NCBI GenBank assembly: GCA_034439735.1 | Contig: JAWXAX010000090.1 | Coordinates: 1-61,034 of the forward strand | Direction of reading: 5' to 3' | DNA from: Rhodothermales bacterium | GTDB taxonomy: Bacteria > Bacteroidota > Rhodothermia > Rhodothermales > JAHQVL01 | Length of the DNA stretch: 61,034 bases | In this document: in pieces, positions 1-61,034 of the stretch | Numbering within the stretch: position 1 is the stretch's first letter | Layout: each line of letters starts with the position of its first letter | Notes under the pieces: generated by a model | The model's input: only the letters and a program-made list of their open reading frames with translations | What the model was told of the DNA's origin: nothing | The model's database searches: none | Position numbers and translations under genes: made by a program

Positions 1-1205
1 CCTTTGGCGCCGCCGGCGCGGAGGGCGAGCAGGTTCACGTCGTACGACCGTACGCGGCGGTTTTTTTCGCGGTGGCGTTGGAGAGCGAGTTGGATGAGGC
101 GGTGGGCGAGTTCGTCGAACGGGACGCCGCTCGGGGCCCAGAGGTAGAAGGAGAAGGAGCCGGGAATGGTGTTGATCTCGTTGAAGAACACCTGGCCCGT
201 GGCGCCGTCCATGAGGAAGTCGATCCGCGCCAGGCCGGCGCATTCGAACAGGGTAAACACCCGCACGGCGAGCGCCTGAACGGCGGCCGTCTGTTCGTGG
301 GATATGGGGGCGGGGATGATCCGATCCAACGAGGCCATGCCCTCGGAAGGGGCGGCCGACTGCTTGCTCCCCTTGGCCCCGGACGCGCCGCGCATGTATT
401 TCTCCTGGTAGGTGAGCAGCGCCTCGCCGGCGCTGGTCTTCGGCTCCTCAAGCACGCTCGCGGTCGCCTCGTCCGGGCTCCCCATCACCGAGCAGTTGAT
501 CTCCCGCAGGTTGCGGACGGCGTACTCGACCACTACTTTGTCGTCGTACCGCAGCGCATCCTCGATGGCGGCGTCGAGCGTGGCGCGGTCGCGGGCGAGG
601 CGGATGCCGATGGACGAGCCCAGGCGGGCCGGCTTTACGACCACGGGGTAGCCGAGCCGCCTTTCGCACTCGTCGAGCCACTCTTCCTCCCGGTTGCCCC
701 ACTCACTCTCCCGGAAAGCGATGAAATCCACCACCGGAACACCCTGGTCGTGACACACCATCTTCGTGATCACCTTATCCATTCCCAGAGCCGACCCGAA
801 CACGCCGCTCCCGGTATAGGGTACATTGTACGTCTCGCAAATCCCCTGGACACCCCCATTTTCCCCCTCGCCGCCGTGCAGGGCAAGGAAAAGGACGTCT
901 AGCCGCTGCGCCGGCGGCGCCTGTTGCCAGAACCGGAGCTTCTCGCGGGTCTGGAGCTCTACCCCTCCGCCGGGCACGGGCGCCAGCGACACCGGAGTGG
1001 CCTGCGGGATGAGGGCGTCGAGATCCTTGTACCGCTCCAACTCGAGCATCACATCGCCCGAGTACCAGGCGCCGTTTTTGGCGATGTACAGCGGCACCGG
1101 CGTGTACTTCGTGCGATCCATCGCCGCCGCCATCTGCAGCGCCGTGATCACGGATACTTCGTGCTCGGGCGACACGCCGCCGAAAACCAGGCCGATGTTA
1201 AGCAT
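1..1205 (-). CDS. ddl: D-alanine--D-alanine ligase (C-terminus cut by window edge)
   Basis: ATP-grasp ligase that joins two D-alanines for the peptidoglycan stem peptide in the cytoplasm. The reading frame opens at an ATG at 1205 with MLNIGLVFGGVSPEHEVSVI, the typical Ddl N-terminus (GG.S.EHEVS). Further Ddl signatures follow: LALHGGEGENGGVQG, PYTGSGVFGSALGMDK, VVVKPARLGSSIGI, the YQEKY loop near residue 240, and the metal-binding FFNEINTIPGSFSFYLW near the end. About 401 codons are present without a stop. Ddl proteins are usually 310-390 residues, so only the extreme C-terminus should be missing. There is a roughly 20-residue Ala/Gly/Ser-rich insertion after the YQEKY segment. It lies downstream of pyrC on the same strand, 71 nt away, and close to alr, the enzyme that makes its substrate. 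Family identity is near certain from the motifs. Confidence 0.96.
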   Translation of the reverse strand, partial: MLNIGLVFGGVSPEHEVSVITALQMAAAMDRTKYTPVPLYIAKNGAWYSGDVMLELERYKDLDALIPQATPVSLAPVPGGGVELQTREKLRFWQQAPPAQRLDVLFLALHGGEGENGGVQGICETYNVPYTGSGVFGSALGMDKVITKMVCHDQGVPVVDFIAFRESEWGNREEEWLDECERRLGYPVVVKPARLGSSIGIRLARDRATLDAAIEDALRYDDKVVVEYAVRNLREINCSVMGSPDEATASVLEEPKTSAGEALLTYQEKYMRGASGAKGSKQSAAPSEGMASLDRIIPAPISHEQTAAVQALAVRVFTLFECAGLARIDFLMDGATGQVFFNEINTIPGSFSFYLWAPSGVPFDELAHRLIQLALQRHREKNRRVRSYDVNLLALRAGGAK

Positions 1206-1276
1206 TACTTCCAGGTTTTTTCGTTACTACGTGTGGGAATGTCTACAGCCTCCCATACTCATCCCAAGCTATCCCC

Positions 1277-2560
<1,284 letters not shown>

Positions 2561-2561
2561 T

Positions 2562-2783
2562 GAAGGAAAAAGGGGAAAGGAAAAAGGGAAAAGGGAAAAG
2601 GAAAAAGGGAAAAGGAAAAAGGGAAAAGGGAAAAGACAACGGGAGAAAGAGGGCTACTCTATGTGCTGCGACACGTCTAGCATTAGGACTCTCTGTCGCC
2701 TTTTTCGTAAATCGTACCTCACACGATGCACGATTCACCTTGCCTTTTGCCTTTTACCTTCTCCCTTTTGCCTTTTCTCCCCC
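2562..2783. repeat. Heptanucleotide inverted-arm element A
   Basis: The left arm (2562-2636) reads as consecutive 7-mers of the type GGAAAAA and GGGAAAA, about ten units. After a roughly 65-nt spacer, the right arm (2701-2783) reads as 7-mers that start as TCGTAAA-, GATGCAC- and GATTCAC-like units. They then become the reverse complement of the left arm (TTTGCCT, TTTACCT, TCTCCCT). The two arms can pair as a long imperfect hairpin. The element abuts the pyrC start codon on one side. On the other side it overlaps the last codons of the DPP-IV gene. The same architecture, with other heptamers, recurs at 16385, 34892 and 60911. Confidence 0.8.
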
Positions 2784-5138
2784 TTCCGTCTCCACCACCG
2801 TTTGTTGCAGGCTTTCGCGCACGAACTCCGTCATCATCGTATGTAAATGGAGCCGGGTATTGCCGCCGTAGATGCCGTGGTTGCGGCCGGGGTACATCAT
2901 AAACTGGAATGGCTTATTGGCTTCCTGCAGCGCGTCGGCCATCTGGACTGTGTGCTGGAAATGGACGTTGTCGTCGAAGTCGCCATGCACCAGCAACAGG
3001 CGTTGATGGGGCGCCAGCCGGCTCGCGTAATTCACCGGGGCGGAAATCGTGTAGCCGTCGGGGTTATTGGCGGGGGTAGACATGTACCGCTCGGTATAGA
3101 TCGTGTCGTAGAGGCGCCAGTCCGTCACCGGGGCGACAGCCATGCCGAAGCTGAACACGTCCGGCCCCGGTCCTGTGAGCATGGACATCAGCGACATATA
3201 GCCGCCGTAGCTCCATCCCCAGACCCCCATGCGGTTCTCGTCCACATACGGCCGTTCGCCCAACGCGCGGGCGGCGGCGATCTGGTCGGCCGCCTCGAGG
3301 ATGCCGAGCTGGCGATACGGCCGGCTCTTGAATGCCTTGCCGCGCCCCCCGGTGCCCCGATTATCCACGCTCGCCACGATCACGTTCAACTCGTCGGCCA
3401 GATAGGCATGCCACAGGTAGCGGGCTCCCCCCCAGCTGTCCACCACCGTCTGCGAGCCCGGACCGCCGTAGACGTACATCAGGACCGGATATTCGGCCTC
3501 GGGGTCGAACGTGGAGGGTTTGATCAGATAGGCGTTGAGCGGCGTGCCGTCCGCCCCGGGGATCGTCGTGAACTCCGGCTCGGGCAACGCATACCGGGCG
3601 AGCCGGTCGATCAACGTCTGGTTGCTTTCGAGGACGCGGACGGGCTCGCCATCGATTCGGTGCAGGGTGACGACCGGGGGTGAGGCGGCGCTGGAGTAGG
3701 TGTCGATATAAAACTTGGCGTCTTTCGAGAGGCTGACGACGTGGGTACCGGGCTGCGGCGTGATTTTACGCGGCAGCGAGGCCGGGGTATTGGGGGTGAA
3801 GGCCTGTCGATAGTCCGTGGCATAAAGATGCCGCTCGAGCGAGCTGGTGAGGGCGCCGCTGAAATAGACCACGCCGGCGGCGGCGTCGATCCCTTCGACC
3901 TTGCTCACCTCCCAGTTGCCCTGCGTGACGGCCCCGATCCGGATGCCTCCGTTGCGGTGGATGTACAGGTGCCAGTAACCGTCGCTCTCGCTCATCCAGA
4001 GGAAGTGTTCATTGTCATCCAGAAACCACACCTTGCCCTGGGCGACATCGATCCAGGAGGTCTCCGTCTCCGTATAGGCCGTGCGGACGAGGCCATCCGC
4101 GGGGTCCGCGTACAGGAGGTCGACCCGGCTCTGATCGCGGTTCAGGCGGAGCATCCACACCAGATGTGTCCCGCCGATGGGCGGTGTCCAACCCATCCGC
4201 GGGACATACTCGTGGTCATCCCCGGCGCCGAACCAGGTCTCGGTCTCGAAAAATAACATCTCACCGGAACGGACCTCCACGACGCCGACGCGGACTTCGC
4301 TATTGGTTTCGCCGGCCTTCGGGTAGCGAAAGGGCACCTGGCTCGGATACTGCTCGCGCAGATCGGCCAGGAAGAAGTCCCGTGTGTTAGACTCGTCGAA
4401 TTGAAAAAACGAGATGTGCCGGCCATCCGGGCTCCACGACCAGCCGTCGCGCAGGCCAAATTCCTCCTCGTACACCCAGTCCGACGTGCCATTGATGATG
4501 GCCCCTTCGCTGCCATCGTGGGTCAGCGCCCGCTCCTCCATCGTGCGGAGGTCCACCAGGAACAGGTTGCGGTCGCGCACAAAACCCGCATGGCGTCCGT
4601 CCGGGCTAAGCTTGGCGAACATCTGGAACCCGAGGTCGCGCCGGCTGAGGGGTTTCAGGGCGCGGGTGTCGACATCATAGAGGTAATAAAAACCCTTCGT
4701 ATTGGCGCGCCAGACGGGCTCGGAGTCGGTATAGATCAGCGCGGTCTTGCCGTCCGCGCTGAAGGCATACCCTTCGATGGCGATGCGCCGGCCGACATCG
4801 TCCGCCAGGAGTGTGTACCCATCGATCAGCCGCTCGGACGCCTTCGTCTCGAGGTCGAACCGCATCAGGTGCGTGAGGCGCTGGGCGGCATCCTCATCGA
4901 TGTACGTCACGACAGGCCCGGTCGGCGCCCACTCGCCACCCTCGAAGGAGGCTCCGGTGAAGAGGCTCGAGGCATGGATATCCTCCAGCGTTATGCGGGG
5001 GCGCGGCTCGTCGGACGCCGGGGCGGCGGGTTGCGCGAGGGTGGCCGGCGCAAGCAGGGCCGCCCATAAAGCAACAGCATGCCACAGAAGCAGGAAAGGG
5101 GGGGATGACGACGATTCGGAAGTGAGTACGGAGTTCAT
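2754..5138 (-). CDS. Secreted dipeptidyl peptidase IV family serine peptidase (S9B)
   Basis: Prolyl-type dipeptidyl aminopeptidase expected to act in the periplasm or on the cell surface on peptides from protein degradation. I choose the ATG at 5138 because it begins MNSVLTSESSSSPPF followed by a hydrophobic signal segment ending ALLAPATLAQPAAP. An in-frame start 114 nt further upstream would bury this signal. The mature protein has an N-terminal beta-propeller (DPPIV_N) to about residue 510 and a C-terminal alpha/beta-hydrolase domain. The catalytic triad is visible: Ser643 in GWSYGGY, Asp722 in HGDFDDNVHFQ and His754 in GRNHGIYGG. The length of 794 residues is normal. The last dozen residues (GGEKAKGRR) are encoded by the right arm of the neighbouring heptamer repeat, so the tail is probably repeat-derived. 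The gene is divergent from alr, separated by about 107 nt. Confidence 0.95.
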   Translation of the reverse strand: MNSVLTSESSSSPPFLLLWHAVALWAALLAPATLAQPAAPASDEPRPRITLEDIHASSLFTGASFEGGEWAPTGPVVTYIDEDAAQRLTHLMRFDLETKASERLIDGYTLLADDVGRRIAIEGYAFSADGKTALIYTDSEPVWRANTKGFYYLYDVDTRALKPLSRRDLGFQMFAKLSPDGRHAGFVRDRNLFLVDLRTMEERALTHDGSEGAIINGTSDWVYEEEFGLRDGWSWSPDGRHISFFQFDESNTRDFFLADLREQYPSQVPFRYPKAGETNSEVRVGVVEVRSGEMLFFETETWFGAGDDHEYVPRMGWTPPIGGTHLVWMLRLNRDQSRVDLLYADPADGLVRTAYTETETSWIDVAQGKVWFLDDNEHFLWMSESDGYWHLYIHRNGGIRIGAVTQGNWEVSKVEGIDAAAGVVYFSGALTSSLERHLYATDYRQAFTPNTPASLPRKITPQPGTHVVSLSKDAKFYIDTYSSAASPPVVTLHRIDGEPVRVLESNQTLIDRLARYALPEPEFTTIPGADGTPLNAYLIKPSTFDPEAEYPVLMYVYGGPGSQTVVDSWGGARYLWHAYLADELNVIVASVDNRGTGGRGKAFKSRPYRQLGILEAADQIAAARALGERPYVDENRMGVWGWSYGGYMSLMSMLTGPGPDVFSFGMAVAPVTDWRLYDTIYTERYMSTPANNPDGYTISAPVNYASRLAPHQRLLLVHGDFDDNVHFQHTVQMADALQEANKPFQFMMYPGRNHGIYGGNTRLHLHTMMTEFVRESLQQTVVETEGGEKAKGRR

Positions 5139-5245
5139 ACAGACCGAATAAAGTAGGCGGACGCGTGTCGAAAGCCATAAACAGCAGAGGAACCGGATGG
5201 ATCCTGATGGATACATGCCCGGCCCCGTCCTCAGCGTCCATCCCC

Positions 5246-6388
5246 ATGACAACCCTCACTCCGTCGCACATAGCGCAGGCGAGCCCGACGCGCGCCGAGT
5301 TATTGCTGGACCGGCTTCGGTCGAATGTACGCGTTTTGTCCCGCCTTGCCGCGCCGGCCGGCCTTCTGGCCGTCGTCAAGGCGAACGCTTACGGCCATGG
5401 CGCGACCCGCATCACGCGGGTGCTCGAAACCGAAGGCGTCCGGGATTTCGCGGTGGCGCGGCTCGACGAAGCGCTCCGGCTGCGGAGCGAGGGCTGCGAG
5501 GCAAACATCCTGGTCATCGGGGCCCCCCTCATCGAACACATCCCGTTGTATCGGCGCCACCACATCGGGCTCACCGTGTCGTCGGTCGCGGTGGCCGAGG
5601 CCGTGCGGCAGCCGGCGCCCGGTGAGGGCCGGCTGGACGTTCACGTCAAAATCGACACAGGGATGCGGAGGATCGGGGTGGCGCCGAACGAGGCTGCCGA
5701 CGTCATCCACCGGCTGACGGCCGCGCCCGGGGTGCGGGTGGCGAGTGTATGGACCCATTTTGCATCCGCCGGCGCACACGATACGACCTTCGCCCTCGAA
5801 CAGATCGCCCATTTCGACGCCGTACAGGCCGCGATCGGTCCGAACAACCTCCCCCTCCACATCGGCAACACGGCGGCGGTGCTCCGCCTGCGGGACCGGC
5901 TCTGTACAACCGACCGCGAGCGGATCCGCGTCGGCGGCGCCCTCTACGGCGTTTCCCATGAACCCGCTCGGTTGAACGACGCCGGCCTGCTTCCCGTCAT
6001 GCGCCTGGTCTCGCGGGTCGTACATGTCAAGACCGTGCCGGCGGGCGACAGCGTTTCCTACGGCCGAACCTGGTTTGCGACAGCCCCCACCCGGATCGCC
6101 ACGGTGGCCACCGGATATGCCGACGGGTACCCGCGCGCGTTGTCGAACCGCGGCTTCGCCCGGATCGGCGAACAACTCTACCGAATTGCCGGGACGGTGT
6201 GTATGGATATGACGATGCTCGACCTCGGCGCGCCCGACGGACCCGGAGCGGCCGTCGCGGCCGGCGACGATGTTGTCCTCTTTGGACCCGAGGGGCCCAG
6301 CATTTACGATGTGGCCGCATGGAGCGATCGCACCCCGTACGAGATATTGTGCGGCATTTCACCCCGCGTTCCCCGGTTCGACCGGTAA
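5246..6388 (+). CDS. alr: Alanine racemase
   Basis: PLP enzyme that converts L- to D-alanine for cell-wall synthesis. The PLP-binding lysine is Lys45 in AVVKANAYGHG. The C-terminal half has the family blocks VSYGRTW, IATVATGYADGYPRALSN and AGTVCMDMTMLDLG. With the ATG at 5246 (MTTLTPSHIAQASPTRAELL) the protein is 380 residues, the normal size. Upstream in-frame starts at 5207 or 5165 would add up to 27 residues without similarity to the family, so they are less likely. The 107-nt gap to the divergent DPP-IV gene must hold promoters for both directions. Ddl, which uses the product, is encoded 4 kb away on the other strand. Confidence 0.96.
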   Translation: MTTLTPSHIAQASPTRAELLLDRLRSNVRVLSRLAAPAGLLAVVKANAYGHGATRITRVLETEGVRDFAVARLDEALRLRSEGCEANILVIGAPLIEHIPLYRRHHIGLTVSSVAVAEAVRQPAPGEGRLDVHVKIDTGMRRIGVAPNEAADVIHRLTAAPGVRVASVWTHFASAGAHDTTFALEQIAHFDAVQAAIGPNNLPLHIGNTAAVLRLRDRLCTTDRERIRVGGALYGVSHEPARLNDAGLLPVMRLVSRVVHVKTVPAGDSVSYGRTWFATAPTRIATVATGYADGYPRALSNRGFARIGEQLYRIAGTVCMDMTMLDLGAPDGPGAAVAAGDDVVLFGPEGPSIYDVAAWSDRTPYEILCGISPRVPRFDR

Positions 6389-6399
6389 GCCGGCAAAAA

Positions 6400-6433
6400 A
6401 TGGACGTTACTGGAAAACAAAAAAATGTATATT
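6400..6433 (+). promoter_or_regulatory. Possible promoter upstream of the response regulator gene
   Basis: In the 157-nt gap between alr and the response regulator there is one strongly AT-rich patch in otherwise GC-rich DNA, with TATATT at 6428-6433 about 112 nt before the ATG. This resembles a -10 hexamer. No convincing -35 or -33 element is visible, so the assignment is tentative. Confidence 0.22.
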
Positions 6434-6545
6434 GTGAAGACGGCGCATCCAGCGTCCGGCCACCCGGCCACCCCGTGGACCCTGTACGTCCCACTGTCTA
6501 CGACTCAACCACTACGGCTTAACTAAGGCCCCATAGATAGATAAC

Positions 6546-7253
6546 ATGATCACGACCGACTCCTCCCAGATCAATGTGCTCGTCGTAGACGATGAAGAAG
6601 ACGTCGTCGAAGTTGTCAGCCACTTTCTTCAACAGGAAGGCTACACTGTCCACACAGCGTTTGACGGCGAAGAGGCCCTCCAGAAGGCCAATCCCGATAT
6701 CCACCTGATCCTGCTCGACGTCATGCTGCCGGGCCTCGATGGATTCGCCGTGTGCCGCGCCCTCCGTTCCCGCGCAGAGACGGAAACCATCCCGATCATC
6801 TTCCTCACCGCCAAGGTGGAAGAAGAGGATCAGGTCCGCGGCCTGATGATGGGCGGCGACGACTACATCACGAAGCCGGCTTCGCCGCAGGTCATCATCG
6901 CCCACGTCAAGGCGGTGCTCCGCCGCACGGGCGTCGATGAAAGCCGGATGATCCACGTCAACGACCTTGCGATCTACGAAGACGAGTATCGGGCCACGAT
7001 CGACAGCAAGGACCTGGGCCTCACGCTGACGGAATTTGAACTGCTGCGGTACCTCGTCCGCCACCCGCGCAAGGCCTTCACCCGCCAGCAGCTGCTCGAA
7101 ACGATCTGGAAAGACGCCATGATGGTCACCGAACGGACGGTCGACGCACACATCAAGAACCTGCGTGAGAAGCTGGGCGGGTTCGCCCAGCACATCCAGA
7201 CGGTTCGGGGTGTCGGCTACCGGTTCGTGGAAGACGAAGTGCCGCAGGAATAA
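6546..7253 (+). CDS. OmpR/PhoB-family response regulator
   Basis: Two-component transcription factor of 235 residues. The receiver domain (about 9-125) has the acidic pair Asp15/Asp16, phospho-acceptor Asp58 in LILLDVMLPG, Thr88 and Lys110 in DDYITKP. The C-terminal winged-helix domain (about 135-232) carries LTLTEFELLRYLVRHPRKAF, the recognition-helix segment TVDAHIKNLREKLG and the terminal VRGVGYRF. The stop codon is followed directly by the ATG of a histidine kinase gene (TAAATG), so the two are co-transcribed partners. The pairing resembles PhoB/PhoR but no phosphate genes are nearby, so the stimulus is unknown. Confidence 0.95.
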   Translation: MITTDSSQINVLVVDDEEDVVEVVSHFLQQEGYTVHTAFDGEEALQKANPDIHLILLDVMLPGLDGFAVCRALRSRAETETIPIIFLTAKVEEEDQVRGLMMGGDDYITKPASPQVIIAHVKAVLRRTGVDESRMIHVNDLAIYEDEYRATIDSKDLGLTLTEFELLRYLVRHPRKAFTRQQLLETIWKDAMMVTERTVDAHIKNLREKLGGFAQHIQTVRGVGYRFVEDEVPQE

Positions 7254-8747
7254 ATGACCTGGCTACGGCGTCTTGCCTCGTGGATCGCGCTCGTTTTTAA
7301 GGAGGCGTGGTCGCTCGCCTATCCCAAACGGGCTCGGACGCAAACCTGGATGTTTTTGACGTTCGCCCTCTTTGTGGGCGCGGCCGTCCTCGGTGTGGGG
7401 CTTTACGCCGGCCTCGTCCTCAAAGGCCAGTTCGAGAACGCGACCAAGCGCATGCTCCGGGACCAGGGCGTGCGCCTGGTCGCCGCGCTCGTCGATGCCC
7501 CCAGCGAGGCCGATGCCTGGTTCGCGATGGATCAGGCGAGCCGTCTGCTGGACATGCGCATCATCGTCTTGCGCAACGACACGCTCCTGTTCGACGTCCG
7601 CGGCGAGCCGTTTAAACACAATATCCACCTCCCCGCCAATCTGGAAAGCATGCCCGTGTTGCCGGGCCGGCTCGACTTCCTGGAGCACACCACGGAAGAG
7701 GGCACGACGATTCTCATCGGGGTGATGAAACCGCCGGATTCGCCCTACTCGCTGCGTCTCATCGTCCCCGAACCCCCCCTCTACGCGCTCGTCAACCAGA
7801 TGATGATCGCCCTCATTGGCGGCATGGTCGCCACGTTTATCCTGACGCTTTTCGGCAGTTGGGTCGCCTCGCGCGAGGTCACCAAGCCCCTCGAAGCCAT
7901 CAACAAAAGCGCCAGCAGCATCAACGAGGGCAAGTTCGACCAGAAGATATACGTCGATTCCCGCGCCGCGGAGTTCCAGGACCTCGCCAAGAACCTGAAC
8001 CGGATGTCGGATCGATTCCGCGGGAAGATCGAGGACCTCCAGAGCCTCGCCCGCCTGCAGGGCGAGTTCATAGGCAACGTCTCCCACGAGGTCCGCAACC
8101 CCATCTTCGCCGTCAGCGGCTACCTCGAAGCCCTCTCCTCCCCCAACCTCTCCCCGGATCAGCAGAAACGGTACGCCCAGAAGGGGCTCGCGAACCTGGA
8201 GCGGCTGAGCAACCTGTTCAACGACCTCATCGAGATCGCGCGGCTCGAGTATCGGGAGGATCTCATCAAGCCGGCGGTGTTCGACCTCCAGGAGCTGGGG
8301 CTCGAGGTGGCCGAAATGCTACGGCCGAAGGCCGACGCCAAGGATCTGGAGCTTGAGGTCATCAACGCCCCGCAGAGTGTCCTCGCGGATCGCGACCGCG
8401 TGCGCCAGGTGCTCGTGAACCTCATCGAGAACGCCATCGTTTATACAGACGCAGGCCACGTCCGCTTCCGATTCCGCCGGCGCGGCCAGAAGGTGCGCCT
8501 CGAGGTGGTGGATACGGGCCGCGGGATTCCAGAGGACCATCTGGAACGTATTTTTGAGCGCTTCTACCGCGTCGATCCGGACCGATCGCGCAAAAGCGGC
8601 GGCACAGGGCTCGGGCTGAGCATCGTGAAGCAGATCCTGCTTGCACACGACGAACAGATCCACGTGGAAAGCACTCCCGGCCGCGGCACCCGATTCTGGT
8701 TCGATCTCCCGTACGCCGGCGAAAACGCCGAACACGATGTCGACTAA
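7254..8747 (+). CDS. Membrane sensor histidine kinase
   Basis: Inner-membrane sensor kinase of 497 residues, partner of the adjacent upstream response regulator. A first membrane segment (about 33-55) and a second (about 181-203) enclose an extracytoplasmic sensor of about 125 residues. A HAMP linker follows (about 204-256). The HisKA helix has phospho-acceptor His278 in GNVSHEVRNP. The ATPase domain shows NLIENAIVYTD (N box), VVDTGRGIPEDHLERIFERF (G1/F boxes) and GGTGLGLSIVKQ (G2). The gene begins at the base after the regulator's stop codon, which suggests translational coupling. Nothing in the sensor sequence identifies a ligand. Confidence 0.94.
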   Translation: MTWLRRLASWIALVFKEAWSLAYPKRARTQTWMFLTFALFVGAAVLGVGLYAGLVLKGQFENATKRMLRDQGVRLVAALVDAPSEADAWFAMDQASRLLDMRIIVLRNDTLLFDVRGEPFKHNIHLPANLESMPVLPGRLDFLEHTTEEGTTILIGVMKPPDSPYSLRLIVPEPPLYALVNQMMIALIGGMVATFILTLFGSWVASREVTKPLEAINKSASSINEGKFDQKIYVDSRAAEFQDLAKNLNRMSDRFRGKIEDLQSLARLQGEFIGNVSHEVRNPIFAVSGYLEALSSPNLSPDQQKRYAQKGLANLERLSNLFNDLIEIARLEYREDLIKPAVFDLQELGLEVAEMLRPKADAKDLELEVINAPQSVLADRDRVRQVLVNLIENAIVYTDAGHVRFRFRRRGQKVRLEVVDTGRGIPEDHLERIFERFYRVDPDRSRKSGGTGLGLSIVKQILLAHDEQIHVESTPGRGTRFWFDLPYAGENAEHDVD

Positions 8748-8891
8748 GGCGTTCGTATGCGGGTTCAGGTTTTGCCACCGCGCCATGCCGCCGATCCGTT
8801 CAGAAAACGCCGATAGGCTCTGTACGATCGCCGTGCCACCGGAGGCGGCCACTACCCTTACGCCTTGGATTTAACCACCAGTACGATTCGC

Positions 8892-11015
8892 ATGGCCAAG
8901 CCCAAGACCGCCCCCGGTAAAACAGCGCACAAGCCGCTGGCGCTCCACGCCCCCGACAGCGTCGAAGCGTCGAACGGCACCCTCACGGTTGGCCTCGACG
9001 TCGCGCCGCTGCAGCCGGCCGACTTCGAGCCGTCGACGCTGCTCGACATCTACCGCACGATGCTTACGTCGCGCCGGTTGGACGAGAAGATGATCACGCT
9101 CCTCAAACAGGGCAAAGGCTTCTTCCACATCGGGTGCGCCGGCCACGAGGCCGCGCAGGCGGCCGTGGCGCTCTACTCGCGTCCGGGGCATGACTGGTTC
9201 ACCATGTACTACCGCGACATGTGCATGGCGCTGTCGCTGGGCATGACAGCCCGCCAGATCCTGCTCGCCCACCTCGCCAAAGCCGACGACCCCAACTCGG
9301 GGGGCCGGCAGATGGCGGAGCACTTCGCGTCGGTCGAGCTCAACATCTTCCCCACGTCCTCATCCGTGGGCGCGCAGTTCCTGCCGGCCCTCGGCGCCGG
9401 CATGGCCATCCAGCGGCAGAACGAAGACGGTTATTCCTACGTCTCTTGCGGCGAAGGCGCTACCTCCCAGGGCTCGTTCCATGAGGCGCTCAACTGGGCT
9501 ACGCGCATCAAGGCGCCCGTCTTGTTTTTTGTCCAGGATAACAAATACGCGATCTCCGTCCCGGTGTCCGAACAGACGGCCGGCGGCTCGCCCTATAAGC
9601 TCGGCGCCGGCTACGAAGGCCTCGTGCGCGCGCGCGTAGATGGGACCGATTTCTTCAAGACGGCCGCCGTCGCCCGCGCCGCCATCGAATACATCCGCTC
9701 CGGCCACGGCCCGGCGTTGATCGTGGCGGACGTCGTCCGCCTCCTCCCGCACTCGTCGTCCGACAACCACATGAAGTATCGGACGCCCGAGGAGTTGGAA
9801 CTCGACCGCCAGATCGACCCGATTGCCCGTCTCGAACTGGCGCTCAACGAGGCCGGCATGCTAGACGAAACGTCGATGGCCCGGATCCGCGCGGAAGTCC
9901 ACCAGAGCGTCGACCAGGACGCCGTCTGGGCCGACGCCCAGGCGGATCCCGTGCCAGACACCGCCGCCCTACACGTGTTTTTCGAGGGCGTGGTGGACCT
10001 CGACTACGAAGCCTCAACGCCGGCCGGCGAGCCGATCGTGATGGTGGATGCCATCAACCACGCCCTCCACGAGGAGATGGAGCGCGATCCGCGTGTCATC
10101 GTCTACGGCGAGGACGTCGCCGGCGGCAAGGGCGGCGTGTTCACCGCCACCCGCGAACTGACGGCACGCTTCGGCGCGGACCGGTGCTTCAACTCGCCCC
10201 TCGCCGAGGACTCGATCCTCGGAACGGCCGTCGGCATCAGCGCCGCCGGGTTTAAGCCTGTCGTCGAAATCCAGTTCGCCGATTACATCTGGCCGGCGCT
10301 CCAGCAACTCCGCAACCAGCTGTCTACCTTCCGCTACCGGTCCAACGGCACCTTCGGCGCCCCGGTTGTCATCCGCGTCCCCTGTGGCGGCTATATCCAC
10401 GGCGGACTCTGCCACTCGCAGAACATCGAGGCGTTTTTTGCGCACATGCCAGGCTTTCTCATCGCGATGCCCTGCACCGCGGCCGACGCCAAGGGCCTTC
10501 TGAAGACGGCCATCCGCCTGCAGGATCCGGTCATCTTTCTCGAACATAAAGCCCTTTACCGCGCCGCGAACGCCCGTTCACCCGAACCCGATGCCGACTA
10601 CCTGTTGCCGTTCGGCAAGGCGCGCGTCGTCCAGGAAGGCGCAGACCTCACCATCGTCACCTACGGGATGATGGTGCATCGCGCCGTCGCCGCCGCCAAA
10701 ACGCTGGCCCGCGAGGGCGCTTCGATCGAGATCATCGATCTCCGCACCATCGTGCCGCTCGATAGCGAAACGATCCTTGCCTCGGTCCGCAAGACAAGTC
10801 GCGCACTCGTGATCTACGAAGATTGTGAATTCGCGGGCTTCGGCGCCGAGATCTGCGCCCAGATCGCCGACAAGGCCTTCGAATACCTCGACGCCCCGGT
10901 TCGCCGGGTCGCCGGCGCCTTCACCCCCGTCCCCTTCGCCGATCCCCTCGAACGCGCCGTCCTCCCGCAGGATCAGGATATCCTGGATGGGATGCGCGCG
11001 ATGCTGCAGTACTGA
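8892..11015 (+). CDS. 2-oxoacid dehydrogenase E1, fused alpha and beta subunits
   Basis: Thiamine-diphosphate enzyme that decarboxylates a 2-oxoacid (branched-chain 2-oxoacid or pyruvate) and acylates the lipoyl E2 of a dehydrogenase complex. The alpha part (about 1-370) holds the TPP motif SCGEGATSQGSFHEALNWA near residue 185 and QDNKYAISVP. The beta part (about 378-707) begins VMVDAINHALHEEMERDPRV and has GEDVAGGKGGVF, FADYIWPA, IRVPCGGYIHGG and FLEHKALYR. The single-chain layout of about 700 residues is known in Bacteroidota-type genomes. I chose the ATG at 8892; a TTG at 8865 would add nine residues. E2 and E3 genes are not in the window, so the substrate cannot be decided here. Confidence 0.92.
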   Translation: MAKPKTAPGKTAHKPLALHAPDSVEASNGTLTVGLDVAPLQPADFEPSTLLDIYRTMLTSRRLDEKMITLLKQGKGFFHIGCAGHEAAQAAVALYSRPGHDWFTMYYRDMCMALSLGMTARQILLAHLAKADDPNSGGRQMAEHFASVELNIFPTSSSVGAQFLPALGAGMAIQRQNEDGYSYVSCGEGATSQGSFHEALNWATRIKAPVLFFVQDNKYAISVPVSEQTAGGSPYKLGAGYEGLVRARVDGTDFFKTAAVARAAIEYIRSGHGPALIVADVVRLLPHSSSDNHMKYRTPEELELDRQIDPIARLELALNEAGMLDETSMARIRAEVHQSVDQDAVWADAQADPVPDTAALHVFFEGVVDLDYEASTPAGEPIVMVDAINHALHEEMERDPRVIVYGEDVAGGKGGVFTATRELTARFGADRCFNSPLAEDSILGTAVGISAAGFKPVVEIQFADYIWPALQQLRNQLSTFRYRSNGTFGAPVVIRVPCGGYIHGGLCHSQNIEAFFAHMPGFLIAMPCTAADAKGLLKTAIRLQDPVIFLEHKALYRAANARSPEPDADYLLPFGKARVVQEGADLTIVTYGMMVHRAVAAAKTLAREGASIEIIDLRTIVPLDSETILASVRKTSRALVIYEDCEFAGFGAEICAQIADKAFEYLDAPVRRVAGAFTPVPFADPLERAVLPQDQDILDGMRAMLQY

Positions 11016-11029
11016 GGCTGCATGTAATC

Positions 11030-11245
11030 CTGAGCGAAGCGAGAGTTCTCCGAGAGGCACCAGTTCAAAGGTGAATGTCCTCCTGAGCGAAGCGAGGGAG
11101 CTTCGAGCGGCTCCAGGCCTAAGGCCGCCGCAGGTCTCCGGGATCGCTCCGACTGGACAGGTTGCGCTTCACGCAAGGTTCTGCCTGTCGAAGATCCCTC
11201 GCTGGCGCTCAGGAGGACACGGCGATTTGCTTGTCCTCCTCGGCG
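11030..11245. repeat. Inverted copies of a GAGCGAAGCGAGG-type intergenic repeat
   Basis: This fills most of the 306-nt gap between the E1 gene and the next coding start. A 31-nt unit at 11076-11106 (TCCTCCTGAGCGAAGCGAGG core) returns as a near-perfect inverted copy at 11188-11219 with one indel and two mismatches, leaving a spacer of about 80 nt. A shorter partial copy (CCTGAGCGAAGCGAG) lies at about 11031-11045, and a decayed one (TCCTCCTCGGCGAAACAAGG) just after the main unit. No gene is apparent in the gap. Confidence 0.8.
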
Positions 11246-11321
11246 AAACAAGGGTTTACCCGGCGCTTTTCTGGCACAGCTATTGTCGATGGGCCAGCGC
11301 AGGGATTCGAAAAAACCGGGT

Positions 11322-12332
11322 ATGATCGCGCACACCATTCGTAACAGGAAGTCGCACACGGGCTGGGGACAACCACGGTGGATCGGGACGTTCGTCGCTC
11401 TCGCCCTGATCGGGGCCCTGACGCCGGCGCCGGCGTGGGGCCAGGCCTGGCCGGCATCCCGGGGCGCCTTTTACGCCAAAGTGGCCCGGAGCGACATCCG
11501 CGCGAGCGATCAATTCACGTTTGATGGCCGGCGGAGCGATTTCATCGACGGCGTCGCCGGCAACGCGTTTGTCGACCAGAGTTATCATCTCTACACCGAA
11601 TGGGGACTGCTGGACAACCTCACCGTGGTGCTCTCCGCTCCGTTCAAGCAGCTCGCCGTCCACGACCTCGCCTTTCGGTATGAGACCGCGGCGATCGGCT
11701 CGGTGAGCATCGGGTTACGCTTCGGCCTTTTCCCCTTGCTCGGCATCCGCCCATCCGCCATTGCGATGGCGATGAATCTGGGCGCCACGGTGCCCACCGG
11801 CTACACACGCAATCTCACCCCCAGCGCCGGCGCCGGCCAAGTGGACGCCCATGCGTTGATCGGCATCGGGCTCAGCTTCTGGCCTACGGCGGCCTACGTG
11901 CAGGCCGCCGGCGGGTACCGGTATCGTTCGTCGTATTACGGTCTGTCGAAGGCCGTAGCGTGTACGGCCGGTGTCGATCTGTTTTGCATCCGCGACACCC
12001 GGCCCGCCTTTGGCGATGAGTGGCTTTTCCAGGCCGAAGCCGGCCTGACGCTGCTCAGCGGCACCTTTTTCGTACAGGCCCTCGGCCAGGGCGTCTGGTC
12101 CGTCGAGACCCCCCGAATTGGCTTCACCGCCCTCAACCCGATCCCGACACACCAGCGCTACTTCAAGGCTGGCGCCGGTCTTACGGTTTACCCCTTCAAA
12201 CTGACCCGCGCGTTTCGTTTCGAAAACGTAGGCTTCGGCGTCCAGGCGTTTCTCACGCCGTACGGGCGCAACACCATCGACTCGCAGGACTTTTTCTTCG
12301 GGATCGACTTTCGCGGCGACTTTTTGCGTTGA
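11322..12332 (+). CDS. Putative outer-membrane beta-barrel protein
   Basis: Not assigned to a named family. With the ATG at 11322 the protein is 336 residues. It starts with a charged stretch and a hydrophobic signal segment (FVALALIGALTPAPAWGQ), so it should be exported. The remainder alternates polar and hydrophobic residues in short strands rich in Gly, Tyr and Phe, and ends in an aromatic strand (FFFGIDFRGDFLR), as in transporter-like or channel-like outer-membrane proteins. Upstream alternatives at 11289 (ATG) or 11283 (TTG) lengthen only the pre-signal part. Its TGA shares its last base with the ATG of the next gene, so the two are translationally coupled. The pairing with a periplasmic molybdoenzyme suggests a joint envelope process, but the role is unknown. 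Confidence 0.7.
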   Translation: MIAHTIRNRKSHTGWGQPRWIGTFVALALIGALTPAPAWGQAWPASRGAFYAKVARSDIRASDQFTFDGRRSDFIDGVAGNAFVDQSYHLYTEWGLLDNLTVVLSAPFKQLAVHDLAFRYETAAIGSVSIGLRFGLFPLLGIRPSAIAMAMNLGATVPTGYTRNLTPSAGAGQVDAHALIGIGLSFWPTAAYVQAAGGYRYRSSYYGLSKAVACTAGVDLFCIRDTRPAFGDEWLFQAEAGLTLLSGTFFVQALGQGVWSVETPRIGFTALNPIPTHQRYFKAGAGLTVYPFKLTRAFRFENVGFGVQAFLTPYGRNTIDSQDFFFGIDFRGDFLR

Positions 12333-13486
12333 TGTCCATGATTGATTCTCCGGGGCGCGCCGATGTATCGCGCCGCACCTTTGTCGTCCGGCTCGGAACG
12401 GCCGCGCTCGGCATCGCCCTCACGCCGATGGCCGGCTGCGAAACCAACAGCGTCGCCCCCTTCGTCGAGGGCACCGACATCCCGTTTTTGACCCCGCTCA
12501 CCGACCCCAATCCGGACCGCGCGTTTTTTGTGCAGTACGGGGCGGATGGGACGGTGGAAAACTGGGCCGGCCCGCGCCAGATCGCCCGCGATTCGTGGGG
12601 TCTGACGATCGACGGCCTTGTCGCGACGCCCCGCACGTTTTCGTATGCGGATCTGCTTCGGTTTTCCGGCGAGGCAGTCCGCCTCGTCAGCACCCTCCGC
12701 TGCATCGTGGACAGCACGTTTGTCCCCGGCCTCATCAGCACCACCCTGTTCACCGGCATCCCACTACGGCTCGTGCTCGAAGCCGCCGGCGTGGACGCTG
12801 CCGCCCGCCGCATCCGCATCTATGGGGCCGACGGCTTCACGAACAACCTGCGGGTCCTCGAAGCCATGGGGCCGTTCGCCGCCGAGCAGGTAGAGCCTCT
12901 GCTCGTCTACCAGATGGGCGACGCCCCGCTGACACCGGACCACGGCTTTCCCGTTCGGCTGCTGGTGCCCGGCCAGTACGGCTACAAAAGCGTCAAGTGG
13001 GTCACGCGCCTCGAAGCCACGGCCGATGATTCCGCCTTCGGCAGCTACCAGCAAGCACTCGGGTACACGGACGACGGGCGGGTACAGGTGGTGAACAAGG
13101 CGACCAACCCGCTCCGCAACGCGCAGCTGTCCGCCGGCCCCGTCGCCATCTTCGGCTATGCGCTAAGCGGTATGGCCGGCATCGAGCGGGTTGAGGTGTC
13201 CATCGACGACGCCCCGTTCGCCGCCGCGTCGCTGGTCGATCTCCCCGAAGTACTCAGCGCCAACCCGACCCTGCGTTCGACGCTCCAGGTGGACAATGCC
13301 TCCCGCTTCCCCTACCCCTTCCGCGGCGTCTGGGCCCTGTGGCAGCACCCCTGGACGGCTACGGCCGGCGCTCACACCATCCGTATCCGGGCCATCGACC
13401 GCGCCGGCAACACCCAGCCCGAAACGGATGAGGTGGTGGAGGATGGGGAGAATCCGATCTTCCGGATCAACGTAACCGTAACATGA
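12332..13486 (+). CDS. Molybdopterin-dependent oxidoreductase (sulfite oxidase-like), Tat lipoprotein candidate
   Basis: A 384-residue protein of the sulfite-oxidase/YedY-type molybdopterin fold. The N-terminus has a twin-arginine-like motif (SRRTFVV, residues 13-19), a hydrophobic stretch and a lipobox-like MAGC (Cys36), so the folded cofactor-loaded enzyme may be exported by Tat and lipid-anchored. The molybdenum-ligand cysteine is most likely Cys124 in STLRCIVDS. The typical TTLFTGIPLRLVLEAAGVD and GFPVRLLVPGQYGYKSVKWV segments follow, then a C-terminal Ig-like dimerisation domain (about 270-384). The start ATG overlaps the stop of the outer-membrane gene by one base. Substrate is not deducible; methionine sulfoxide repair or sulfite oxidation are family possibilities. 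Confidence 0.87.
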   Translation: MSMIDSPGRADVSRRTFVVRLGTAALGIALTPMAGCETNSVAPFVEGTDIPFLTPLTDPNPDRAFFVQYGADGTVENWAGPRQIARDSWGLTIDGLVATPRTFSYADLLRFSGEAVRLVSTLRCIVDSTFVPGLISTTLFTGIPLRLVLEAAGVDAAARRIRIYGADGFTNNLRVLEAMGPFAAEQVEPLLVYQMGDAPLTPDHGFPVRLLVPGQYGYKSVKWVTRLEATADDSAFGSYQQALGYTDDGRVQVVNKATNPLRNAQLSAGPVAIFGYALSGMAGIERVEVSIDDAPFAAASLVDLPEVLSANPTLRSTLQVDNASRFPYPFRGVWALWQHPWTATAGAHTIRIRAIDRAGNTQPETDEVVEDGENPIFRINVTVT

Positions 13487-13546
13487 GTCGCTCAGCAAGC
13501 GACGCGATCTGATTTGTTGCCGAAACACGGCGTCCCAACAATGCCC

Positions 13547-13643
13547 GTCATCCCCAACTCGATTGGGGATCCATAGAAGGCCCGTTGGTTGCATGGATTA
13601 CTTCGTAAGTCGCTACGCTCGTTTCCCGCCTTCGTGGGGATGA
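13547..13643. repeat. GTCATCCCC-type palindromic intergenic repeat
   Basis: In the 188-nt gap between the molybdoenzyme gene and the converging PLP-enzyme gene. It starts GTCATCCCCAACTCGATTGG, in which CCCCAACTCGATTGGGG is a small hairpin. It closes 80 nt later with the inverted end TGGGGATGAC, so the outer ends are also inverted. This is one of several palindromic repeat types in the 11-18 kb gaps. Confidence 0.7.
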
Positions 13644-13674
13644 CAAGCGCGCTTCGCTACGTAACGCCCCAACG

Positions 13675-14844
13675 TTAAACGCCCGCGAGCGCCTGGTCCA
13701 GGTCCTCGATCAGGTCCTCTACATCCTCGATCCCAACGGACAGGCGGATGAGCGAGTCGCTCAGGCCGTTTTTGATCCGCTCCTCGCGCGGGATCGAGGC
13801 GTGTGTCATTGAGGCCGGGTGCCCGATGAGGCTCTCCACGCCACCGAGGCTCTCCGCCAGAGCAAACACGCGGGTGCCCGAGAGTACCTTGTAGGCGTTT
13901 TCGACAGAATCCGCCGCGAGGGTGAACGACAACATCCCCCCGAAGTCCTTCATCTGCTTTTTGGCGATCTCGTGGCCCGGGTCATCCGGCAAGCCGGGAA
14001 AGTAGACACGGCCGACCTTGCGGTGCCCCGCGAGGAAAGCGGCAATCGCATGAGCGTTCTCGCAGTGCTGGCGCATGCGGATGTGCAGGGTTTTTGTGCC
14101 CCGCAGGTTCAGGAAGCAGTCCATGGGCCCCGGCACCGCGCCGGCGCACTTGACCTGAAAGCGCAGCTTCTCGTTCCAGTCGTCCCGGCTGGTGCAGACC
14201 ACGCCGCCGATCAGGTCCGAGTGACCGCCAAGGTACTTCGTGGACGAGTGCAGCACGAGGTCCGCTCCGAGCACAATCGGCTGTTGGAGGTAGGGCGAGG
14301 CGAAGGTGTTGTCCACCGCCACATCGATCCCGTGTGCTTTCCCGAGGGCGATCAGTTTGTGGAGATCGAGGATACGGATGAGCGGGTTCGTCGGCGTTTC
14401 TAGCCAGAGCATCTTCGTCTGCGGCGTGACGGCCTGCTCGACGGCGTCGAGGTCGCGCATGTCGACGAACGAGAAGCGGAGGCCAAAGGGCTCGTAGACC
14501 TGGCGAAAGAGGCGGAAGGTGCCCCCGTAGAGGTCGTTCGTGGACACCACGTGATCGCCCGGGCGGAGGCCTTTCAGTATGGCGTCGATGCCGGCGACAC
14601 CCGAGGAAAAGCAGATGCCGTGTTCAGCCTGTTCGAGGGCGGCGAGGTTGTGTTCGAGCGCCGTGCGGGTGGGGTTGTTGACGCGGGCGTATTCGTAGCC
14701 TTTATGATCGCCGGGCGCGGCCTGTACGTAGGTGGACGTCTGGTAGATCGGCGTCATGATCGCGCCGCTGACGGGGTCCGGCTCCTGGCCGGCGTGGACG
14801 GCGAGTGTGCCGAAGCGAAGGGTAGTCCGGGTGTCGACGTGCAT
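13675..14844 (-). CDS. Trans-sulfuration PLP enzyme (cystathionine gamma-synthase / gamma- or beta-lyase family)
   Basis: Cytosolic Cys/Met-metabolism PLP enzyme of 389 residues, the usual family size. Motifs include TLAVHAGQEPDPVSGAIMTP (14-32), YEYARVNNPTRTALE, SSGVAGIDAIL, DLYGGTFRLF, WLETPTNPLI, VDNTFASPYLQQP and the PLP lysine Lys203 in HSSTKYLGGHSD. The C-terminal ESLGGVESLIGHPASMTHAS segment is typical for cystathionine gamma-synthase or gamma-lyase. The two activities cannot be told apart from motifs alone, and no met or cys genes are adjacent. The upstream minus-strand TPR lipoprotein gene is separated by a palindromic repeat, so co-transcription is doubtful. Confidence 0.93.
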   Translation of the reverse strand: MHVDTRTTLRFGTLAVHAGQEPDPVSGAIMTPIYQTSTYVQAAPGDHKGYEYARVNNPTRTALEHNLAALEQAEHGICFSSGVAGIDAILKGLRPGDHVVSTNDLYGGTFRLFRQVYEPFGLRFSFVDMRDLDAVEQAVTPQTKMLWLETPTNPLIRILDLHKLIALGKAHGIDVAVDNTFASPYLQQPIVLGADLVLHSSTKYLGGHSDLIGGVVCTSRDDWNEKLRFQVKCAGAVPGPMDCFLNLRGTKTLHIRMRQHCENAHAIAAFLAGHRKVGRVYFPGLPDDPGHEIAKKQMKDFGGMLSFTLAADSVENAYKVLSGTRVFALAESLGGVESLIGHPASMTHASIPREERIKNGLSDSLIRLSVGIEDVEDLIEDLDQALAGV

Positions 14845-14914
14845 GGCGGAGAGAAAAGGATACGACGGGAGGTGACACCGTTAGAAACGGTACTAAAATG
14901 CTCAAAAAAAATAA

Positions 14915-14982
14915 GTCACCCTGAGCGCAGTCGAAGGGCCTCTCGATCGTTCGGGAGGTCCTTCGACTACGCTCAGGATGAC
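14915..14982. repeat. CCTGAGCG-type palindromic repeat forming a hairpin
   Basis: Left half (14915-14939) GTCACCCTGAGCGCAGTCGA and right half (14957-14982) ending CGCTCAGGATGAC are inverted copies with few mismatches, enclosing a 17-nt loop region. It lies between the end of the TPR lipoprotein gene and the start of the PLP-enzyme gene. It may act as a transcript end or mRNA-stability hairpin for the former, but no T-run follows. It is related to the units at 11076 and to a short copy near 17688. Confidence 0.8.
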
Positions 14983-15016
14983 ACTATTTGGGGTTTCGGA
15001 TACGCTCCGTGTTCGA

Positions 15017-16222
15017 TCAGTTTAGATCGATCCCCGCGCAGGCGGCCGCTTCTTCGGCTTTTTCCTGCATGCCAGACTGCACGTAGGCCGTGAAGAGCGC
15101 ATTGCAGGTCAGCGCGGCCTCTTCGCCGGCGGCTACCTGGAGGTCGCGCGCTTTTTCGAGCGGCTCGATGGCCTGTTCGAAGAACGACTTGCGCTGTTCG
15201 GCGAGGGCCTCCAGTTCGCCTTCCGCCTGCGTCACCTGGCTCGAGGAGAGTGTACTGCGATTCTGGCGGAGTGCGTCGTCCTTGACGGAGATCTCGTCAT
15301 TGACAGAGACCGCTTTGTTGACGAACGTGGCGCCGAGGTTGTAATAGGCCACGCCGTATTCCGGATCGAGGCGGATGGCGGCGCGGAATTCAGCTTCCGC
15401 GGCGTCGTACTCCTCGGCTTCCAGAAGGAGCGTGCCGTAGTTGTAGTGGTACAGCTTGTTGTCCGGCTCGCGTTCGACGGCTTCCTTGTACACCTGGCGC
15501 GCGCGTTCCATCTGTCCGGAGGAGATGTAGGCGTTGAGCAGCTGGCTCTGAAGCTCCGGCTTGTCTGGATACATGTCGCGCCCTTTCTCCAGCAACGCAA
15601 TCGCTTCCCCGGTCTGCTGATTCTGCAGATACAGGTTCGAGAGGAGCACGTACGTATCCGCTTCGGACTCGCCGAGCGAGATCGCCTTCTCAAACGTCGG
15701 GATCGCCTGATCCGACATGCCCGCATTGATCATCGCGTAGGCGGCGTTGACGTAGGGGGCGGCGGAATCCGGCTGGATGACGGACGTATTCTGGAAGAAC
15801 GTCACGGCCTCCGTGTAGGCCTCCGTGTTCTCGCGGCCCCGGTTAAACGCCTGGAATCCGAGTTGGAATTCGGCGACGTAGGCCTGGCGGAGCTGCTGGA
15901 TCACGGACGGGCTGCCCGGCGTGATTTCGAGCGCCTTGCCGTAGGCCTCCACCATCTTCTTGACGATCTCGGTGTGCTGGGCGGGGTCTTTCACTTCGCC
16001 GGCCTGCCGCTGGAGCAGCTTGCCTTTCACCTCGTACGCCTCCGCATTCGCGGGATCGGCCGCAATCGCCTGATCGAGTTTCCCATAATACTCGTCGTAG
16101 TTGACCTCGTCGAGCGTCAGCGCGAGCTTGGCGCCTTCCACGTTCGGATCACCGCCGCAGCCGGCCGCCAACGACAGGATTCCGACCACCATCAGGCCGC
16201 AGTACATGACTAGATTTCTCAT
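15017..16222 (-). CDS. TPR-repeat lipoprotein
   Basis: Predicted lipid-anchored envelope protein of 401 residues. From the ATG at 16222 it reads MRNLVMYCGLMVVG, then a hydrophobic stretch and lipobox LAAGC (Cys22). An upstream in-frame start at 16252 would place ten extra charged residues before the signal. The body is alpha-helical tetratricopeptide repeats, for example PDNKLYHYNYGTLLLEAEEY and PEYGVAYYNLGATFVNKA, with at least six units between about residues 40 and 310, then a Gln/Glu-rich coiled-coil region. TPR lipoproteins act as scaffolds in envelope complexes, but no partner can be named. The leader upstream faces a heptamer-repeat gap. Confidence 0.85.
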   Translation of the reverse strand: MRNLVMYCGLMVVGILSLAAGCGGDPNVEGAKLALTLDEVNYDEYYGKLDQAIAADPANAEAYEVKGKLLQRQAGEVKDPAQHTEIVKKMVEAYGKALEITPGSPSVIQQLRQAYVAEFQLGFQAFNRGRENTEAYTEAVTFFQNTSVIQPDSAAPYVNAAYAMINAGMSDQAIPTFEKAISLGESEADTYVLLSNLYLQNQQTGEAIALLEKGRDMYPDKPELQSQLLNAYISSGQMERARQVYKEAVEREPDNKLYHYNYGTLLLEAEEYDAAEAEFRAAIRLDPEYGVAYYNLGATFVNKAVSVNDEISVKDDALRQNRSTLSSSQVTQAEGELEALAEQRKSFFEQAIEPLEKARDLQVAAGEEAALTCNALFTAYVQSGMQEKAEEAAACAGIDLN

Positions 16223-16384
16223 GGCTCTTTTAGCCTCGTTGATTCTGTTCACAGGATATGATGACTTCCAGGCTGCGTGGGTGTGAAGCCGGAAACGATA
16301 GGATGCGTCTACTCAGAAACTATGTAAACTACTAACCGCGCTGCCATATTGTAAATGCACTGGCGTAAACTTCACGGATTAGAA

Positions 16385-16504
16385 AGGGGTTCAAGGTTCG
16401 AAGATCAAGGGTTAAAGTACCATCAGGTAAGATCAAGCGCTCAAACCACACCCTTAAACCTCAAACCTCGAACATCAATCCTGAAACCCCGAACCTTAAA
16501 CCCC
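16385..16504. repeat. Heptanucleotide inverted-arm element C
   Basis: Left arm (16385-16417) in 7-mers: GGTTCAA, GGTTCGA, AGATCAA, GGGTTAA. Spacer about 22 nt. Right arm (16440-16504) in 7-mers: CTCAAAC, CACACCC, TTAAACC, TCAAACC, TCGAACA, TCAATCC, TGAAACC, CCGAACC, TTAAACC. The right arm is the approximate reverse complement of the left and ends directly against the ATG of the 16505 gene. It forms most of the 282-nt gap after the divergent TPR lipoprotein gene. The other part, 16223-16384, shows nothing recognisable beyond an AT-rich stretch. Confidence 0.8.
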
Positions 16505-17437
16505 ATGCCCTCTCCCTTCCTCGCCGGCCTCATCGACTACGCCGGCCTCTTCCCGCCGGCCGGCCTGCCGCTGGCCGACGCCGCCGCCAACTACCTCCGG
16601 TACCTCGCCGGCCCCGATGCCTGGATGCTGGGCCGGTTCGTCTGCCCCGCAGGCCAGATCGCGGCGCTCGACGCCCTCCTGCCGGCCGAGGCCCCCGTTC
16701 GCCTCGCCGTCCTCCCCACCGGAGGTCCGGACGCCGAGGCGTTTTTCGCGACCTTCGAGGCCGACCTCGCCGCATCGCGCGCGTTCCAGGACCTGCGCGG
16801 GCCCCACGCCGGCGTCGACCTCCTCGAAATCCGCCTCCCCGACGCCCTGTTGGATCCCTTCGAGCCGGGTGATATCCTTCGCTTCCTGGAGCGCCTCCCC
16901 CGGCACGTCGACGACGCCGGCCTGGCCGTCGAACGCCTCTTCATCGAAGGCCCCGTCCTGGATCCCGACGACCCGCGCACCGGCCTGCTCGTCGGACTCC
17001 TCCACGACGCCGGCGCCGGCCGCTTCGGCTTCAAGATCCGCACCGGCGGCCTCCACGTCGACGACTTCCCCGCTCCCGACGCCCTCGCCGAGGCCATCGT
17101 CGCCTGCCGCGACGCCGGCGTGCCATTAAAAGCTACCGCCGGCCTCCACCACCCCGTCCGCAGCCATCGTGCCGAGGTGGGCGGCGCGATGCACGGCTTC
17201 CTGAACGTCTTCGGCGCCGGCGTCCTCGCCCACGCCCGCGGCCTCGACCGAGAAACCCTCGCCGCCCTCCTCTCCGACACCGACCCCACCCATTTCACCC
17301 TGTCCGACGCCGGCTTCGCCTGGTCCGGCTACCACGCCACCCCCACCGAAATCACCCACGCCCGGTCGTTCGCCACCTCCTTCGGCAGCTGCAGCTTCGA
17401 CGAGCCGCGCGAGGAACTGGCGGGATTGGGTCTTTAA
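16505..17437 (+). CDS. Unrecognised 310-residue protein, possible TIM-barrel fold
   Basis: I do not recognise a named family. The protein starts MPSPFLAGLIDYAGLFPPAG at the ATG at 16505 and has no signal peptide or membrane segment. It looks soluble, with alternating strand and helix segments. Suggestive blocks are WMLGRFVCPA (about 41-50), VDLLEIRLPDALL, FGFKIRTGGLH, GVPLKATAGLHHP and GAMHGFLNVFGAGVLAHA, compatible with an (alpha/beta)8 enzyme. The KATAGLHHP and MHGFLNVF blocks look like active-site loops. Third codon positions are almost all C or G, stronger than in neighbours. The frame stays open upstream through the heptamer element (repeated LKPRT peptides), but I read that as repeat DNA, not protein. 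Confidence 0.75.
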   Translation: MPSPFLAGLIDYAGLFPPAGLPLADAAANYLRYLAGPDAWMLGRFVCPAGQIAALDALLPAEAPVRLAVLPTGGPDAEAFFATFEADLAASRAFQDLRGPHAGVDLLEIRLPDALLDPFEPGDILRFLERLPRHVDDAGLAVERLFIEGPVLDPDDPRTGLLVGLLHDAGAGRFGFKIRTGGLHVDDFPAPDALAEAIVACRDAGVPLKATAGLHHPVRSHRAEVGGAMHGFLNVFGAGVLAHARGLDRETLAALLSDTDPTHFTLSDAGFAWSGYHATPTEITHARSFATSFGSCSFDEPREELAGLGL

Positions 17438-17582
17438 CCTTTCCACGCTCAACCATACCCTCCTCACTCGAGGAGGGTCGCCGCCGGCTCGCCGGTGGCG
17501 GGGTGGTGCCCGGAGATGGCACAACTTCCTCCCTTGTTACTCCGAACGTACGAGCCTGCCCCGTACCGCATACGGAGAGGGA

Positions 17583-17802
17583 CCTCCCGAATCACAGCGG
17601 AAACCTCCCCGCCACGTCATCCTGGACTCGATCCAGGACCCAAAACCGAATGCCGACACCCCGGAGACGCCCCACTCCCCACATTGTCACCCCGAGCGTA
17701 GCCGAGGGGCCTCCCGAATCACAGCGGAAACCTCCCCGCCACGTCATCCTGGACTCGATCCAGGACCCAAAACCGAATGCCGACACCCCGGAGACGCCCC
17801 AC
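17583..17802. repeat. Two 93-nt direct repeats, 127-nt period
   Basis: The segment at 17583-17675 recurs without visible change at 17710-17802. Each copy contains CCTGGACTCGATCCAGG, an internal palindrome of the GTCATCCTGGACTCGATCC type, and ends in GGAGACGCCCCAC. The sequence between them carries a short CCCCGAGCGTAGCCGAGGGG unit related to the GAGCG repeats. Identity over 93 nt suggests a recent local duplication. Confidence 0.9.
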
Positions 17803-17813
17803 CGGGGCGTCTC
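17791..17813. repeat. GAGACGCCCC hairpin
   Basis: Perfect 10-bp stem GAGACGCCCC / GGGGCGTCTC with a 3-nt loop, at the end of the second direct repeat and followed by TACAAAAA on the plus strand. It shares the GAGACGCC core with the hairpin at 17979-18006, so it belongs to the same repeat type. Confidence 0.75.
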
Positions 17814-17978
17814 TACAAAAAGCGCCATCCCCGGCCCCTGAACGCCCCGGCATTTGCGTTCAGACCCGGAGGGTTTCTAAAACACTCCGGGGCTCTTCCG
17901 GTGGGACTCGCTATCCCGGGCACTCGGTCGCCTCGGCGGGCCTTTGCCCGCACCGGGGAGGTCGGCGTGGTGGGGGAG

Positions 17979-18006
17979 GTAGAGACGCCAGGTATGGCGT
18001 CTCTAC
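17979..18006. repeat. GTAGAGACGCCA palindrome
   Basis: Perfect 12-bp inverted repeat GTAGAGACGCCA / TGGCGTCTCTAC around a GGTA loop, about 190 nt upstream of hsp20. There is no T-run, so it is more likely a dispersed palindromic repeat than a terminator. Confidence 0.8.
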
Positions 18007-18195
18007 GGGGCCACCCTGCCATCTTGTATGGACACCCATGGCGTGTCCCTGCCAATCCTTCCACCTCTCTCGGGAACGCCCCTGCACAACTTGTCCGGCC
18101 GGCCGCCAAAATGGCGTAATTGCGCCCACTGGCACACGGGTTGTTCGACAACGCTCATCAACCACTACCCTCCACCAACCTTTCGAGGTACAGCC

Positions 18196-18639
18196 ATGTC
18201 TAACATGACACGCTTTTTCCCGAGCAACGACCTGAGCCGCATGCAGCGCGAATTCGACCGGCTCTTTAACGACTTCTTCCCGGCCACCACGCCGGCCGAA
18301 GGCAACGGCAAGCGGTCCTGGATTCCCTCGGTCGATCTCTCCGAGACGAAGGATGCCTACAAGGTCCACCTGGACGCCCCGGGCATCGCGAAGGAAGACA
18401 TCACGATCAACTACCACGACGGCGTCCTCACCGTGAGCGGCGAACGCAAGTCGGAGGAAAAGACGGAGGAAACGAACTACGTCCGCCTCGAACGGAGCTT
18501 CGGCAGCTTCTACCGCAGCTTCAACCTCCCCACCGCCGTCAAGGCCGACGCCATCAAGGCCAACTACAAGGACGGTGTGCTGGACATCGAAGTCCCGAAA
18601 AAGGAGGAGGTGAAGCCAATTCGGGTGAAGGTGGGCTAA
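18196..18639 (+). CDS. Small heat-shock protein, Hsp20/alpha-crystallin family
   Basis: ATP-independent chaperone that holds unfolding proteins, 147 residues. The N-terminal arm (MSNMTRFFPSNDLSRMQREF, FDRLFNDFF) is followed by the alpha-crystallin domain (about 40-138) with WIPSVDLSETKDAYKVHLDA, GVLTVSGERK and FYRSFNLPTAV. The C-terminus has the anchoring IxV motif in KPIRVKV. The ATG at 18196 follows an AGGTA ten nucleotides upstream, one of the few SD-like sites in this window. The frame is open further upstream but without family similarity. Its stop overlaps the stop of the converging histidine kinase gene by 4 nt. Confidence 0.95.
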   Translation: MSNMTRFFPSNDLSRMQREFDRLFNDFFPATTPAEGNGKRSWIPSVDLSETKDAYKVHLDAPGIAKEDITINYHDGVLTVSGERKSEEKTEETNYVRLERSFGSFYRSFNLPTAVKADAIKANYKDGVLDIEVPKKEEVKPIRVKVG

Positions 18640-20201
18640 ACGGCTCCATTCCCGCCGGCGGAGCCGTCCAGCGGCAACGCGAGCGTGAACACGCTGCCCT
18701 CTCCGGGCGTGCTGCGGACCGTCAGGGTTCCGCCGTGCGCCCGGGCGATGGCAGAGCTGATGGGCAGACCGAGACCGGTTCCGAGCCGGCGGGTCCGCGC
18801 TCCCGTTCCGGTGTAATACCGGTCGAAGATGTGCTCGAGCACCTCCGGCGTCATCCCGCAGCCGGTATCCCGCACTTCGATCAACGCGTGGCCGTGATCC
18901 ACCCGCGCGCCCAATTCCATCTTCCCACCCGGCTCGGTGTGGTGCATGGCGTTGGAGAGCAGGTTGTCCAGCACCCGCAGCAACCGCACGCCGTCGCCCT
19001 CGATCATCGGGAGGGACGGAGAGACATCGAGCAAAAACTCGATCTCGGCCTTTTGCAGCGCACGGCGGTGCGAGTTCGCGGCGTCGGATAGCAACTCGCC
19101 CAGGGGAATCGGCTCTTTGCGCAGCGGGGCGTTGGCACTGTCGAGCAGGCTGAGTTCAAACAGATCTCCCACCAGCTGCTGGAGGTACTTGCCCTGCCGC
19201 TCGGCGACATCGAGCGCGCCAGTCGCGGCGTCTTTGTTCGCCTCTTCCATGTAGCGACGCGTCTCCTCGAGGTAGCCGAGCAGCGCGGCGAGCGGCGTCC
19301 GGAGATCGTGCCCGAAGTTGGCGATCATCTGCCGGCGCAACATGTCGGTCGCCCGCAGGGCCTCGACACTGTCCTCCACCTGGTTGGCCATCTGGTTGAT
19401 GACCGACGCCAGGCGTCCAAACTCGTCCTCCTTACGCAGCGCGATACGCGCGCTGTAGTCGCCGGCGCCGAAGCGCTCGACTTGTTGCATCACGTCCCGC
19501 AGTGGCTTCACAATCAGCCAGGTGAACACGGCCCCGAAGATGAGCGCCGTAAACACCGACAGGGTGATGATGATGAGGAAGGCGGAGACGTAGGCCGAAT
19601 TCGTGTCGGCCAGTTCGCGGCGGATGGAGTTGGTGAGCGGTTGGACGAGCAGGCCGCCGACGAGGCGGTCGCTGGCGTCGTAAATGGGCGCCATGGCCCA
19701 GGTGGTCTCCCCCGACAGGCTCATCTGGTCCAGGCGGACGTGCACGCGGCTCCGTTCGAGGCGCTGCCGGATGTGGTCCGGCGCGGTGACGATCAGCGGG
19801 CCGGCCTCGAGGCGTCCCTTGAACACGGCCGGGTTCGGCTGGATCGTGTGGAGCACCTGGCCGTCTTCGTCCAGCAGCGAGATGGGATCGGGGAAGCGGG
19901 AAGCGAGGTCGAGGAGCAGCGCTTCGGGCAGGGGGTCCTGCAACGAGCGCACCTTTTCCGGCGAAGAGCCCGGCGGAAAGGCGCGTCGTTCTACCTCGCC
20001 GGCCAGGTCGTCCAGACGCACACGGATCGTCTTTTCGACCAGGTTCAGGCTGCGGTCATACGCAAAGTAGGCGCTCAGGGCCACGGCCAGCAGGCCGGTA
20101 GCCACCTGAACACCCACCAGGATGCCCGCAACCTTCCAGAAAGCAGAACGCGACAGACTGAACCACGGTGCGGGTTCGATGTCGTGCTCTTCGTGGATCA
20201 T
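18636..20201 (-). CDS. Membrane sensor histidine kinase
   Basis: Inner-membrane sensor kinase of 521 residues encoded directly after its response regulator. Membrane segments at about 25-47 and 204-231 enclose a sensor domain of about 155 residues. A HAMP domain follows (about 232-283). HisKA has His298 in NFGHDLRTPLAALLGYLEET, with GHDL in place of the common SHEL. The ATPase domain has NLLSNAMHHTEP, VRDTGCGMTPEVLEHIFDRY and RLGTGLGLPISSAIARAHGG. The start ATG overlaps the regulator's TGA (ATGA), so translation is coupled. The stimulus is unknown. Confidence 0.94.
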   Translation of the reverse strand: MIHEEHDIEPAPWFSLSRSAFWKVAGILVGVQVATGLLAVALSAYFAYDRSLNLVEKTIRVRLDDLAGEVERRAFPPGSSPEKVRSLQDPLPEALLLDLASRFPDPISLLDEDGQVLHTIQPNPAVFKGRLEAGPLIVTAPDHIRQRLERSRVHVRLDQMSLSGETTWAMAPIYDASDRLVGGLLVQPLTNSIRRELADTNSAYVSAFLIIITLSVFTALIFGAVFTWLIVKPLRDVMQQVERFGAGDYSARIALRKEDEFGRLASVINQMANQVEDSVEALRATDMLRRQMIANFGHDLRTPLAALLGYLEETRRYMEEANKDAATGALDVAERQGKYLQQLVGDLFELSLLDSANAPLRKEPIPLGELLSDAANSHRRALQKAEIEFLLDVSPSLPMIEGDGVRLLRVLDNLLSNAMHHTEPGGKMELGARVDHGHALIEVRDTGCGMTPEVLEHIFDRYYTGTGARTRRLGTGLGLPISSAIARAHGGTLTVRSTPGEGSVFTLALPLDGSAGGNGAV

Positions 20202-20923
20202 GCCTCGATTTCAGCCTGGAATTTGTACCCGACACCCCAGACGGTTCGGATGAACCGCGGGTTGCCTGGGTCGTCTTCGATTTTAGCTCGGAGGCGCTGG
20301 ACGTGGGAATCGACCGTTCGGTCGTACCCTTCATATTGGATCTCCCACACCTTCCCCAGGAGCTGCGTCCGGGTGAAGGGGCGATCGGCATTGCGGCAGA
20401 GGAACAGCAGGAGGTCGAACTCGCGCACCGTCAGCCGGATCAGTTCGCCGTGGAGGCGGACCTCGCGGCGGATCGGGTCGATGTGCAGATCGTCGAACAC
20501 GAGGATCGACTCTTCGTCCTCCCCGTCGCCGGCCGGTTTCTGCTCGGCCGTCAGCCGGAGCCGACGCAGCGCCGCGCGCACGCGCGCCACCAGCTCCTGG
20601 AGGCTGAACGGCTTCGTCACGTAGTCGTCCGCCCCCACCTCGAGGCCCACCACACGGTCCAATTCATCGGCCCGCGCCGTGAGCATGATGATGTACAGGA
20701 GCGGATGGCTGGAACGGAGCCGGCGACAGACCTCCAGGCCATCCATTTCGGGGAGCATCACATCGAGCAGCACCAGGTCCGGCGCTTGCTCTTCGACACG
20801 GGCCAAGGCTTCCACGCCCGTGGCGGCCGTCCGCACGTTGTAACCGGATTCACGGAGCCTACCTTCCACCAACGAACGCAACTCGGCGTCATCCTCAACC
20901 ACTAAGATTCGGGGTTCTTGCAT
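20198..20923 (-). CDS. OmpR-family response regulator
   Basis: Two-component DNA-binding regulator of 241 residues. The receiver domain has Glu10/Asp11/Asp12, phospho-acceptor Asp54 in LVLLDVMLPEMDG, Thr82 and Lys104 in DDYVTKPF. The output winged helix has LTVREFDLLLFLCRNADRPF, YDRTVDSHVQRLRAKIEDD and the final IRTVWGVGYKF. A Gly/Asp/Glu-rich linker of about 15 residues lies between the domains. It is the first gene of a two-gene operon with the kinase. The 269-nt gap to the divergent secreted-protein gene should hold promoters for both, but none stands out. Confidence 0.95.
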   Translation of the reverse strand: MQEPRILVVEDDAELRSLVEGRLRESGYNVRTAATGVEALARVEEQAPDLVLLDVMLPEMDGLEVCRRLRSSHPLLYIIMLTARADELDRVVGLEVGADDYVTKPFSLQELVARVRAALRRLRLTAEQKPAGDGEDEESILVFDDLHIDPIRREVRLHGELIRLTVREFDLLLFLCRNADRPFTRTQLLGKVWEIQYEGYDRTVDSHVQRLRAKIEDDPGNPRFIRTVWGVGYKFQAEIEA

Positions 20924-21192
20924 ATACTGGGCTGATCAAAACTAGTCTAGACGTGGTGCGCGGGCACGAATTCATGCGGCGAGCGCCCTGAACATTGCGC
21001 AAGAAGCGTAAACTACGCAAATCGTGTGCGGTTCATCGCCCGGGGGCCGAGGCTGTATTTCCAATATAAATGATGTCGATCCATCACTCATCTACTCCGC
21101 AAAAAACCAAATAACCGTGATAGATCCGTGACACCTCTTGCGGGCATATTATGGTATCATGAAGTGCATTTTACTGCAATCATTACCCGTAT

Positions 21193-21981
21193 ATGATGAA
21201 ACGCCTCTCTTTTGTGATGGGCTTGTTTCTCGTCCTGTGGATTACCCCTCCAGCAAGGACGCAAGAAACCCGCACAGGCCCTACGGTAGCCGAGGCGAAT
21301 CCACCTTCTCGCACGGAAGCGCGCGTATTGTACCAGGCATGGCGCTCCTTGCAACGACAAAACAGCCGCACCATACAGCGCATCAGCGTTAAGGAGCGAC
21401 TCGATTCGCGATTCGATGGCCCGACCGGATCGTGGAGTACGTCGGTGGACCTTAGCCTCCTAGGCTACCCCGATCAGCCCGGTTGGCAGATCGATATCTT
21501 GAGTTTTATGAGTGACGGCCGGCCCGTTTCGGAACCGGAGTCCGATGCGCTTCTCACCGAGTGGGAAGGGCTGCTGGGCGAGCCGTTTGCCTCGCTCATC
21601 CAGGATCCGGCCCTGCCGATGGACCTCCTCGAATACATGAAACCCGCCGGCTCCGTGCAGGAAGAACTGCTGGACGAGGCGGTTCACTACCGTATTGAAA
21701 TGGTGCCGATCAACGGCGGCACGCTCTACCAGCGCATTACGATGTGGGTCGATAAATCCGGCCGGCTCACCCGCACCCGCTCCTCATCCGTCAACCGCCG
21801 CGCGGAATTGACCACCGTCACCCACTACCGCCGCGAAAACGGCGTGGACCTACCCGCCAGCCGCACCTTCCAGGGACATGTCCAGTCCCGCCGGCGCTCC
21901 CGCGTCTCTACGCTCTTCTTCAGTATCGAGGCCGATTACGAGATGTTTGCGTTCGAAGAGACGCCTGACGCCGAAGGCTGA
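21193..21981 (+). CDS. Secreted protein of unknown function
   Basis: A 262-residue protein with a signal peptide (MMKRLSFVMGLFLVLWITPP, cleavage probably near ARTQ). No family is recognised. After the signal there is a Pro/Thr-rich segment, then an alpha+beta body with WSTSVDLSLLGY, WQIDILSFMSDGRPV, MDLLEYMKPAGSVQEELLD and several paired strands near the C-terminus (ITMWVDKSGRLTRTRSSSV, ELTTVTHYRRENGVDLPASR). The strand pattern near the end recalls the concave beta-sheet of lipoprotein-carrier-type envelope proteins, but that is only an impression. A second ATG follows three bases after the first. It stands alone, divergent from the two-component operon. Confidence 0.72.
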   Translation: MMKRLSFVMGLFLVLWITPPARTQETRTGPTVAEANPPSRTEARVLYQAWRSLQRQNSRTIQRISVKERLDSRFDGPTGSWSTSVDLSLLGYPDQPGWQIDILSFMSDGRPVSEPESDALLTEWEGLLGEPFASLIQDPALPMDLLEYMKPAGSVQEELLDEAVHYRIEMVPINGGTLYQRITMWVDKSGRLTRTRSSSVNRRAELTTVTHYRRENGVDLPASRTFQGHVQSRRRSRVSTLFFSIEADYEMFAFEETPDAEG

Positions 21982-22107
21982 TCCACCTACGTTTGGGATC
22001 CACACGCAGCCCTCGCAGGTTCTCGCTCGACCCTACCGCGCCTACCTCTTCCTCGGCTCGCCGGATACTCTGGATGCCCTGGCTGCTCTGGCGCCCGAGC
22101 CCCTCCT

Positions 22108-22746
22108 ATGGCCGATCGTCCGTTCCACGTGCTTGTCGCGCACCTCCGCTCCCGCCTCACGCGCCCACTGCCCGGCGCCGGTGCCCACCTGACGATGGCG
22201 CCAGCGTACCGTAGCCAGCCGGATAAACTCAGCATCGAAGGAAAACCCTGCCGCAGCGCCGGCGTCCTCGCGCTCCTCTTCCCCGACGGCGACCACACGG
22301 CCATCCTTCTCACCGAACGCCGGCACGACCTCAACCGCCACGCCGGCCAGATCTCGTTCCCCGGCGGCAGCAGCGAACCGGACGAACCCCTCCACCAGAC
22401 GGCCCTCCGCGAAACACACGAGGAAATCGGCCTCCCACCCCACGCCATCGAACTGCTCGGCGCCCTCTCTCCGCTCTATATCCAGGTCTCGAATTTCTGC
22501 GTCTACCCCTTTGTCGGCGTTCTGGAGACGCCCCCCAAAAACCTGGTCCTCCAACCCTCCGAGGTGACGCTCATCCATACCCTCCGCCTTGCCGATCTCC
22601 GCCTCCCCGCGACCCGATCCTATGAACCCCGGCTGGTGTACGGACAGACGGTGGACGTCCCGGTATTCGCCGTCAACGGCCTCTCCATCTGGGGCGCCAC
22701 GGCGATGATGCTCGCGGAGTTGCTCGCTGTCTGCGGGGATGGGTAG
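22108..22746 (+). CDS. Nudix hydrolase, CoA pyrophosphatase type
   Basis: Cytosolic Nudix enzyme expected to cleave coenzyme A or acyl-CoA to 3',5'-ADP and phosphopantetheine. It has 212 residues. The CoA-specific upstream signature LLTERRHDLNRHAGQISFPG (67-86) runs into a complete Nudix box from Gly87 to Leu109 (Glu93, RETHEEIGL at 101-109). Both together are the mark of the NUDT7/NudL group. The first residues match the family poorly, and the 126 nt upstream contain no other gene. It converges with sufE. Confidence 0.9.
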   Translation: MADRPFHVLVAHLRSRLTRPLPGAGAHLTMAPAYRSQPDKLSIEGKPCRSAGVLALLFPDGDHTAILLTERRHDLNRHAGQISFPGGSSEPDEPLHQTALRETHEEIGLPPHAIELLGALSPLYIQVSNFCVYPFVGVLETPPKNLVLQPSEVTLIHTLRLADLRLPATRSYEPRLVYGQTVDVPVFAVNGLSIWGATAMMLAELLAVCGDG

Positions 22747-22786
22747 GCTGGGGGGGGGTGACGACGCTCCTCCTTCCCATACTCCG

Positions 22787-23200
22787 TCAACCCGCCTCCT
22801 TCAGCCGCCTATAAATCGCCCCCAACCCCTGCCGGCGACGCATACCCAACGCCACGGCCAGGCCCAGGACGCCGAGCAGATCCTCGGGGGCGTCGCGTAC
22901 TTCCTGGCAATCGGCCCCGTCAAACGTCTCGATCAACATCGACACAAAACCGCGGGCGACCGGGGCCTCGGCCGGCACGTCAGCATGGATCCGCACACAC
23001 CCCTCGGCGCAGAACGCCACAAAAAATACCGGCGCCTGGCACTCGAGCACGAGGTGCAGGCCGGCGTCGCGGGCCGCCGCCCAGGTTGGATCCAGCGGCG
23101 GCAGCCGGCCGGCGTAGTCGGTCAGTACCTCGAGCCGCTCGGCCGCGTCGAGGCCGGCGAATAACGCGGTAAGGGCCTGGAGACGGCTCGCATCGCCCAT
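22787..23200 (-). CDS. SufE-like sulfur-transfer protein
   Basis: Partner of a SufS-type cysteine desulfurase, accepting sulfur on a cysteine for Fe-S cluster assembly. It has 137 residues, the family norm. The active-site cysteine is Cys54 in VLECQAPVFF, matching the ECQSPV pattern of SufE. The C-terminal half has APEDLLGVLGLAVALGMRRR, which matches the helical end of SufE/YgdK proteins. No suf genes are adjacent, although an Mrp-type Fe-S protein is encoded 3.5 kb away. It lies 6 nt downstream of the DUF4249 gene on the same strand. Confidence 0.88.
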   Translation of the reverse strand: MGDASRLQALTALFAGLDAAERLEVLTDYAGRLPPLDPTWAAARDAGLHLVLECQAPVFFVAFCAEGCVRIHADVPAEAPVARGFVSMLIETFDGADCQEVRDAPEDLLGVLGLAVALGMRRRQGLGAIYRRLKEAG

Positions 23201-23206
23201 CGTACC

Positions 23207-24127
23207 TTATGGGGTCTGGTTCGGGACGATGTTGACAACAAACGAGGAACGGGCGTAACTCCCGAACACCCCCGTGCCGCCATCAACCCGCTCGATTACA
23301 TTCGGAATCTCCCCGGGCGACAGCGACGACCCTACCTGCTGGACGGACTGGGTCCGGATGAAGTCGTACAGATTATCGTCCAACGCACTGGCGGTCAGCC
23401 GATTCTCCCCATAAAAAGCCACGGCGATCCACGGCAACTTGATGGTCAACGTGCCATCCGGATTGGCGACGTAGTTGGCTTCGTTGATCAAGGGCGAATT
23501 GGTGATGCGCAGGCCGGCGACATCGTCCTCGTCGTCGCCGGCGACATCGCGATAAAAGGGCGTCAAAAACTCGGCATTGGGCTGAAGCGACTCTGTCGAG
23601 AAGATGTAGATGCTCTGCCGGCCGGCATACACGCTGCGCGTCACATCCAGCTCGAGCTGGCTAGCGCCCTGATACACGATGGTGTCCGCATTCGCACTCA
23701 CGAGTTCGAAAGCGCCCGGCACAAGCGTCTCCGCCGTCACCGCCTGGGCCTCTCCCTGGACCTGGATCTCGAGCCGGTAGGTTCGTTCCGGCAGTACGTT
23801 GTCTACCGACGAGGGCAGATACACACCGGGCTCCTGGTTCAGGGCGGAGTAATCGTACACGACATCTATCGAACCATCCGCCGCCAGCAGCAGGATCCGC
23901 ACCGTAGCGTTTCCGATGGCGTTTTCCTCAAACACATACACCTCGTCCACGTCCGTGCTACGGCTCACGCGGACTTCCGGCATACGCTCGCCGACGAGGA
24001 GGTAGGACTCGACGACAACTTCGGGGATGTGGTCGGACGGCGACGTGCTGTCGCAGCCGGCCAGCAACACCAGCGCCACCATCATTACTCCGGTTACGCG
24101 GCTAGAAACGAATGCTGAAGGAGACAT
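23207..24127 (-). CDS. DUF4249-type lipoprotein, partner of TonB receptor
   Basis: Predicted outer-membrane lipoprotein of 306 residues. From the ATG at 24127 it reads MSPSAFVSSRVTGVMMVALV and reaches a lipobox LLAGC (Cys25). The body is beta-rich, beginning PEVVVESYLLVGERMPEVRV and YRLEIQVQG, as in DUF4249 proteins. These commonly sit beside TonB-dependent receptors in Bacteroidota. The start lies 26 nt inside the 3' end of the receptor gene, so the two are translationally coupled and probably form one uptake unit. The substrate is unknown. Longer upstream starts would read a low-complexity Ser-rich peptide out of the receptor gene and are rejected. Confidence 0.82.
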   Translation of the reverse strand: MSPSAFVSSRVTGVMMVALVLLAGCDSTSPSDHIPEVVVESYLLVGERMPEVRVSRSTDVDEVYVFEENAIGNATVRILLLAADGSIDVVYDYSALNQEPGVYLPSSVDNVLPERTYRLEIQVQGEAQAVTAETLVPGAFELVSANADTIVYQGASQLELDVTRSVYAGRQSIYIFSTESLQPNAEFLTPFYRDVAGDDEDDVAGLRITNSPLINEANYVANPDGTLTIKLPWIAVAFYGENRLTASALDDNLYDFIRTQSVQQVGSSLSPGEIPNVIERVDGGTGVFGSYARSSFVVNIVPNQTP

Positions 24128-26354
24128 TGGGAATGGGTACGGGAATCTGGGGAATTTCATTTCGGGTGACGGTATTGTCGTCTTCGAATTCAAAGAAGTA
24201 GAACCAGATATTCCGGCGGTTATAGACGTTGATGAGCTGGAGTTGGAGCTCCGACTCGGCGAAGCGGAAGAACTTCCCCTTTCGCGCAAAACCTACGTCC
24301 AGCCGGTGATACATCGGCAGCCGGGCGTCGTTAAACGGACTGATGAGCACGTCCACGCTGCCGCTGGTGAACGGGTCGTCCACCAGCCGGTACTGGCTCG
24401 CCGGCTCGGTATAGGCCTGGCCCGAGGCGAGGTTAAAGACGCTCGTGAGGCTCCACTTCCGGGACAGGCTGTAATTGCCCACGATGTTCACCTCGTGCCG
24501 GCGGTCGTACTTCGGTGGGTAATAATCGAAGTTGTTGATGTCCGGGAAACGCCGCTTTGTCAGGCCGATCGTATACCCGATAAACCCGTTCAACCGGCCT
24601 TTTGGCTTCTGGAGCAGCAGCTCGGTGCCATAGGCAAAGCCCTCGCCGAACGTAAATAGATCCGAATACGCCAGGCCGGCCGCGTCCGGGAGGAACGGAT
24701 CGAGCTGGAAGAGCTGGCGCATGGTACGGTAATAGACCTCGACATCGGCCTGGAGGTCTGCCCCGATGTTGGTCTTGAGCCCGGCCACGAACTGGTCGCC
24801 GTACGCCGGCTCCACGCCGTCGTCGGTCGTGAGCCAGAGGTCGAAGCCCGAAAAAAGCTCGCTGGAGATCAGCGTCAGGAACTGGTAGTACCGTCCGTAC
24901 CCCAACTGTAGCCGGATATTTTCGTCGGGCCGATGCTCGGCCGAGAGACGAGGCTCGAGCCGGAAATAGCGGCCCTGATCGAAGTAGTTGGCCCGCAGGC
25001 CGGCCTGAATCTGCCAGTCGGGTTTCGGGCGGAAGATCTCCTGGGCGTACACGGAGAGATACGGGGATTGGATGCGCTCCTCGAGCCCGACAACATCGTC
25101 GAACGTGTCGCGCAGCCGGAGGGTGAACATCCCGCTCCAGAAGCCCACTTCGAATTGATGGCGCTCGTTCGGGATGTACTCGAAGTCGCCCTTCGCCGAC
25201 AGGTCGTATACGTTGTTCGTACGGCTGGATTCGCTGCCGGCGATGCTAAACAGCGGCCGGTTGAAGTACCGCGAATAGGTGAGGGTGAAGTTGGAGAACA
25301 GCTTCTGGTTAAACAGATGCGTCCAGTTCGTGCTCAGCGTCCGATTACCGTACGCCAGTTTGATGCGGGCGTCGTCGACAAACGGCAGGTCCAGCTCGTC
25401 GGTGCCGCCGTAAAAGGCGACCGACAGCCGGTCGTTTTCGCCGGCGTCGAAGTTCAGTTTCCCGTTGACGTCGATGAAGTAGAATCCATCGGGAATCCCG
25501 TCGACATCCGCCTTGCGCAACGCGCCGAGGAGCGGCTCCAGCGTGGAGCGCCGAACGGCCAGCATCCACGATCCCTTCTTGTAGGGTCCCTCCAGAATTG
25601 CCCGGCTCGCGAGCAGGCCCAGGCTCAGGCCGCCTTGGGTTTTCAGGCGGTTGCCGTCTTTGTTGTAGATATCGACCACCGACCCGAGCCGGCCGCCGTA
25701 CTCCGCGGGGTATCCGCCCTTGTAGAGGCGCACATCCTTGATCGCGTCCGGGTTGAAGGTGGAGAAAAAGCCAAAAAAGTGGGTCGGATTGTAGACGGTC
25801 GTCCGGTCCAGCAAGATGAGCGTCTGATCCGGGCTCCCGCCGCGGATGTAAAGGCCGCTGGAATAGTCCGATGCCGCCTTCACCCCCGGTAGCAGCTGCA
25901 ATGAGCGGAATACATCCGGCTCCAGGATGGTCGGCACCTGGCGGACGATCTCGGTCGTCATCTGGGTCACGCCGATCCGCCGGATCTCCTCCTCCAATTC
26001 TTTCTCCGCCGTCACGGTGACGCCTTCGAGCATCACACTCTCTGGGGACAGTTCGATATCCAGCCGGCGCGCCTGCCCCGGCTGGAGCGTGACGGGGATG
26101 CGGAGCGGCTGATAGCCGATGTAGGTACCGATGACGATATAATCGCCGGCGGGCAACCCGTTCATGGCATAATAGCCGCTGTTGTTCGTCGCGGCCCCAT
26201 AATCGGTGTCGAGCAGGACGACGTTGGCCAGCAGCAGCGTCTCACCGGAGGTGGCATCCTTGACGAATCCGCTGATCGACGCTGTATTTTGACCCAAAGC
26301 GGGGACTGCGAGAAGCGAAACCAGGAAGAGAAAAACAAACGATCTATACGTCAT
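24102..26354 (-). CDS. TonB-dependent receptor with N-terminal carboxypeptidase-like domain
   Basis: Outer-membrane active transporter of 750 residues. From the ATG at 26354 a signal peptide (MTYRSFVFLFLVSLLAVPAL, ends GQ) precedes a CarboxypepD_reg-like domain (about 22-105: ISGFVKDATSGETLLLANVV and YYAMNGLPAGDYIVIGTYIG). The plug domain follows (about 125-235: LQLLPGVKAASDYSSGLYIR, FNPDAIKDVRLYKGGYPAEY). The rest is the 22-strand barrel, closing with FSIRF. The in-frame start 96 nt upstream would put an Arg-rich stretch before the signal. DUF4249 is encoded in overlap downstream. No metal or sugar genes indicate a substrate. Confidence 0.94.
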   Translation of the reverse strand: MTYRSFVFLFLVSLLAVPALGQNTASISGFVKDATSGETLLLANVVLLDTDYGAATNNSGYYAMNGLPAGDYIVIGTYIGYQPLRIPVTLQPGQARRLDIELSPESVMLEGVTVTAEKELEEEIRRIGVTQMTTEIVRQVPTILEPDVFRSLQLLPGVKAASDYSSGLYIRGGSPDQTLILLDRTTVYNPTHFFGFFSTFNPDAIKDVRLYKGGYPAEYGGRLGSVVDIYNKDGNRLKTQGGLSLGLLASRAILEGPYKKGSWMLAVRRSTLEPLLGALRKADVDGIPDGFYFIDVNGKLNFDAGENDRLSVAFYGGTDELDLPFVDDARIKLAYGNRTLSTNWTHLFNQKLFSNFTLTYSRYFNRPLFSIAGSESSRTNNVYDLSAKGDFEYIPNERHQFEVGFWSGMFTLRLRDTFDDVVGLEERIQSPYLSVYAQEIFRPKPDWQIQAGLRANYFDQGRYFRLEPRLSAEHRPDENIRLQLGYGRYYQFLTLISSELFSGFDLWLTTDDGVEPAYGDQFVAGLKTNIGADLQADVEVYYRTMRQLFQLDPFLPDAAGLAYSDLFTFGEGFAYGTELLLQKPKGRLNGFIGYTIGLTKRRFPDINNFDYYPPKYDRRHEVNIVGNYSLSRKWSLTSVFNLASGQAYTEPASQYRLVDDPFTSGSVDVLISPFNDARLPMYHRLDVGFARKGKFFRFAESELQLQLINVYNRRNIWFYFFEFEDDNTVTRNEIPQIPVPIPNVSFSIRF

Positions 26355-26526
26355 GAATACAGATTGGCAGATGGAATGCCTGGCGCGAACGGCCGGACTG
26401 CGCCGGGTACGAGCCCGCGCTCGCGAGGTTTCGGCTCGATTAGCCGACACGCATTAAGAAACGATTAGCCTTTTGACAGGACTACACGGCATCGTTGAAG
26501 GATGCCCAGGGGCGGGTCAAGAAAGA

Positions 26527-27642
26527 TCAGCGGTAGAGGATTTCAACGCGGGTCTGGGCCGATTTTCGGGCCCGATGCAACGCGATATGGGTAGCCGCCT
26601 GCTCGGCCAGGCCCTTGAAGGCGCGCGCCGACGGCCCCTCCTCATCGGCTATGACGATCGGCACGCCGGCGTCACCGCTCTCTCGCAGCTTCTGCTCGAT
26701 CGGCACTTCGCCCAGGAACGGCACGTCGAGCGTTTCGGCCAGCCGGCGGGCGCCACCCTGGCCAAAGAGATAGTACTTCCGATCCGGCAGGTCCGGCGGC
26801 GTGAAATACGCCATGTTCTCCACAATGCCCAGCACAGGGACGTGTACGTTCTGGAACATGGAGACCCCCCGCTTCGCATCGGCGAGGGCGACATCCTGCG
26901 GCGTGGAGACGATGATCGCGCCGGTCAAGTCGAGCGTCTGGACGATGGTCAGCTGGATGTCGCCGGTGCCCGGCGGCAGGTCCAATATGAGGTAATCGAG
27001 ATCCCCCCACGCGGCGTCGGCCAGGAACTGGCGCACGGCACCGGATACCATCGGACCCCGCCAGATTACGGCCTGATCGGTGTCCGCCAATAACCCCATC
27101 GAGAGGAGCCGCACGCCGTAGCGTTCGATCGGGACAATCTTGCGGTCCGCGTTCACGCGGGGTTTTTCATGCTGGATGCCGAACATCGTCGGGATCGACG
27201 GACCGTAAATGTCGGTGTCGACGAGCCCCACGGCGAAGCCTTGCTTCGCGAGGGATGCCGCCAGGTTCACGGCCACCGTGCTTTTCCCCACGCCTCCCTT
27301 GCCCGACGCCACGGCGATCGTACTCGTCCGCCCGAATTCAACCCGCCCCGGCCGGCCCGCATCCGCCGGCGTTCCGCCCATTCCGAGCGAGATCATCTCA
27401 TGATCCAGGGCCACGGCCACGTCCACGCCGGCGCCCAACTCGCGCGTGAGGGCGTCGGTCGCCAGCCGGACGGCCTGGGCCCCGAATGTGTTGCCGGGGT
27501 CGGACAATACCAGCGTCAGCGAAACGCGATTTTCGCCCAACTGAAGGTCTCGGACGCGGTCGTTGCGCACCAGGTCGAGCCCGTTCGAGGGGTCGATGAC
27601 CGTTCGTAAGGCACGGAGGATTGATGCGGGGTTGGGCGCCAT
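26527..27642 (-). CDS. Mrp/NBP35-family P-loop ATPase, Fe-S cluster carrier type, without CxxC
   Basis: Cytosolic Fe-S cluster carrier or assembly ATPase, 371 residues. An N-terminal DUF59/MIP18-like domain (about 5-90) is followed by the deviant Walker A VASGKGGVGKSTVAVNLAAS (about 111-130), VDTDIYGPSIPTMFG and DYLILDLPPGTGDIQLT. In many Mrp proteins two cysteines follow ENMxYF; here the segment reads ENMAYFTPPDLPDRKYYLFG and lacks them. That is seen in other Bacteroidota-type sequences, so cluster binding, if any, would use other residues. The gene follows the ppx gene on the same strand after 90 nt. Confidence 0.92.
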   Translation of the reverse strand: MAPNPASILRALRTVIDPSNGLDLVRNDRVRDLQLGENRVSLTLVLSDPGNTFGAQAVRLATDALTRELGAGVDVAVALDHEMISLGMGGTPADAGRPGRVEFGRTSTIAVASGKGGVGKSTVAVNLAASLAKQGFAVGLVDTDIYGPSIPTMFGIQHEKPRVNADRKIVPIERYGVRLLSMGLLADTDQAVIWRGPMVSGAVRQFLADAAWGDLDYLILDLPPGTGDIQLTIVQTLDLTGAIIVSTPQDVALADAKRGVSMFQNVHVPVLGIVENMAYFTPPDLPDRKYYLFGQGGARRLAETLDVPFLGEVPIEQKLRESGDAGVPIVIADEEGPSARAFKGLAEQAATHIALHRARKSAQTRVEILYR

Positions 27643-27732
27643 CTCGATAGCTCTGGAGGCTCGTTTAAGTCGTGGTGGAAGAGGTGCACCTGAGCGCCGA
27701 GTGGGACCTAGGCCCGTGGGCTTTGTTCCGTC

Positions 27733-28710
27733 TTACACGCCGGCGAGGCCCCGCCAGTGACGCAACGCCAGCCCGTGGCGGAGGCCGCGGTGCGCCGCCC
27801 GTATCGTGGGCGTTCCTGAGAGCCGCATCACGGTTTCGAGGATGAGCAGGCCGGCCGGAAACACATCCGCCCGCCCGTTCATAACGGCCGGATTGATGGC
27901 CAGCACTTCCTCGAACGAATGGGCCATCAACCGGGTGCGCCAGCGCTCGACGTCCTCAAGACGCAGCACCGGACGCGGGTCCGGTAGATCCTCCCAGCGG
28001 CTAACGCCCTGCGCGATCAGGGCGAGCGAGGTCGTGGTGCCGGATGCGCCGAGCAGTAGCGTGTCTTCGGGGACAGTCAGATCGGCCGTAGCCAGGGTTT
28101 GCCGCACCCACGCGGCCGCGGCGTCGATCTCGGCCGGCGCCGGCGGTTGAGAGGTAAAGAAACGCTCGGTCAGGCGGACGCCCCCCAGGTCGAAGCTGAC
28201 GGCGTCGTGGACGCGCCACACGCCGGCGGCGGCATCCCAGGCGCCGACCACCCGCTCCGTCGATCCCCCACCGATGTCGAGCGTAGCGACCAACCCGGGC
28301 CGAGGAGGCAGGTCTGAGAGTGCGCCGTTAAAACTCCACAACGCCTCCTCCTCGCCGCTAAGAATCTCGTAGCTCAGCCCGGTCTCGTCCCGGACGAAGT
28401 CGACCAGTTCCTGACTGTTCTTCGCATCCCGGGAAGCGCTCGTCGCGGCGACGATGATGGTTGATGCGCCCCATCGGGCCGCGGTGGTTTTGTACGCGAG
28501 TAGGGCTTCACGAAGCCGGGTCATAGCCTCGGGCTGGATCCGGCGGTGTTCGTCGACACCGGCGCCAAGGCGGACAAAGCGATCCTCGGTGGCGCAGACC
28601 CTGAGGCCGTCGCCCGTGCGTTCGGCTACCAGCAACAACGCGGTGTTGGTGCCTACATCGATCGTCGCGACGCGATCCGGTGTGCCCGTAGCCGGAAAAG
28701 TCGACATCAT
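27733..28710 (-). CDS. Ppx/GppA family phosphatase (exopolyphosphatase-like)
   Basis: ASKHA-fold phosphatase of 325 residues. Phosphate-binding loops are visible at VATIDVGTNTALLLVAE near the N-terminus and at TLDIGGGSTERVVG (about residue 137). The middle segment SRDAKNSQELVDFVRDETGL and EILSGEEEALWSF is typical. It is the short, single-module form without the C-terminal HD domain of long Ppx. It could act on polyphosphate chain ends or on pppGpp; the sequence cannot decide. The ATG at 28710 overlaps the prmA stop (ATGA). It is the third gene of a tight operon that starts with the four-repeat secreted protein. Confidence 0.9.
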   Translation of the reverse strand: MMSTFPATGTPDRVATIDVGTNTALLLVAERTGDGLRVCATEDRFVRLGAGVDEHRRIQPEAMTRLREALLAYKTTAARWGASTIIVAATSASRDAKNSQELVDFVRDETGLSYEILSGEEEALWSFNGALSDLPPRPGLVATLDIGGGSTERVVGAWDAAAGVWRVHDAVSFDLGGVRLTERFFTSQPPAPAEIDAAAAWVRQTLATADLTVPEDTLLLGASGTTTSLALIAQGVSRWEDLPDPRPVLRLEDVERWRTRLMAHSFEEVLAINPAVMNGRADVFPAGLLILETVMRLSGTPTIRAAHRGLRHGLALRHWRGLAGV

Positions 28711-29582
28711 GCCGGGCTCAACGTAAGATGCACGGCCCACCAGGCGTTTTCACGCGCTTCGTGTACGAGCGAAAACCCGTTACGCTCGGCTTCGGCGAGC
28801 ATCTCCTCCCGATCGACCACCAGCAGGCCGGCCAGCGCCAGCGCTCCGCCGGGCCGTAGCTTACGAGCCAGGTGCGGCAGATACTCGATCAGCACGCTTT
28901 TGTGGATATTGGCAAGGATCGCGTCGAACCAGGCATCCGAGATCACATCCAATTCGCCGATACGAACCTCCACCTCCCCACCCGCCGCATTGGCCGCCAC
29001 ATTCTCGCGGGCATTGTCCAGAATCCAGGGGTCGTTATCAAACGCGACCACCCGCGCGGCGCCGAGTTTCTGGGCGGCGATGGCGAGGATGCCCGTGCCG
29101 GTGCCGGCGTCTAGCACCTGCATGCCGGGGGCGACGATCCCGGGGGCCAGGCCCAGCATGAGACGCGTGCTTTCGTGGTGCCCGGTGCCAAAGCTCATCT
29201 TGGGGTCGATCACCAACTCGATCGGGTGCGCCTCGGACGCCATCGGCGGGTGCCAGCTGGCGCGGACGACAAACGGGCCGGCGGCCACGGGTTCGATCGA
29301 CGCCTCCCAGGGGGCATTCCAATCCTGCATCGGGATGCGCCGCTCTTCACCGGGACGAGGAAGGCCGGCATCGTCCAGACCGGCGAAAAGCGCCGCCCGA
29401 CGGGCCTCGTCCCACGCCAAAGCCGGCACGTAAGCGTTGAAGCGATCATCCTCCTGCAAAAAAGCGACAAAACCGCGCGCGTCCAGTTCGGCGATCAACA
29501 CCTCCTGCTCGTCAGGCGCGGCGATAAACGTCAGCTCGACCGTATCGCCGGACGAGGTGTCTACATGGGGAGCGGTAGTCAA
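28707..29582 (-). CDS. prmA: Ribosomal protein L11 methyltransferase
   Basis: SAM-dependent enzyme that methylates ribosomal protein L11, 291 residues. The N-terminal substrate-recognition domain (about 1-90) precedes FVVRASWHPP, IDPKMSFGTGHHESTRLML (126-143) and the SAM-binding MQVLDAGTGTGILAIAAQKLGA (split here as VLDAGTGTG, 156-164). The post-catalytic DAILANIHKSVLIEYLP resembles the DLVVANI motif of PrmA. It begins six bases after the end of the secreted repeat-protein gene and overlaps ppx downstream, so it is in the middle of a three-gene operon. Confidence 0.93.
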   Translation of the reverse strand: MTTAPHVDTSSGDTVELTFIAAPDEQEVLIAELDARGFVAFLQEDDRFNAYVPALAWDEARRAALFAGLDDAGLPRPGEERRIPMQDWNAPWEASIEPVAAGPFVVRASWHPPMASEAHPIELVIDPKMSFGTGHHESTRLMLGLAPGIVAPGMQVLDAGTGTGILAIAAQKLGAARVVAFDNDPWILDNARENVAANAAGGEVEVRIGELDVISDAWFDAILANIHKSVLIEYLPHLARKLRPGGALALAGLLVVDREEMLAEAERNGFSLVHEARENAWWAVHLTLSPA

Positions 29583-29588
29583 AAGCGG

Positions 29589-31487
29589 TCAGGGGGTTTC
29601 ATGGATGCGGCTGATCACGAGGCCCCAGGCCTCGGGGTGGGTCGGCGGGTCGTTGTCAAAATCGCCAAAGGCGTGGGTGCCGTCCGTTTCGTACCGAGCG
29701 AGATACCGACCGGCTTCGAGGACGATTCCACCTTCGAACATGCGGTTGGCATTCCCGCCGCCGGCGTGGGTGGTGTTGTCGCGGCTCATGCTCCACACCA
29801 CGGTTTGGTCCTCCTCTCGAAGGATCTGTCCGTAGTCGTACAACCCGCCGCTCAGCGAGATTTCGCCCATGGCGCGGATGTGGAGCACGGTCTTGCCGGA
29901 GAGCTCGAACGCCATTTCTCGGGTTTCGTTGCTTCCGACCGATGACAACGAGATCAGCACATTACCCGGCAACGGCTGGAAAGCCGCGATCGCCGGCATC
30001 GGCGGCATGGGTGGCAGGGCCGGCTCGGGCGTGACCTCGACCGCGACTTCTGCGTCCGGATTCAGGTCGAATGTGCCCTGAGGGGTGAAGGGCGGAGGGG
30101 TATCGGCGTGGAATCCAAAGAGGGAAATTCCCCACCGATCAGAATGGCGGGCACGATCCCGACGCCAGTCACCGTGGGCGTGGGCGTAGTCCGATACGTA
30201 GTACAACGCATAGCCGCCCGGCGCCAGCCGAAGGACGTCGAATTGCTCTCGATTGTCGTCGCTCCCGCCGGCATGCTGGCTGACGTCATACGTCATTTCC
30301 CACAGGCTTTGGGAGGGATCGGGACTGACATCTCTATTTGTCAGCGCGCCCATCCGATTGGCCGGCACGCGTTCGATCCAGCCGTAGTCGAAGCGGTCGT
30401 GCTCGGTCAGTTCACCCATGCCGTAGACCATAAACACAGACGGTGCGTCGACCGTGAAGTAGGATACTTTAAACGCATCGTTGCCCACGCGGTCCATGGC
30501 GACGAGCGGCACGCTATCGGTCCAGGGGTCGATCGTCTGGAGGGCGGCGCGTTGCTCCGGGTGTGTGATCGAGAGGGACATGCCCCAGCTCTCGGGATCG
30601 AAGGGAGGATTCGCGAGCCATTCCGCATAGGCGTGGGTCTGATCGGTATGGTACACCGCCCGGTAGATCCCCGCGGGCAAAACGATCGCCTCGGTGACGG
30701 TCCGGTTCTCGGGAGCGCCGCCGGCGGGACGGGTGCCGTCGGCCGACATCTGCCACACCTTCAGGCCGGTCCCTACATCCTCGATCCACCCGGTATCGTT
30801 GGCTTCGCTGGTGATCTCCCCGGTGGCCCGGATGCCCATCGAAACGGCCTCCTTGAGGCGAAACAGGGTATAGCGGGTCTCGGCATTACCCACAGCCGTG
30901 GCGGCCCAGAGGAGGTTATCCGACGAGAAGGCCGGGTCGTCCGCGGGATGGTCCGCCGTGGCGCCTTTGCCAGCGTCGTCCGTGGCGTCGATGACCACCT
31001 GCCAGCGCCGGGCATCGTCCTGCCAGCGCTGCCGTGTCAGGAGGCGATCGAAGAGCGTATTCGACGGCTGGCCGAGGCTGGAGCCTGAAAGAAAGCCGCC
31101 GTAAGACGCGAAATAGACCCCATATTCCCCGGCGGGGAGGACAAGCGAGTCGTCGCTCTGCGCCAGCAGCCCGCGGCCGGCCACCGTATTCGTGCCGGGG
31201 TCCATTTTCCAGACAGGCTCCCGCGAGGCGCGGTCCAGAATCCAGGCGTAGGCGGCCAACTGTCGCGTCTCGCCGGCGCGGTGATCGTAGGCGCCGACCG
31301 CGTGTATGGAGAGGCGAGTCCGCGTGGCGAGCGAAAATGACTCCTCGTGGAGTTCATGGGCGCCGAGGTCGTCCATGACTACGAGACCATCGGGCGAAGG
31401 TGGCCCCAAAATGACGCGCACGAGCAGTACTACAGTGATGCCGGCGAGTGCCATCAACTGCCAACGAACGACTTTATTCTTTTCCAT
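29589..31487 (-). CDS. Membrane-anchored or secreted protein with four copies of an unrecognised domain
   Basis: A 632-residue protein with an N-terminal hydrophobic segment (about 9-28), which is either a signal anchor or an uncleaved signal, so the rest lies outside the inner membrane. I do not recognise the family. The body holds four repeats of about 115 residues at roughly 48-165, 195-307, 333-460 and 515-627. Each has the series: ...GxYDxG(W/Q)I, an acidic/basic turn, VWxM, HAGG or PAGG followed by NR, then LPAGxYxxxY, TDxTHAxxxW and a closing WGxSL or WGLVIS. Repeats 2 and 4 are the most alike. A Pro/Met-rich linker (488-504) precedes repeat 4. The gene leads an operon with prmA and ppx. 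The function is unknown; a beta-sandwich adhesion or sensor role is only a guess. Confidence 0.85.
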   Translation of the reverse strand: MEKNKVVRWQLMALAGITVVLLVRVILGPPSPDGLVVMDDLGAHELHEESFSLATRTRLSIHAVGAYDHRAGETRQLAAYAWILDRASREPVWKMDPGTNTVAGRGLLAQSDDSLVLPAGEYGVYFASYGGFLSGSSLGQPSNTLFDRLLTRQRWQDDARRWQVVIDATDDAGKGATADHPADDPAFSSDNLLWAATAVGNAETRYTLFRLKEAVSMGIRATGEITSEANDTGWIEDVGTGLKVWQMSADGTRPAGGAPENRTVTEAIVLPAGIYRAVYHTDQTHAYAEWLANPPFDPESWGMSLSITHPEQRAALQTIDPWTDSVPLVAMDRVGNDAFKVSYFTVDAPSVFMVYGMGELTEHDRFDYGWIERVPANRMGALTNRDVSPDPSQSLWEMTYDVSQHAGGSDDNREQFDVLRLAPGGYALYYVSDYAHAHGDWRRDRARHSDRWGISLFGFHADTPPPFTPQGTFDLNPDAEVAVEVTPEPALPPMPPMPAIAAFQPLPGNVLISLSSVGSNETREMAFELSGKTVLHIRAMGEISLSGGLYDYGQILREEDQTVVWSMSRDNTTHAGGGNANRMFEGGIVLEAGRYLARYETDGTHAFGDFDNDPPTHPEAWGLVISRIHETP

Positions 31488-31730
31488 GAGCGCTTTGGGG
31501 ATCCGGCCGAGTGTGAAGCATGCCCTTGCTACGAGCCGACTGGCTGGAAGTTACCGCCGGCCGGGTTTTTCGCGGGCCCTCGGAGGGATGCGAAAGTCCC
31601 TCTCCTGATGTAGCTTGAAGCGTGACCGGTTCCGCATCAGGTGTAACAAATCACATGCTGGGCAGTAGGAGGAAGGGTTCGAAAACTCGCCTATGGCCCG
31701 CGCTCCGATCTTCGCCTCCAGGCGCCTCAC

Positions 31731-33989
31731 ATGCCCGTTCAATTCCTAGCCAAAGCAGTAGACAGTACGCGCTGGTCGAAATTGGACTCGCGGGCTGGGC
31801 GTACTGCGCTGCTGATCGTGGCGGCCGGCAGTGTTGTGCTGGGCTTCATCTACCATGTCATGGCCATGAGGGCCGGGGCGCCACCGACCTTCTTCGTGTC
31901 GGTGCTCTACAATGTGATGGTGATCGTCGGCTATGCCTCGATCGGGCTCCTCCTGGCCTTCCGCTTCCAGCGCAGAACCACCTCGCCGGCGCGGGTATTT
32001 TGGACGATCCTCTTTTTCGGGCTGATTTTTATTGCCATCGCCAGCTACATCACCTCCATCGGCCGCGAAGTCGACGAGGTCTTGCTGGACCTTTATGAGG
32101 CGGAGGGTGAATTCGACTACTACACCGGCGTGCCGCGTGTGTTTGTCACGGTCATCAAGATCAACCTGCTGAGTCTCCTGGGGTCGATCTTCGCCTTTTA
32201 CGTGCTGATCCGCATCGGCAGCCTCGTGTTGTTTAAGCGGACAAAGCTCAGCCAGCGCAACTGGCAGATCATGATGGCGCTGTTCGGCCTTTCGGCGGCG
32301 ACGGCATTCATGAAATCGCCCCAGTCGGATCCCGACATCTACCAGCTGGTCGCCCTCATCCCCGCCATCGGATTTATGATGGTCAACTCGTTTCGGGCCT
32401 CCTGGATCGTATACATGACGTTCCAGGAGAAAATGATCAGCATCGGGTTATCGATGCTGCTGCTGCTGTTCCTGTTGATCGGGTTGGGCATCACGTCCAT
32501 CGCCAATCCGTTGCCGTTCCTTTCGGACCTTCGGGTCTACGTGCTCTACTACAACTACGTCCTGTACCTCTTCGTAATGCTCGTTCTGGGTTTCGGGGTG
32601 ATGTACACGACGGCGTCGTTGTTGCTGCTCCTCTTCCATCTCCCTACCACGGGCGATTTCCAACGGCGCACCCACGAACGCGTGGTCATGCAGTCCCTGA
32701 CCAATCTGGTCTCGCAGGCGTTCGACCCCGAGAAGCTGTACACCACCGTAGCCTCGTCACCGGTCGAAGCCGGCACAGCGGATACCGGCTGGCTGGCCAT
32801 AGCCGATCCCAAATCAGGGTCGCTCCAACCGGACATTGTAGCGTCGGCGAACATCACCCCGAATCGGGTTACCCGGCTGATGGACATCGCGGCGCTCTAC
32901 GGCGAACTCAGTGCGTCGCGGACTTCGCTCTACCTCGAGCAGGCCTCCACGGACCATCGGTTGAACGTACGACCCGGCGACGGCTTCAGCAGCCTGCTCG
33001 CCGTCCCGCTCGTGGCGCGGGAGGAAATGCTGGGGGCGTTGTTCGTTACCAAAGAGGTAGCGCACGGCTTCGAGAAAGACGACATCGAGTCCATCCACAT
33101 GTTCGCCGCCCAGGCGGCCCTCGCGCTGGATAACGCCCGGCTCTTCAAGGAGCAGATCGAAAAAGAACGCCTCGCGCGAGAATTGGATATCGCGCGCGAG
33201 GTACAGCGCAAGCTGCTCCCGCAGTGCCTGCCGCGCTTCAAGGGTCTCAGCGTGTATGCCTCCAACGTCTCGGCCCAACAGGTGGGCGGGGATTATTACG
33301 ACTTCCTGCAGCTCGATGAACACCGTCTGTGCGTCGTCATCGGCGATGTCTCCGGCAAAGGCGCCTCCGCCGCGTTTTACATGGCGGTGATGCAGGGCAT
33401 CTTCCAGTCGGTCAGCCGGCTCGCCCCCCGCCCGATCGATTTCCTCCGTCATGCCAACGCCGCCCTTGCGCACTCGCTCGACAAAAACGTATTTATCTCG
33501 CTGATTTATGGTATCCTGGACATCCAGCGGGAAGAATTCGTGTTCGCTCGCGCTGGCCATAACCCGCTGGCCACGATCAATTTGCACGGCGAAGCGAAGT
33601 ATATTCGCCCCGACGGCATCGGGCTGGGGCTCGATCGGGGCGGGCTCTTCGAGCGATCGCTCCAGGAGGTCACCGTGCCGCTCCAACCGGGCGACGCGTT
33701 TGTGTTGTACACCGACGGCCTGGTCGAAAGCCGAAATCTCCTGGGCGAGGAGTATGGCTACGACCGCATGCTCGAGGCGATGCGCCGCCACCGAGACGAA
33801 GAAGCCGCCGGCCTGCATGATGCCTTGATCACGGACCTACAACAGTTCGTGGGGCCCAAACCCTACGACGACGATATGACGCTCATGGTCTTCAAATGGC
33901 ATGGGATCGACGTGCCCACCGGCGGCCACGCCTCCAGCCAGCAACGAACGGCGACGCCCCCGGTGTCGCTGCTCGGCGCTAAACCCTGA
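31731..33989 (+). CDS. Membrane PP2C/SpoIIE-type serine phosphatase with GAF domain
   Basis: Regulatory phosphatase of 752 residues that should dephosphorylate the STAS antagonist encoded next to it. The N-terminal third has about seven or eight membrane segments (starting at 24, 57, 89, 141, 205, 236, 270). A GAF domain follows at about 318-470 and a short coiled coil (QIEKERLARELDIAREVQRK). The PP2C/SpoIIE phosphatase domain spans about 490-735. Metal ligands are Asp521 in GGDYYDF and Asp539 in VIGDVSGKGASAA; further Asp ligands are in YTDGLVESR and PYDDDMTLMV. The STAS gene starts 52 nt downstream. The polytopic input domain suggests it senses a membrane or small-molecule signal. Confidence 0.92.
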   Translation: MPVQFLAKAVDSTRWSKLDSRAGRTALLIVAAGSVVLGFIYHVMAMRAGAPPTFFVSVLYNVMVIVGYASIGLLLAFRFQRRTTSPARVFWTILFFGLIFIAIASYITSIGREVDEVLLDLYEAEGEFDYYTGVPRVFVTVIKINLLSLLGSIFAFYVLIRIGSLVLFKRTKLSQRNWQIMMALFGLSAATAFMKSPQSDPDIYQLVALIPAIGFMMVNSFRASWIVYMTFQEKMISIGLSMLLLLFLLIGLGITSIANPLPFLSDLRVYVLYYNYVLYLFVMLVLGFGVMYTTASLLLLLFHLPTTGDFQRRTHERVVMQSLTNLVSQAFDPEKLYTTVASSPVEAGTADTGWLAIADPKSGSLQPDIVASANITPNRVTRLMDIAALYGELSASRTSLYLEQASTDHRLNVRPGDGFSSLLAVPLVAREEMLGALFVTKEVAHGFEKDDIESIHMFAAQAALALDNARLFKEQIEKERLARELDIAREVQRKLLPQCLPRFKGLSVYASNVSAQQVGGDYYDFLQLDEHRLCVVIGDVSGKGASAAFYMAVMQGIFQSVSRLAPRPIDFLRHANAALAHSLDKNVFISLIYGILDIQREEFVFARAGHNPLATINLHGEAKYIRPDGIGLGLDRGGLFERSLQEVTVPLQPGDAFVLYTDGLVESRNLLGEEYGYDRMLEAMRRHRDEEAAGLHDALITDLQQFVGPKPYDDDMTLMVFKWHGIDVPTGGHASSQQRTATPPVSLLGAKP

Positions 33990-34041
33990 GCGGGCGTCTA
34001 CCGCCATCATTTGTTGAAGCAACGATAAGACACCCAAAGCG

Positions 34042-34392
34042 ATGAGCAATTTTTCAGTCGGATTCCGATCCAACACAACTATCGAGGTGCTGGATCTCAA
34101 TGGAGAACTCGACGCCCATACGGCTTCCGAACTCGAAGCCGCGATCCAGAAATGCAAGAACGAGGCTACGTACCGGATTGTCGTCAACGGCGCCAATCTC
34201 CAGTATATCTCGAGCGCCGGCCTCGGCGTGTTCATGGCCTATATTGAAGAACTGCGAGCCAAAGGCGGCGACATCAAGATCGCTGCCCTCCAACCCAAAG
34301 TGTATAACGTGTTCGATTTGCTGGGCTTCCCGATGCTGTTCGACATCGTCGATACCGAAGCCGAAGCCATCGCACGCTTTAATCGCACGTAA
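34042..34392 (+). CDS. STAS-domain anti-sigma factor antagonist
   Basis: A 116-residue single STAS domain of the SpoIIAA/RsbV type. It begins MSNFSVGFRSNTTIEVLDLN and contains GELDAHTASELEAAI and the phosphorylation loop LQYISSAGLGVFMAY. The phospho-acceptor should be Ser58, matching SpoIIAA Ser58. In the usual scheme the unphosphorylated form binds the RsbW-like kinase and frees its target. Its phosphatase lies upstream and its kinase downstream, giving a compact three-gene module. Confidence 0.94.
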   Translation: MSNFSVGFRSNTTIEVLDLNGELDAHTASELEAAIQKCKNEATYRIVVNGANLQYISSAGLGVFMAYIEELRAKGGDIKIAALQPKVYNVFDLLGFPMLFDIVDTEAEAIARFNRT

Positions 34393-34447
34393 GCCTGTTT
34401 CCTCCCGCCTCCACCCTGCGACCAGCCCACTTATCCATGTAACTTCC

Positions 34448-34891
34448 GTGGCTCGCTCAACTTACCAACTCTCCATTCCCAGTTCGACGCGCTATCTGGA
34501 AAAGGTGCGCCGTTTTGTGGAAACGCACACCGTTGAGGCCGGCTTCTCGCTGGAGTCGGTGGAGCAGTTCAAGGTGGCTGTGGACGAAGCGTGTACAAAC
34601 GTCATCAAACACGCTTACAGCGGAGACGAAACGCGGGTGCTGGACATCAGCGTCATCCTGGAGGGCAACCAATGCACCATTCGCATCCGCGACGATGGGT
34701 ATTCCTTCAAGCCATCGGAGTATGCTGAACCCAACATCTTCGAACTCGCCAAAAAACGCCACGCCGGCGGATTCGGCGTCCACATCATGCGCCGGCTGAT
34801 GGATCGCGTCGAATACGAATACGACGACGGCATCAACGAAGTGCGGCTGATCAAATTCCTGGACAAGAAGTCCGCGCAGAATGGAGCCTGA
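34448..34891 (+). CDS. RsbW-like anti-sigma factor / serine kinase
   Basis: A 147-residue HATPase_c protein of the RsbW/SpoIIAB type that phosphorylates STAS antagonists and binds a sigma factor or other target. The N box is FKVAVDEACTNVIKHAY (41-57; Asn51), and GFGVHIMRRLMDRVEYEYD provides the ATP-lid glycines. The best start is the GTG at 34448, reading VARSTYQLSIPSSTRYLEKV; the frame upstream of it overlaps the STAS gene in another register and has no similarity. It ends exactly where a heptamer repeat begins. No sigma factor gene is in the window, so the output of the module is unknown. Confidence 0.9.
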   Translation: MARSTYQLSIPSSTRYLEKVRRFVETHTVEAGFSLESVEQFKVAVDEACTNVIKHAYSGDETRVLDISVILEGNQCTIRIRDDGYSFKPSEYAEPNIFELAKKRHAGGFGVHIMRRLMDRVEYEYDDGINEVRLIKFLDKKSAQNGA

Positions 34892-35058
34892 GAAAGGAAA
34901 AAGTGAAAAGGAAAAAGTGAAAAGGAAAAAGGTAAAAGGAAAAAGCGAGAAGTACGGTGTCAGAACAGGCATCGGCATGGTGGATGCAGGCCAGCACTTG
35001 CCATTAGCAATCACCTTTTACTTTACCCTTTTACTTTACCCTTTTACCTTTTACCTTC
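34892..35058. repeat. Heptanucleotide inverted-arm element B
   Basis: Left arm (34892-34952) in 7-mers: GGAAAAA, GTGAAAA, GGAAAAA, GTGAAAA, GGAAAAA, GGTAAAA, GGAAAAA. Spacer about 58 nt, without recognisable content. Right arm (35011-35058) in 7-mers of the type CTTTTAC / CTTTACC, the reverse complement in consensus. It fills the whole gap between the stop codon of the RsbW-like gene and the stop codon of the converging menG gene, to the base on both sides, so it may serve as a two-way transcript end. Confidence 0.85.
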
Positions 35059-35781
35059 CTACGCCACTCCTTTATACAGCGACACAATCCCCAGCGTCAG
35101 CGGGCGGGCGGCGACATCGGTGAAGCCGGCCTGGCGCAACTCTTGCAAGAAGGCTTCGCCGGAGGGGAACGCGGCGATCGAATCCGGCAGGTACTTGTAG
35201 GCCCCACTGTCCTTCGATATGGCCCCGCCGATGCGCGGAAGCAAAAACCGGGTATAGAACTGGTAGATCTGCTTCACGGGAAACAGCGTCGGCTGACTGA
35301 ACTCGAGCACGACGAACGCACTCCCGGGCTTCAGCACGCGGCGGATATCTTTCAGGCCGGCCTTCAGGTCCTCGAAATTACGTACCCCGAAGGCCACCAG
35401 CGCCCCATCGAACTGCCGATCGGAAAACGGCAGCCGCTCCGCATCGCCGCGCTGCAGCATGATCTCGTCGGTATACCCCAGCCGGGCGATCTTCTCGCGA
35501 CCGATACGCAGCATCTCCTCCGAAATATCTACCCCCACGATTTTTTCGGGCTCGATCGAACGCGCCTCGATCGCCAGATCCGCCGTCCCCGTCGCCACGT
35601 CCAGGATGCGCCTCGGCTTGTATTCGGCCAGCCAGGCCACCGCCTTCTTACGCCAGGCGCGGTCGATACCGCCACTCAACAGCCGGTTCAACAGATCGTA
35701 GCGAGGCGCTATCGCATCGAACATCGCCTCAACGTGTTTCTTCTTACCTTCGACTTCTCCGACGGGCGGGTAGTGTTTCAT
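35059..35781 (-). CDS. menG: Demethylmenaquinone methyltransferase (UbiE/MenG)
   Basis: SAM-dependent C-methyltransferase for the last step of menaquinone synthesis, 240 residues. Family blocks are VEAMFDAIAPRYDLLNRLLS (18-37), IDRAWRKKAV, ILDVATGTADLAIEA (SAM binding, about 59-73), GVDISEEMLRIGREKI, GDAERLPFSDRQFD, FGVRNFEDLKAGLKDIRRVL and YQFYTRFLLPRIGG. In an organism of this type the quinone is expected to be menaquinone, hence menG instead of ubiE. It lies 15 nt downstream of pfkA on the same strand. Confidence 0.95.
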   Translation of the reverse strand: MKHYPPVGEVEGKKKHVEAMFDAIAPRYDLLNRLLSGGIDRAWRKKAVAWLAEYKPRRILDVATGTADLAIEARSIEPEKIVGVDISEEMLRIGREKIARLGYTDEIMLQRGDAERLPFSDRQFDGALVAFGVRNFEDLKAGLKDIRRVLKPGSAFVVLEFSQPTLFPVKQIYQFYTRFLLPRIGGAISKDSGAYKYLPDSIAAFPSGEAFLQELRQAGFTDVAARPLTLGIVSLYKGVA

Positions 35782-35796
35782 GGGTCAGGGTCGTGC

Positions 35797-36780
35797 TCAG
35801 CTGATCAACTGCGTGAGCTTGAGCAATTCGTAATCGATGTTTTTCTTGCGGCTCCACACGTTCCGCATGGGGGTGAGTTTCACTTCGTTGTTCACGATCC
35901 CGACCATCACATTCGCATGGCCTTCGAGCAGGGCCTCGACGGCATGCGAGCCGAGAAGGCTGGCCAGGACGCGGTCCCGCGCATTCGGCGAACCGCCCCG
36001 TTGTGTATGGCCCAGGATGCACACACGCAGATCGATGGCGTCGAACGCCGGATCGGCCTTCAGCATCTCCGCAATACGCGTCGCGCCGCCAAACTCTTCG
36101 CCCTCGGCCACGATGACGATGGAGGAACGCATCTGAGCAGACATGAGCGAAAAAATCCGGTCCTTCACGGAGTCCATGTCCGTCAGCGTCTCGGGAATGA
36201 GCACCAGTTCCGCCCCGCCGCCGATCGCACAGTTGAGCGCGATGAAACCGGCGTCGCGCCCCATCACCTCGACGATGAAGAGCCGGTCGTGCGCGTCGGC
36301 CGTATCCCGGATCCGATCGATGTTCTGGATCGCGGTATTGAGTGCCGTGTCGTACCCGATCGTTTCGTCGGTGCCGAACAAATCGTTGTCGATGGTACCC
36401 GGGCATCCTACAGTAGGCACACCGTGTTCTTCAAAAAATAGGGCCGCCCCACGCAGCGTGCCGTCCCCACCGATGCCCACCAGGCCTTCGATGCCGGCCT
36501 CACGCAACCGATCCGCGGCCTTTTGCCGGCCCTCCTTCGTCCGAAACGCGTCCGAGCGCGCGCTTTTCAGGATCGTTCCGCCCATCTGGAGGATGTGGGA
36601 AACGGAGCGGGCATCCATTTCCACGAAGTCGCCGTCGATCATGCCGGCATACCCCCGCCGGATCCCGAGGACGTCCAGGTCGTGCGCCAGCGCCGTGCGA
36701 ACGACGGCGCGTAGACAGGCGTTCATCCCCGGCGCATCCCCGCCACTGGTGTAGACACCTATCCGTTTGATCACATCCAT
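35797..36780 (-). CDS. pfkA: ATP-dependent 6-phosphofructokinase
   Basis: Glycolytic kinase that converts fructose 6-phosphate to the 1,6-bisphosphate, 327 residues. Motifs: IGVYTSGGDAPGMNACLRAV (7-26), GGTILKSARS, GIGGDGTLRGA (102-112), and PGTIDND (127-133) with catalytic Asp131. GGDGT and PGTIDND, not GGDDT and PKTIDND, point to ATP and not pyrophosphate as the phosphoryl donor. Further blocks are EVMGRDAGFIAL and CILGHTQRGGSPNARDRVLA. The gene is followed by menG and preceded by a DUF1460 lipoprotein gene 39 nt upstream. Confidence 0.96.
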   Translation of the reverse strand: MDVIKRIGVYTSGGDAPGMNACLRAVVRTALAHDLDVLGIRRGYAGMIDGDFVEMDARSVSHILQMGGTILKSARSDAFRTKEGRQKAADRLREAGIEGLVGIGGDGTLRGAALFFEEHGVPTVGCPGTIDNDLFGTDETIGYDTALNTAIQNIDRIRDTADAHDRLFIVEVMGRDAGFIALNCAIGGGAELVLIPETLTDMDSVKDRIFSLMSAQMRSSIVIVAEGEEFGGATRIAEMLKADPAFDAIDLRVCILGHTQRGGSPNARDRVLASLLGSHAVEALLEGHANVMVGIVNNEVKLTPMRNVWSRKKNIDYELLKLTQLIS

Positions 36781-36819
36781 AGTCGTAACAAAGCCTGAAA
36801 TGGGAATCCCGGAGGGGCG

Positions 36820-37731
36820 TTACAACGGTCTCGCCACCACAATACCGATCTGACGCCGATTGTTTTCCACGTACGATTGAAGATCCGGCGAAACCGTCAC
36901 CCCGGCGGAGGTCGACGCATGCAGCAGCCCGATGCGCCCGTCGCCAAACGCATACACCAGACCCGTATGCGCGACATCCAGCCCCTCGATATCCGTCGCC
37001 AGCGCCACGATGTCGCCCGCCTGCAGCCGCTCGTATACCTCGTGGATACGCTCCTGCGGGATGTACGTCAGGCGCAGCGACTGCAGCCGGCCCTCGATCG
37101 TCCGGAGTTCGCCAAACAGGCTGTCGCTGCGGACCAGTTGCGGATAACTCGCCCGGTGTTCGCTCATGAACGTAAGCGATTTCTCGAGCGGAATGCCTCC
37201 CAACGACTCGGTGAGGGGCGCGACGATCCGACGCCGTCCGTTGTCCTCAATCCACTCCGAAAAATAGTGGAGCCGGCTACAGTAACCCTCAAGCTGCCCG
37301 TCGCGATAGCGTTGCTCGGTGAGGTGGCGGGCGAACGACGCGTAATTATACGCCTCGTCGCGGATCCCACGCGCCATGGCGAGCATGGATTCGACGAAGG
37401 TGACGCAATCGAAACCCATGAAGCCTACCACGAGCGTCTCCTCCTCGTTACGATCCAGCGTGCCGGCCTCGTAGGGTGTCTCCACAAGCGTTTCCCCGAG
37501 CGCCTGCATGATCTCGCCGATAGGCTTTTCGGATAGTCGATTCGCCCGCGCAAAAGCCATCGCCGTCTCAAACCGGCGCGCCGTCGCGCTATCGGGCGGG
37601 GCTATGGCAGCCACCTGAACGACGGGTAACGATGCCCCGGTAACCGGGGCGGACTCCTGCTGGCAGCCGGCGGCCAGGATACCCGGCATCAACACGACAA
37701 CAAAAACGAAGGAAGGTCGAAGCATGATCAT
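36820..37731 (-). CDS. DUF1460 lipoprotein, amidase-like NlpC/P60-related fold
   Basis: Predicted envelope hydrolase of 303 residues. DUF1460 proteins have an NlpC/P60-like fold and resemble N-acetylmuramoyl-L-alanine amidases. The signal ends in a lipobox ILAAGC (Cys23). The candidate nucleophile is Cys109 in GFDCVTFVESMLAMARG, and the partner His is in DVAHTGLVYAFGDGRIGLLH near residue 257. CSRLHYFSEWIEDN is another family block. The start ATG directly abuts the aat stop codon, so the order aat, DUF1460, pfkA, menG is likely one transcript. Substrate specificity on peptidoglycan fragments is inferred from the family only. Confidence 0.85.
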   Translation of the reverse strand: MIMLRPSFVFVVVLMPGILAAGCQQESAPVTGASLPVVQVAAIAPPDSATARRFETAMAFARANRLSEKPIGEIMQALGETLVETPYEAGTLDRNEEETLVVGFMGFDCVTFVESMLAMARGIRDEAYNYASFARHLTEQRYRDGQLEGYCSRLHYFSEWIEDNGRRRIVAPLTESLGGIPLEKSLTFMSEHRASYPQLVRSDSLFGELRTIEGRLQSLRLTYIPQERIHEVYERLQAGDIVALATDIEGLDVAHTGLVYAFGDGRIGLLHASTSAGVTVSPDLQSYVENNRRQIGIVVARPL

Positions 37732-38331
37732 CTAACAGATTTCGGTTGTCCAGGGTCGCGGATGCACGTTCAGCGCGGCTTGAAGCCGCAGATCATATGC
37801 GTCGCGCGGGATTTCGACTACACCAAACCGCACGAGATGGGGGGTGGTGAACTGGGTATCCAGCAGCGTATAACCCAGCGCATTGAGCTGTCGGACGAGA
37901 TGAACCAGCGCGACTTTGGAGGCATCGCGCTCGCGAGAGAACATGGACTCCCCGAAGAAGGCGCCGCCTATGGCCACGCCGTAGAGCCCGCCGACCTGCC
38001 GACCATCCAGCCAGCACTCGATACTGTGCGCCTTGCCGCGACGATGCAGGGCGGTGTACGCGGTCACGATCTCTTCCGAAATCCACGTAGCCGGCCGATC
38101 GGCGCAGGCGCGCATCACGCCCTCAAAATCGCGATCTGAAACGACTTCGAACCGCTCCTGGCGCACGAGCTTCAGCAGATTCTTCGACGCCCGGAAAGCA
38201 TCCAACGGCAGCACGGCGCGAGGATCGGGTGCATACCAGTAGATGGCGCCGCCCTCCCGATCGTCCGCCATCGGGAAAACGCCCATGGCGTAGGCGCGCA
38301 GCAACAATTCCGGCGTCAGTTCGGTATGCAT
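37732..38331 (-). CDS. aat: Leucyl/phenylalanyl-tRNA--protein transferase
   Basis: Attaches Leu or Phe to N-terminal Lys/Arg of proteins, marking them for ClpAP under the N-degron rule. From the ATG at 38331 (MHTELTPELLLRAYAMGVFP) it is 199 residues, as expected. Signatures: YWYAPDPRAVLPLD, TWISEEIVTAYTALHRRGKA, HSIECWLDGRQVGGLYGVAI, GGAFFGESMFSRERDASKVA and LLDTQFTTPHLVRFG. An ATG 36 nt upstream would overlap the divergent biotin-carrier gene and adds a basic stretch, so it is less likely. Only about 28 nt separate the two divergent starts. Confidence 0.95.
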   Translation of the reverse strand: MHTELTPELLLRAYAMGVFPMADDREGGAIYWYAPDPRAVLPLDAFRASKNLLKLVRQERFEVVSDRDFEGVMRACADRPATWISEEIVTAYTALHRRGKAHSIECWLDGRQVGGLYGVAIGGAFFGESMFSRERDASKVALVHLVRQLNALGYTLLDTQFTTPHLVRFGVVEIPRDAYDLRLQAALNVHPRPWTTEIC

Positions 38332-38359
38332 GGCCCGGCGCGATCGAGTCGGCTTTGTA

Positions 38360-38926
38360 ATGAACAACCCTACGTTTCGGACCGTGCAAAGTTCATCAGG
38401 CCTTCCCCCTACGCCGCCAGCCGGCCAACAAACGACGCGTTACCGCGTCCACATCGACGAGGCCACCTTCGACGTTTCGCTGCACGTCCTCACGGCCCGA
38501 GTCGGCGATACCACCCACACGGTTTCCCTCGAAGTAGCGCCGGGCGGCTTTTCGCTGATCGTCGACGGCCGCAGCTACCGGGTCCGGGGCGAGGCGGACG
38601 CCCGGGGCGTCCTCGACCTGACGGTGGATGGGGTTACCCGAACCGCGACGGCAAAAAACGAACGCGCCCTGCTGCTTGAACAATACGGCGGCAGCGACAC
38701 GTCGAAAGCCAGCGAGCTGGAAGTCCGCGCCCCGATGCCAGGTCTCGTCGTCAAGATTCTCGTGGAAGCCGGCGCCGCCGTCAAGCGCGGCCAGGGCCTG
38801 GTGATCCTGGAAGCGATGAAGATGGAAAACGAACTCCGTGCGCCACAGGATGGGGCGATCCATCGGATCCTCGTTGCCAGCGGCGTGGCGGTGCAGAAGA
38901 ATCAGATCCTGATCGAGCTGGTCTGA
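38360..38926 (+). CDS. Biotin carboxyl carrier protein (orphan)
   Basis: Biotinyl-domain protein of 188 residues that would carry CO2 for an acyl-CoA or pyruvate-type carboxylase. The C-terminal biotinyl domain (about 120-188) has VRAPMPGLVVKILVEAGAAV and the biotinylated Lys154 in EAMKMENEL. The N-terminal part (about 27-100) is beta-rich (YRVHIDEATFDVSLHVLTAR), as in the BT/linker region of propionyl-CoA or similar carboxylase subunits. I chose the ATG at 38360; an ATG at 38330 would overlap the aat start. No carboxylase or carboxyltransferase gene is near, so its partners are elsewhere. Confidence 0.9.
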   Translation: MNNPTFRTVQSSSGLPPTPPAGQQTTRYRVHIDEATFDVSLHVLTARVGDTTHTVSLEVAPGGFSLIVDGRSYRVRGEADARGVLDLTVDGVTRTATAKNERALLLEQYGGSDTSKASELEVRAPMPGLVVKILVEAGAAVKRGQGLVILEAMKMENELRAPQDGAIHRILVASGVAVQKNQILIELV

Positions 38927-38939
38927 AACGAACCTGCGC

Positions 38940-40010
38940 TCAGTCGGCCCGGCGCGCTGTGTACACTCCGCCCCCCATGTGGAAGGTCACCCCGGTCGGT
39001 TTTCCCTCGGCATCCAGTTCGAACACAAACTCGCCCCCCGTTTTGTCGAGCGCGAACGTCGTCAGCGAGTGGGGCGTGATGGCAAGCTTGCGCCCGTTGA
39101 CCTGGGCGTAGAGACGATCCCCATCGCGGCCGACGGCATAGGCATTTCCGCCGGCTACGTACCGCCCGAAGTAACGGGCAAGCACCTCGTCGGGCAGGGC
39201 GATGGCGCGGCCCTGATACGGCTCGGTGGCCACGATGGCAGACTCATCGAGCTCTCTAAGCCAGACATTGCGAAATAACACCGGATTTCCGTGATCTTGG
39301 AACGCCAACGGCAGGCGCTCGGAGTGGGATGCGTACGGCTTGTTTTCGAGCCATTCCGTGGGCCCCCAGATCTCCACGTTGTCCTGCACCAGCACGTTGT
39401 TGTGAAGGACGGTTACCCGCGCCGGGGTGAGCAGCTGTCCATCGGCGGCGAAGCGTGGCCGGCGAAACACGATGTCGTACGTCTGCCATTCACCGGGTGG
39501 GCGCGCCACATTCACCAGCGGTGGGTACTGTCCGTAGACGGCGGCGGCCTGCCCGTCCGGGTAGGTGTCATTGCCGTACGAATCGAGCACTTGCACTTCG
39601 TACAGGCCCATCAGGAACACCCCGCTATTGCCGCGGCCCTGGCTCTGGCCCATCGCCGGCACCGGCGCCGCCCATTCGACGTGCAGCTGAATATCCCCAA
39701 AACCCTGCTTTGTCCGGATATAGCCGGCGCCCGCAACGGACTCCATGTTGCCCCCTTCGATCACCCATTTTGTCGGAGTGCCGTCCGTCGCTTCCCAGTG
39801 TTCCATCGAGGAACCATCAAACAACACGACGGCATCGGACGGTGGCGCTACCGGGAGCTGCAGCGCGGGTGGGACGACGACGGCGGGACGAGGCCGTTCA
39901 ATGTCGTGCGACCGCCACCGGGGTTGTGCGATAGCGGCGGCCGGCGCAAGAAGCAGTACCGTCAAGGCGAGGAAGCGGGAGCAGGAGCCGTGGGAATGAC
40001 GCATGACCAT
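38940..40010 (-). CDS. Secreted DUF1080 (3-keto-disaccharide hydrolase type) protein
   Basis: Exported glycan-active protein candidate of 356 residues. From the ATG at 40010 a signal peptide (FLALTVLLLAPAAAIAQP) precedes a DUF1080 concanavalin-like domain. Family features include VLFDGSSMEHWEATDG, KWVIEGGNMESVAGAGYIRT, FGDIQLHVEWAAP, GRGNSGVFLMGLYEVQVLDS, and EWQTYDIVFRRPRF. The C-terminal segment (about 270-356) has a separate small beta domain, YVAGGNAYAVGRDGDRLYAQ. Proteins of this family bind or hydrolyse modified sugars in the periplasm. Two ATGs six bases apart are possible starts. It converges with the biotin-carrier gene and follows def. Confidence 0.88.
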   Translation of the reverse strand: MVMRHSHGSCSRFLALTVLLLAPAAAIAQPRWRSHDIERPRPAVVVPPALQLPVAPPSDAVVLFDGSSMEHWEATDGTPTKWVIEGGNMESVAGAGYIRTKQGFGDIQLHVEWAAPVPAMGQSQGRGNSGVFLMGLYEVQVLDSYGNDTYPDGQAAAVYGQYPPLVNVARPPGEWQTYDIVFRRPRFAADGQLLTPARVTVLHNNVLVQDNVEIWGPTEWLENKPYASHSERLPLAFQDHGNPVLFRNVWLRELDESAIVATEPYQGRAIALPDEVLARYFGRYVAGGNAYAVGRDGDRLYAQVNGRKLAITPHSLTTFALDKTGGEFVFELDAEGKPTGVTFHMGGGVYTARRAD

Positions 40011-40122
40011 CGAGGAGTCCGGTGGAAGGTATCGACCCGGCCGGAGGTAGCCGAGCGGGGCGGCAAATTCAGCAAAAAAGCGGTGAGATAAAAGAGGGGG
40101 CGCAAAAGTCCTCACCAGGCCC

Positions 40123-40680
40123 TCAAACCGCCATCTTCAGCGGATAATCGGCTTCGACCTCCCCGTTCGCCATGTCGCGCAGCCGGCGTTTCAGGAGGCG
40201 CCGGCGAAATGGGCTGATGTGGTCGATGAAGAGAACGCCGTCCAGATGGTCGTATTCGTGTTGGATGACCCGCGCCAGCAATCCGCCGGCCTCCATCTCT
40301 TGATCGACAAAATGCCGGTCCTTGTACCGGATCCGTACCCGCTCTGGCCGGGCGACGTATTCGCGTAAATCCGGGATCGACAGGCAGCCCTCCTCGAACT
40401 CGATCAGGTCCTCACTTTCGGCGATTATTTCGGGGTTGATAAATACGAGGGGCCCGATGAGCAACTCCTCCTCGGCCTCCTCGGCCATGGGGGTGAGATC
40501 GGCAACAAACAACCGCTGGGAACTCCCCACCTGCGGCGCCGCCAGCCCGATGCCCGATGCGCCATGCATCGTTTCGATCATGTCGTCGATGAGCTGCTGG
40601 AGCGCATCCGAGCTTTCACGGATGGGGAGGGCAGGATGGCGGAGTTCGTCCGCGCCGTAGACATAGATGGGAAGGATCAT
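40123..40680 (-). CDS. def: Peptide deformylase
   Basis: Metalloenzyme that removes the formyl group from nascent proteins, 185 residues. The three motifs are complete: GIGLAAPQVG (43-52), EGCLSIP (97-103; metal ligand Cys99) and QHEYDHLDG (140-148; His141, catalytic Glu142, His145). The ATG at 40680 gives the typical beginning MILPIYVYGADELRHPALPI. A Glu-rich insertion (AEEAEEELL) lies at about 66-74. It follows ruvX by 75 nt in a minus-strand run of housekeeping genes. Confidence 0.97.
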   Translation of the reverse strand: MILPIYVYGADELRHPALPIRESSDALQQLIDDMIETMHGASGIGLAAPQVGSSQRLFVADLTPMAEEAEEELLIGPLVFINPEIIAESEDLIEFEEGCLSIPDLREYVARPERVRIRYKDRHFVDQEMEAGGLLARVIQHEYDHLDGVLFIDHISPFRRRLLKRRLRDMANGEVEADYPLKMAV

Positions 40681-40755
40681 GCGTGTGCACGTCAACTGAT
40701 CACGAATGGCACATAATACGATGTCGGTCCCAAGGGGTTCGCCCGTCCCGAGCAC

Positions 40756-41187
40756 CTAATCGTCCCCATGTTCCAAATAATCCTGGAGCAGGATCGCAGC
40801 GGCGGCGGCATCGATGCGCTCTTTTTGACGACGCCCCTTCCGCCCCACGCCGGCATCGACGAGGGCTTCCACGGCGCGCCGGGAAGTAGACCGTTCGTCG
40901 ACCTTCAGCACCGGGACCCCGCGCAGGCGTTTGGCGAGGCGGTTGATATATTGCTGAACGCGTTCGGTGGCGGGTCCCTCGTCACCATCCGGCGTGAGCG
41001 GCCACCCCACTAACACACAGGCGATGCCCGTGTCGCGGTGGATGTCCTCGATAGCCTTCACCGCATCATCCGGACTGAACGTCCCGTACGGCCGGGCAAA
41101 GAGGTGGAGCGGGTCGCTGATGGCAACACCCACCCGTCGTGTGCCGTAATCCACCGCTACGATGCGAGGAGGGTCGTTCGTGTCCAT
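40756..41187 (-). CDS. ruvX: YqgF/RuvX family RNase H-fold nuclease
   Basis: Putative pre-16S rRNA maturation nuclease, also annotated as a Holliday junction resolvase, 143 residues. RNase H-like features are RIVAVDYGTRRVGVAISD (8-25; Asp13 as first carboxylate), VLVGWPLTPDGDEGPATERV (about 58-77), VLKVDERSTSRRAVEAL with the DER motif, and the terminal IDAAAAAILLQDYLE. All catalytic carboxylates appear present. It lies between the HU gene and def. Confidence 0.93.
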   Translation of the reverse strand: MDTNDPPRIVAVDYGTRRVGVAISDPLHLFARPYGTFSPDDAVKAIEDIHRDTGIACVLVGWPLTPDGDEGPATERVQQYINRLAKRLRGVPVLKVDERSTSRRAVEALVDAGVGRKGRRQKERIDAAAAAILLQDYLEHGDD

Positions 41188-41208
41188 AGCAGGGCGCAGA
41201 GGGCTGCC

Positions 41209-41598
41209 TCAGGGTCGGTTCCGCCCGTTCGACAGGGCCTCCGTTTCGTCCGCGCTCCCGTCCGGAATGGCATACTGGAGCTTCTTCAGCGGCACCTGGA
41301 GAATCTTTTTAAGCCGCTTGCTGGGCTTGAAATGGGTCTTTCGCCGGCTCGGAATAAACACCGTCTCGTTGGTTTTGGGGTTGCGCGCTTTTGGCTTGGC
41401 TTTGGTGCGTTTGACCTCGAAAACGCCAAAATCGCGTAATTCGATGCGCACTTCAGGATCCGCCTCTACCATCAACTCGGCCAGGGCCTGGATGACGGCA
41501 CCCACCCATGGCTCGCTCTTGTAAATCGGCTCGTCCATAATATCCGAAACCTTGCGGGCGACGTCTTTCTTGGTGAGCGTCTTGATGCGATCCTCCAT
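41209..41598 (-). CDS. HU/IHF-family DNA-binding protein
   Basis: Nucleoid-associated DNA-bending protein, 129 residues, longer than the usual 90-100. The helical N-terminus is LTKKDVARKVSDIMDEPIYK, the core is VRIELRDFGVFEVKRTKAKP, and the beta-arm tip is RNPKTNETVFIPSRRKTHFK, ending in the C-terminal helix PSKRLKKIL. About 30 extra residues, partly Asp/Glu/Asn-rich, follow the fold. Whether it is HU-like or sequence-specific IHF-like cannot be told. Its position 98 nt after the rel gene puts it in the rel-HU-ruvX-def run. Confidence 0.93.
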   Translation of the reverse strand: MEDRIKTLTKKDVARKVSDIMDEPIYKSEPWVGAVIQALAELMVEADPEVRIELRDFGVFEVKRTKAKPKARNPKTNETVFIPSRRKTHFKPSKRLKKILQVPLKKLQYAIPDGSADETEALSNGRNRP

Positions 41599-41696
41599 GC
41601 GAGCGTATCACGTTTGTGGCTAGTTGCATGGAAAGTAATTACTTACGCGAAAGAATGCCAGCAAAAAAACGAAGAGCATTCGTTCGTGTTATTCGG

Positions 41697-43943
41697 TTAC
41701 TTCTCAAAACGGTATACCCCGTGGATGCTGGTCACGCGTCGGATCCGCTCCATGAGCCGTTTAAGATGTTCGAGATCGCTGACGCTGAGTACGATCGTAC
41801 CCGTAAAAACGCCGTCTTCGGTATCGACGGTGATCGAGCGGATATTCGTCTTAAGATTCTTTGAGATCACCGTTGTGATATCACTCAGGATCCCGACGCG
41901 GTCCTCCCCGACGACGCGCAGCGCCGCCACGAACTCAACATCCTTCTGCCGGCTCCATTCAACCTGCATGATCCGGTCGGCGTGGTTGATGAGCAGGTAA
42001 GGTGAATTCTTGCAGTTGACGCGATGGATTTTGATGCTGCCGTTTTTGCTGAGATAGCCGTAGACTTCATCGCCTGGAATCGGGTTGCAACATCCGGCAT
42101 ATCCGGTGACGATGTCCGTATGGAGTTCGCCATCGATCATCAGGGCGGGTGAACCCGATGACTGGGCGGCATCCAGAAACGAGCTGTACTGGAGCTGGGC
42201 CGTCGTATCCTGAACCTCCGGCGTCACCTCCTCCTCGGCCGGCGTCTCGGGTTTCGCCTGGATCTGACGCAGGAGTTCATTCGGATCGAAGAGGCCGGCT
42301 CCGATCTCATAAAACATGTGCTGGGGACTGGGAAATTTGAGCCGCGTCGCGTGTCGCTGGAGCTCCCGATCGTCGATCTGGAGATGTGCGCGTTTGATTT
42401 TCCGCTTCCAGATCGTCAACCCGGCCTCCACCGTCTGCCGGCGTTGTTCGTTGATCCAGTGGCGAATCCGGCTCCGCGCCTTGTGGGTCACCACAAACTT
42501 GATCCAGTCCGCCCGCGGCGTCTGTTTCTTGGAGGTGATGATCTCCAGCTGGTCGCCGCTCGCCAGTTCGTGTGAAAGCGGCACCATCTTGCCGTTCACC
42601 TTCGCGCCGATGCAATGGTACCCGACCTCCGTGTGCACCTGGAAGGCGAAGTCGACCGGCGTAGCGCCACGCGGAAGGTTCAGGAGCGACCCTTTCGGCG
42701 TAAAAACGTAGATTTCTTCGTCATACAGGTTGAGACGGAACTCCTGGACGAATTCGGTGGCATGCTCGGGCCGAGGGTTTTCGAGCAGGTCGCGCACCCA
42801 CGATAGCCACTTATCCATGTGGACATCGGCGGTCTCGAAGCCCTCCTTGTATTTCCAGTGGGCCGCGAGGCCGCGTTCGGCCACCTCGTGCATCTCCTGG
42901 GTGCGGATTTGCACCTCCACGCGCCGGCCTCGTGGGCCCAGCACGGTCGTGTGCAGGCTCTGGTAACCGTTCGACTTGGGCACCGAGATAAAATCCCGGA
43001 AGCGTTCGGGCAGGGGCCGGTACAGGTCTGTGATGATCGAATACACCCGCCAGCAGTCCTCTTTCCCTTTCCGTCCGGTGCTCTTCGTTACGATGCGTAT
43101 GGCGAAGAGGTCGTAGATCTCATTCAGCGGCTTGCCCTGCTCGCGCATCTTCCGGTAGATAGAGAAGATGCGTTTGGGCCGGCCGTAGATGTCGACATCA
43201 AACCCTTCTTTTTGCAGTCGATCGCGTAGGGGTTCGATAAATGAGGCGACGTAGGCCTCGCGCTCCTTCTTTGTGGCGCTCAGACCGCGGGCGATCTCCG
43301 AGTACGCCTCTCGTTCAAGGGCTTTGAGCGACAGGTCTTCCAGTTCGCCTTTGATCGCAAAGAGGCCGAATCGATGGGCCAGCGGAGCGTAGAGTTCGAG
43401 CGTCTCGCTGGCGATCTTGAGTTGTTTTTTCTTTGGCAGCGAACTGAGCGTCCGCATGTTGTGGAGGCGGTCCGCGAACTTGACCAGGATGACTCGGATA
43501 TCCGAGGCCATCGAAAGCATCAGTTTGCGGACGTTTTCGGCCTGCCCGGTCTCGCGCGAAGAGAAGACATCCGCGATTTTCGTCAGACCATCGATGATGA
43601 GGGCCATGGCCGGCCCGAACTCCTGACGGATGTAGTCCAGCGAAAACTCCGTATCCTCCACCACGTCGTGCAAGAGCGCGGCGGCAACGCTGACATCGTC
43701 AAACCCGACTTCTTGAGCAACGATCAGCGCTACCTCGAGGGGGTGGCTGATGTACTTTTCGCCCGATGCCCGCACGTCGTTGCGGTGCGCCCAGTACCCC
43801 AGCTTAAACGCGCGCTCGATCAGGTCCTCATCGACACTTCTCAGATTGGCGCGACAACTCCTGAGCAGCTCCAACAGCTTCTCCTGATACCCCGGTTCGA
43901 CGCGTAAGTCCGAGTTATTAAGTCGTGATGAGGCCTGAATCAT
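41697..43943 (-). CDS. Bifunctional (p)ppGpp synthetase/hydrolase (RelA/SpoT family)
   Basis: Stringent-response enzyme of 748 residues. The N-terminal HD hydrolase domain has YISHPLEVALIVAQEVG (His67) and ALLHDVVEDTEF (His92, Asp93, Glu96, Asp97), so hydrolase activity should be intact. The synthetase domain has NEIYDLFAIRIV and KSNGYQSLHTTVLGPRG. TGS (EIYVFTPKGSLLNLPRGATP), helical, zinc-finger-like (GYAGCCNPIPGDEVYGYL) and C-terminal ACT domains follow. With both catalytic halves it fits a single Rel enzyme. An upstream gap of about 180 nt contains the terminator of the ribosomal cluster on the same strand, so rel has its own promoter. Confidence 0.96.
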   Translation of the reverse strand: MIQASSRLNNSDLRVEPGYQEKLLELLRSCRANLRSVDEDLIERAFKLGYWAHRNDVRASGEKYISHPLEVALIVAQEVGFDDVSVAAALLHDVVEDTEFSLDYIRQEFGPAMALIIDGLTKIADVFSSRETGQAENVRKLMLSMASDIRVILVKFADRLHNMRTLSSLPKKKQLKIASETLELYAPLAHRFGLFAIKGELEDLSLKALEREAYSEIARGLSATKKEREAYVASFIEPLRDRLQKEGFDVDIYGRPKRIFSIYRKMREQGKPLNEIYDLFAIRIVTKSTGRKGKEDCWRVYSIITDLYRPLPERFRDFISVPKSNGYQSLHTTVLGPRGRRVEVQIRTQEMHEVAERGLAAHWKYKEGFETADVHMDKWLSWVRDLLENPRPEHATEFVQEFRLNLYDEEIYVFTPKGSLLNLPRGATPVDFAFQVHTEVGYHCIGAKVNGKMVPLSHELASGDQLEIITSKKQTPRADWIKFVVTHKARSRIRHWINEQRRQTVEAGLTIWKRKIKRAHLQIDDRELQRHATRLKFPSPQHMFYEIGAGLFDPNELLRQIQAKPETPAEEEVTPEVQDTTAQLQYSSFLDAAQSSGSPALMIDGELHTDIVTGYAGCCNPIPGDEVYGYLSKNGSIKIHRVNCKNSPYLLINHADRIMQVEWSRQKDVEFVAALRVVGEDRVGILSDITTVISKNLKTNIRSITVDTEDGVFTGTIVLSVSDLEHLKRLMERIRRVTSIHGVYRFEK

Positions 43944-44057
43944 ATCCTGTTTAAATAGGCGTCTTCAGGACGGTTCCAGTGCGTTGTGAGGAGAGCCGGG
44001 GAAATTCTGATGGCCGGTTGGGTGGGCTGGTGTGGCAAGAGGGCATTCCGCGACGGC

Positions 44058-44095
44058 TAAAAACGGAAAAGGCGCCCCGCATGGCAGGGGCGCCT
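44058..44095 (-). terminator. Intrinsic terminator of the ribosomal-protein cluster
   Basis: On the minus strand AGGCGCCCC and GGGGCGCCT form a perfect 9-bp GC stem (44070-44078 / 44087-44095) around an 8-nt loop. It is followed by TTTTCCGTTTTT. It lies 30 nt after the rplQ stop codon and ends the 17-kb S10-spc-alpha cluster. Confidence 0.9.
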
Positions 44096-44124
44096 GATTC
44101 CAGAATCGTTCCGATTTCGCCCGT

Positions 44125-44628
44125 TTACTCTTCGGCGGCGTCGTCTTTAGGGGCCGCTTCCTTTTTCGGCTTGGATTTCGGCTTCTCCTCGCCGGCCGGT
44201 TTGGCGACGCCACTCCCACGACGAGTGCGGCGGCGTCCGGCTTTGGCTGGCGCGGCATCGGACGAGGTCGCGTTATAGTCGACCAGTTCGATCACGGCCA
44301 GTTCGGCGGAGTCGCCGGCGCGCTGGCCCAGTTTGACGATCCGCGTATAGCCGCCCGGGCGGTCAACGACTTTGGCTGCGATCTCACCAAAGAGTTCCTT
44401 GACGGCTTCCTTGCTGTGGAGCGAACGGAAGGCCAGTCGGCGGCTGTGCGTCGAGTCGTCTTTAGCCCGATTGATGATCGGTTCGACGTACATCCGGAGC
44501 GCACGCGCCTTGGTGAGGGTCGTGGTGATACGCTTGTGGGTGAGCAGCGCCGTGGAAAGGGCCTGGAGGGTCGCCTTACGGTGGGAGTGCGTACGCCCGA
44601 GTTTAAAGCCTTTATTCTGGTGTCTCAT
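44125..44628 (-). CDS. rplQ: Ribosomal protein L17 with acidic/basic C-terminal extension
   Basis: Large-subunit protein near the peptide exit region. The first 118 or so residues are canonical: MRHQNKGFKLGRTHSHRKAT, LLTHKRITTTLTKARALR, RLAFRSLHSKEAVKELF, GGYTRIVKLGQRAGDSAELA. It has 167 residues against 115-130 in many bacteria; the extra 45 residues are low-complexity Lys/Arg/Ala/Glu/Pro. Such tails occur in Bacteroidota-type L17. It is the last gene of the cluster, after rpoA. Confidence 0.97.
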   Translation of the reverse strand: MRHQNKGFKLGRTHSHRKATLQALSTALLTHKRITTTLTKARALRMYVEPIINRAKDDSTHSRRLAFRSLHSKEAVKELFGEIAAKVVDRPGGYTRIVKLGQRAGDSAELAVIELVDYNATSSDAAPAKAGRRRTRRGSGVAKPAGEEKPKSKPKKEAAPKDDAAEE

Positions 44629-44726
44629 GACTTCGACTGATGGTACGGCAGCCGGCGTATCAACCGCGACTGGTCGTTAGGATCGGAGATCGTGAAGATC
44701 GAGGGATCTGCCGGCACGAGGCCCGC

Positions 44727-45701
44727 TTAATCCTGGAGATATTTGTCGACATCCATGCCGAAGTGAAGGCCGCGCTCTTCGAGCACCTGCATCAACTCCT
44801 GCAGAGACTTACGGCCGAAGTTTCGAAACTTCAGCATTTCGGGTTCGTCGCGGCGGACGAGGTCGCCGATGTTCTTGATATTGGCTGCCTTCAAGCAGTT
44901 GTGCGCCCGGACGGAAAGGTCCAGTTCGTCAACAGATTGAAGCAACAACTCGCGGATGCGCTGGACTTCGGCGTCGACCTCCTTCTCGGCCACCGTCGGC
45001 TGGGACGGCTCGTCGATCCGTAGGAAGAGCGCGATGTGATCCCGCATGATAAGGGCGGCATGATGCAGCGCCTCATCCGGAGCGATCGACCCATCGGTCG
45101 TGATTTCGAAGATCAGGCGCTCATAGTCGATCCGCTGACCCACACGGGTCGGCTTCACGGTATATTTCACATTCCGGATCGGCGTGAAGATCGAGTCGAT
45201 CGCAATGATCCCGATGGGGTCGTCGGACTGCTTGTTGTCATCCGATGCAACGTAGCCGAGGCCACGCCCCATGCGCAATTCAACGGATACTTCAGCGCCG
45301 TCGGACAGCGTGGCGATGTGGAAATCGGGGTTGAGCACCTCATAGGCGCTGGTGACCTTGCCCAAATCGCCGGCCGTCCATTCGCCGGGTCCTTTCAGCA
45401 TCAGGTGAATGTTGCTGTCGGATGTGTCGAGCGGCTTGAAGCGAACCCCTTTCAGGTTCAAGATGATATCCGAAACGTCCTCGATCACACCGGGGATCGT
45501 AGAGAACTCGTGCTGCACGCCATCAATCTTGATCGCCGTAATGGCCACGCCCTGCAGCGAGGACAGCAACACGCGACGAAGCGCATTGCCTATCGTCACC
45601 CCATACCCCCGTTCCAGCGGCTGAACGACAAAAACGCCGTAGGTTCCTGTTACTTCCTCCGGCTGAACGCCATCCGGCATCTGAATCGCGTAAGTGCTCA
45701 T
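44727..45701 (-). CDS. rpoA: RNA polymerase alpha subunit
   Basis: Alpha subunit of 324 residues. The N-terminal assembly domain has VQPLERGYGVTIGNALRRVL, LSSLQGVAITAIKIDGVQHE and VTRVGQRIDYERLIFEI-like blocks (PTRVGQRIDYERL). The C-terminal domain, which binds UP elements and activators, has SVDELDLSVRAHNCLKAANI, IKNIGDLVRRDEPEMLKFRN and FGRKSLQELMQVLEERGL. The ATG at 45701 (MSTYAIQMPDGVQPEEV) is preferred over a TTG nine bases upstream. Confidence 0.97.
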   Translation of the reverse strand: MSTYAIQMPDGVQPEEVTGTYGVFVVQPLERGYGVTIGNALRRVLLSSLQGVAITAIKIDGVQHEFSTIPGVIEDVSDIILNLKGVRFKPLDTSDSNIHLMLKGPGEWTAGDLGKVTSAYEVLNPDFHIATLSDGAEVSVELRMGRGLGYVASDDNKQSDDPIGIIAIDSIFTPIRNVKYTVKPTRVGQRIDYERLIFEITTDGSIAPDEALHHAALIMRDHIALFLRIDEPSQPTVAEKEVDAEVQRIRELLLQSVDELDLSVRAHNCLKAANIKNIGDLVRRDEPEMLKFRNFGRKSLQELMQVLEERGLHFGMDVDKYLQD

Positions 45702-45805
45702 AGTGGACAATGCTGTTCTAATGTTCGGTGACCCGACGTGGCGGGAGTCAGGGCGAGGGCGCCCTTACGCGTCAACTGGCGGGGCCCTCTTCGCTCAGCG
45801 CAAGG

Positions 45806-46408
45806 TTACTTCGAGTAGAGCTCGACGATGAGCTGCTCGCGAATATTCTCGGGAATATCCGTCCGATTCGGGAAGTCCAGGAATTTACCCTGGAGTTTCT
45901 GCCGATCCACTTCCAGCCACGGGAACGTGCGCCGGCTCCGTTTGGCGGACTCGCGAATGGATTCGACGTCCTTGCTGCGTGGGCGGATGGACACGATGTC
46001 GCCTGCGCGCAACTGGAACGACGGGATATTCACCACGCTGTCGTTGACCAGAATGTGGCAGTGCGTCACGAATTGACGGGCCTGCCGGCGCGTCATCGCG
46101 AAACCAAGGCGGAACACCGTGTTGTCCAGACGGGCCTCGAGGAACCTGAGCAGGTTCTCGCCGGTGACGCCTTTTTTGCGCGCCGCCTTCTCGAACAGGT
46201 TCCTGAACTGACGCTCCAGTAAGCCGTAGGTATGCTTGGCTTTCTGTTTCTCCTTCAGCTGAACCGAGTACTCGCTCTCTTTTGTCCGACGAGTACGTCC
46301 ATGCTGCCCCGGGGCATACGGCTTCTTTTCAAGCGACTTGCTGGGGCCAAAGAGCGGCTCACGAAAGCGCCGCGCAATCTTCTGTTTTGGGCCTCGGTAA
46401 CGGGCCAT
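45806..46408 (-). CDS. rpsD: Ribosomal protein S4, zinc-free form
   Basis: Primary 16S rRNA-binding protein, 200 residues. Family blocks: MARYRGPKQKIARRFREPLF, PYAPGQHGRTRR, QLKEKQKAKHTYGLLERQF, LEARLDNTVFRLGFAMTRRQ and the S4 RNA-binding domain through ILVNDSVVNIPSFQLRAGD. The N-terminal cysteines that bind zinc in E. coli-type S4 are absent, as in other zinc-free S4 proteins. The end matches the consensus EQLIVELYSK. Confidence 0.97.
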   Translation of the reverse strand: MARYRGPKQKIARRFREPLFGPSKSLEKKPYAPGQHGRTRRTKESEYSVQLKEKQKAKHTYGLLERQFRNLFEKAARKKGVTGENLLRFLEARLDNTVFRLGFAMTRRQARQFVTHCHILVNDSVVNIPSFQLRAGDIVSIRPRSKDVESIRESAKRSRRTFPWLEVDRQKLQGKFLDFPNRTDIPENIREQLIVELYSK

Positions 46409-46515
46409 AGGGTTATCTCCTCGTTTGTGTTAGCACACGAACAAACGTACGACAGCTCCCCGCAGGAGCAGCCGCAACCGGTACTTATACCCGAATCGGC
46501 GTTCCGCCTGACGAA

Positions 46516-46920
46516 TCAGACGCGACGCCGCTTGGGAGGCCGGCAGCCATTGTGTGGAATAGGTGTAACGTCGCGGATAGTAGCGATCTCGAGGCCAACC
46601 GCGGCCAGCGCCCGAATCGCGGACTCACGACCCGAACCCGGGCCTTTTACAAAAACTTCGACTCGACGCAACCCGAGATCGTAGGCTTCCTTCGCCGCCG
46701 TGCTGGACGCCACCTGGGCGGCATACGGCGTATTCTTACGGCTACCTTTGAAACCCATCTTCCCCGAACTGGCCCAGGAAATGGCATTGCCATACTGGTC
46801 AGTCAACGTCACCTGTACGTTGTTGAAGGTAGCCTTGATGTGAGCCTGGCCGTTGGCTTCAACCACGACCTTCTTCTTGCGTACGGCGCGCCCGGCGGCG
46901 CCTTTCTGTTTCTTGGACAT
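46516..46920 (-). CDS. rpsK: Ribosomal protein S11
   Basis: Small-subunit platform protein, 134 residues. Clear motifs: [59 protein letters not shown], and the terminal [20 protein letters not shown]. The N-terminal stretch is rich in Lys. It sits between rpsM (24 nt upstream) and rpsD. Confidence 0.98.
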
Positions 46921-46944
46921 AGTGCTGTTCTACAGGATGCTCTG

Positions 46945-47325
46945 TTATTTACGCGGCGCCTTCTTCTTTCCGGCCACCGTACGCTTCCGACCTTTACGCG
47001 TACGGGCGTTGGTCTTCGTCCGCTGGCCCCGCACGGGCAGTCCCTTACGGTGACGAAGCCCACGATAACACCCGATGTCCATCAATCGTTTGATGTTCAT
47101 CGACACTTCAGTCCGCAATTGCCCCTCAACCTGGTACTCGTCTTCAAGCAACTGACGAATCTGACGCGTCTGCTCCTCCGTCCAGGCGTTCGGACGCGAG
47201 TTCCGATCAAGCCCGACGCGCTCGAGAATCTCAATCGCACGGGAACGACCGATCCCAAAGATGGAAGTCAGAGCGACCTCGCCGCGCTTGTCGTTCGGTA
47301 CGTCAACTCCAGAAATACGTGGCAT
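46945..47325 (-). CDS. rpsM: Ribosomal protein S13
   Basis: Small-subunit head protein that contacts the large subunit and tRNA, 126 residues. Motifs: [80 protein letters not shown]. The helix-two-turn-helix and the basic tail are complete. It is the first gene after rpmJ in the alpha part of the cluster. Confidence 0.98.
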
Positions 47326-47361
47326 ATCTTACCGGCTCAAATACGCATTGTGCAGGGGGCA

Positions 47362-47478
47362 TCAGCCCTGGCGCTGCTTATGCTTCGGGTTCTTCTTGTT
47401 GATGATGTAAATGCGCCCCTTGCGGCGGACGATCTTGTCGTCCGCGCTACGCTTCTTGACACTGGCTTGAACTTTCAT
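47362..47478 (-). CDS. rpmJ: Ribosomal protein L36, cysteine-free
   Basis: A 38-residue protein: it begins [20 protein letters not shown] and ends [12 protein letters not shown]. The flanks MKV.ASVKK and KIVRRKG are those of bacterial L36. The cysteines and histidine of the zinc ribbon (consensus ASVKKICRNCK and ICSNP) are replaced: there is no Cys at all, so this is a zinc-free form. It lies at its standard place between infA and rpsM. The ATG at 47478 has no clear SD sequence. Confidence 0.95.
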
Positions 47479-47588
47479 GGGACACCTGGTACAGGTTAAC
47501 AGCAAGTATGACTTTTTCCGCAGACACGCCTAAACGAGCACGCCGGCAAAAAGTTCTCTCAAACGTCGTCCAGCCCTCTCGCTTCCGC

Positions 47589-47807
47589 CTACTTATAGCG
47601 GTAAACAATGCGTCCTTTCGACAGATCGTAGGGAGACAACTCAATCTTCACACGATCACCGGGTAAAATCTTGATGAAGTGCATCCGCATCTTGCCCGAA
47701 AGCAACCCCAGGATCTCGTGCCCGTTTTCAAGGCGCACGCGAAACTGCGCGTTCGGGAGAGCATCAATCACTTCTCCGTCCTGTTCTATGGCGTTTTGTT
47801 TAGCCAT
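47589..47807 (-). CDS. infA: Translation initiation factor IF-1
   Basis: A 72-residue single S1/OB-fold domain that binds the ribosomal A site during initiation. The sequence has [60 protein letters not shown] and VYRYK, all at consensus positions. Its ATG overlaps the map stop codon by 8 nt, so it is coupled to methionine aminopeptidase. A 110-nt gap separates it from rpmJ. Confidence 0.98.
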
Positions 47808-48612
47808 TGGTAAGTTCGATGGTGTATGGGGCCTCGATTAAAGCCTCGATATAGGAAAACGTACTCAATACCTCGGCTTCCCCCCGCCGGACGAACACCA
47901 TGTGCTCGTAGTGCGCGGAAGGCGATGCGTCGATCGTTACAACCGTCCACCCGTCTTCCCGCGTCGTCACTTCGTACGTCCCGGCATTGATCATCGGCTC
48001 GATGCAGAGGGTCATGCCCTCCTTCAACTTCCGACCCGTGCCCCGACGCCCGTAATTCGGCACTTGCGGATCTTCGTGAAGGCTCCGGCCGATGCCGTGC
48101 CCCACAAGATCCCGCACGACGCCGTACCCGTGCGACTCACAATGCGCCTGTATGGCGCCCGATATATCCCCGATTCGATGACCAACCGTCGATGCCTCAA
48201 TCCCCAGATTGAGCGCCTCGTACGTGACACGGCACAACTGCACCTTGTCGGCCGTCAATTCGCCTACGGCAAAGGTGTAGGCGCTATCGCCATAAAAACC
48301 GTTTAACCGCACGCCGCAATCCACCGTTACGAGGTCCCCTTCCTGCAACGCGTATCCGCCGGGGATACCATGCACCACCTCCTCGTTCACGGAGATACAA
48401 AGCGTGGCGGGAAACGTCCTAGGGCCCACTTTATACCCCTTGAATCCCGGCGTGCCGCCATGGCCAGCGATAAACGCCTCGGCCACCGCATCCAGCGCAC
48501 CCGTCGTTATACCCGGGCGAATATGCCCGGCCACTTCCGCCAGGGTCTTGCTCACCAGCGTAGCGCTCGCTCGCAGAGACTGCACTTCCTGTATGTTCTT
48601 TAAATAAACCAT
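47800..48612 (-). CDS. map: Methionine aminopeptidase type I
   Basis: Removes the initiator methionine after deformylation, 270 residues. The pita-bread fold has metal ligands in [20 protein letters not shown] (two Asp), [18 protein letters not shown] (His) and [11 protein letters not shown] (Glu), with a final Glu near the end. The substrate-side His is in [11 protein letters not shown]. Its place between secY and infA is common. The start ATG lies 17 nt after the end of secY. Together with def (7 kb away), both N-terminal processing enzymes are encoded in this window. Confidence 0.96.
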
Positions 48613-48629
48613 TGGATCTTGAAGGCGCG

Positions 48630-49946
48630 CTATCGGGCACGCCCACGGACGCGGCCTGACTTCAGGAAGCCGTCGTAATGGCGCATGAGCAAATGGCTCT
48701 CGATCTGCTGCAGCGTATCGAGTGTAACTTGCACGAGAATGAGCAGACTCGTTCCGCCAAAGAACAACGCAAACTGCTGGGTGACCCCCGCTTGCATCGC
48801 AATCGCCGGCAAAATAGCCACGAGCCCCAGGAAAACGGCCCCGGGAAAGGTGATACGGGTGAGAATGTTATCGATGAACTCGCTTGTCTGCTTGCCAGGA
48901 CGAATACCCGGCACAAAGCCGCCCTGCCGCTTCATCGTATCCGACATCTCTTTCGGGTTCACGGCGATGGCCGTGTAGAAGTAGGTAAAGAATACGCAGA
49001 TCAGGAAAAATACAAACGAATAGCTGGCGCTGGAGATATCGCTAAACCACCCCCCGAACTGCTGCATGAACGGACTGTTCGGGAAGAACTGCGCGATGGT
49101 CGCCGGCACGAACATGATGGACTGCGCGAAGATGATCGGCATGACGCCCGCCGCGTTGATGCGAATCGGGAGGTATTGTGTCGTACCGCCATATACCTTC
49201 CGCCCCACGACGCGTTTGGCGTACTGCACCGGCACTCGGCGCGTCCCCTGCGAGATCAAGATTACGAAGGCGATCACCAACACCAGCACGGCGATCTCGA
49301 TCAGGAAGACGAAGAAGTTGGGCGCCAGATCGAATTCGTTGTACAACGCTTGGGGTAGGAAAGCGATGATGCCGACCATGATGATCAACGAAATCCCATT
49401 GCCGATGCCTGACTCGGTGATCCGTTCACCCAGCCACATGACGAACATGGTGCCGGCCGTAAGCACCATCACTGTGCTCAGCATAAACATGGTCGGGCCG
49501 GCCACAATCGCCTGCCCTGTCGCGCCATACCGAAGGTTGATCACGTAGCCGACCGCCTGGATCGCCGTGATCACAATTGTGGCGTAGCGGGTATACTGGG
49601 TGATTTTCCTTCGCCCCTCCTCCCCCTCGCGCTGCATCTTCTGGATGGCCGGCGAGACCGCGCCAAGCAGCTGGAAGATGATCGACGCCGTGATATACGG
49701 CATGATGCCGAGGGCAAAGATGCCGGCCGCGCTAAACGCGCCCCCCACAAACAGGTCGAGGAAGCCGAACAGGTTGTTCGCGCTATTCTGTTCGTTTACG
49801 ACGGCCAGGATGCTCGCGTCGACACCGGGCAAGGTTACCTGAGCGCCGAGGCGATACACCAGGAGCAGCGTGATGGTGTAGATGATCCGCTTACGCAGCT
49901 CTTCTACCTTCCAAATGTTACGGATACTATCGGCAAATCCAGCCAT
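48630..49946 (-). CDS. secY: Preprotein translocase subunit SecY
   Basis: Channel subunit of the Sec translocon in the inner membrane, 438 residues with ten membrane segments. Motifs: FADSIRNIWKVEELRKRIIY, TLLLVYRLGAQVTLPGVDAS (TM1), VGGAFSAAGIFALGIMPYIT, TRYATIVITAIQAVGYV, GNGISLIIMVGIIAFLPQAL, and the cytosolic loop QGTRRVPVQYAKRVVGRKVY. The Arg residues of the C-terminal cytoplasmic loops (MKRQGGFVPGIRPGKQTSEF) are conserved. It follows rplO and precedes map. Confidence 0.98.
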   Translation of the reverse strand: MAGFADSIRNIWKVEELRKRIIYTITLLLVYRLGAQVTLPGVDASILAVVNEQNSANNLFGFLDLFVGGAFSAAGIFALGIMPYITASIIFQLLGAVSPAIQKMQREGEEGRRKITQYTRYATIVITAIQAVGYVINLRYGATGQAIVAGPTMFMLSTVMVLTAGTMFVMWLGERITESGIGNGISLIIMVGIIAFLPQALYNEFDLAPNFFVFLIEIAVLVLVIAFVILISQGTRRVPVQYAKRVVGRKVYGGTTQYLPIRINAAGVMPIIFAQSIMFVPATIAQFFPNSPFMQQFGGWFSDISSASYSFVFFLICVFFTYFYTAIAVNPKEMSDTMKRQGGFVPGIRPGKQTSEFIDNILTRITFPGAVFLGLVAILPAIAMQAGVTQQFALFFGGTSLLILVQVTLDTLQQIESHLLMRHYDGFLKSGRVRGRAR

Positions 49947-49996
49947 AACGCGTGCTTATTAAAATACGTCCGCCCATCAGGGAGCGGAGGGAGTGG

Positions 49997-50458
49997 CTAC
50001 TTGATGACTGTTGCCGTACCGCCGGCGCCTTCGATTTTCGCACGCGCCGAGGCGCTGTACGCATGTGCCTGGAACTGCAGGGCGCCACCGGGCTCACCGC
50101 CGCCCAGAATCTTGATGCGTTCGTTCTTGCGAACGAGGCCGATCGTCGCGAGCACCTCGGGGGTGATCGGCTGCGAGGCGTCGCACAGCCCGGACTCCAC
50201 AAGCTTCGTTATCCGCTCCAGGTTCACGCCGCGATACTCGACGCGGAAACGATTCTTGAAACCGAACTTTGGAATACGACGCTGAAGGGGCATCTGGCCG
50301 CCTTCAAAGTGCACCGGAATGCTAGAGCCGGCACGGCTCTTCTGGCCCTTGTCGCCCCGCGTAGAGCTATGACCACCGTAGCCCGAGCCCACGCCGCGTG
50401 CAATGCGCTTCTCCTTTTTCGTAGCCCCTTTCGCGGGCTTCAGATTGCTCAGATCCAT
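49997..50458 (-). CDS. rplO: Ribosomal protein L15
   Basis: Large-subunit assembly protein, 153 residues. Signature: MDLSNLKPAKGATKKEKRIA, GVGSGYGGHSSTRGDKGQKS, FEGGQMPLQRRIPKFGFKN and a C-terminal KILGGGEPGGALQFQAHAYS. The glycine-rich N-terminal extension that enters the rRNA is complete. Only one base separates it from rpmD upstream. Confidence 0.98.
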   Translation of the reverse strand: MDLSNLKPAKGATKKEKRIARGVGSGYGGHSSTRGDKGQKSRAGSSIPVHFEGGQMPLQRRIPKFGFKNRFRVEYRGVNLERITKLVESGLCDASQPITPEVLATIGLVRKNERIKILGGGEPGGALQFQAHAYSASARAKIEGAGGTATVIK

Positions 50459-50459
50459 G

Positions 50460-50642
50460 TTACTTGCTCTCTTCGATGGTGACCAGGTGATGCACTTTCA
50501 CCAGCATGCCGCGGAGCTGAGGGGTGTCCTGGTGCTCGACGGTCTGGTGCATGCGGCGCAACCCGAGCGCTTCCATATTGCGCTTCTGGTTTTTCGTCTG
50601 ACGGATCAGGCTCCGCGTCTGCGTAATTTTTATCGTACCCAT
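50460..50642 (-). CDS. rpmD: Ribosomal protein L30
   Basis: A 60-residue large-subunit protein, the small bacterial form. It reads MGTIKITQTRSLIRQTKNQK, then LGLRRMHQTVEHQDTPQLRG, MLVKVHHLVTIEES, matching the ferredoxin-like L30 fold. The ATG at 50642 gives the canonical start. It sits in its standard place between rpsE and rplO. Confidence 0.96.
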   Translation of the reverse strand: MGTIKITQTRSLIRQTKNQKRNMEALGLRRMHQTVEHQDTPQLRGMLVKVHHLVTIEESK

Positions 50643-50748
50643 GGTAAATCCAGTATGCGAGATCGTTCTGTGTTGGCGCACGCAAGACCGCCCCTCGGGA
50701 GCCCGAACAGGGCAGACACAACAGGGCAGACACGACAGGGCGCGCGTG

Positions 50749-51279
50749 TTACCCTTCGAACACCTTGCGAAGTGGGATGCCTCGACGATGCGCCACTTCG
50801 ATCGGATCTTCGATAGTCGTGAGCGCATCCAGCGTGGCAGCCACCTGGTTGTGCGGATTGCTCGAGCCGAGCGACTTCGACAAGATGTCCTTGATACCCG
50901 CACATTCCAGCACGGCGCGTACGCCGCCGCCCGCCTTCACGCCCGTACCGGGTGCCGCCGGCCGTAGCAATACCCGCCCGGCGCCCTGCGTCCCTGTGAC
51001 AGGGTGCGGGATCGTACCCTTCCGGATCGGCACCGACACCACGTTCTTCTTGGCGTCCTCCGTCCCCTTCGCTATCGCGCTGGCGACTTCGTTGGCCTTG
51101 CCCAGCCCGGCGCCGACGAGGCCGTTGCCGTCTCCCACCACCACCACGGCGTTGAAGGAGAAGCGGCGACCGCCCTTAACGACTTTCGCTACGCGATTCA
51201 CCGAAACAAGGCGCTCCATCCATTCCTTCTGCGGAGCGCTGGGCTTTTCCCGGTCGCGACGATTTCTTTCTTTTGCCAT
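50749..51279 (-). CDS. rpsE: Ribosomal protein S5
   Basis: Small-subunit decoding-fidelity protein, 176 residues. Motifs: [78 protein letters not shown] and [20 protein letters not shown]. The double-stranded-RNA-binding-like N-terminal domain and C-terminal domain are both complete. Confidence 0.98.
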
Positions 51280-51330
51280 GTGCGTTCGATATAAAACCCG
51301 GTCGGTGCGGTAGCGCCCGACCGATCAACG

Positions 51331-51684
51331 TTAAAACTGGAGCCCGCCTTCTCGCGCGCCTTCAGCCAGCGCTTTGACGCGTCCGTGATACTTGTATCCG
51401 TTACGGTCGAATACGACCACCGCAATGCCGGCTGCCTTCGCTCGCTCGGCCAGGGCCTGCCCGACCCGCTTGCTCGCTTCAACCGGCTTACCGGCCGCAT
51501 CATCCATCGCAAAGGTCGACGCCGACGCCAGGGTGTTCCCGGCTAGATCGTCGATCAACTGCGCGTAAATGTGGCGATTTGATCGGTAGACGCTGAGACG
51601 CGGCCGCTCACTGGTGCCCGAAAGCTTCTTGCGGATGCGAAGCCGGATCCGCGCCCGGCGCCTGTTCTTATTGGAATTTTGCAT
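51331..51684 (-). CDS. rplR: Ribosomal protein L18
   Basis: 5S rRNA-binding protein of the central protuberance, 117 residues. Motifs: [54 protein letters not shown] and the C-terminal [28 protein letters not shown]. All elements are at family positions. Confidence 0.98.
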
Positions 51685-51753
51685 GTCTGTGTTGCTCTAT
51701 AGCCAGAAGATTCCGACCCTCCGGCCCGATGGAACAAAGAGGACATCCGCCGA

Positions 51754-52308
51754 CTATCGAGCGGCGGTCTTGCCGGCTTTACGCCGCACATGTTCGTCGA
51801 TATACCGAACCCCCTTGCCTTTATAGGGCTCCGGCGGTTTCAGATTCCGGATCTTGGCGGCCACCTGGCCCACCATCTGCTTGTCGATCCCTTCGATGAT
51901 GATGATCGGATTCTTGCCGCGCTTCGTGTCCACGTCCAGGGCCACGCCGCGCGGGGGCAAGAAGTAGATCGGGTGGGAGTACCCGAGCGCCAGCTCGAGA
52001 ACACCATTGTTCACCACGGCGCGAAATCCGATGCCGATCACCTCGAGTTCCTTCTTGAAACCCGTGGAGACACCGGTCACCATATTATGGATCAGCGCCC
52101 GGTAAAGGCCGTGCATGGCACGGTGGCGCTTCTGCTCCGTCGGCCGCTTGACCAGAAGCTCTTTATCCTCTTGTTCGAGGGTGATATCGGGATCAACCTG
52201 CAAAGACAGCTCGCCTTTGGGCCCCTTTACCGTCAGCAGGTTGTTCGAGGCCACGTTGATCGTAACCCCGTTGCTCAAGCCTATCGGCAGCTTTCCAACA
52301 CGAGACAT
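51754..52308 (-). CDS. rplF: Ribosomal protein L6
   Basis: Large-subunit protein near the sarcin-ricin loop, 184 residues. It begins MSRVGKLPIGLSNGVTINVA and has VKGPKGELSLQVD, TEQKRHRAMHGLYRALIHNM, VTGVSTGFKKELEVIGIGFR and the terminal blocks PPEPYKGKGVRYIDEHVRRK, AGKTAAR. The duplicated fold is complete. Confidence 0.98.
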   Translation of the reverse strand: MSRVGKLPIGLSNGVTINVASNNLLTVKGPKGELSLQVDPDITLEQEDKELLVKRPTEQKRHRAMHGLYRALIHNMVTGVSTGFKKELEVIGIGFRAVVNNGVLELALGYSHPIYFLPPRGVALDVDTKRGKNPIIIIEGIDKQMVGQVAAKIRNLKPPEPYKGKGVRYIDEHVRRKAGKTAAR

Positions 52309-52374
52309 CGCGTACCCTGACTAAGATCTAAGTGAGTCGCGGCGGCCGGCTCAGGCCACGCGCCATACAGCTGA

Positions 52375-52776
52375 TTAATACACGAAGGCCAGCACTTCGC
52401 CGCCCACATTGATGCGACGCGCTTCCTTGTCGCTCATCACCCCTCTCGACGTGGAGAGAATGGCGATACCCAGCCCGTTCTTCACGCGCGGTAGTTCATC
52501 CGAACCAACGTACTTCCTGAGCCCCGGCTTGGAGATACGCGTGAGCGTGTGAATCGCCGGCCGCCCCTTCTGGTCGTACTTGAGGTAAATCCGGATCAAC
52601 CCCTGCTTGCCGTCATCGACATCCAGGTAGCTCTTGACGAAACCCTTCTCCACCAGAATCTGCGTCATGGCGCGCTTCAGCTTTGAGGCCGGCACATCGA
52701 CATGGCGGTGACGAGCCTGATGCGCGTTGCGCACTCGGGTGAGGTAATCCGCAACGGGATCGGTAATACCACTCAT
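52375..52776 (-). CDS. rpsH: Ribosomal protein S8
   Basis: Small-subunit rRNA-binding protein, 133 residues, and in other bacteria the translational repressor of the spc operon. Motifs: [94 protein letters not shown]. Whether it still represses this cluster is not shown by the sequence. Confidence 0.98.
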
Positions 52777-52843
52777 AACATGCTCTTATTTTCGGGCCGT
52801 TTCGCCTCTCCGGCGACGCGCTCGAGTGATCGTAAACGATGGA

Positions 52844-53113
52844 TTACCAGCTCGATTTCCGAATACCAGGAATCTTGCCTGCAAGCGCCATCTGCCTGAA
52901 AATGATACGCGACACACCGAACTTACGGATGTAGCCGCGGGTGCGCCCGGTGAGTGCGCACCGGTTCTTGAGCCGCACAGGGCTCGCATTACGGGGCAGC
53001 TTCTGCAACCCTTCGTAATCGCCAGCCGCCTTTAAGCGCTTGCGCTTTTCGGCGTATTTGGTGACAGCTGCGCGTTTTTTGCGCTCCCGGGCCATCCAGC
53101 TTTTCTTCGCCAT
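52844..53113 (-). CDS. rpsN: Ribosomal protein S14, zinc-free long form
   Basis: Small-subunit head protein, 89 residues. It reads [89 protein letters not shown]. The long form carries no CxxC pairs, unlike the short 61-residue zinc form. It lies between rplE and rpsH, the usual site. Confidence 0.98.
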
Positions 53114-53155
53114 AATCGGACTCTGCGATTCGGTTTATACCTAGGTGTGTGCGGT

Positions 53156-53728
53156 TCAGACCGCAACAACGGCTTCTTCACGACGCACGAACGGCATGCC
53201 CAGCGCTTTCAACAACGCCATAGCCTCTTCGTCCGTGTTCGCGGACGTCACAAATGTGATGTCCAGCCCCGTGATCTTATCAATCTTATCGACGTTGATC
53301 TCCGGGAAAATGATCTGCTCCTTCACGCCAAGCGTGTAGTTGCCCCGGCCATCAAAGCTACGATCGGAAACGCCGCGGAAGTCGCGCACGCGCGGCAATG
53401 CCAGCGTCACCAGGCGATCGTAGAACTCCCACATGTGGTCGCCACGCAGCGTCACATGGACACCAACAGGCATCCCTTCGCGCAATTTGAAGTTCGAAAT
53501 GCTTTTCCGGGCCTTCGCGACGACGGGTTGCTGGCCCGTGATGATGCGCAACTCCTGGACCGCGTCGTCGAGAATCTTCTTGTTGCCTGTGGCTTCCCCG
53601 ATGCCCTTGTTCACGCTGATTTTCAGCAGGCGGGGATTCTGCATCGCACTGCTGTAACCGAACTGCTTCTGCAGTTCGGGGGCGATCTTTTCCTGGTACA
53701 GTTGCTTGAGTCTCGGTGTGTACGCCAT
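53156..53728 (-). CDS. rplE: Ribosomal protein L5
   Basis: 5S rRNA-binding protein, 190 residues from the ATG at 53728. Motifs: [120 protein letters not shown]. An in-frame start 18 nt upstream adds six residues without family similarity. Confidence 0.98.
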
Positions 53729-53800
53729 GGTTGTTCTTACACTCAACAGGTCTATCAGGCAGCGAATCAGGCCGGCATGCAGCCCGCACCGTCGCCGGGA

Positions 53801-54187
53801 CTATCGGTCCAGTTCTTCTCCCGTGGTCTTTGCAAAGCGAACCCAACGTCCACGCCCGGTCTCCGGATCTTCAATCCGTTTCCGGCCCACGCGGGTCCGA
53901 TTCCCGTTTCCATCGATCGGCATAACGTTGGAAATATGGATCGGCATCTCACGCTGGATACGGCCGCCCTGGGGATACAACTGATTGGGCTTCGTGTGTC
54001 GAATGCGGATGTTCACGCCTTCGATGATCACGCGGTCCTTCTCAGGATAAATCCGAAGCACTTTCCCGACATACCCTTTCTGACGGTCGGAAGTGAGCGA
54101 CTTCGCACTGGTGATAGCCTTATTCAGCATCACCATGTCCCCTTTTTTAATGTGCAGCTTTTTCTGCTTGTTCTTCGTGCGAGGCAT
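53801..54187 (-). CDS. rplX: Ribosomal protein L24
   Basis: Assembly-initiating large-subunit protein, 128 residues. The KOW-type motif is in KKGDMVMLNKAITSAKSLTS and KGYVGKVLRIYPEKDRVIIE, followed by GVNIRIRHTKPNQLYPQGGR and IQREMPIHISNVMPID. It is about 25 residues longer than E. coli L24; the extra residues are the Arg/Lys-rich C-terminus. The spacing to rplN upstream is 80 nt. Confidence 0.97.
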   Translation of the reverse strand: MPRTKNKQKKLHIKKGDMVMLNKAITSAKSLTSDRQKGYVGKVLRIYPEKDRVIIEGVNIRIRHTKPNQLYPQGGRIQREMPIHISNVMPIDGNGNRTRVGRKRIEDPETGRGRWVRFAKTTGEELDR

Positions 54188-54267
54188 GATGCTACGAGTT
54201 CAATTGAGTTTGCACACAGGTTGCACAACAATGGCCGGCTTGATCGAGCCGGCGCCTTCGGTTGGGT

Positions 54268-54636
54268 TCAAAGTACTTCCGGAGCCAGTGACACGATGCG
54301 CATGAATTGCTTCTCACGCAGTTCGCGCGCCACGGGTCCAAAAATACGCGTTCCCCTCGGCTCGTCGTTGTTGTCAAGCAACACGGCGGCGTTCTCATCG
54401 AAACGAATGTATGTACCGTCCTTGCGTCGAAATTCCTTGCGGGTGCGTACGACAACGGCCGGGCTCACCTCGCCTTTTTTCACATTGCCGCCCGGAATGG
54501 CGGACTTGACGCTGACGATAATCTTGTCTCCGACACGGGCATAACGGCGTTTCGTGCCGCCGAGAACACGGATGCAGAGCACTTCTTTGGCGCCGCTATT
54601 GTCGGCTACGGCGAGTCTGGTTTCCTGCTGGATCAT
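54268..54636 (-). CDS. rplN: Ribosomal protein L14
   Basis: Large-subunit interface protein, 122 residues. Motifs: [120 protein letters not shown]. It is fully canonical in length and sequence. Confidence 0.99.
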
Positions 54637-54716
54637 GGCTTATGAAGTCTATTATACTGTGAGCGATACCCGGGAAGCACGCTTACGCGGACCGTCAGGC
54701 CGCACGCTTGCCGCTT

Positions 54717-54983
54717 CTACTTGGCCCGTTCGATGATTTCGACCAGACGCCAGCGCTTGTTCTTGCTCAGAGGGCGCGTTTCCATAATGCGGACCGTGTC
54801 CCCTTCCCGTGCGTCGTTCGTCTCGTCGTGGGCCATCAGCTTGCTCGTCTGCTTGATGAACTTGCCATAGATCGGGTGCTTTACCTGACGCTTGATGGCG
54901 ATGCTGATCGTCTTGTTCATCTTCGCGCTCACGACGACGCCGATGCGCTCTTTCCTTCTGTTGCGGATTTCTTCTGTTGCCAT
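54717..54983 (-). CDS. rpsQ: Ribosomal protein S17
   Basis: Small-subunit OB-fold protein, 88 residues from the ATG at 54983. Motifs: [79 protein letters not shown] start 42 nt upstream is possible but the added residues do not match the family. Confidence 0.97.
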
Positions 54984-55044
54984 GGTATGCTGGGGCTTGG
55001 TGAGCCGTAAACCGTACCTCACCAACTACCCGTTTGGTGTGCTC

Positions 55045-55254
55045 TCAGGCTGCCGTGCCGGCCGCCGTGGATTCTTTCTGGGTGAGGATGGTGCTCAGGC
55101 GAGCAATAAGCCGGCGAGCGGTCCGCATCTGGATCGGGTTCTGCACGTCGGCAATCGCGTGCTGGAACGACAGGTGGTCCAGCTGCGCCTTCTCCTCGCG
55201 GATCCGCTGACGAATTTCGTCTGCGCTCATCTCTCTAATTTCTTTCGCTTTCAT
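55045..55254 (-). CDS. rpmC: Ribosomal protein L29
   Basis: A 69-residue helical protein at the peptide exit tunnel. It begins MKAKEIREMSADEIRQRIRE, then EKAQLDHLSFQHAIADVQNP, IQMRTARRLIARLSTILTQK. The conserved Q..R..R..IAR...IL pattern is intact. It lies between rplP and rpsQ as usual. Confidence 0.97.
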   Translation of the reverse strand: MKAKEIREMSADEIRQRIREEKAQLDHLSFQHAIADVQNPIQMRTARRLIARLSTILTQKESTAAGTAA

Positions 55255-55286
55255 CTCGGCGTCCTGTTAATCGGCCCGCATCCGGG

Positions 55287-55715
55287 TCATGTCGCTTCGT
55301 GATAGTCAGGCCTGGTTACAAACTTCGTCTTGATGGGCAGCTTCTGCTGCGCCAGGGCAAGCGCCTCCTTGGCGAGGTCCTGCGGGACATCGCCGCCGAT
55401 TTCAAAGAGCACGTTGCCCGGGCGCACAACGGCTACCCAGAACTCCGGCGCGCCCTTACCTTTACCCATTCGGGTTTCGGCCGGCTTCTTCGTAATCGGC
55501 TTGTCCGGGAAGATGCGGATCCATACGCGGCCCGCACGCTTCATGCGGCGGGTCATCGCGATACGAGCCGCCTCGATCTGGCGGCTTGTGATCCGGCCCG
55601 GCTCCAGCGCCTTGATCCCGAAATCACCAAAGTTGATCACCGTTCCGCGGGTCGCATTCCCTTTGATGCGACCTTTCTGGTGCCGACGGAACTTTGTGCG
55701 CTTGGGCATTAACAT
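55287..55715 (-). CDS. rplP: Ribosomal protein L16
   Basis: Large-subunit protein that organises the A-site tRNA region, 142 residues. Motifs: [100 protein letters not shown]. Both ATGs of MLM are possible; the first gives the classical L16 start. Confidence 0.98.
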
Positions 55716-55765
55716 GACGTCACCTACTCTCCTTCAATAGTTGAATGGTCTGGCTACCCGTGCGA

Positions 55766-56524
55766 TTATTCAGCGCCCGGCTTTCCACCGGCGCCAGGCT
55801 TACCGCCCGTACGGCCCCGGCGCTGACGACGCTGACGCTGCGGCGGCATCTGCTGCATCTGCTGGCGCTGGGCCTGGACGTTCGGGCTGAGGTCGGGCTT
55901 GCCGATGATCTCGCCGCGGAATATCCATACCTTGACCCCCAGGGTACCGTAGATGGTGAAGGCGGTGGCCTCGGCGTAGTCGATGTCGGCACGAACCGTG
56001 TGCAGCGGCACACGGCCCTCGAGGTATTGCTCGGTACGGCCCATCTCAGCACCGCCCAGCCGGCCTCCAACCTTGATACGGACGCCTTCGGCGCCCATTC
56101 GCATGGCCGCCGTGATCGCCTGCTTCATGGCGCGTCGGAACGACACTCGCCCTGCCAGCTGCTGCGCCACGTTCTGGGCCACAAGGCTCGCATCCAACTC
56201 AGGACGTTTGATCTCCGTAATGTTGATCTGAATGTCCTTATTGGTCAGCTTCTTTAACTCCTCGCGGAGTTTTTCCACCTCGGCGCCACCCCGGCCGATA
56301 ACTACGCCCGGCCGGCTCGTGTGCAGCGTGAGGATGACGCGCTTCGGCGTTCGTTCGATCACCACGCGGCTGAGCCCGGCGCGCTTGAGGCGCGCAATGA
56401 GGTACTTGCGGATTTCTTCGTCTTCCACAAGCTTTTCGGCGAAATCCTTTTCCGCGTACCAGTTGGAATCCCAGCCCCGGATGATGCCGAGGCGAAAGCC
56501 GATCGGATTGGTTTTCTGACCCAC
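55766..56524 (-). CDS. rpsC: Ribosomal protein S3
   Basis: Small-subunit mRNA-entry protein with a type II KH domain, 252 residues. Motifs: [60 protein letters not shown] (KH GxxG), [40 protein letters not shown], and [19 protein letters not shown]. The final 35 residues are a Gln/Met/Arg/Gly-rich tail not found in E. coli S3. Confidence 0.98.
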
Positions 56525-56595
56525 TGTAAAGTCCTGTGCTGTTAGAAAATTAGCGTGTGGCGCGCGTCATTTGCGCCGGCTGGCGACTCGCGCCG

Positions 56596-56961
56596 TTAGG
56601 CCCCTGCCCCTTCGGTGTCGGCCTTCGTGCCGACAATGACGGTCAGGTGGCTCGTCCGTTTCAGGATCGGTTGGGCGCGGCCACGCGGTCCCGGACGGTA
56701 CCGCTTGAAGCTTGGACCCACATCGACCCGGATTTCCCGGACGATCAGTTCATTTTCGTCGAAGCGCTGGTCCTGATGTTGATCCATCAGGTTGTGCACG
56801 GCCGACAAAATGGTTTTGCGAACCGTATCGGTCGCTTTCTGCGGCAAGAAGTTCAACGCGCTGATCGCTTCCGAGACGCGCTGCCCACGTACCACGTTAA
56901 CAACGGGGCGCATTTTCATCGGAGAACTCCGGATAAATTTACGTACAGCCTTGGCCTGCAT
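56596..56961 (-). CDS. rplV: Ribosomal protein L22
   Basis: Large-subunit protein lining the exit tunnel, 121 residues. Motifs: AKAVRKFIRSSPMKMRPVVN, VVRGQRVSEAISALNFLPQK, AHNL-type segment LSAVHNLMDQHQDQRFDENE, VGPSFKRYRPGPRGRAQPIL, KRTSHLTVIVGTK. The RYRPGPRGRA block near the tunnel loop is typical. Confidence 0.98.
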   Translation of the reverse strand: MQAKAVRKFIRSSPMKMRPVVNVVRGQRVSEAISALNFLPQKATDTVRKTILSAVHNLMDQHQDQRFDENELIVREIRVDVGPSFKRYRPGPRGRAQPILKRTSHLTVIVGTKADTEGAGA

Positions 56962-57074
56962 AACCTGACCGATTCGGTTTGATCTAACCGGGACACCCCG
57001 GTCGATACTATGTAAGGATACCGTAAAGGATCCGTGTAAGGATCGCGTGATGGCTACACGCGAAAGGGCGGCGC

Positions 57075-57344
57075 CTACTTTCTCTTTTCGCCGGAGTGAC
57101 CACGGAACGTACGGGTCGGCGCAAACTCGCCCAGGCGATGCCCTACCATGTTCTCCGTGATGTACACCGGGATAAACTGCTTGCCATTGTGCACGGCAAA
57201 GGTGTGCCCGACAAAGTCCGGCGCAATCATCGACGCGCGGCTCCAGGTCTTGATCACCTTCTTCTTGCCGGCATCGTTCAACACCGACACCTTGCGCTGC
57301 AGCTTATAGTGTACGAACGGTCCTTTCTTGAGTGAGCGTGCCAT
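57075..57344 (-). CDS. rpsS: Ribosomal protein S19
   Basis: Small-subunit head protein, 89 residues. Motifs: [81 protein letters not shown] 113-nt gap precedes rplV downstream; I see no gene in it. Confidence 0.99.
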
Positions 57345-57395
57345 ACGATAATTGAGTCAACTCGTTTGCGCTGAGGAAAAAGAGACGCTGCCCGG

Positions 57396-58220
57396 TTATT
57401 TCTTGCGGCGACGGATGATGTAGCGATCCGACAGATTCCGCTTGCGGCGCGTCTTGAAACCCTTGGCCGGGACGCCGGTCGGGGAGCGCGGATGACCACC
57501 CGATGCCTTGCCTTCACCACCGCCCATCGGGTGGTCGACAGGGTTCATGGCCACACCACGTACCTTAGGCCGAATGCCCAGCCAGCGCTTGCGGCCGGCC
57601 TTGCCGTAATCGATGTTGTTGTGATCCGGATTGCTGGTTGTCCCCAGCGTCGCCATACACTGTACCGGCACCATGCGCGTCTCGCCCGAGGGAAGACGGA
57701 GGGTGGCATACGTCCCTTCCCGGGCCGTCAACTGGGCGAACGTGCCGGCCGAACGAGCGAGCTGAGCGCCTTTGCCCGGCTTCATCTCGATCGCATGCAC
57801 AAACGACCCCACCGGCACCTGCGCCAGGGGCAGGCAGTTGCCAGGCTCCGGGGGCGAACCCGGGCCGTTGAGCAGGGTCATCCCGACCGTGATCTCGTTC
57901 GGCGCGATGATGTAGCGCTTCTCGCCATCGGCGTATACCAGCAATGCAATACGGGCCGAGCGATTCGGATCGTATTCAATGCTCGCCACGCGCGCCGGAA
58001 TGCCAAGCTTGTTGCGCTTGAAGTCGATGATGCGGTAGCGGCGCTTGTGACCCCCACCCTGGTGGCGGACCGTAATGCGACCCAGGTTGTTGCGGCCGCT
58101 CATGCTTTTCAGCGGCGCAAGAAGGCTCTTCTCCGGCTCCCACTTGGTGATGGTGTCGAACGCGGATACCGATCGTTGCCGTTGACCCGGCGTATTGGGT
58201 TTGTACTGTCGAATAGCCAT
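57396..58220 (-). CDS. rplB: Ribosomal protein L2
   Basis: Universal large-subunit protein near the peptidyl-transferase centre, 274 residues. Motifs: [80 protein letters not shown], and the catalytic-centre block [20 protein letters not shown], including the His in VDHPMGG that is essential in other bacteria. Confidence 0.99.
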
Positions 58221-58246
58221 GGCTCTGTCGTTACGTCTACCGCGCG

Positions 58247-58546
58247 TTACACGTTCTCAAAGAAATCGATTGGCGAGCTGCCCGGCTGCAGCGTCACGAT
58301 CGCCCGTTTGTAGGATGCCGTGCTGCCCGAGACAAGGCCGCGCTTCGTAAACTGCCGGCGGCGTTTGCCCCGCACGTTCAGCGTCCGCACTTCCTTGATC
58401 TGCACGCCCGGGTAGCGCGATTCAATCGCTTTGCGAATTTCAATCTTGTTTGCGCCCGAATCGACCACGAAGGCATAATGACTAGCCTCCATGAGATGCG
58501 ACATCTTCTCCGTCACAAAGGGCCGCAACAATATCTGTTTGTTCAT
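58247..58546 (-). CDS. rplW: Ribosomal protein L23
   Basis: Exit-tunnel protein and docking site for trigger factor and SRP, 99 residues. Motifs: [80 protein letters not shown]. It starts 35 nt after the end of rplD. Confidence 0.98.
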
Positions 58547-58581
58547 GATCGCTCCTTTTACACGTATGCGTCTTCAAGACC

Positions 58582-59292
58582 TCAAGCGGTCGGTTCGGAA
58601 GGGGGTTGTGCACCCTTTTTGCTCGATGCTTTGCGCGCCGCTGCCGCCACGGGAGGAGCCTCGACGGCCCCGAGCACGCGACCCAACGAATCGATCGCGC
58701 CCTCCTGCAGCACCAAGACCTTCGCGTTCAACACGTCGAGGGTCGATACCGCGTCCGCATTCAGCACCTGCAGCTTCGGAATATTGCGGCCCGAACGGTA
58801 TGCGTTCACATCCACCCCATTCGTAAGCAACAGCACCTTGGATCCGGCCAGGCCAAGTGCGGCGAGCATCGCCACCATCGCCCCGGTGTCCGGAGATTCG
58901 AACTTGAAGTCCTCCACGATGCGAATGGCATCCGCAGTCGCCTTGTAGCTCAGCGCGGAGCGGCGAGCCAATTGCGTTGTCTTCTTGTTCACCTTGAAGG
59001 AATAGTCACGCGGACGGGGACCGAAGATCGTACCACCACTCCGACGAAGCGGCGATTTGGCCGAGCCGGCACGCGCGCCGCCCGTCCCCTTCTGGCGAAA
59101 CAATTTCCGTGTACTGCCGGCGACTTCCGCGCGTTCCTTGGCTTTATGCGTGCCCTGGCGTCCGCCGGCCTGAATACGGCGGATGTCCAACCAGATCGTG
59201 TGATCGTTGGGCTCTATGCCAAACACCGTGGCGTCCAGAGCAACCGAGCGCCCTGTTTCCTTGCCGTCTTGTTGAAGGACCTTGAGTTTCAT
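58582..59292 (-). CDS. rplD: Ribosomal protein L4
   Basis: Large-subunit assembly protein with an extended tunnel loop, 236 residues. Motifs: DIRRIQAGGRQGTHKAKERA, EVAGSTRKLFRQKGTGGARA, GSAKSPLRRSGGTIFGPRPR, DYSFKVNKKTTQLARRSALS. The last 25 residues are an Ala/Lys/Pro-rich tail. In E. coli L4 represses the S10 operon; no leader structure could be assigned here. Confidence 0.98.
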   Translation of the reverse strand: MKLKVLQQDGKETGRSVALDATVFGIEPNDHTIWLDIRRIQAGGRQGTHKAKERAEVAGSTRKLFRQKGTGGARAGSAKSPLRRSGGTIFGPRPRDYSFKVNKKTTQLARRSALSYKATADAIRIVEDFKFESPDTGAMVAMLAALGLAGSKVLLLTNGVDVNAYRSGRNIPKLQVLNADAVSTLDVLNAKVLVLQEGAIDSLGRVLGAVEAPPVAAAARKASSKKGAQPPSEPTA

Positions 59293-59355
59293 GTTCTTCC
59301 GTTCGCTATGCGTTACTGCTCGACCGGCGCCTCGGCGCTTCGGTCTATCTCACGG

Positions 59356-59985
59356 TTACTTGCGGTGAATCTCCACCATTCCGTTTTTGGGACCGGGGAC
59401 AGCGCCCCGCACCAGAATTACCTGATGCTCCGGGTAGATGCGCACTACCTGCAGGTTGAGGACCTTCACCCGGCTGTCACCCATGTGGCCCGCCATCCGC
59501 ATCCCCTTCACTACGCGCGAAGGAAAGGAGGAAGCGCCGATTGAACCCGGTGCGCGTCCGCGGTTGTGCTGGCCATGCGTGCGCATACCGACACCGCTAA
59601 ACCCGTGGCGTCGAACCACACCCTGAAAACCTTTTCCCTTCGAAGTCCCGACTACGTGTACGATGTCGCCCACATTGAACAAGGATTCCACGCGAGCTTC
59701 CGCTCCCAGCTCGACCGGTTCCGCGAAGTCGCGAAACTCGGCTACAAAGCGTTTGGGGGTCGTGCCGGCTTTCGCAAAGTGCCCTTTCTGGGCCTTGGTG
59801 GTTCGTTTTTCTTTGCGTTCGCCGAAGCTCAGCTGCACGGCGTCATACCCGTCCGCCCCATCCGACGTTTTGACCTGCGTCACCACATTCGGGCCGGCTT
59901 CAATGACCGTGCATGGGATACTGTTTCCAGCTTCATCGAAAATGCTGGTCATCCCTATCTTTTTTCCGATCAATCCGCTACTCAT
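59356..59985 (-). CDS. rplC: Ribosomal protein L3
   Basis: Large-subunit assembly initiator, 209 residues. Motifs: [120 protein letters not shown]. Unlike the usual order, the gene before it is not rpsJ but a lipoprotein gene. Confidence 0.99.
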
Positions 59986-60054
59986 GGCTCTATACGATTC
60001 TATTGCCCGGGCTCGTTAAGGAGCCGTTTCTGGGGTTTGTGGCTTTCGCCAGTT

Positions 60055-60531
60055 TTAACTCGTCCGCTCGATGGTCAGCGTCACATCACCTGTCAGTAGC
60101 GATCCCGCTTCAGCGCCCAGGAGCGCCACGAGAACGGTGCTGTCGGCCGTCAATACGATGGTGTCCGCATCTTCGATGACATAATCGAATCCAAGGCTGA
60201 ACGGTACGCCGCTGAACGTCACCGCCAGCAGCAACTGCCGCGTGGCTTCGTTGACGGTATACGTACCCGCGAGGCTCACGTCTTCTTCCTCCGGCGCCAC
60301 GATATCAACCGTCAGGGCGTGCGAACCCTCCTCCTCAAGGCTCAACGTTAGCGTGCCGAGCTGGGAGAAAACGGCCGTTTTGTCGCCCTCCTCATCGGAG
60401 GCGCCGGTTAATTCCCAGGTGCCGATAAACTGCTCGAGATCACTCGTATCCTCCGTGCCGTCGCAGCCAACGGCCACGAAAACGAGCAGGAAAAAGGCCA
60501 GTGCCGGCAGAATAGGATGGGTTCGTTTCAT
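60055..60531 (-). CDS. Small lipocalin-like lipoprotein inserted in the S10 operon
   Basis: A 158-residue predicted lipoprotein. The signal MKRTHPILPALAFFLLVFVA ends in a lipobox-like AVGC (Cys23). The mature part begins with a short acidic linker and EQFIGTWELTG, the GxW start typical of lipocalin-like beta-barrels. It then alternates short beta strands (LGTLTLSLEEEGSHALTVDI, LAGTYTVNEATRQLLLAVTF, YVIEDADTIVLTADS). It is strongly acidic, unlike the basic ribosomal proteins around it. It lies 32 nt after rpsJ and 69 nt before rplC on the same strand, so it should be co-transcribed with them. No function is known to me, and no frame damage is visible. Confidence 0.85.
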   Translation of the reverse strand: MKRTHPILPALAFFLLVFVAVGCDGTEDTSDLEQFIGTWELTGASDEEGDKTAVFSQLGTLTLSLEEEGSHALTVDIVAPEEEDVSLAGTYTVNEATRQLLLAVTFSGVPFSLGFDYVIEDADTIVLTADSTVLVALLGAEAGSLLTGDVTLTIERTS

Positions 60532-60563
60532 CGCAGGGGAATACGTCTGGTGGGACGGTACGG

Positions 60564-60875
60564 TCAGACTTTGATTTCGACGTCCACTCCGCTCGGCAAT
60601 TCGAGCTTCATCAAGGCGTCGACCGTCTTGCTACTGGTCGACAATATGTCGATCAGTCGCTTGTGACTGCGCGTTTCGAACTGTTCGCGACTTTTCTTGT
60701 CGACATGCGGGCTACGCAAAACGGTGTAGATCGATTTCCGCGTAGGAAGCGGAATCGGGCCGCTCACCACAGCGCCCGTCTGTTTGACGGTGCGGATGAT
60801 CTTCTCTGCACTTTTGTCGATCAGGCTGTGGTCAAACGACTTCAGCTTGATGCGAATTTTCTGATGACTTGCCAT
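60564..60875 (-). CDS. rpsJ: Ribosomal protein S10
   Basis: Small-subunit head protein, also the NusE partner of NusB in antitermination, 103 residues. Motifs: [80 protein letters not shown]. It is the first complete gene of the S10 part and is separated from tuf by a heptamer element. Confidence 0.99.
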
Positions 60876-60910
60876 CTTTGTTTCGTTCGAATCGTGCGTA
60901 CTCGGTCATC

Positions 60911-60984
60911 GGTAATAGTCGATTGGTGTTGGCCAATGAGGACTCATTAACCATTGACCATCAACTATTAACCATCAACCATTC
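60911..60984. repeat. Heptanucleotide inverted-arm element D
   Basis: Left arm (60911-60944) in degenerate 7-mers: GGTAATA, GTCGATT, GGTGTTG, GCCAATG. Right arm (60945-60984) in 7-mers: ATTAACC, ATTGACC, ATCAACT, ATTAACC, ATCAACC. The arms are approximate reverse complements, adjacent with almost no spacer. The element occupies the space between the tuf stop codon (2 nt away) and rpsJ, on the minus-strand transcript of the ribosomal cluster. Confidence 0.78.
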
Positions 60985-60986
60985 CT

Positions 60987-61034
60987 TTAGTCCAGAATCT
61001 TTGACACTACGCCGGCGCCCACCGTGCGGCCGCC
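60987..61034 (-). CDS. tuf: Elongation factor Tu, last 15 codons
   Basis: Only the 3' end is in the window. It reads GGRTVGAGVVSKILD and a TAA, which is the invariant C-terminus of EF-Tu (EGGRTVGAGVV.KI). EF-Tu delivers aminoacyl-tRNA to the ribosome. Its place upstream of rpsJ on the same strand is the common str-S10 junction. Confidence 0.93.
   Translation of the reverse strand, partial: GGRTVGAGVVSKILD

Follow-up and report, generated by a model that had tools for sequence, protein, structure and literature searches.

A Predicted Lipocalin-Like Lipoprotein Gene Resident Between rpsJ and rplC in the Order Rhodothermales

The ribosomal protein genes rpsJ and rplC are among the most conserved gene pairs in bacteria. 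Non-ribosomal genes are known as residents of ribosomal-protein operons, and secY, adk, map, and rpoA are examples. Lipocalins have a basic residue that packs on the Trp, and the stress sensor NlpE carries a CXXC motif. In Bacteroidetes, the lipoprotein export signal comprises a polar residue and then acidic ones, located at about +2 to +6 relative to the lipobox Cys (PMC5080379). For lipocalin lipoproteins with TonB receptors we found no direct precedent; the one paper retrieved, PMC13142918, mentions only host lipocalin-2. The gene described here was unreported in the literature searched.

The gene lies in the window, by which we mean the whole 61,034-nucleotide stretch of Rhodothermales DNA that was analysed. 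The relevant features are as follows.

60055 to 60531, minus strand: lipocalin-like lipoprotein gene (predicted), 158 codons plus stop
60466 to 60531, minus strand: putative signal peptide, residues 1–22, ending in lipobox V-A-V-G before Cys23 (sequence reading)
60058 to 60465, minus strand: mature domain, a short acidic linker followed by a predicted 8-stranded lipocalin-like barrel (AlphaFold2, Foldseek)
60564 to 60875, minus strand: rpsJ (ribosomal protein S10), upstream neighbour (Pfam Ribosomal_S10, E=2e-38)
59356 to 59985, minus strand: rplC (ribosomal protein L3), downstream neighbour (Pfam Ribosomal_L3, E=1.7e-14)
60987 to 61034, minus strand: 3' end of a tuf-like gene, EF-Tu C-terminus ending in RTVGAGVVSKILD, at the contig end (sequence reading)

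The lipoprotein gene is separated by 32 nt from rpsJ and by 69 nt from rplC, and all three genes are on the minus strand, exactly as an earlier sequence-only reading had claimed. The contigs of many relatives likewise end just upstream of rpsJ. Short AT-rich repeats (TTAACCATTGACCATCAACTATTAACCATCAACCATT) were seen at 60940–60985, in the interval between the tuf-like gene and rpsJ.

The comparison of rpsJ–rplC across Rhodothermales proposed in that reading was carried out by measuring the gap at 125 loci of the class. The gaps were bimodal, either 11–111 nt or 503–696 nt, with a single exception of about 260–269 nt in genome G011 (family f10; L062), which contained unrelated sequence instead of a lipoprotein ORF. 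Long gaps were present in 58 of the 93 Rhodothermales copies, in families f1, f2, f4, f5, f7, f9, f11, f12, f13, and f14, and in 0 of 32 copies from four other family-level lineages of the same class (f16, f17, f18, and f20). Each of the 58 gaps longer than 490 nt that were read contained one lipobox ORF of 151–230 amino acids belonging to the same family. Searched against 60 relatives, the window protein matched 31; of 30 loci retrieved, counting the window's own, 28 had the gene at the rpsJ–rplC site, including L009, where rpsJ is off the contig. Profile searches showed the gene to be almost single-copy and nearly always at this site. Among 65 Bacteroidota loci with both rpsJ and rplC, the gene was found only in L071, which is a Rhodothermales record (JAHQVL010000167.1, 'Rhodothermaceae bacterium isolate MAG.022'). 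The suggestion that presence across the phylum would make the gene ordinary therefore held in part: it is ordinary for the order, but was missing from all other sampled members of the class and, outside the class, from the sampled Bacteroidota.

A FastTree phylogeny of six ribosomal proteins from 44 taxa recovered the order as a clade, and the presence pattern was explained by one gain and seven losses, also when both kinds of event were given the same cost; the count is approximate because the proteins represent a single linked locus. Profile searches of the loss lineages (f3, which we take to resemble Rhodothermus, f8, f15, and others) detected no homologue elsewhere, with two exceptions. 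G032 (f12) lacks the gene at the site (L156) and has a homologue beside a TonB receptor gene (L155), and G039 gave one weak match (E=7.6e-4). These results indicate that the gene is order-specific and, as judged from its distribution, ancestral to Rhodothermales, with inheritance at the same site and about seven losses. The repeated loss shows that it is dispensable. Genome G205 had two rpsJ–rplC loci, on contigs C18 (L032) and C500 (L069), only one of which carries the gene; contamination, listed at 5%, is the likely cause.

The N-terminus of the window protein, MKRTHPILPALAFFLLVFVAVG/CDGTED, reads as a typical lipoprotein signal peptide with lipobox VAVG/C. Among the 58 homologues at the rpsJ–rplC site, Cys+1 was invariant, as the lipoprotein claim had implied, and Asp at +2 was present in 55, G67 in 57, and a Lys or Arg close to the C-terminus in 48. 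Signal peptide and invariant lipobox Cys identify these proteins as lipoproteins, their lipidation itself being predicted, and Rhodothermales gain by them an unstudied lipoprotein family. The family has two branches, a main branch and a Salinibacter-type branch (f13), that are homologous over their full length (hhalign 98.7%, E=3e-16). The mature part of the window protein has a pI of 4.05 and a net charge of −24, in agreement with its earlier description as acidic. A pI of about 4 is found in most of the family, versus about 10 in some f13 members, which are basic (L044, L046, L047, L049, and L050).

AlphaFold2 modelled the window protein with pLDDT 89.8 and pTM 0.82, and a representative of the f13 branch with pLDDT 86.0 and pTM 0.82. 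The predicted structure of the window protein has eight strands, with a helix preceding the last one, and is an up-and-down barrel of the lipocalin/calycin type. The N-terminal GxW on the first strand that marks this fold is at mature residues 15–17 of the window protein, and its G15 and W17 were invariant (58/58). Foldseek searches of the PDB with the model of the window protein placed lipocalins on top (best E=1.9e-5, TM 0.64 by query length), with matches to Bla g 4, RBP, ApoD, and FABP, and also to 4iab. For the Salinibacter-type branch the best matches were lipocalin-like proteins of Bacteroides (4i95, 4gzv, and 4iab; best E=2e-3). The predicted fold supported the designation lipocalin-like.

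In sequence-based searches the window protein had no match to Lipocalin_4 (PF13648; Pfam gathering cut-off 22.4 bits). This cut-off was passed by relatives at the site in L011 (22.8), L021 (23.6), and L036 (22.5) and missed by those in L041 (22.2) and L024 (18.5); at E<=0.1, Lipocalin_4 matched 21 of 40 relatives. A PDB sequence search with the window protein gave no significant match. Two other assignments were rejected. The NCBIfam model TIGR03066 scored the window protein at 20.4 against a cut-off of 93.25. An NlpE-like copper or stress sensor was considered for relative L002, which scored 21.2 against 22, and was discarded because the window protein has no CXXC, its sole cysteine being Cys+1.

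The mature part gave dN/dS values of 0.02–0.5 in 15 closely related pairs, always below 1 and usually above those of rplC; these are Nei-Gojobori estimates and are rough where dS exceeds 1. The gene is under purifying selection and evolves faster than rplC. Because 58 genomes have a homologous ORF at the same site and selection is purifying, the ORF is not a chance one.

In f13 and f11 the start codon of the gene shares bases with the rpsJ stop (GTGA/ATGA), and in the closest cases in f14 only 2 nt separate its stop from the rplC ATG downstream. In positions 57000–61034 of the window a promoter scan returned none, terminator candidates were all on the plus strand and none on the minus strand, and Rfam gave no RNA family match in the region. 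Given the overlaps and 2-nt gaps in relatives, a single mRNA with rpsJ and rplC is likely. Growth-coupled expression at ribosomal-protein levels is plausible, since those overlaps imply one mRNA. Codon usage was scored as a log-likelihood ratio because CAI failed to separate the ribosomal-protein genes from others in the window genome. By this score the gene was ribosomal-protein-like there, at the 96th percentile among 159 genes, and also in G034 (91st percentile), but not in G014 (38th); the background of G012 was distorted by spurious ORFs and is unreliable. Codon usage weakly backs ribosomal-level expression, in some genomes only.

Long intervals of another kind were seen in Flavobacterium. 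Four loci (L119, L121, L124, and L138) had an rpsJ–rplC gap of approximately 400 nt, with a terminator-like hairpin and T run after rpsJ and promoter-like TACTTTTGCA before rplC; given these elements, the two genes may be transcribed separately at these loci. The 274-nt gap of L088 (Flavobacterium sp. SUN052) differed from the other Flavobacterium gaps in having a GC-rich stretch that looks structured.

Evidence on location came from the residues after the cysteine and from paralogues. Main-branch proteins had a mean of 3.3 Asp/Glu at +2 to +8 after Cys, reading CDGTED in the window and C-D-S-x-D-D/E in most non-Salinibacter relatives; no acidic export-like stretch was found after Cys in the Salinibacter-type (f13) branch. 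G008 has a paralogue with a FecR gene on one side and a peptidase M23 gene on the other, the latter followed by a TonB receptor gene (L151), and that of G032 directly precedes the TonB receptor gene. Other paralogues adjoin yajC in G007 (L027, L157) or lie near a DUF547 gene in G017 (L152). Family f14 has one or two genes of approximately 280–300 amino acids with a lipocalin-like N-terminal domain that matches the A1 profile, located as follows.

L153, 3205 to 5342: f14 long versions
L154, 3610 to 5742: f14 long versions
L158, 3760 to 4674: f14 long version

Two long versions of G034 (L153) were tested for the T9SS domain Por_Secre_tail, and their scores fell narrowly on either side of the Pfam cut-off, one above it and one below. 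These contexts favour ligand binding at the outer membrane or cell surface. The paralogues at TonB receptors are few and diverged, and the transfer of their context to the operon gene may fail. The protein is probably a small-molecule binder at the cell envelope, and its rare paralogues point to a place on the outer membrane, probably facing the surface. The proposal that it is an envelope component agrees with the lipobox, the predicted fold, and those paralogues that lie at TonB receptor genes or bear a T9SS tail.

The explanation we favour, and consider reasonably probable, is that the S10 operon has long housed this order-specific gene, which is co-transcribed with it and encodes an outer-membrane, lipocalin-like ligand binder. 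A single insertion between rpsJ and rplC would have occurred in the Rhodothermales ancestor, followed by vertical descent at the site with several clean deletions since. Transcription would most likely be on the tuf/rpsJ–rplC ribosomal mRNA, as we infer from the overlaps and few-nucleotide gaps in relatives and from the scan, which gave neither promoter nor terminator candidates on the minus strand. The product would be exported and lipidated on Cys23, with its anchor in the outer membrane, and because of the acidic stretch after the cysteine it may face outward in most families. The barrel would probably bind a small, possibly hydrophobic ligand and store it or pass it to outer-membrane components, e.g., TonB-dependent receptors. 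The operon position would lead to abundant synthesis that scales with growth. A bolder reading is that a dedicated ligand-binding lipoprotein, exposed at the surface, was built into the ribosomal operon in the ancestor of Rhodothermales, such that envelope or nutrient-capture capacity scales with ribosome synthesis. We regard this as speculative and rather unlikely; if true, it would tie the cell surface firmly to growth rate in a way specific to this lineage.

Three other explanations were weighed. It is possible, if doubtful, that the gene is tolerated as a passenger, a useful envelope gene with no relation to the S10 operon that landed there and uses the operon promoter. In this view its position is without meaning for growth control, and it stays only because rearrangement of that operon is costly. 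Ribosomal-protein operons are seldom rearranged, and the roughly seven clean losses, the fast evolution of the protein relative to rplC, and the unadapted codon usage in G014 also count for a passenger. However, the exact site has been kept over many families and the gene almost never occurs elsewhere, although it could easily have relocated and the operon copy then been lost, and in some families it came to overlap rpsJ or rplC closely. Should the ORF act mainly in cis, with its translation spacing or regulating rplC and the downstream genes by coupling or attenuation and the protein secondary, the close coupling in f13, f11, and f14 would find an explanation. We consider this very improbable, because selection is purifying at the amino-acid level, the lipobox and GxW are invariant, the predicted fold is confident, no known RNA family was matched in the region (Rfam), and intergenic lengths vary.

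A recent insertion or an assembly chimera would agree with the absence of the gene from the other lineages of the class that were sampled. Its probability is negligible, given that the same site is occupied in 58 genomes of at least 10 families and that the tree gives one old gain. Assembly error, named earlier as a possible refutation, is ruled out by recurrence at the same site in independent assemblies, including the single-contig genomes G012, G034, and G025. The idea of a recent, tolerated insertion fails as well, because the gene dates back to the ancestor of the order, has been inherited at one site, is subject to purifying selection, and has disappeared about seven times.

The resident reading makes the gene a natural test of whether a ribosomal-operon position is itself selected, since a fast-evolving envelope lipoprotein entered the pair once, was kept through most of the order, and is almost never seen at other sites in those genomes. 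The gene is also a marker of operon structure for Rhodothermales.

Compared with known proteins, the family shares its predicted fold and GxW (58/58) with the classical lipocalins Bla g 4, retinol-binding protein, and ApoD, but the barrel is shorter and identity is about 12–19%. The C-terminal Lys/Arg (48/58) may correspond to the basic residue that packs on the lipocalin Trp. The likeness to Bacteroides 4i95, 4gzv, and 4iab is at the level of fold only, with 10–15% identity and E about 2e-3 for the Salinibacter-type branch. E. coli Blc, the bacterial lipocalin for comparison, was not among the Foldseek matches listed. Lipocalin_4 (PF13648) is likewise a short exported domain with GxW near its start and a predicted barrel; the window protein lacks a match to it, and what defines the present family is its constant position within the S10 operon. 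The run of acidic residues behind Cys resembles the export signal, although +2 is Asp here whereas the signal favours a polar residue first, and that signal, defined in Bacteroidetes (PMC5080379), may not operate in Rhodothermota. Like secY, adk, map, and rpoA, the gene is a non-ribosomal one long held in a ribosomal-protein operon; those four belong to the widely conserved core, whereas the present gene encodes an order-specific, fast-evolving envelope lipoprotein and splits the rpsJ–rplC pair.
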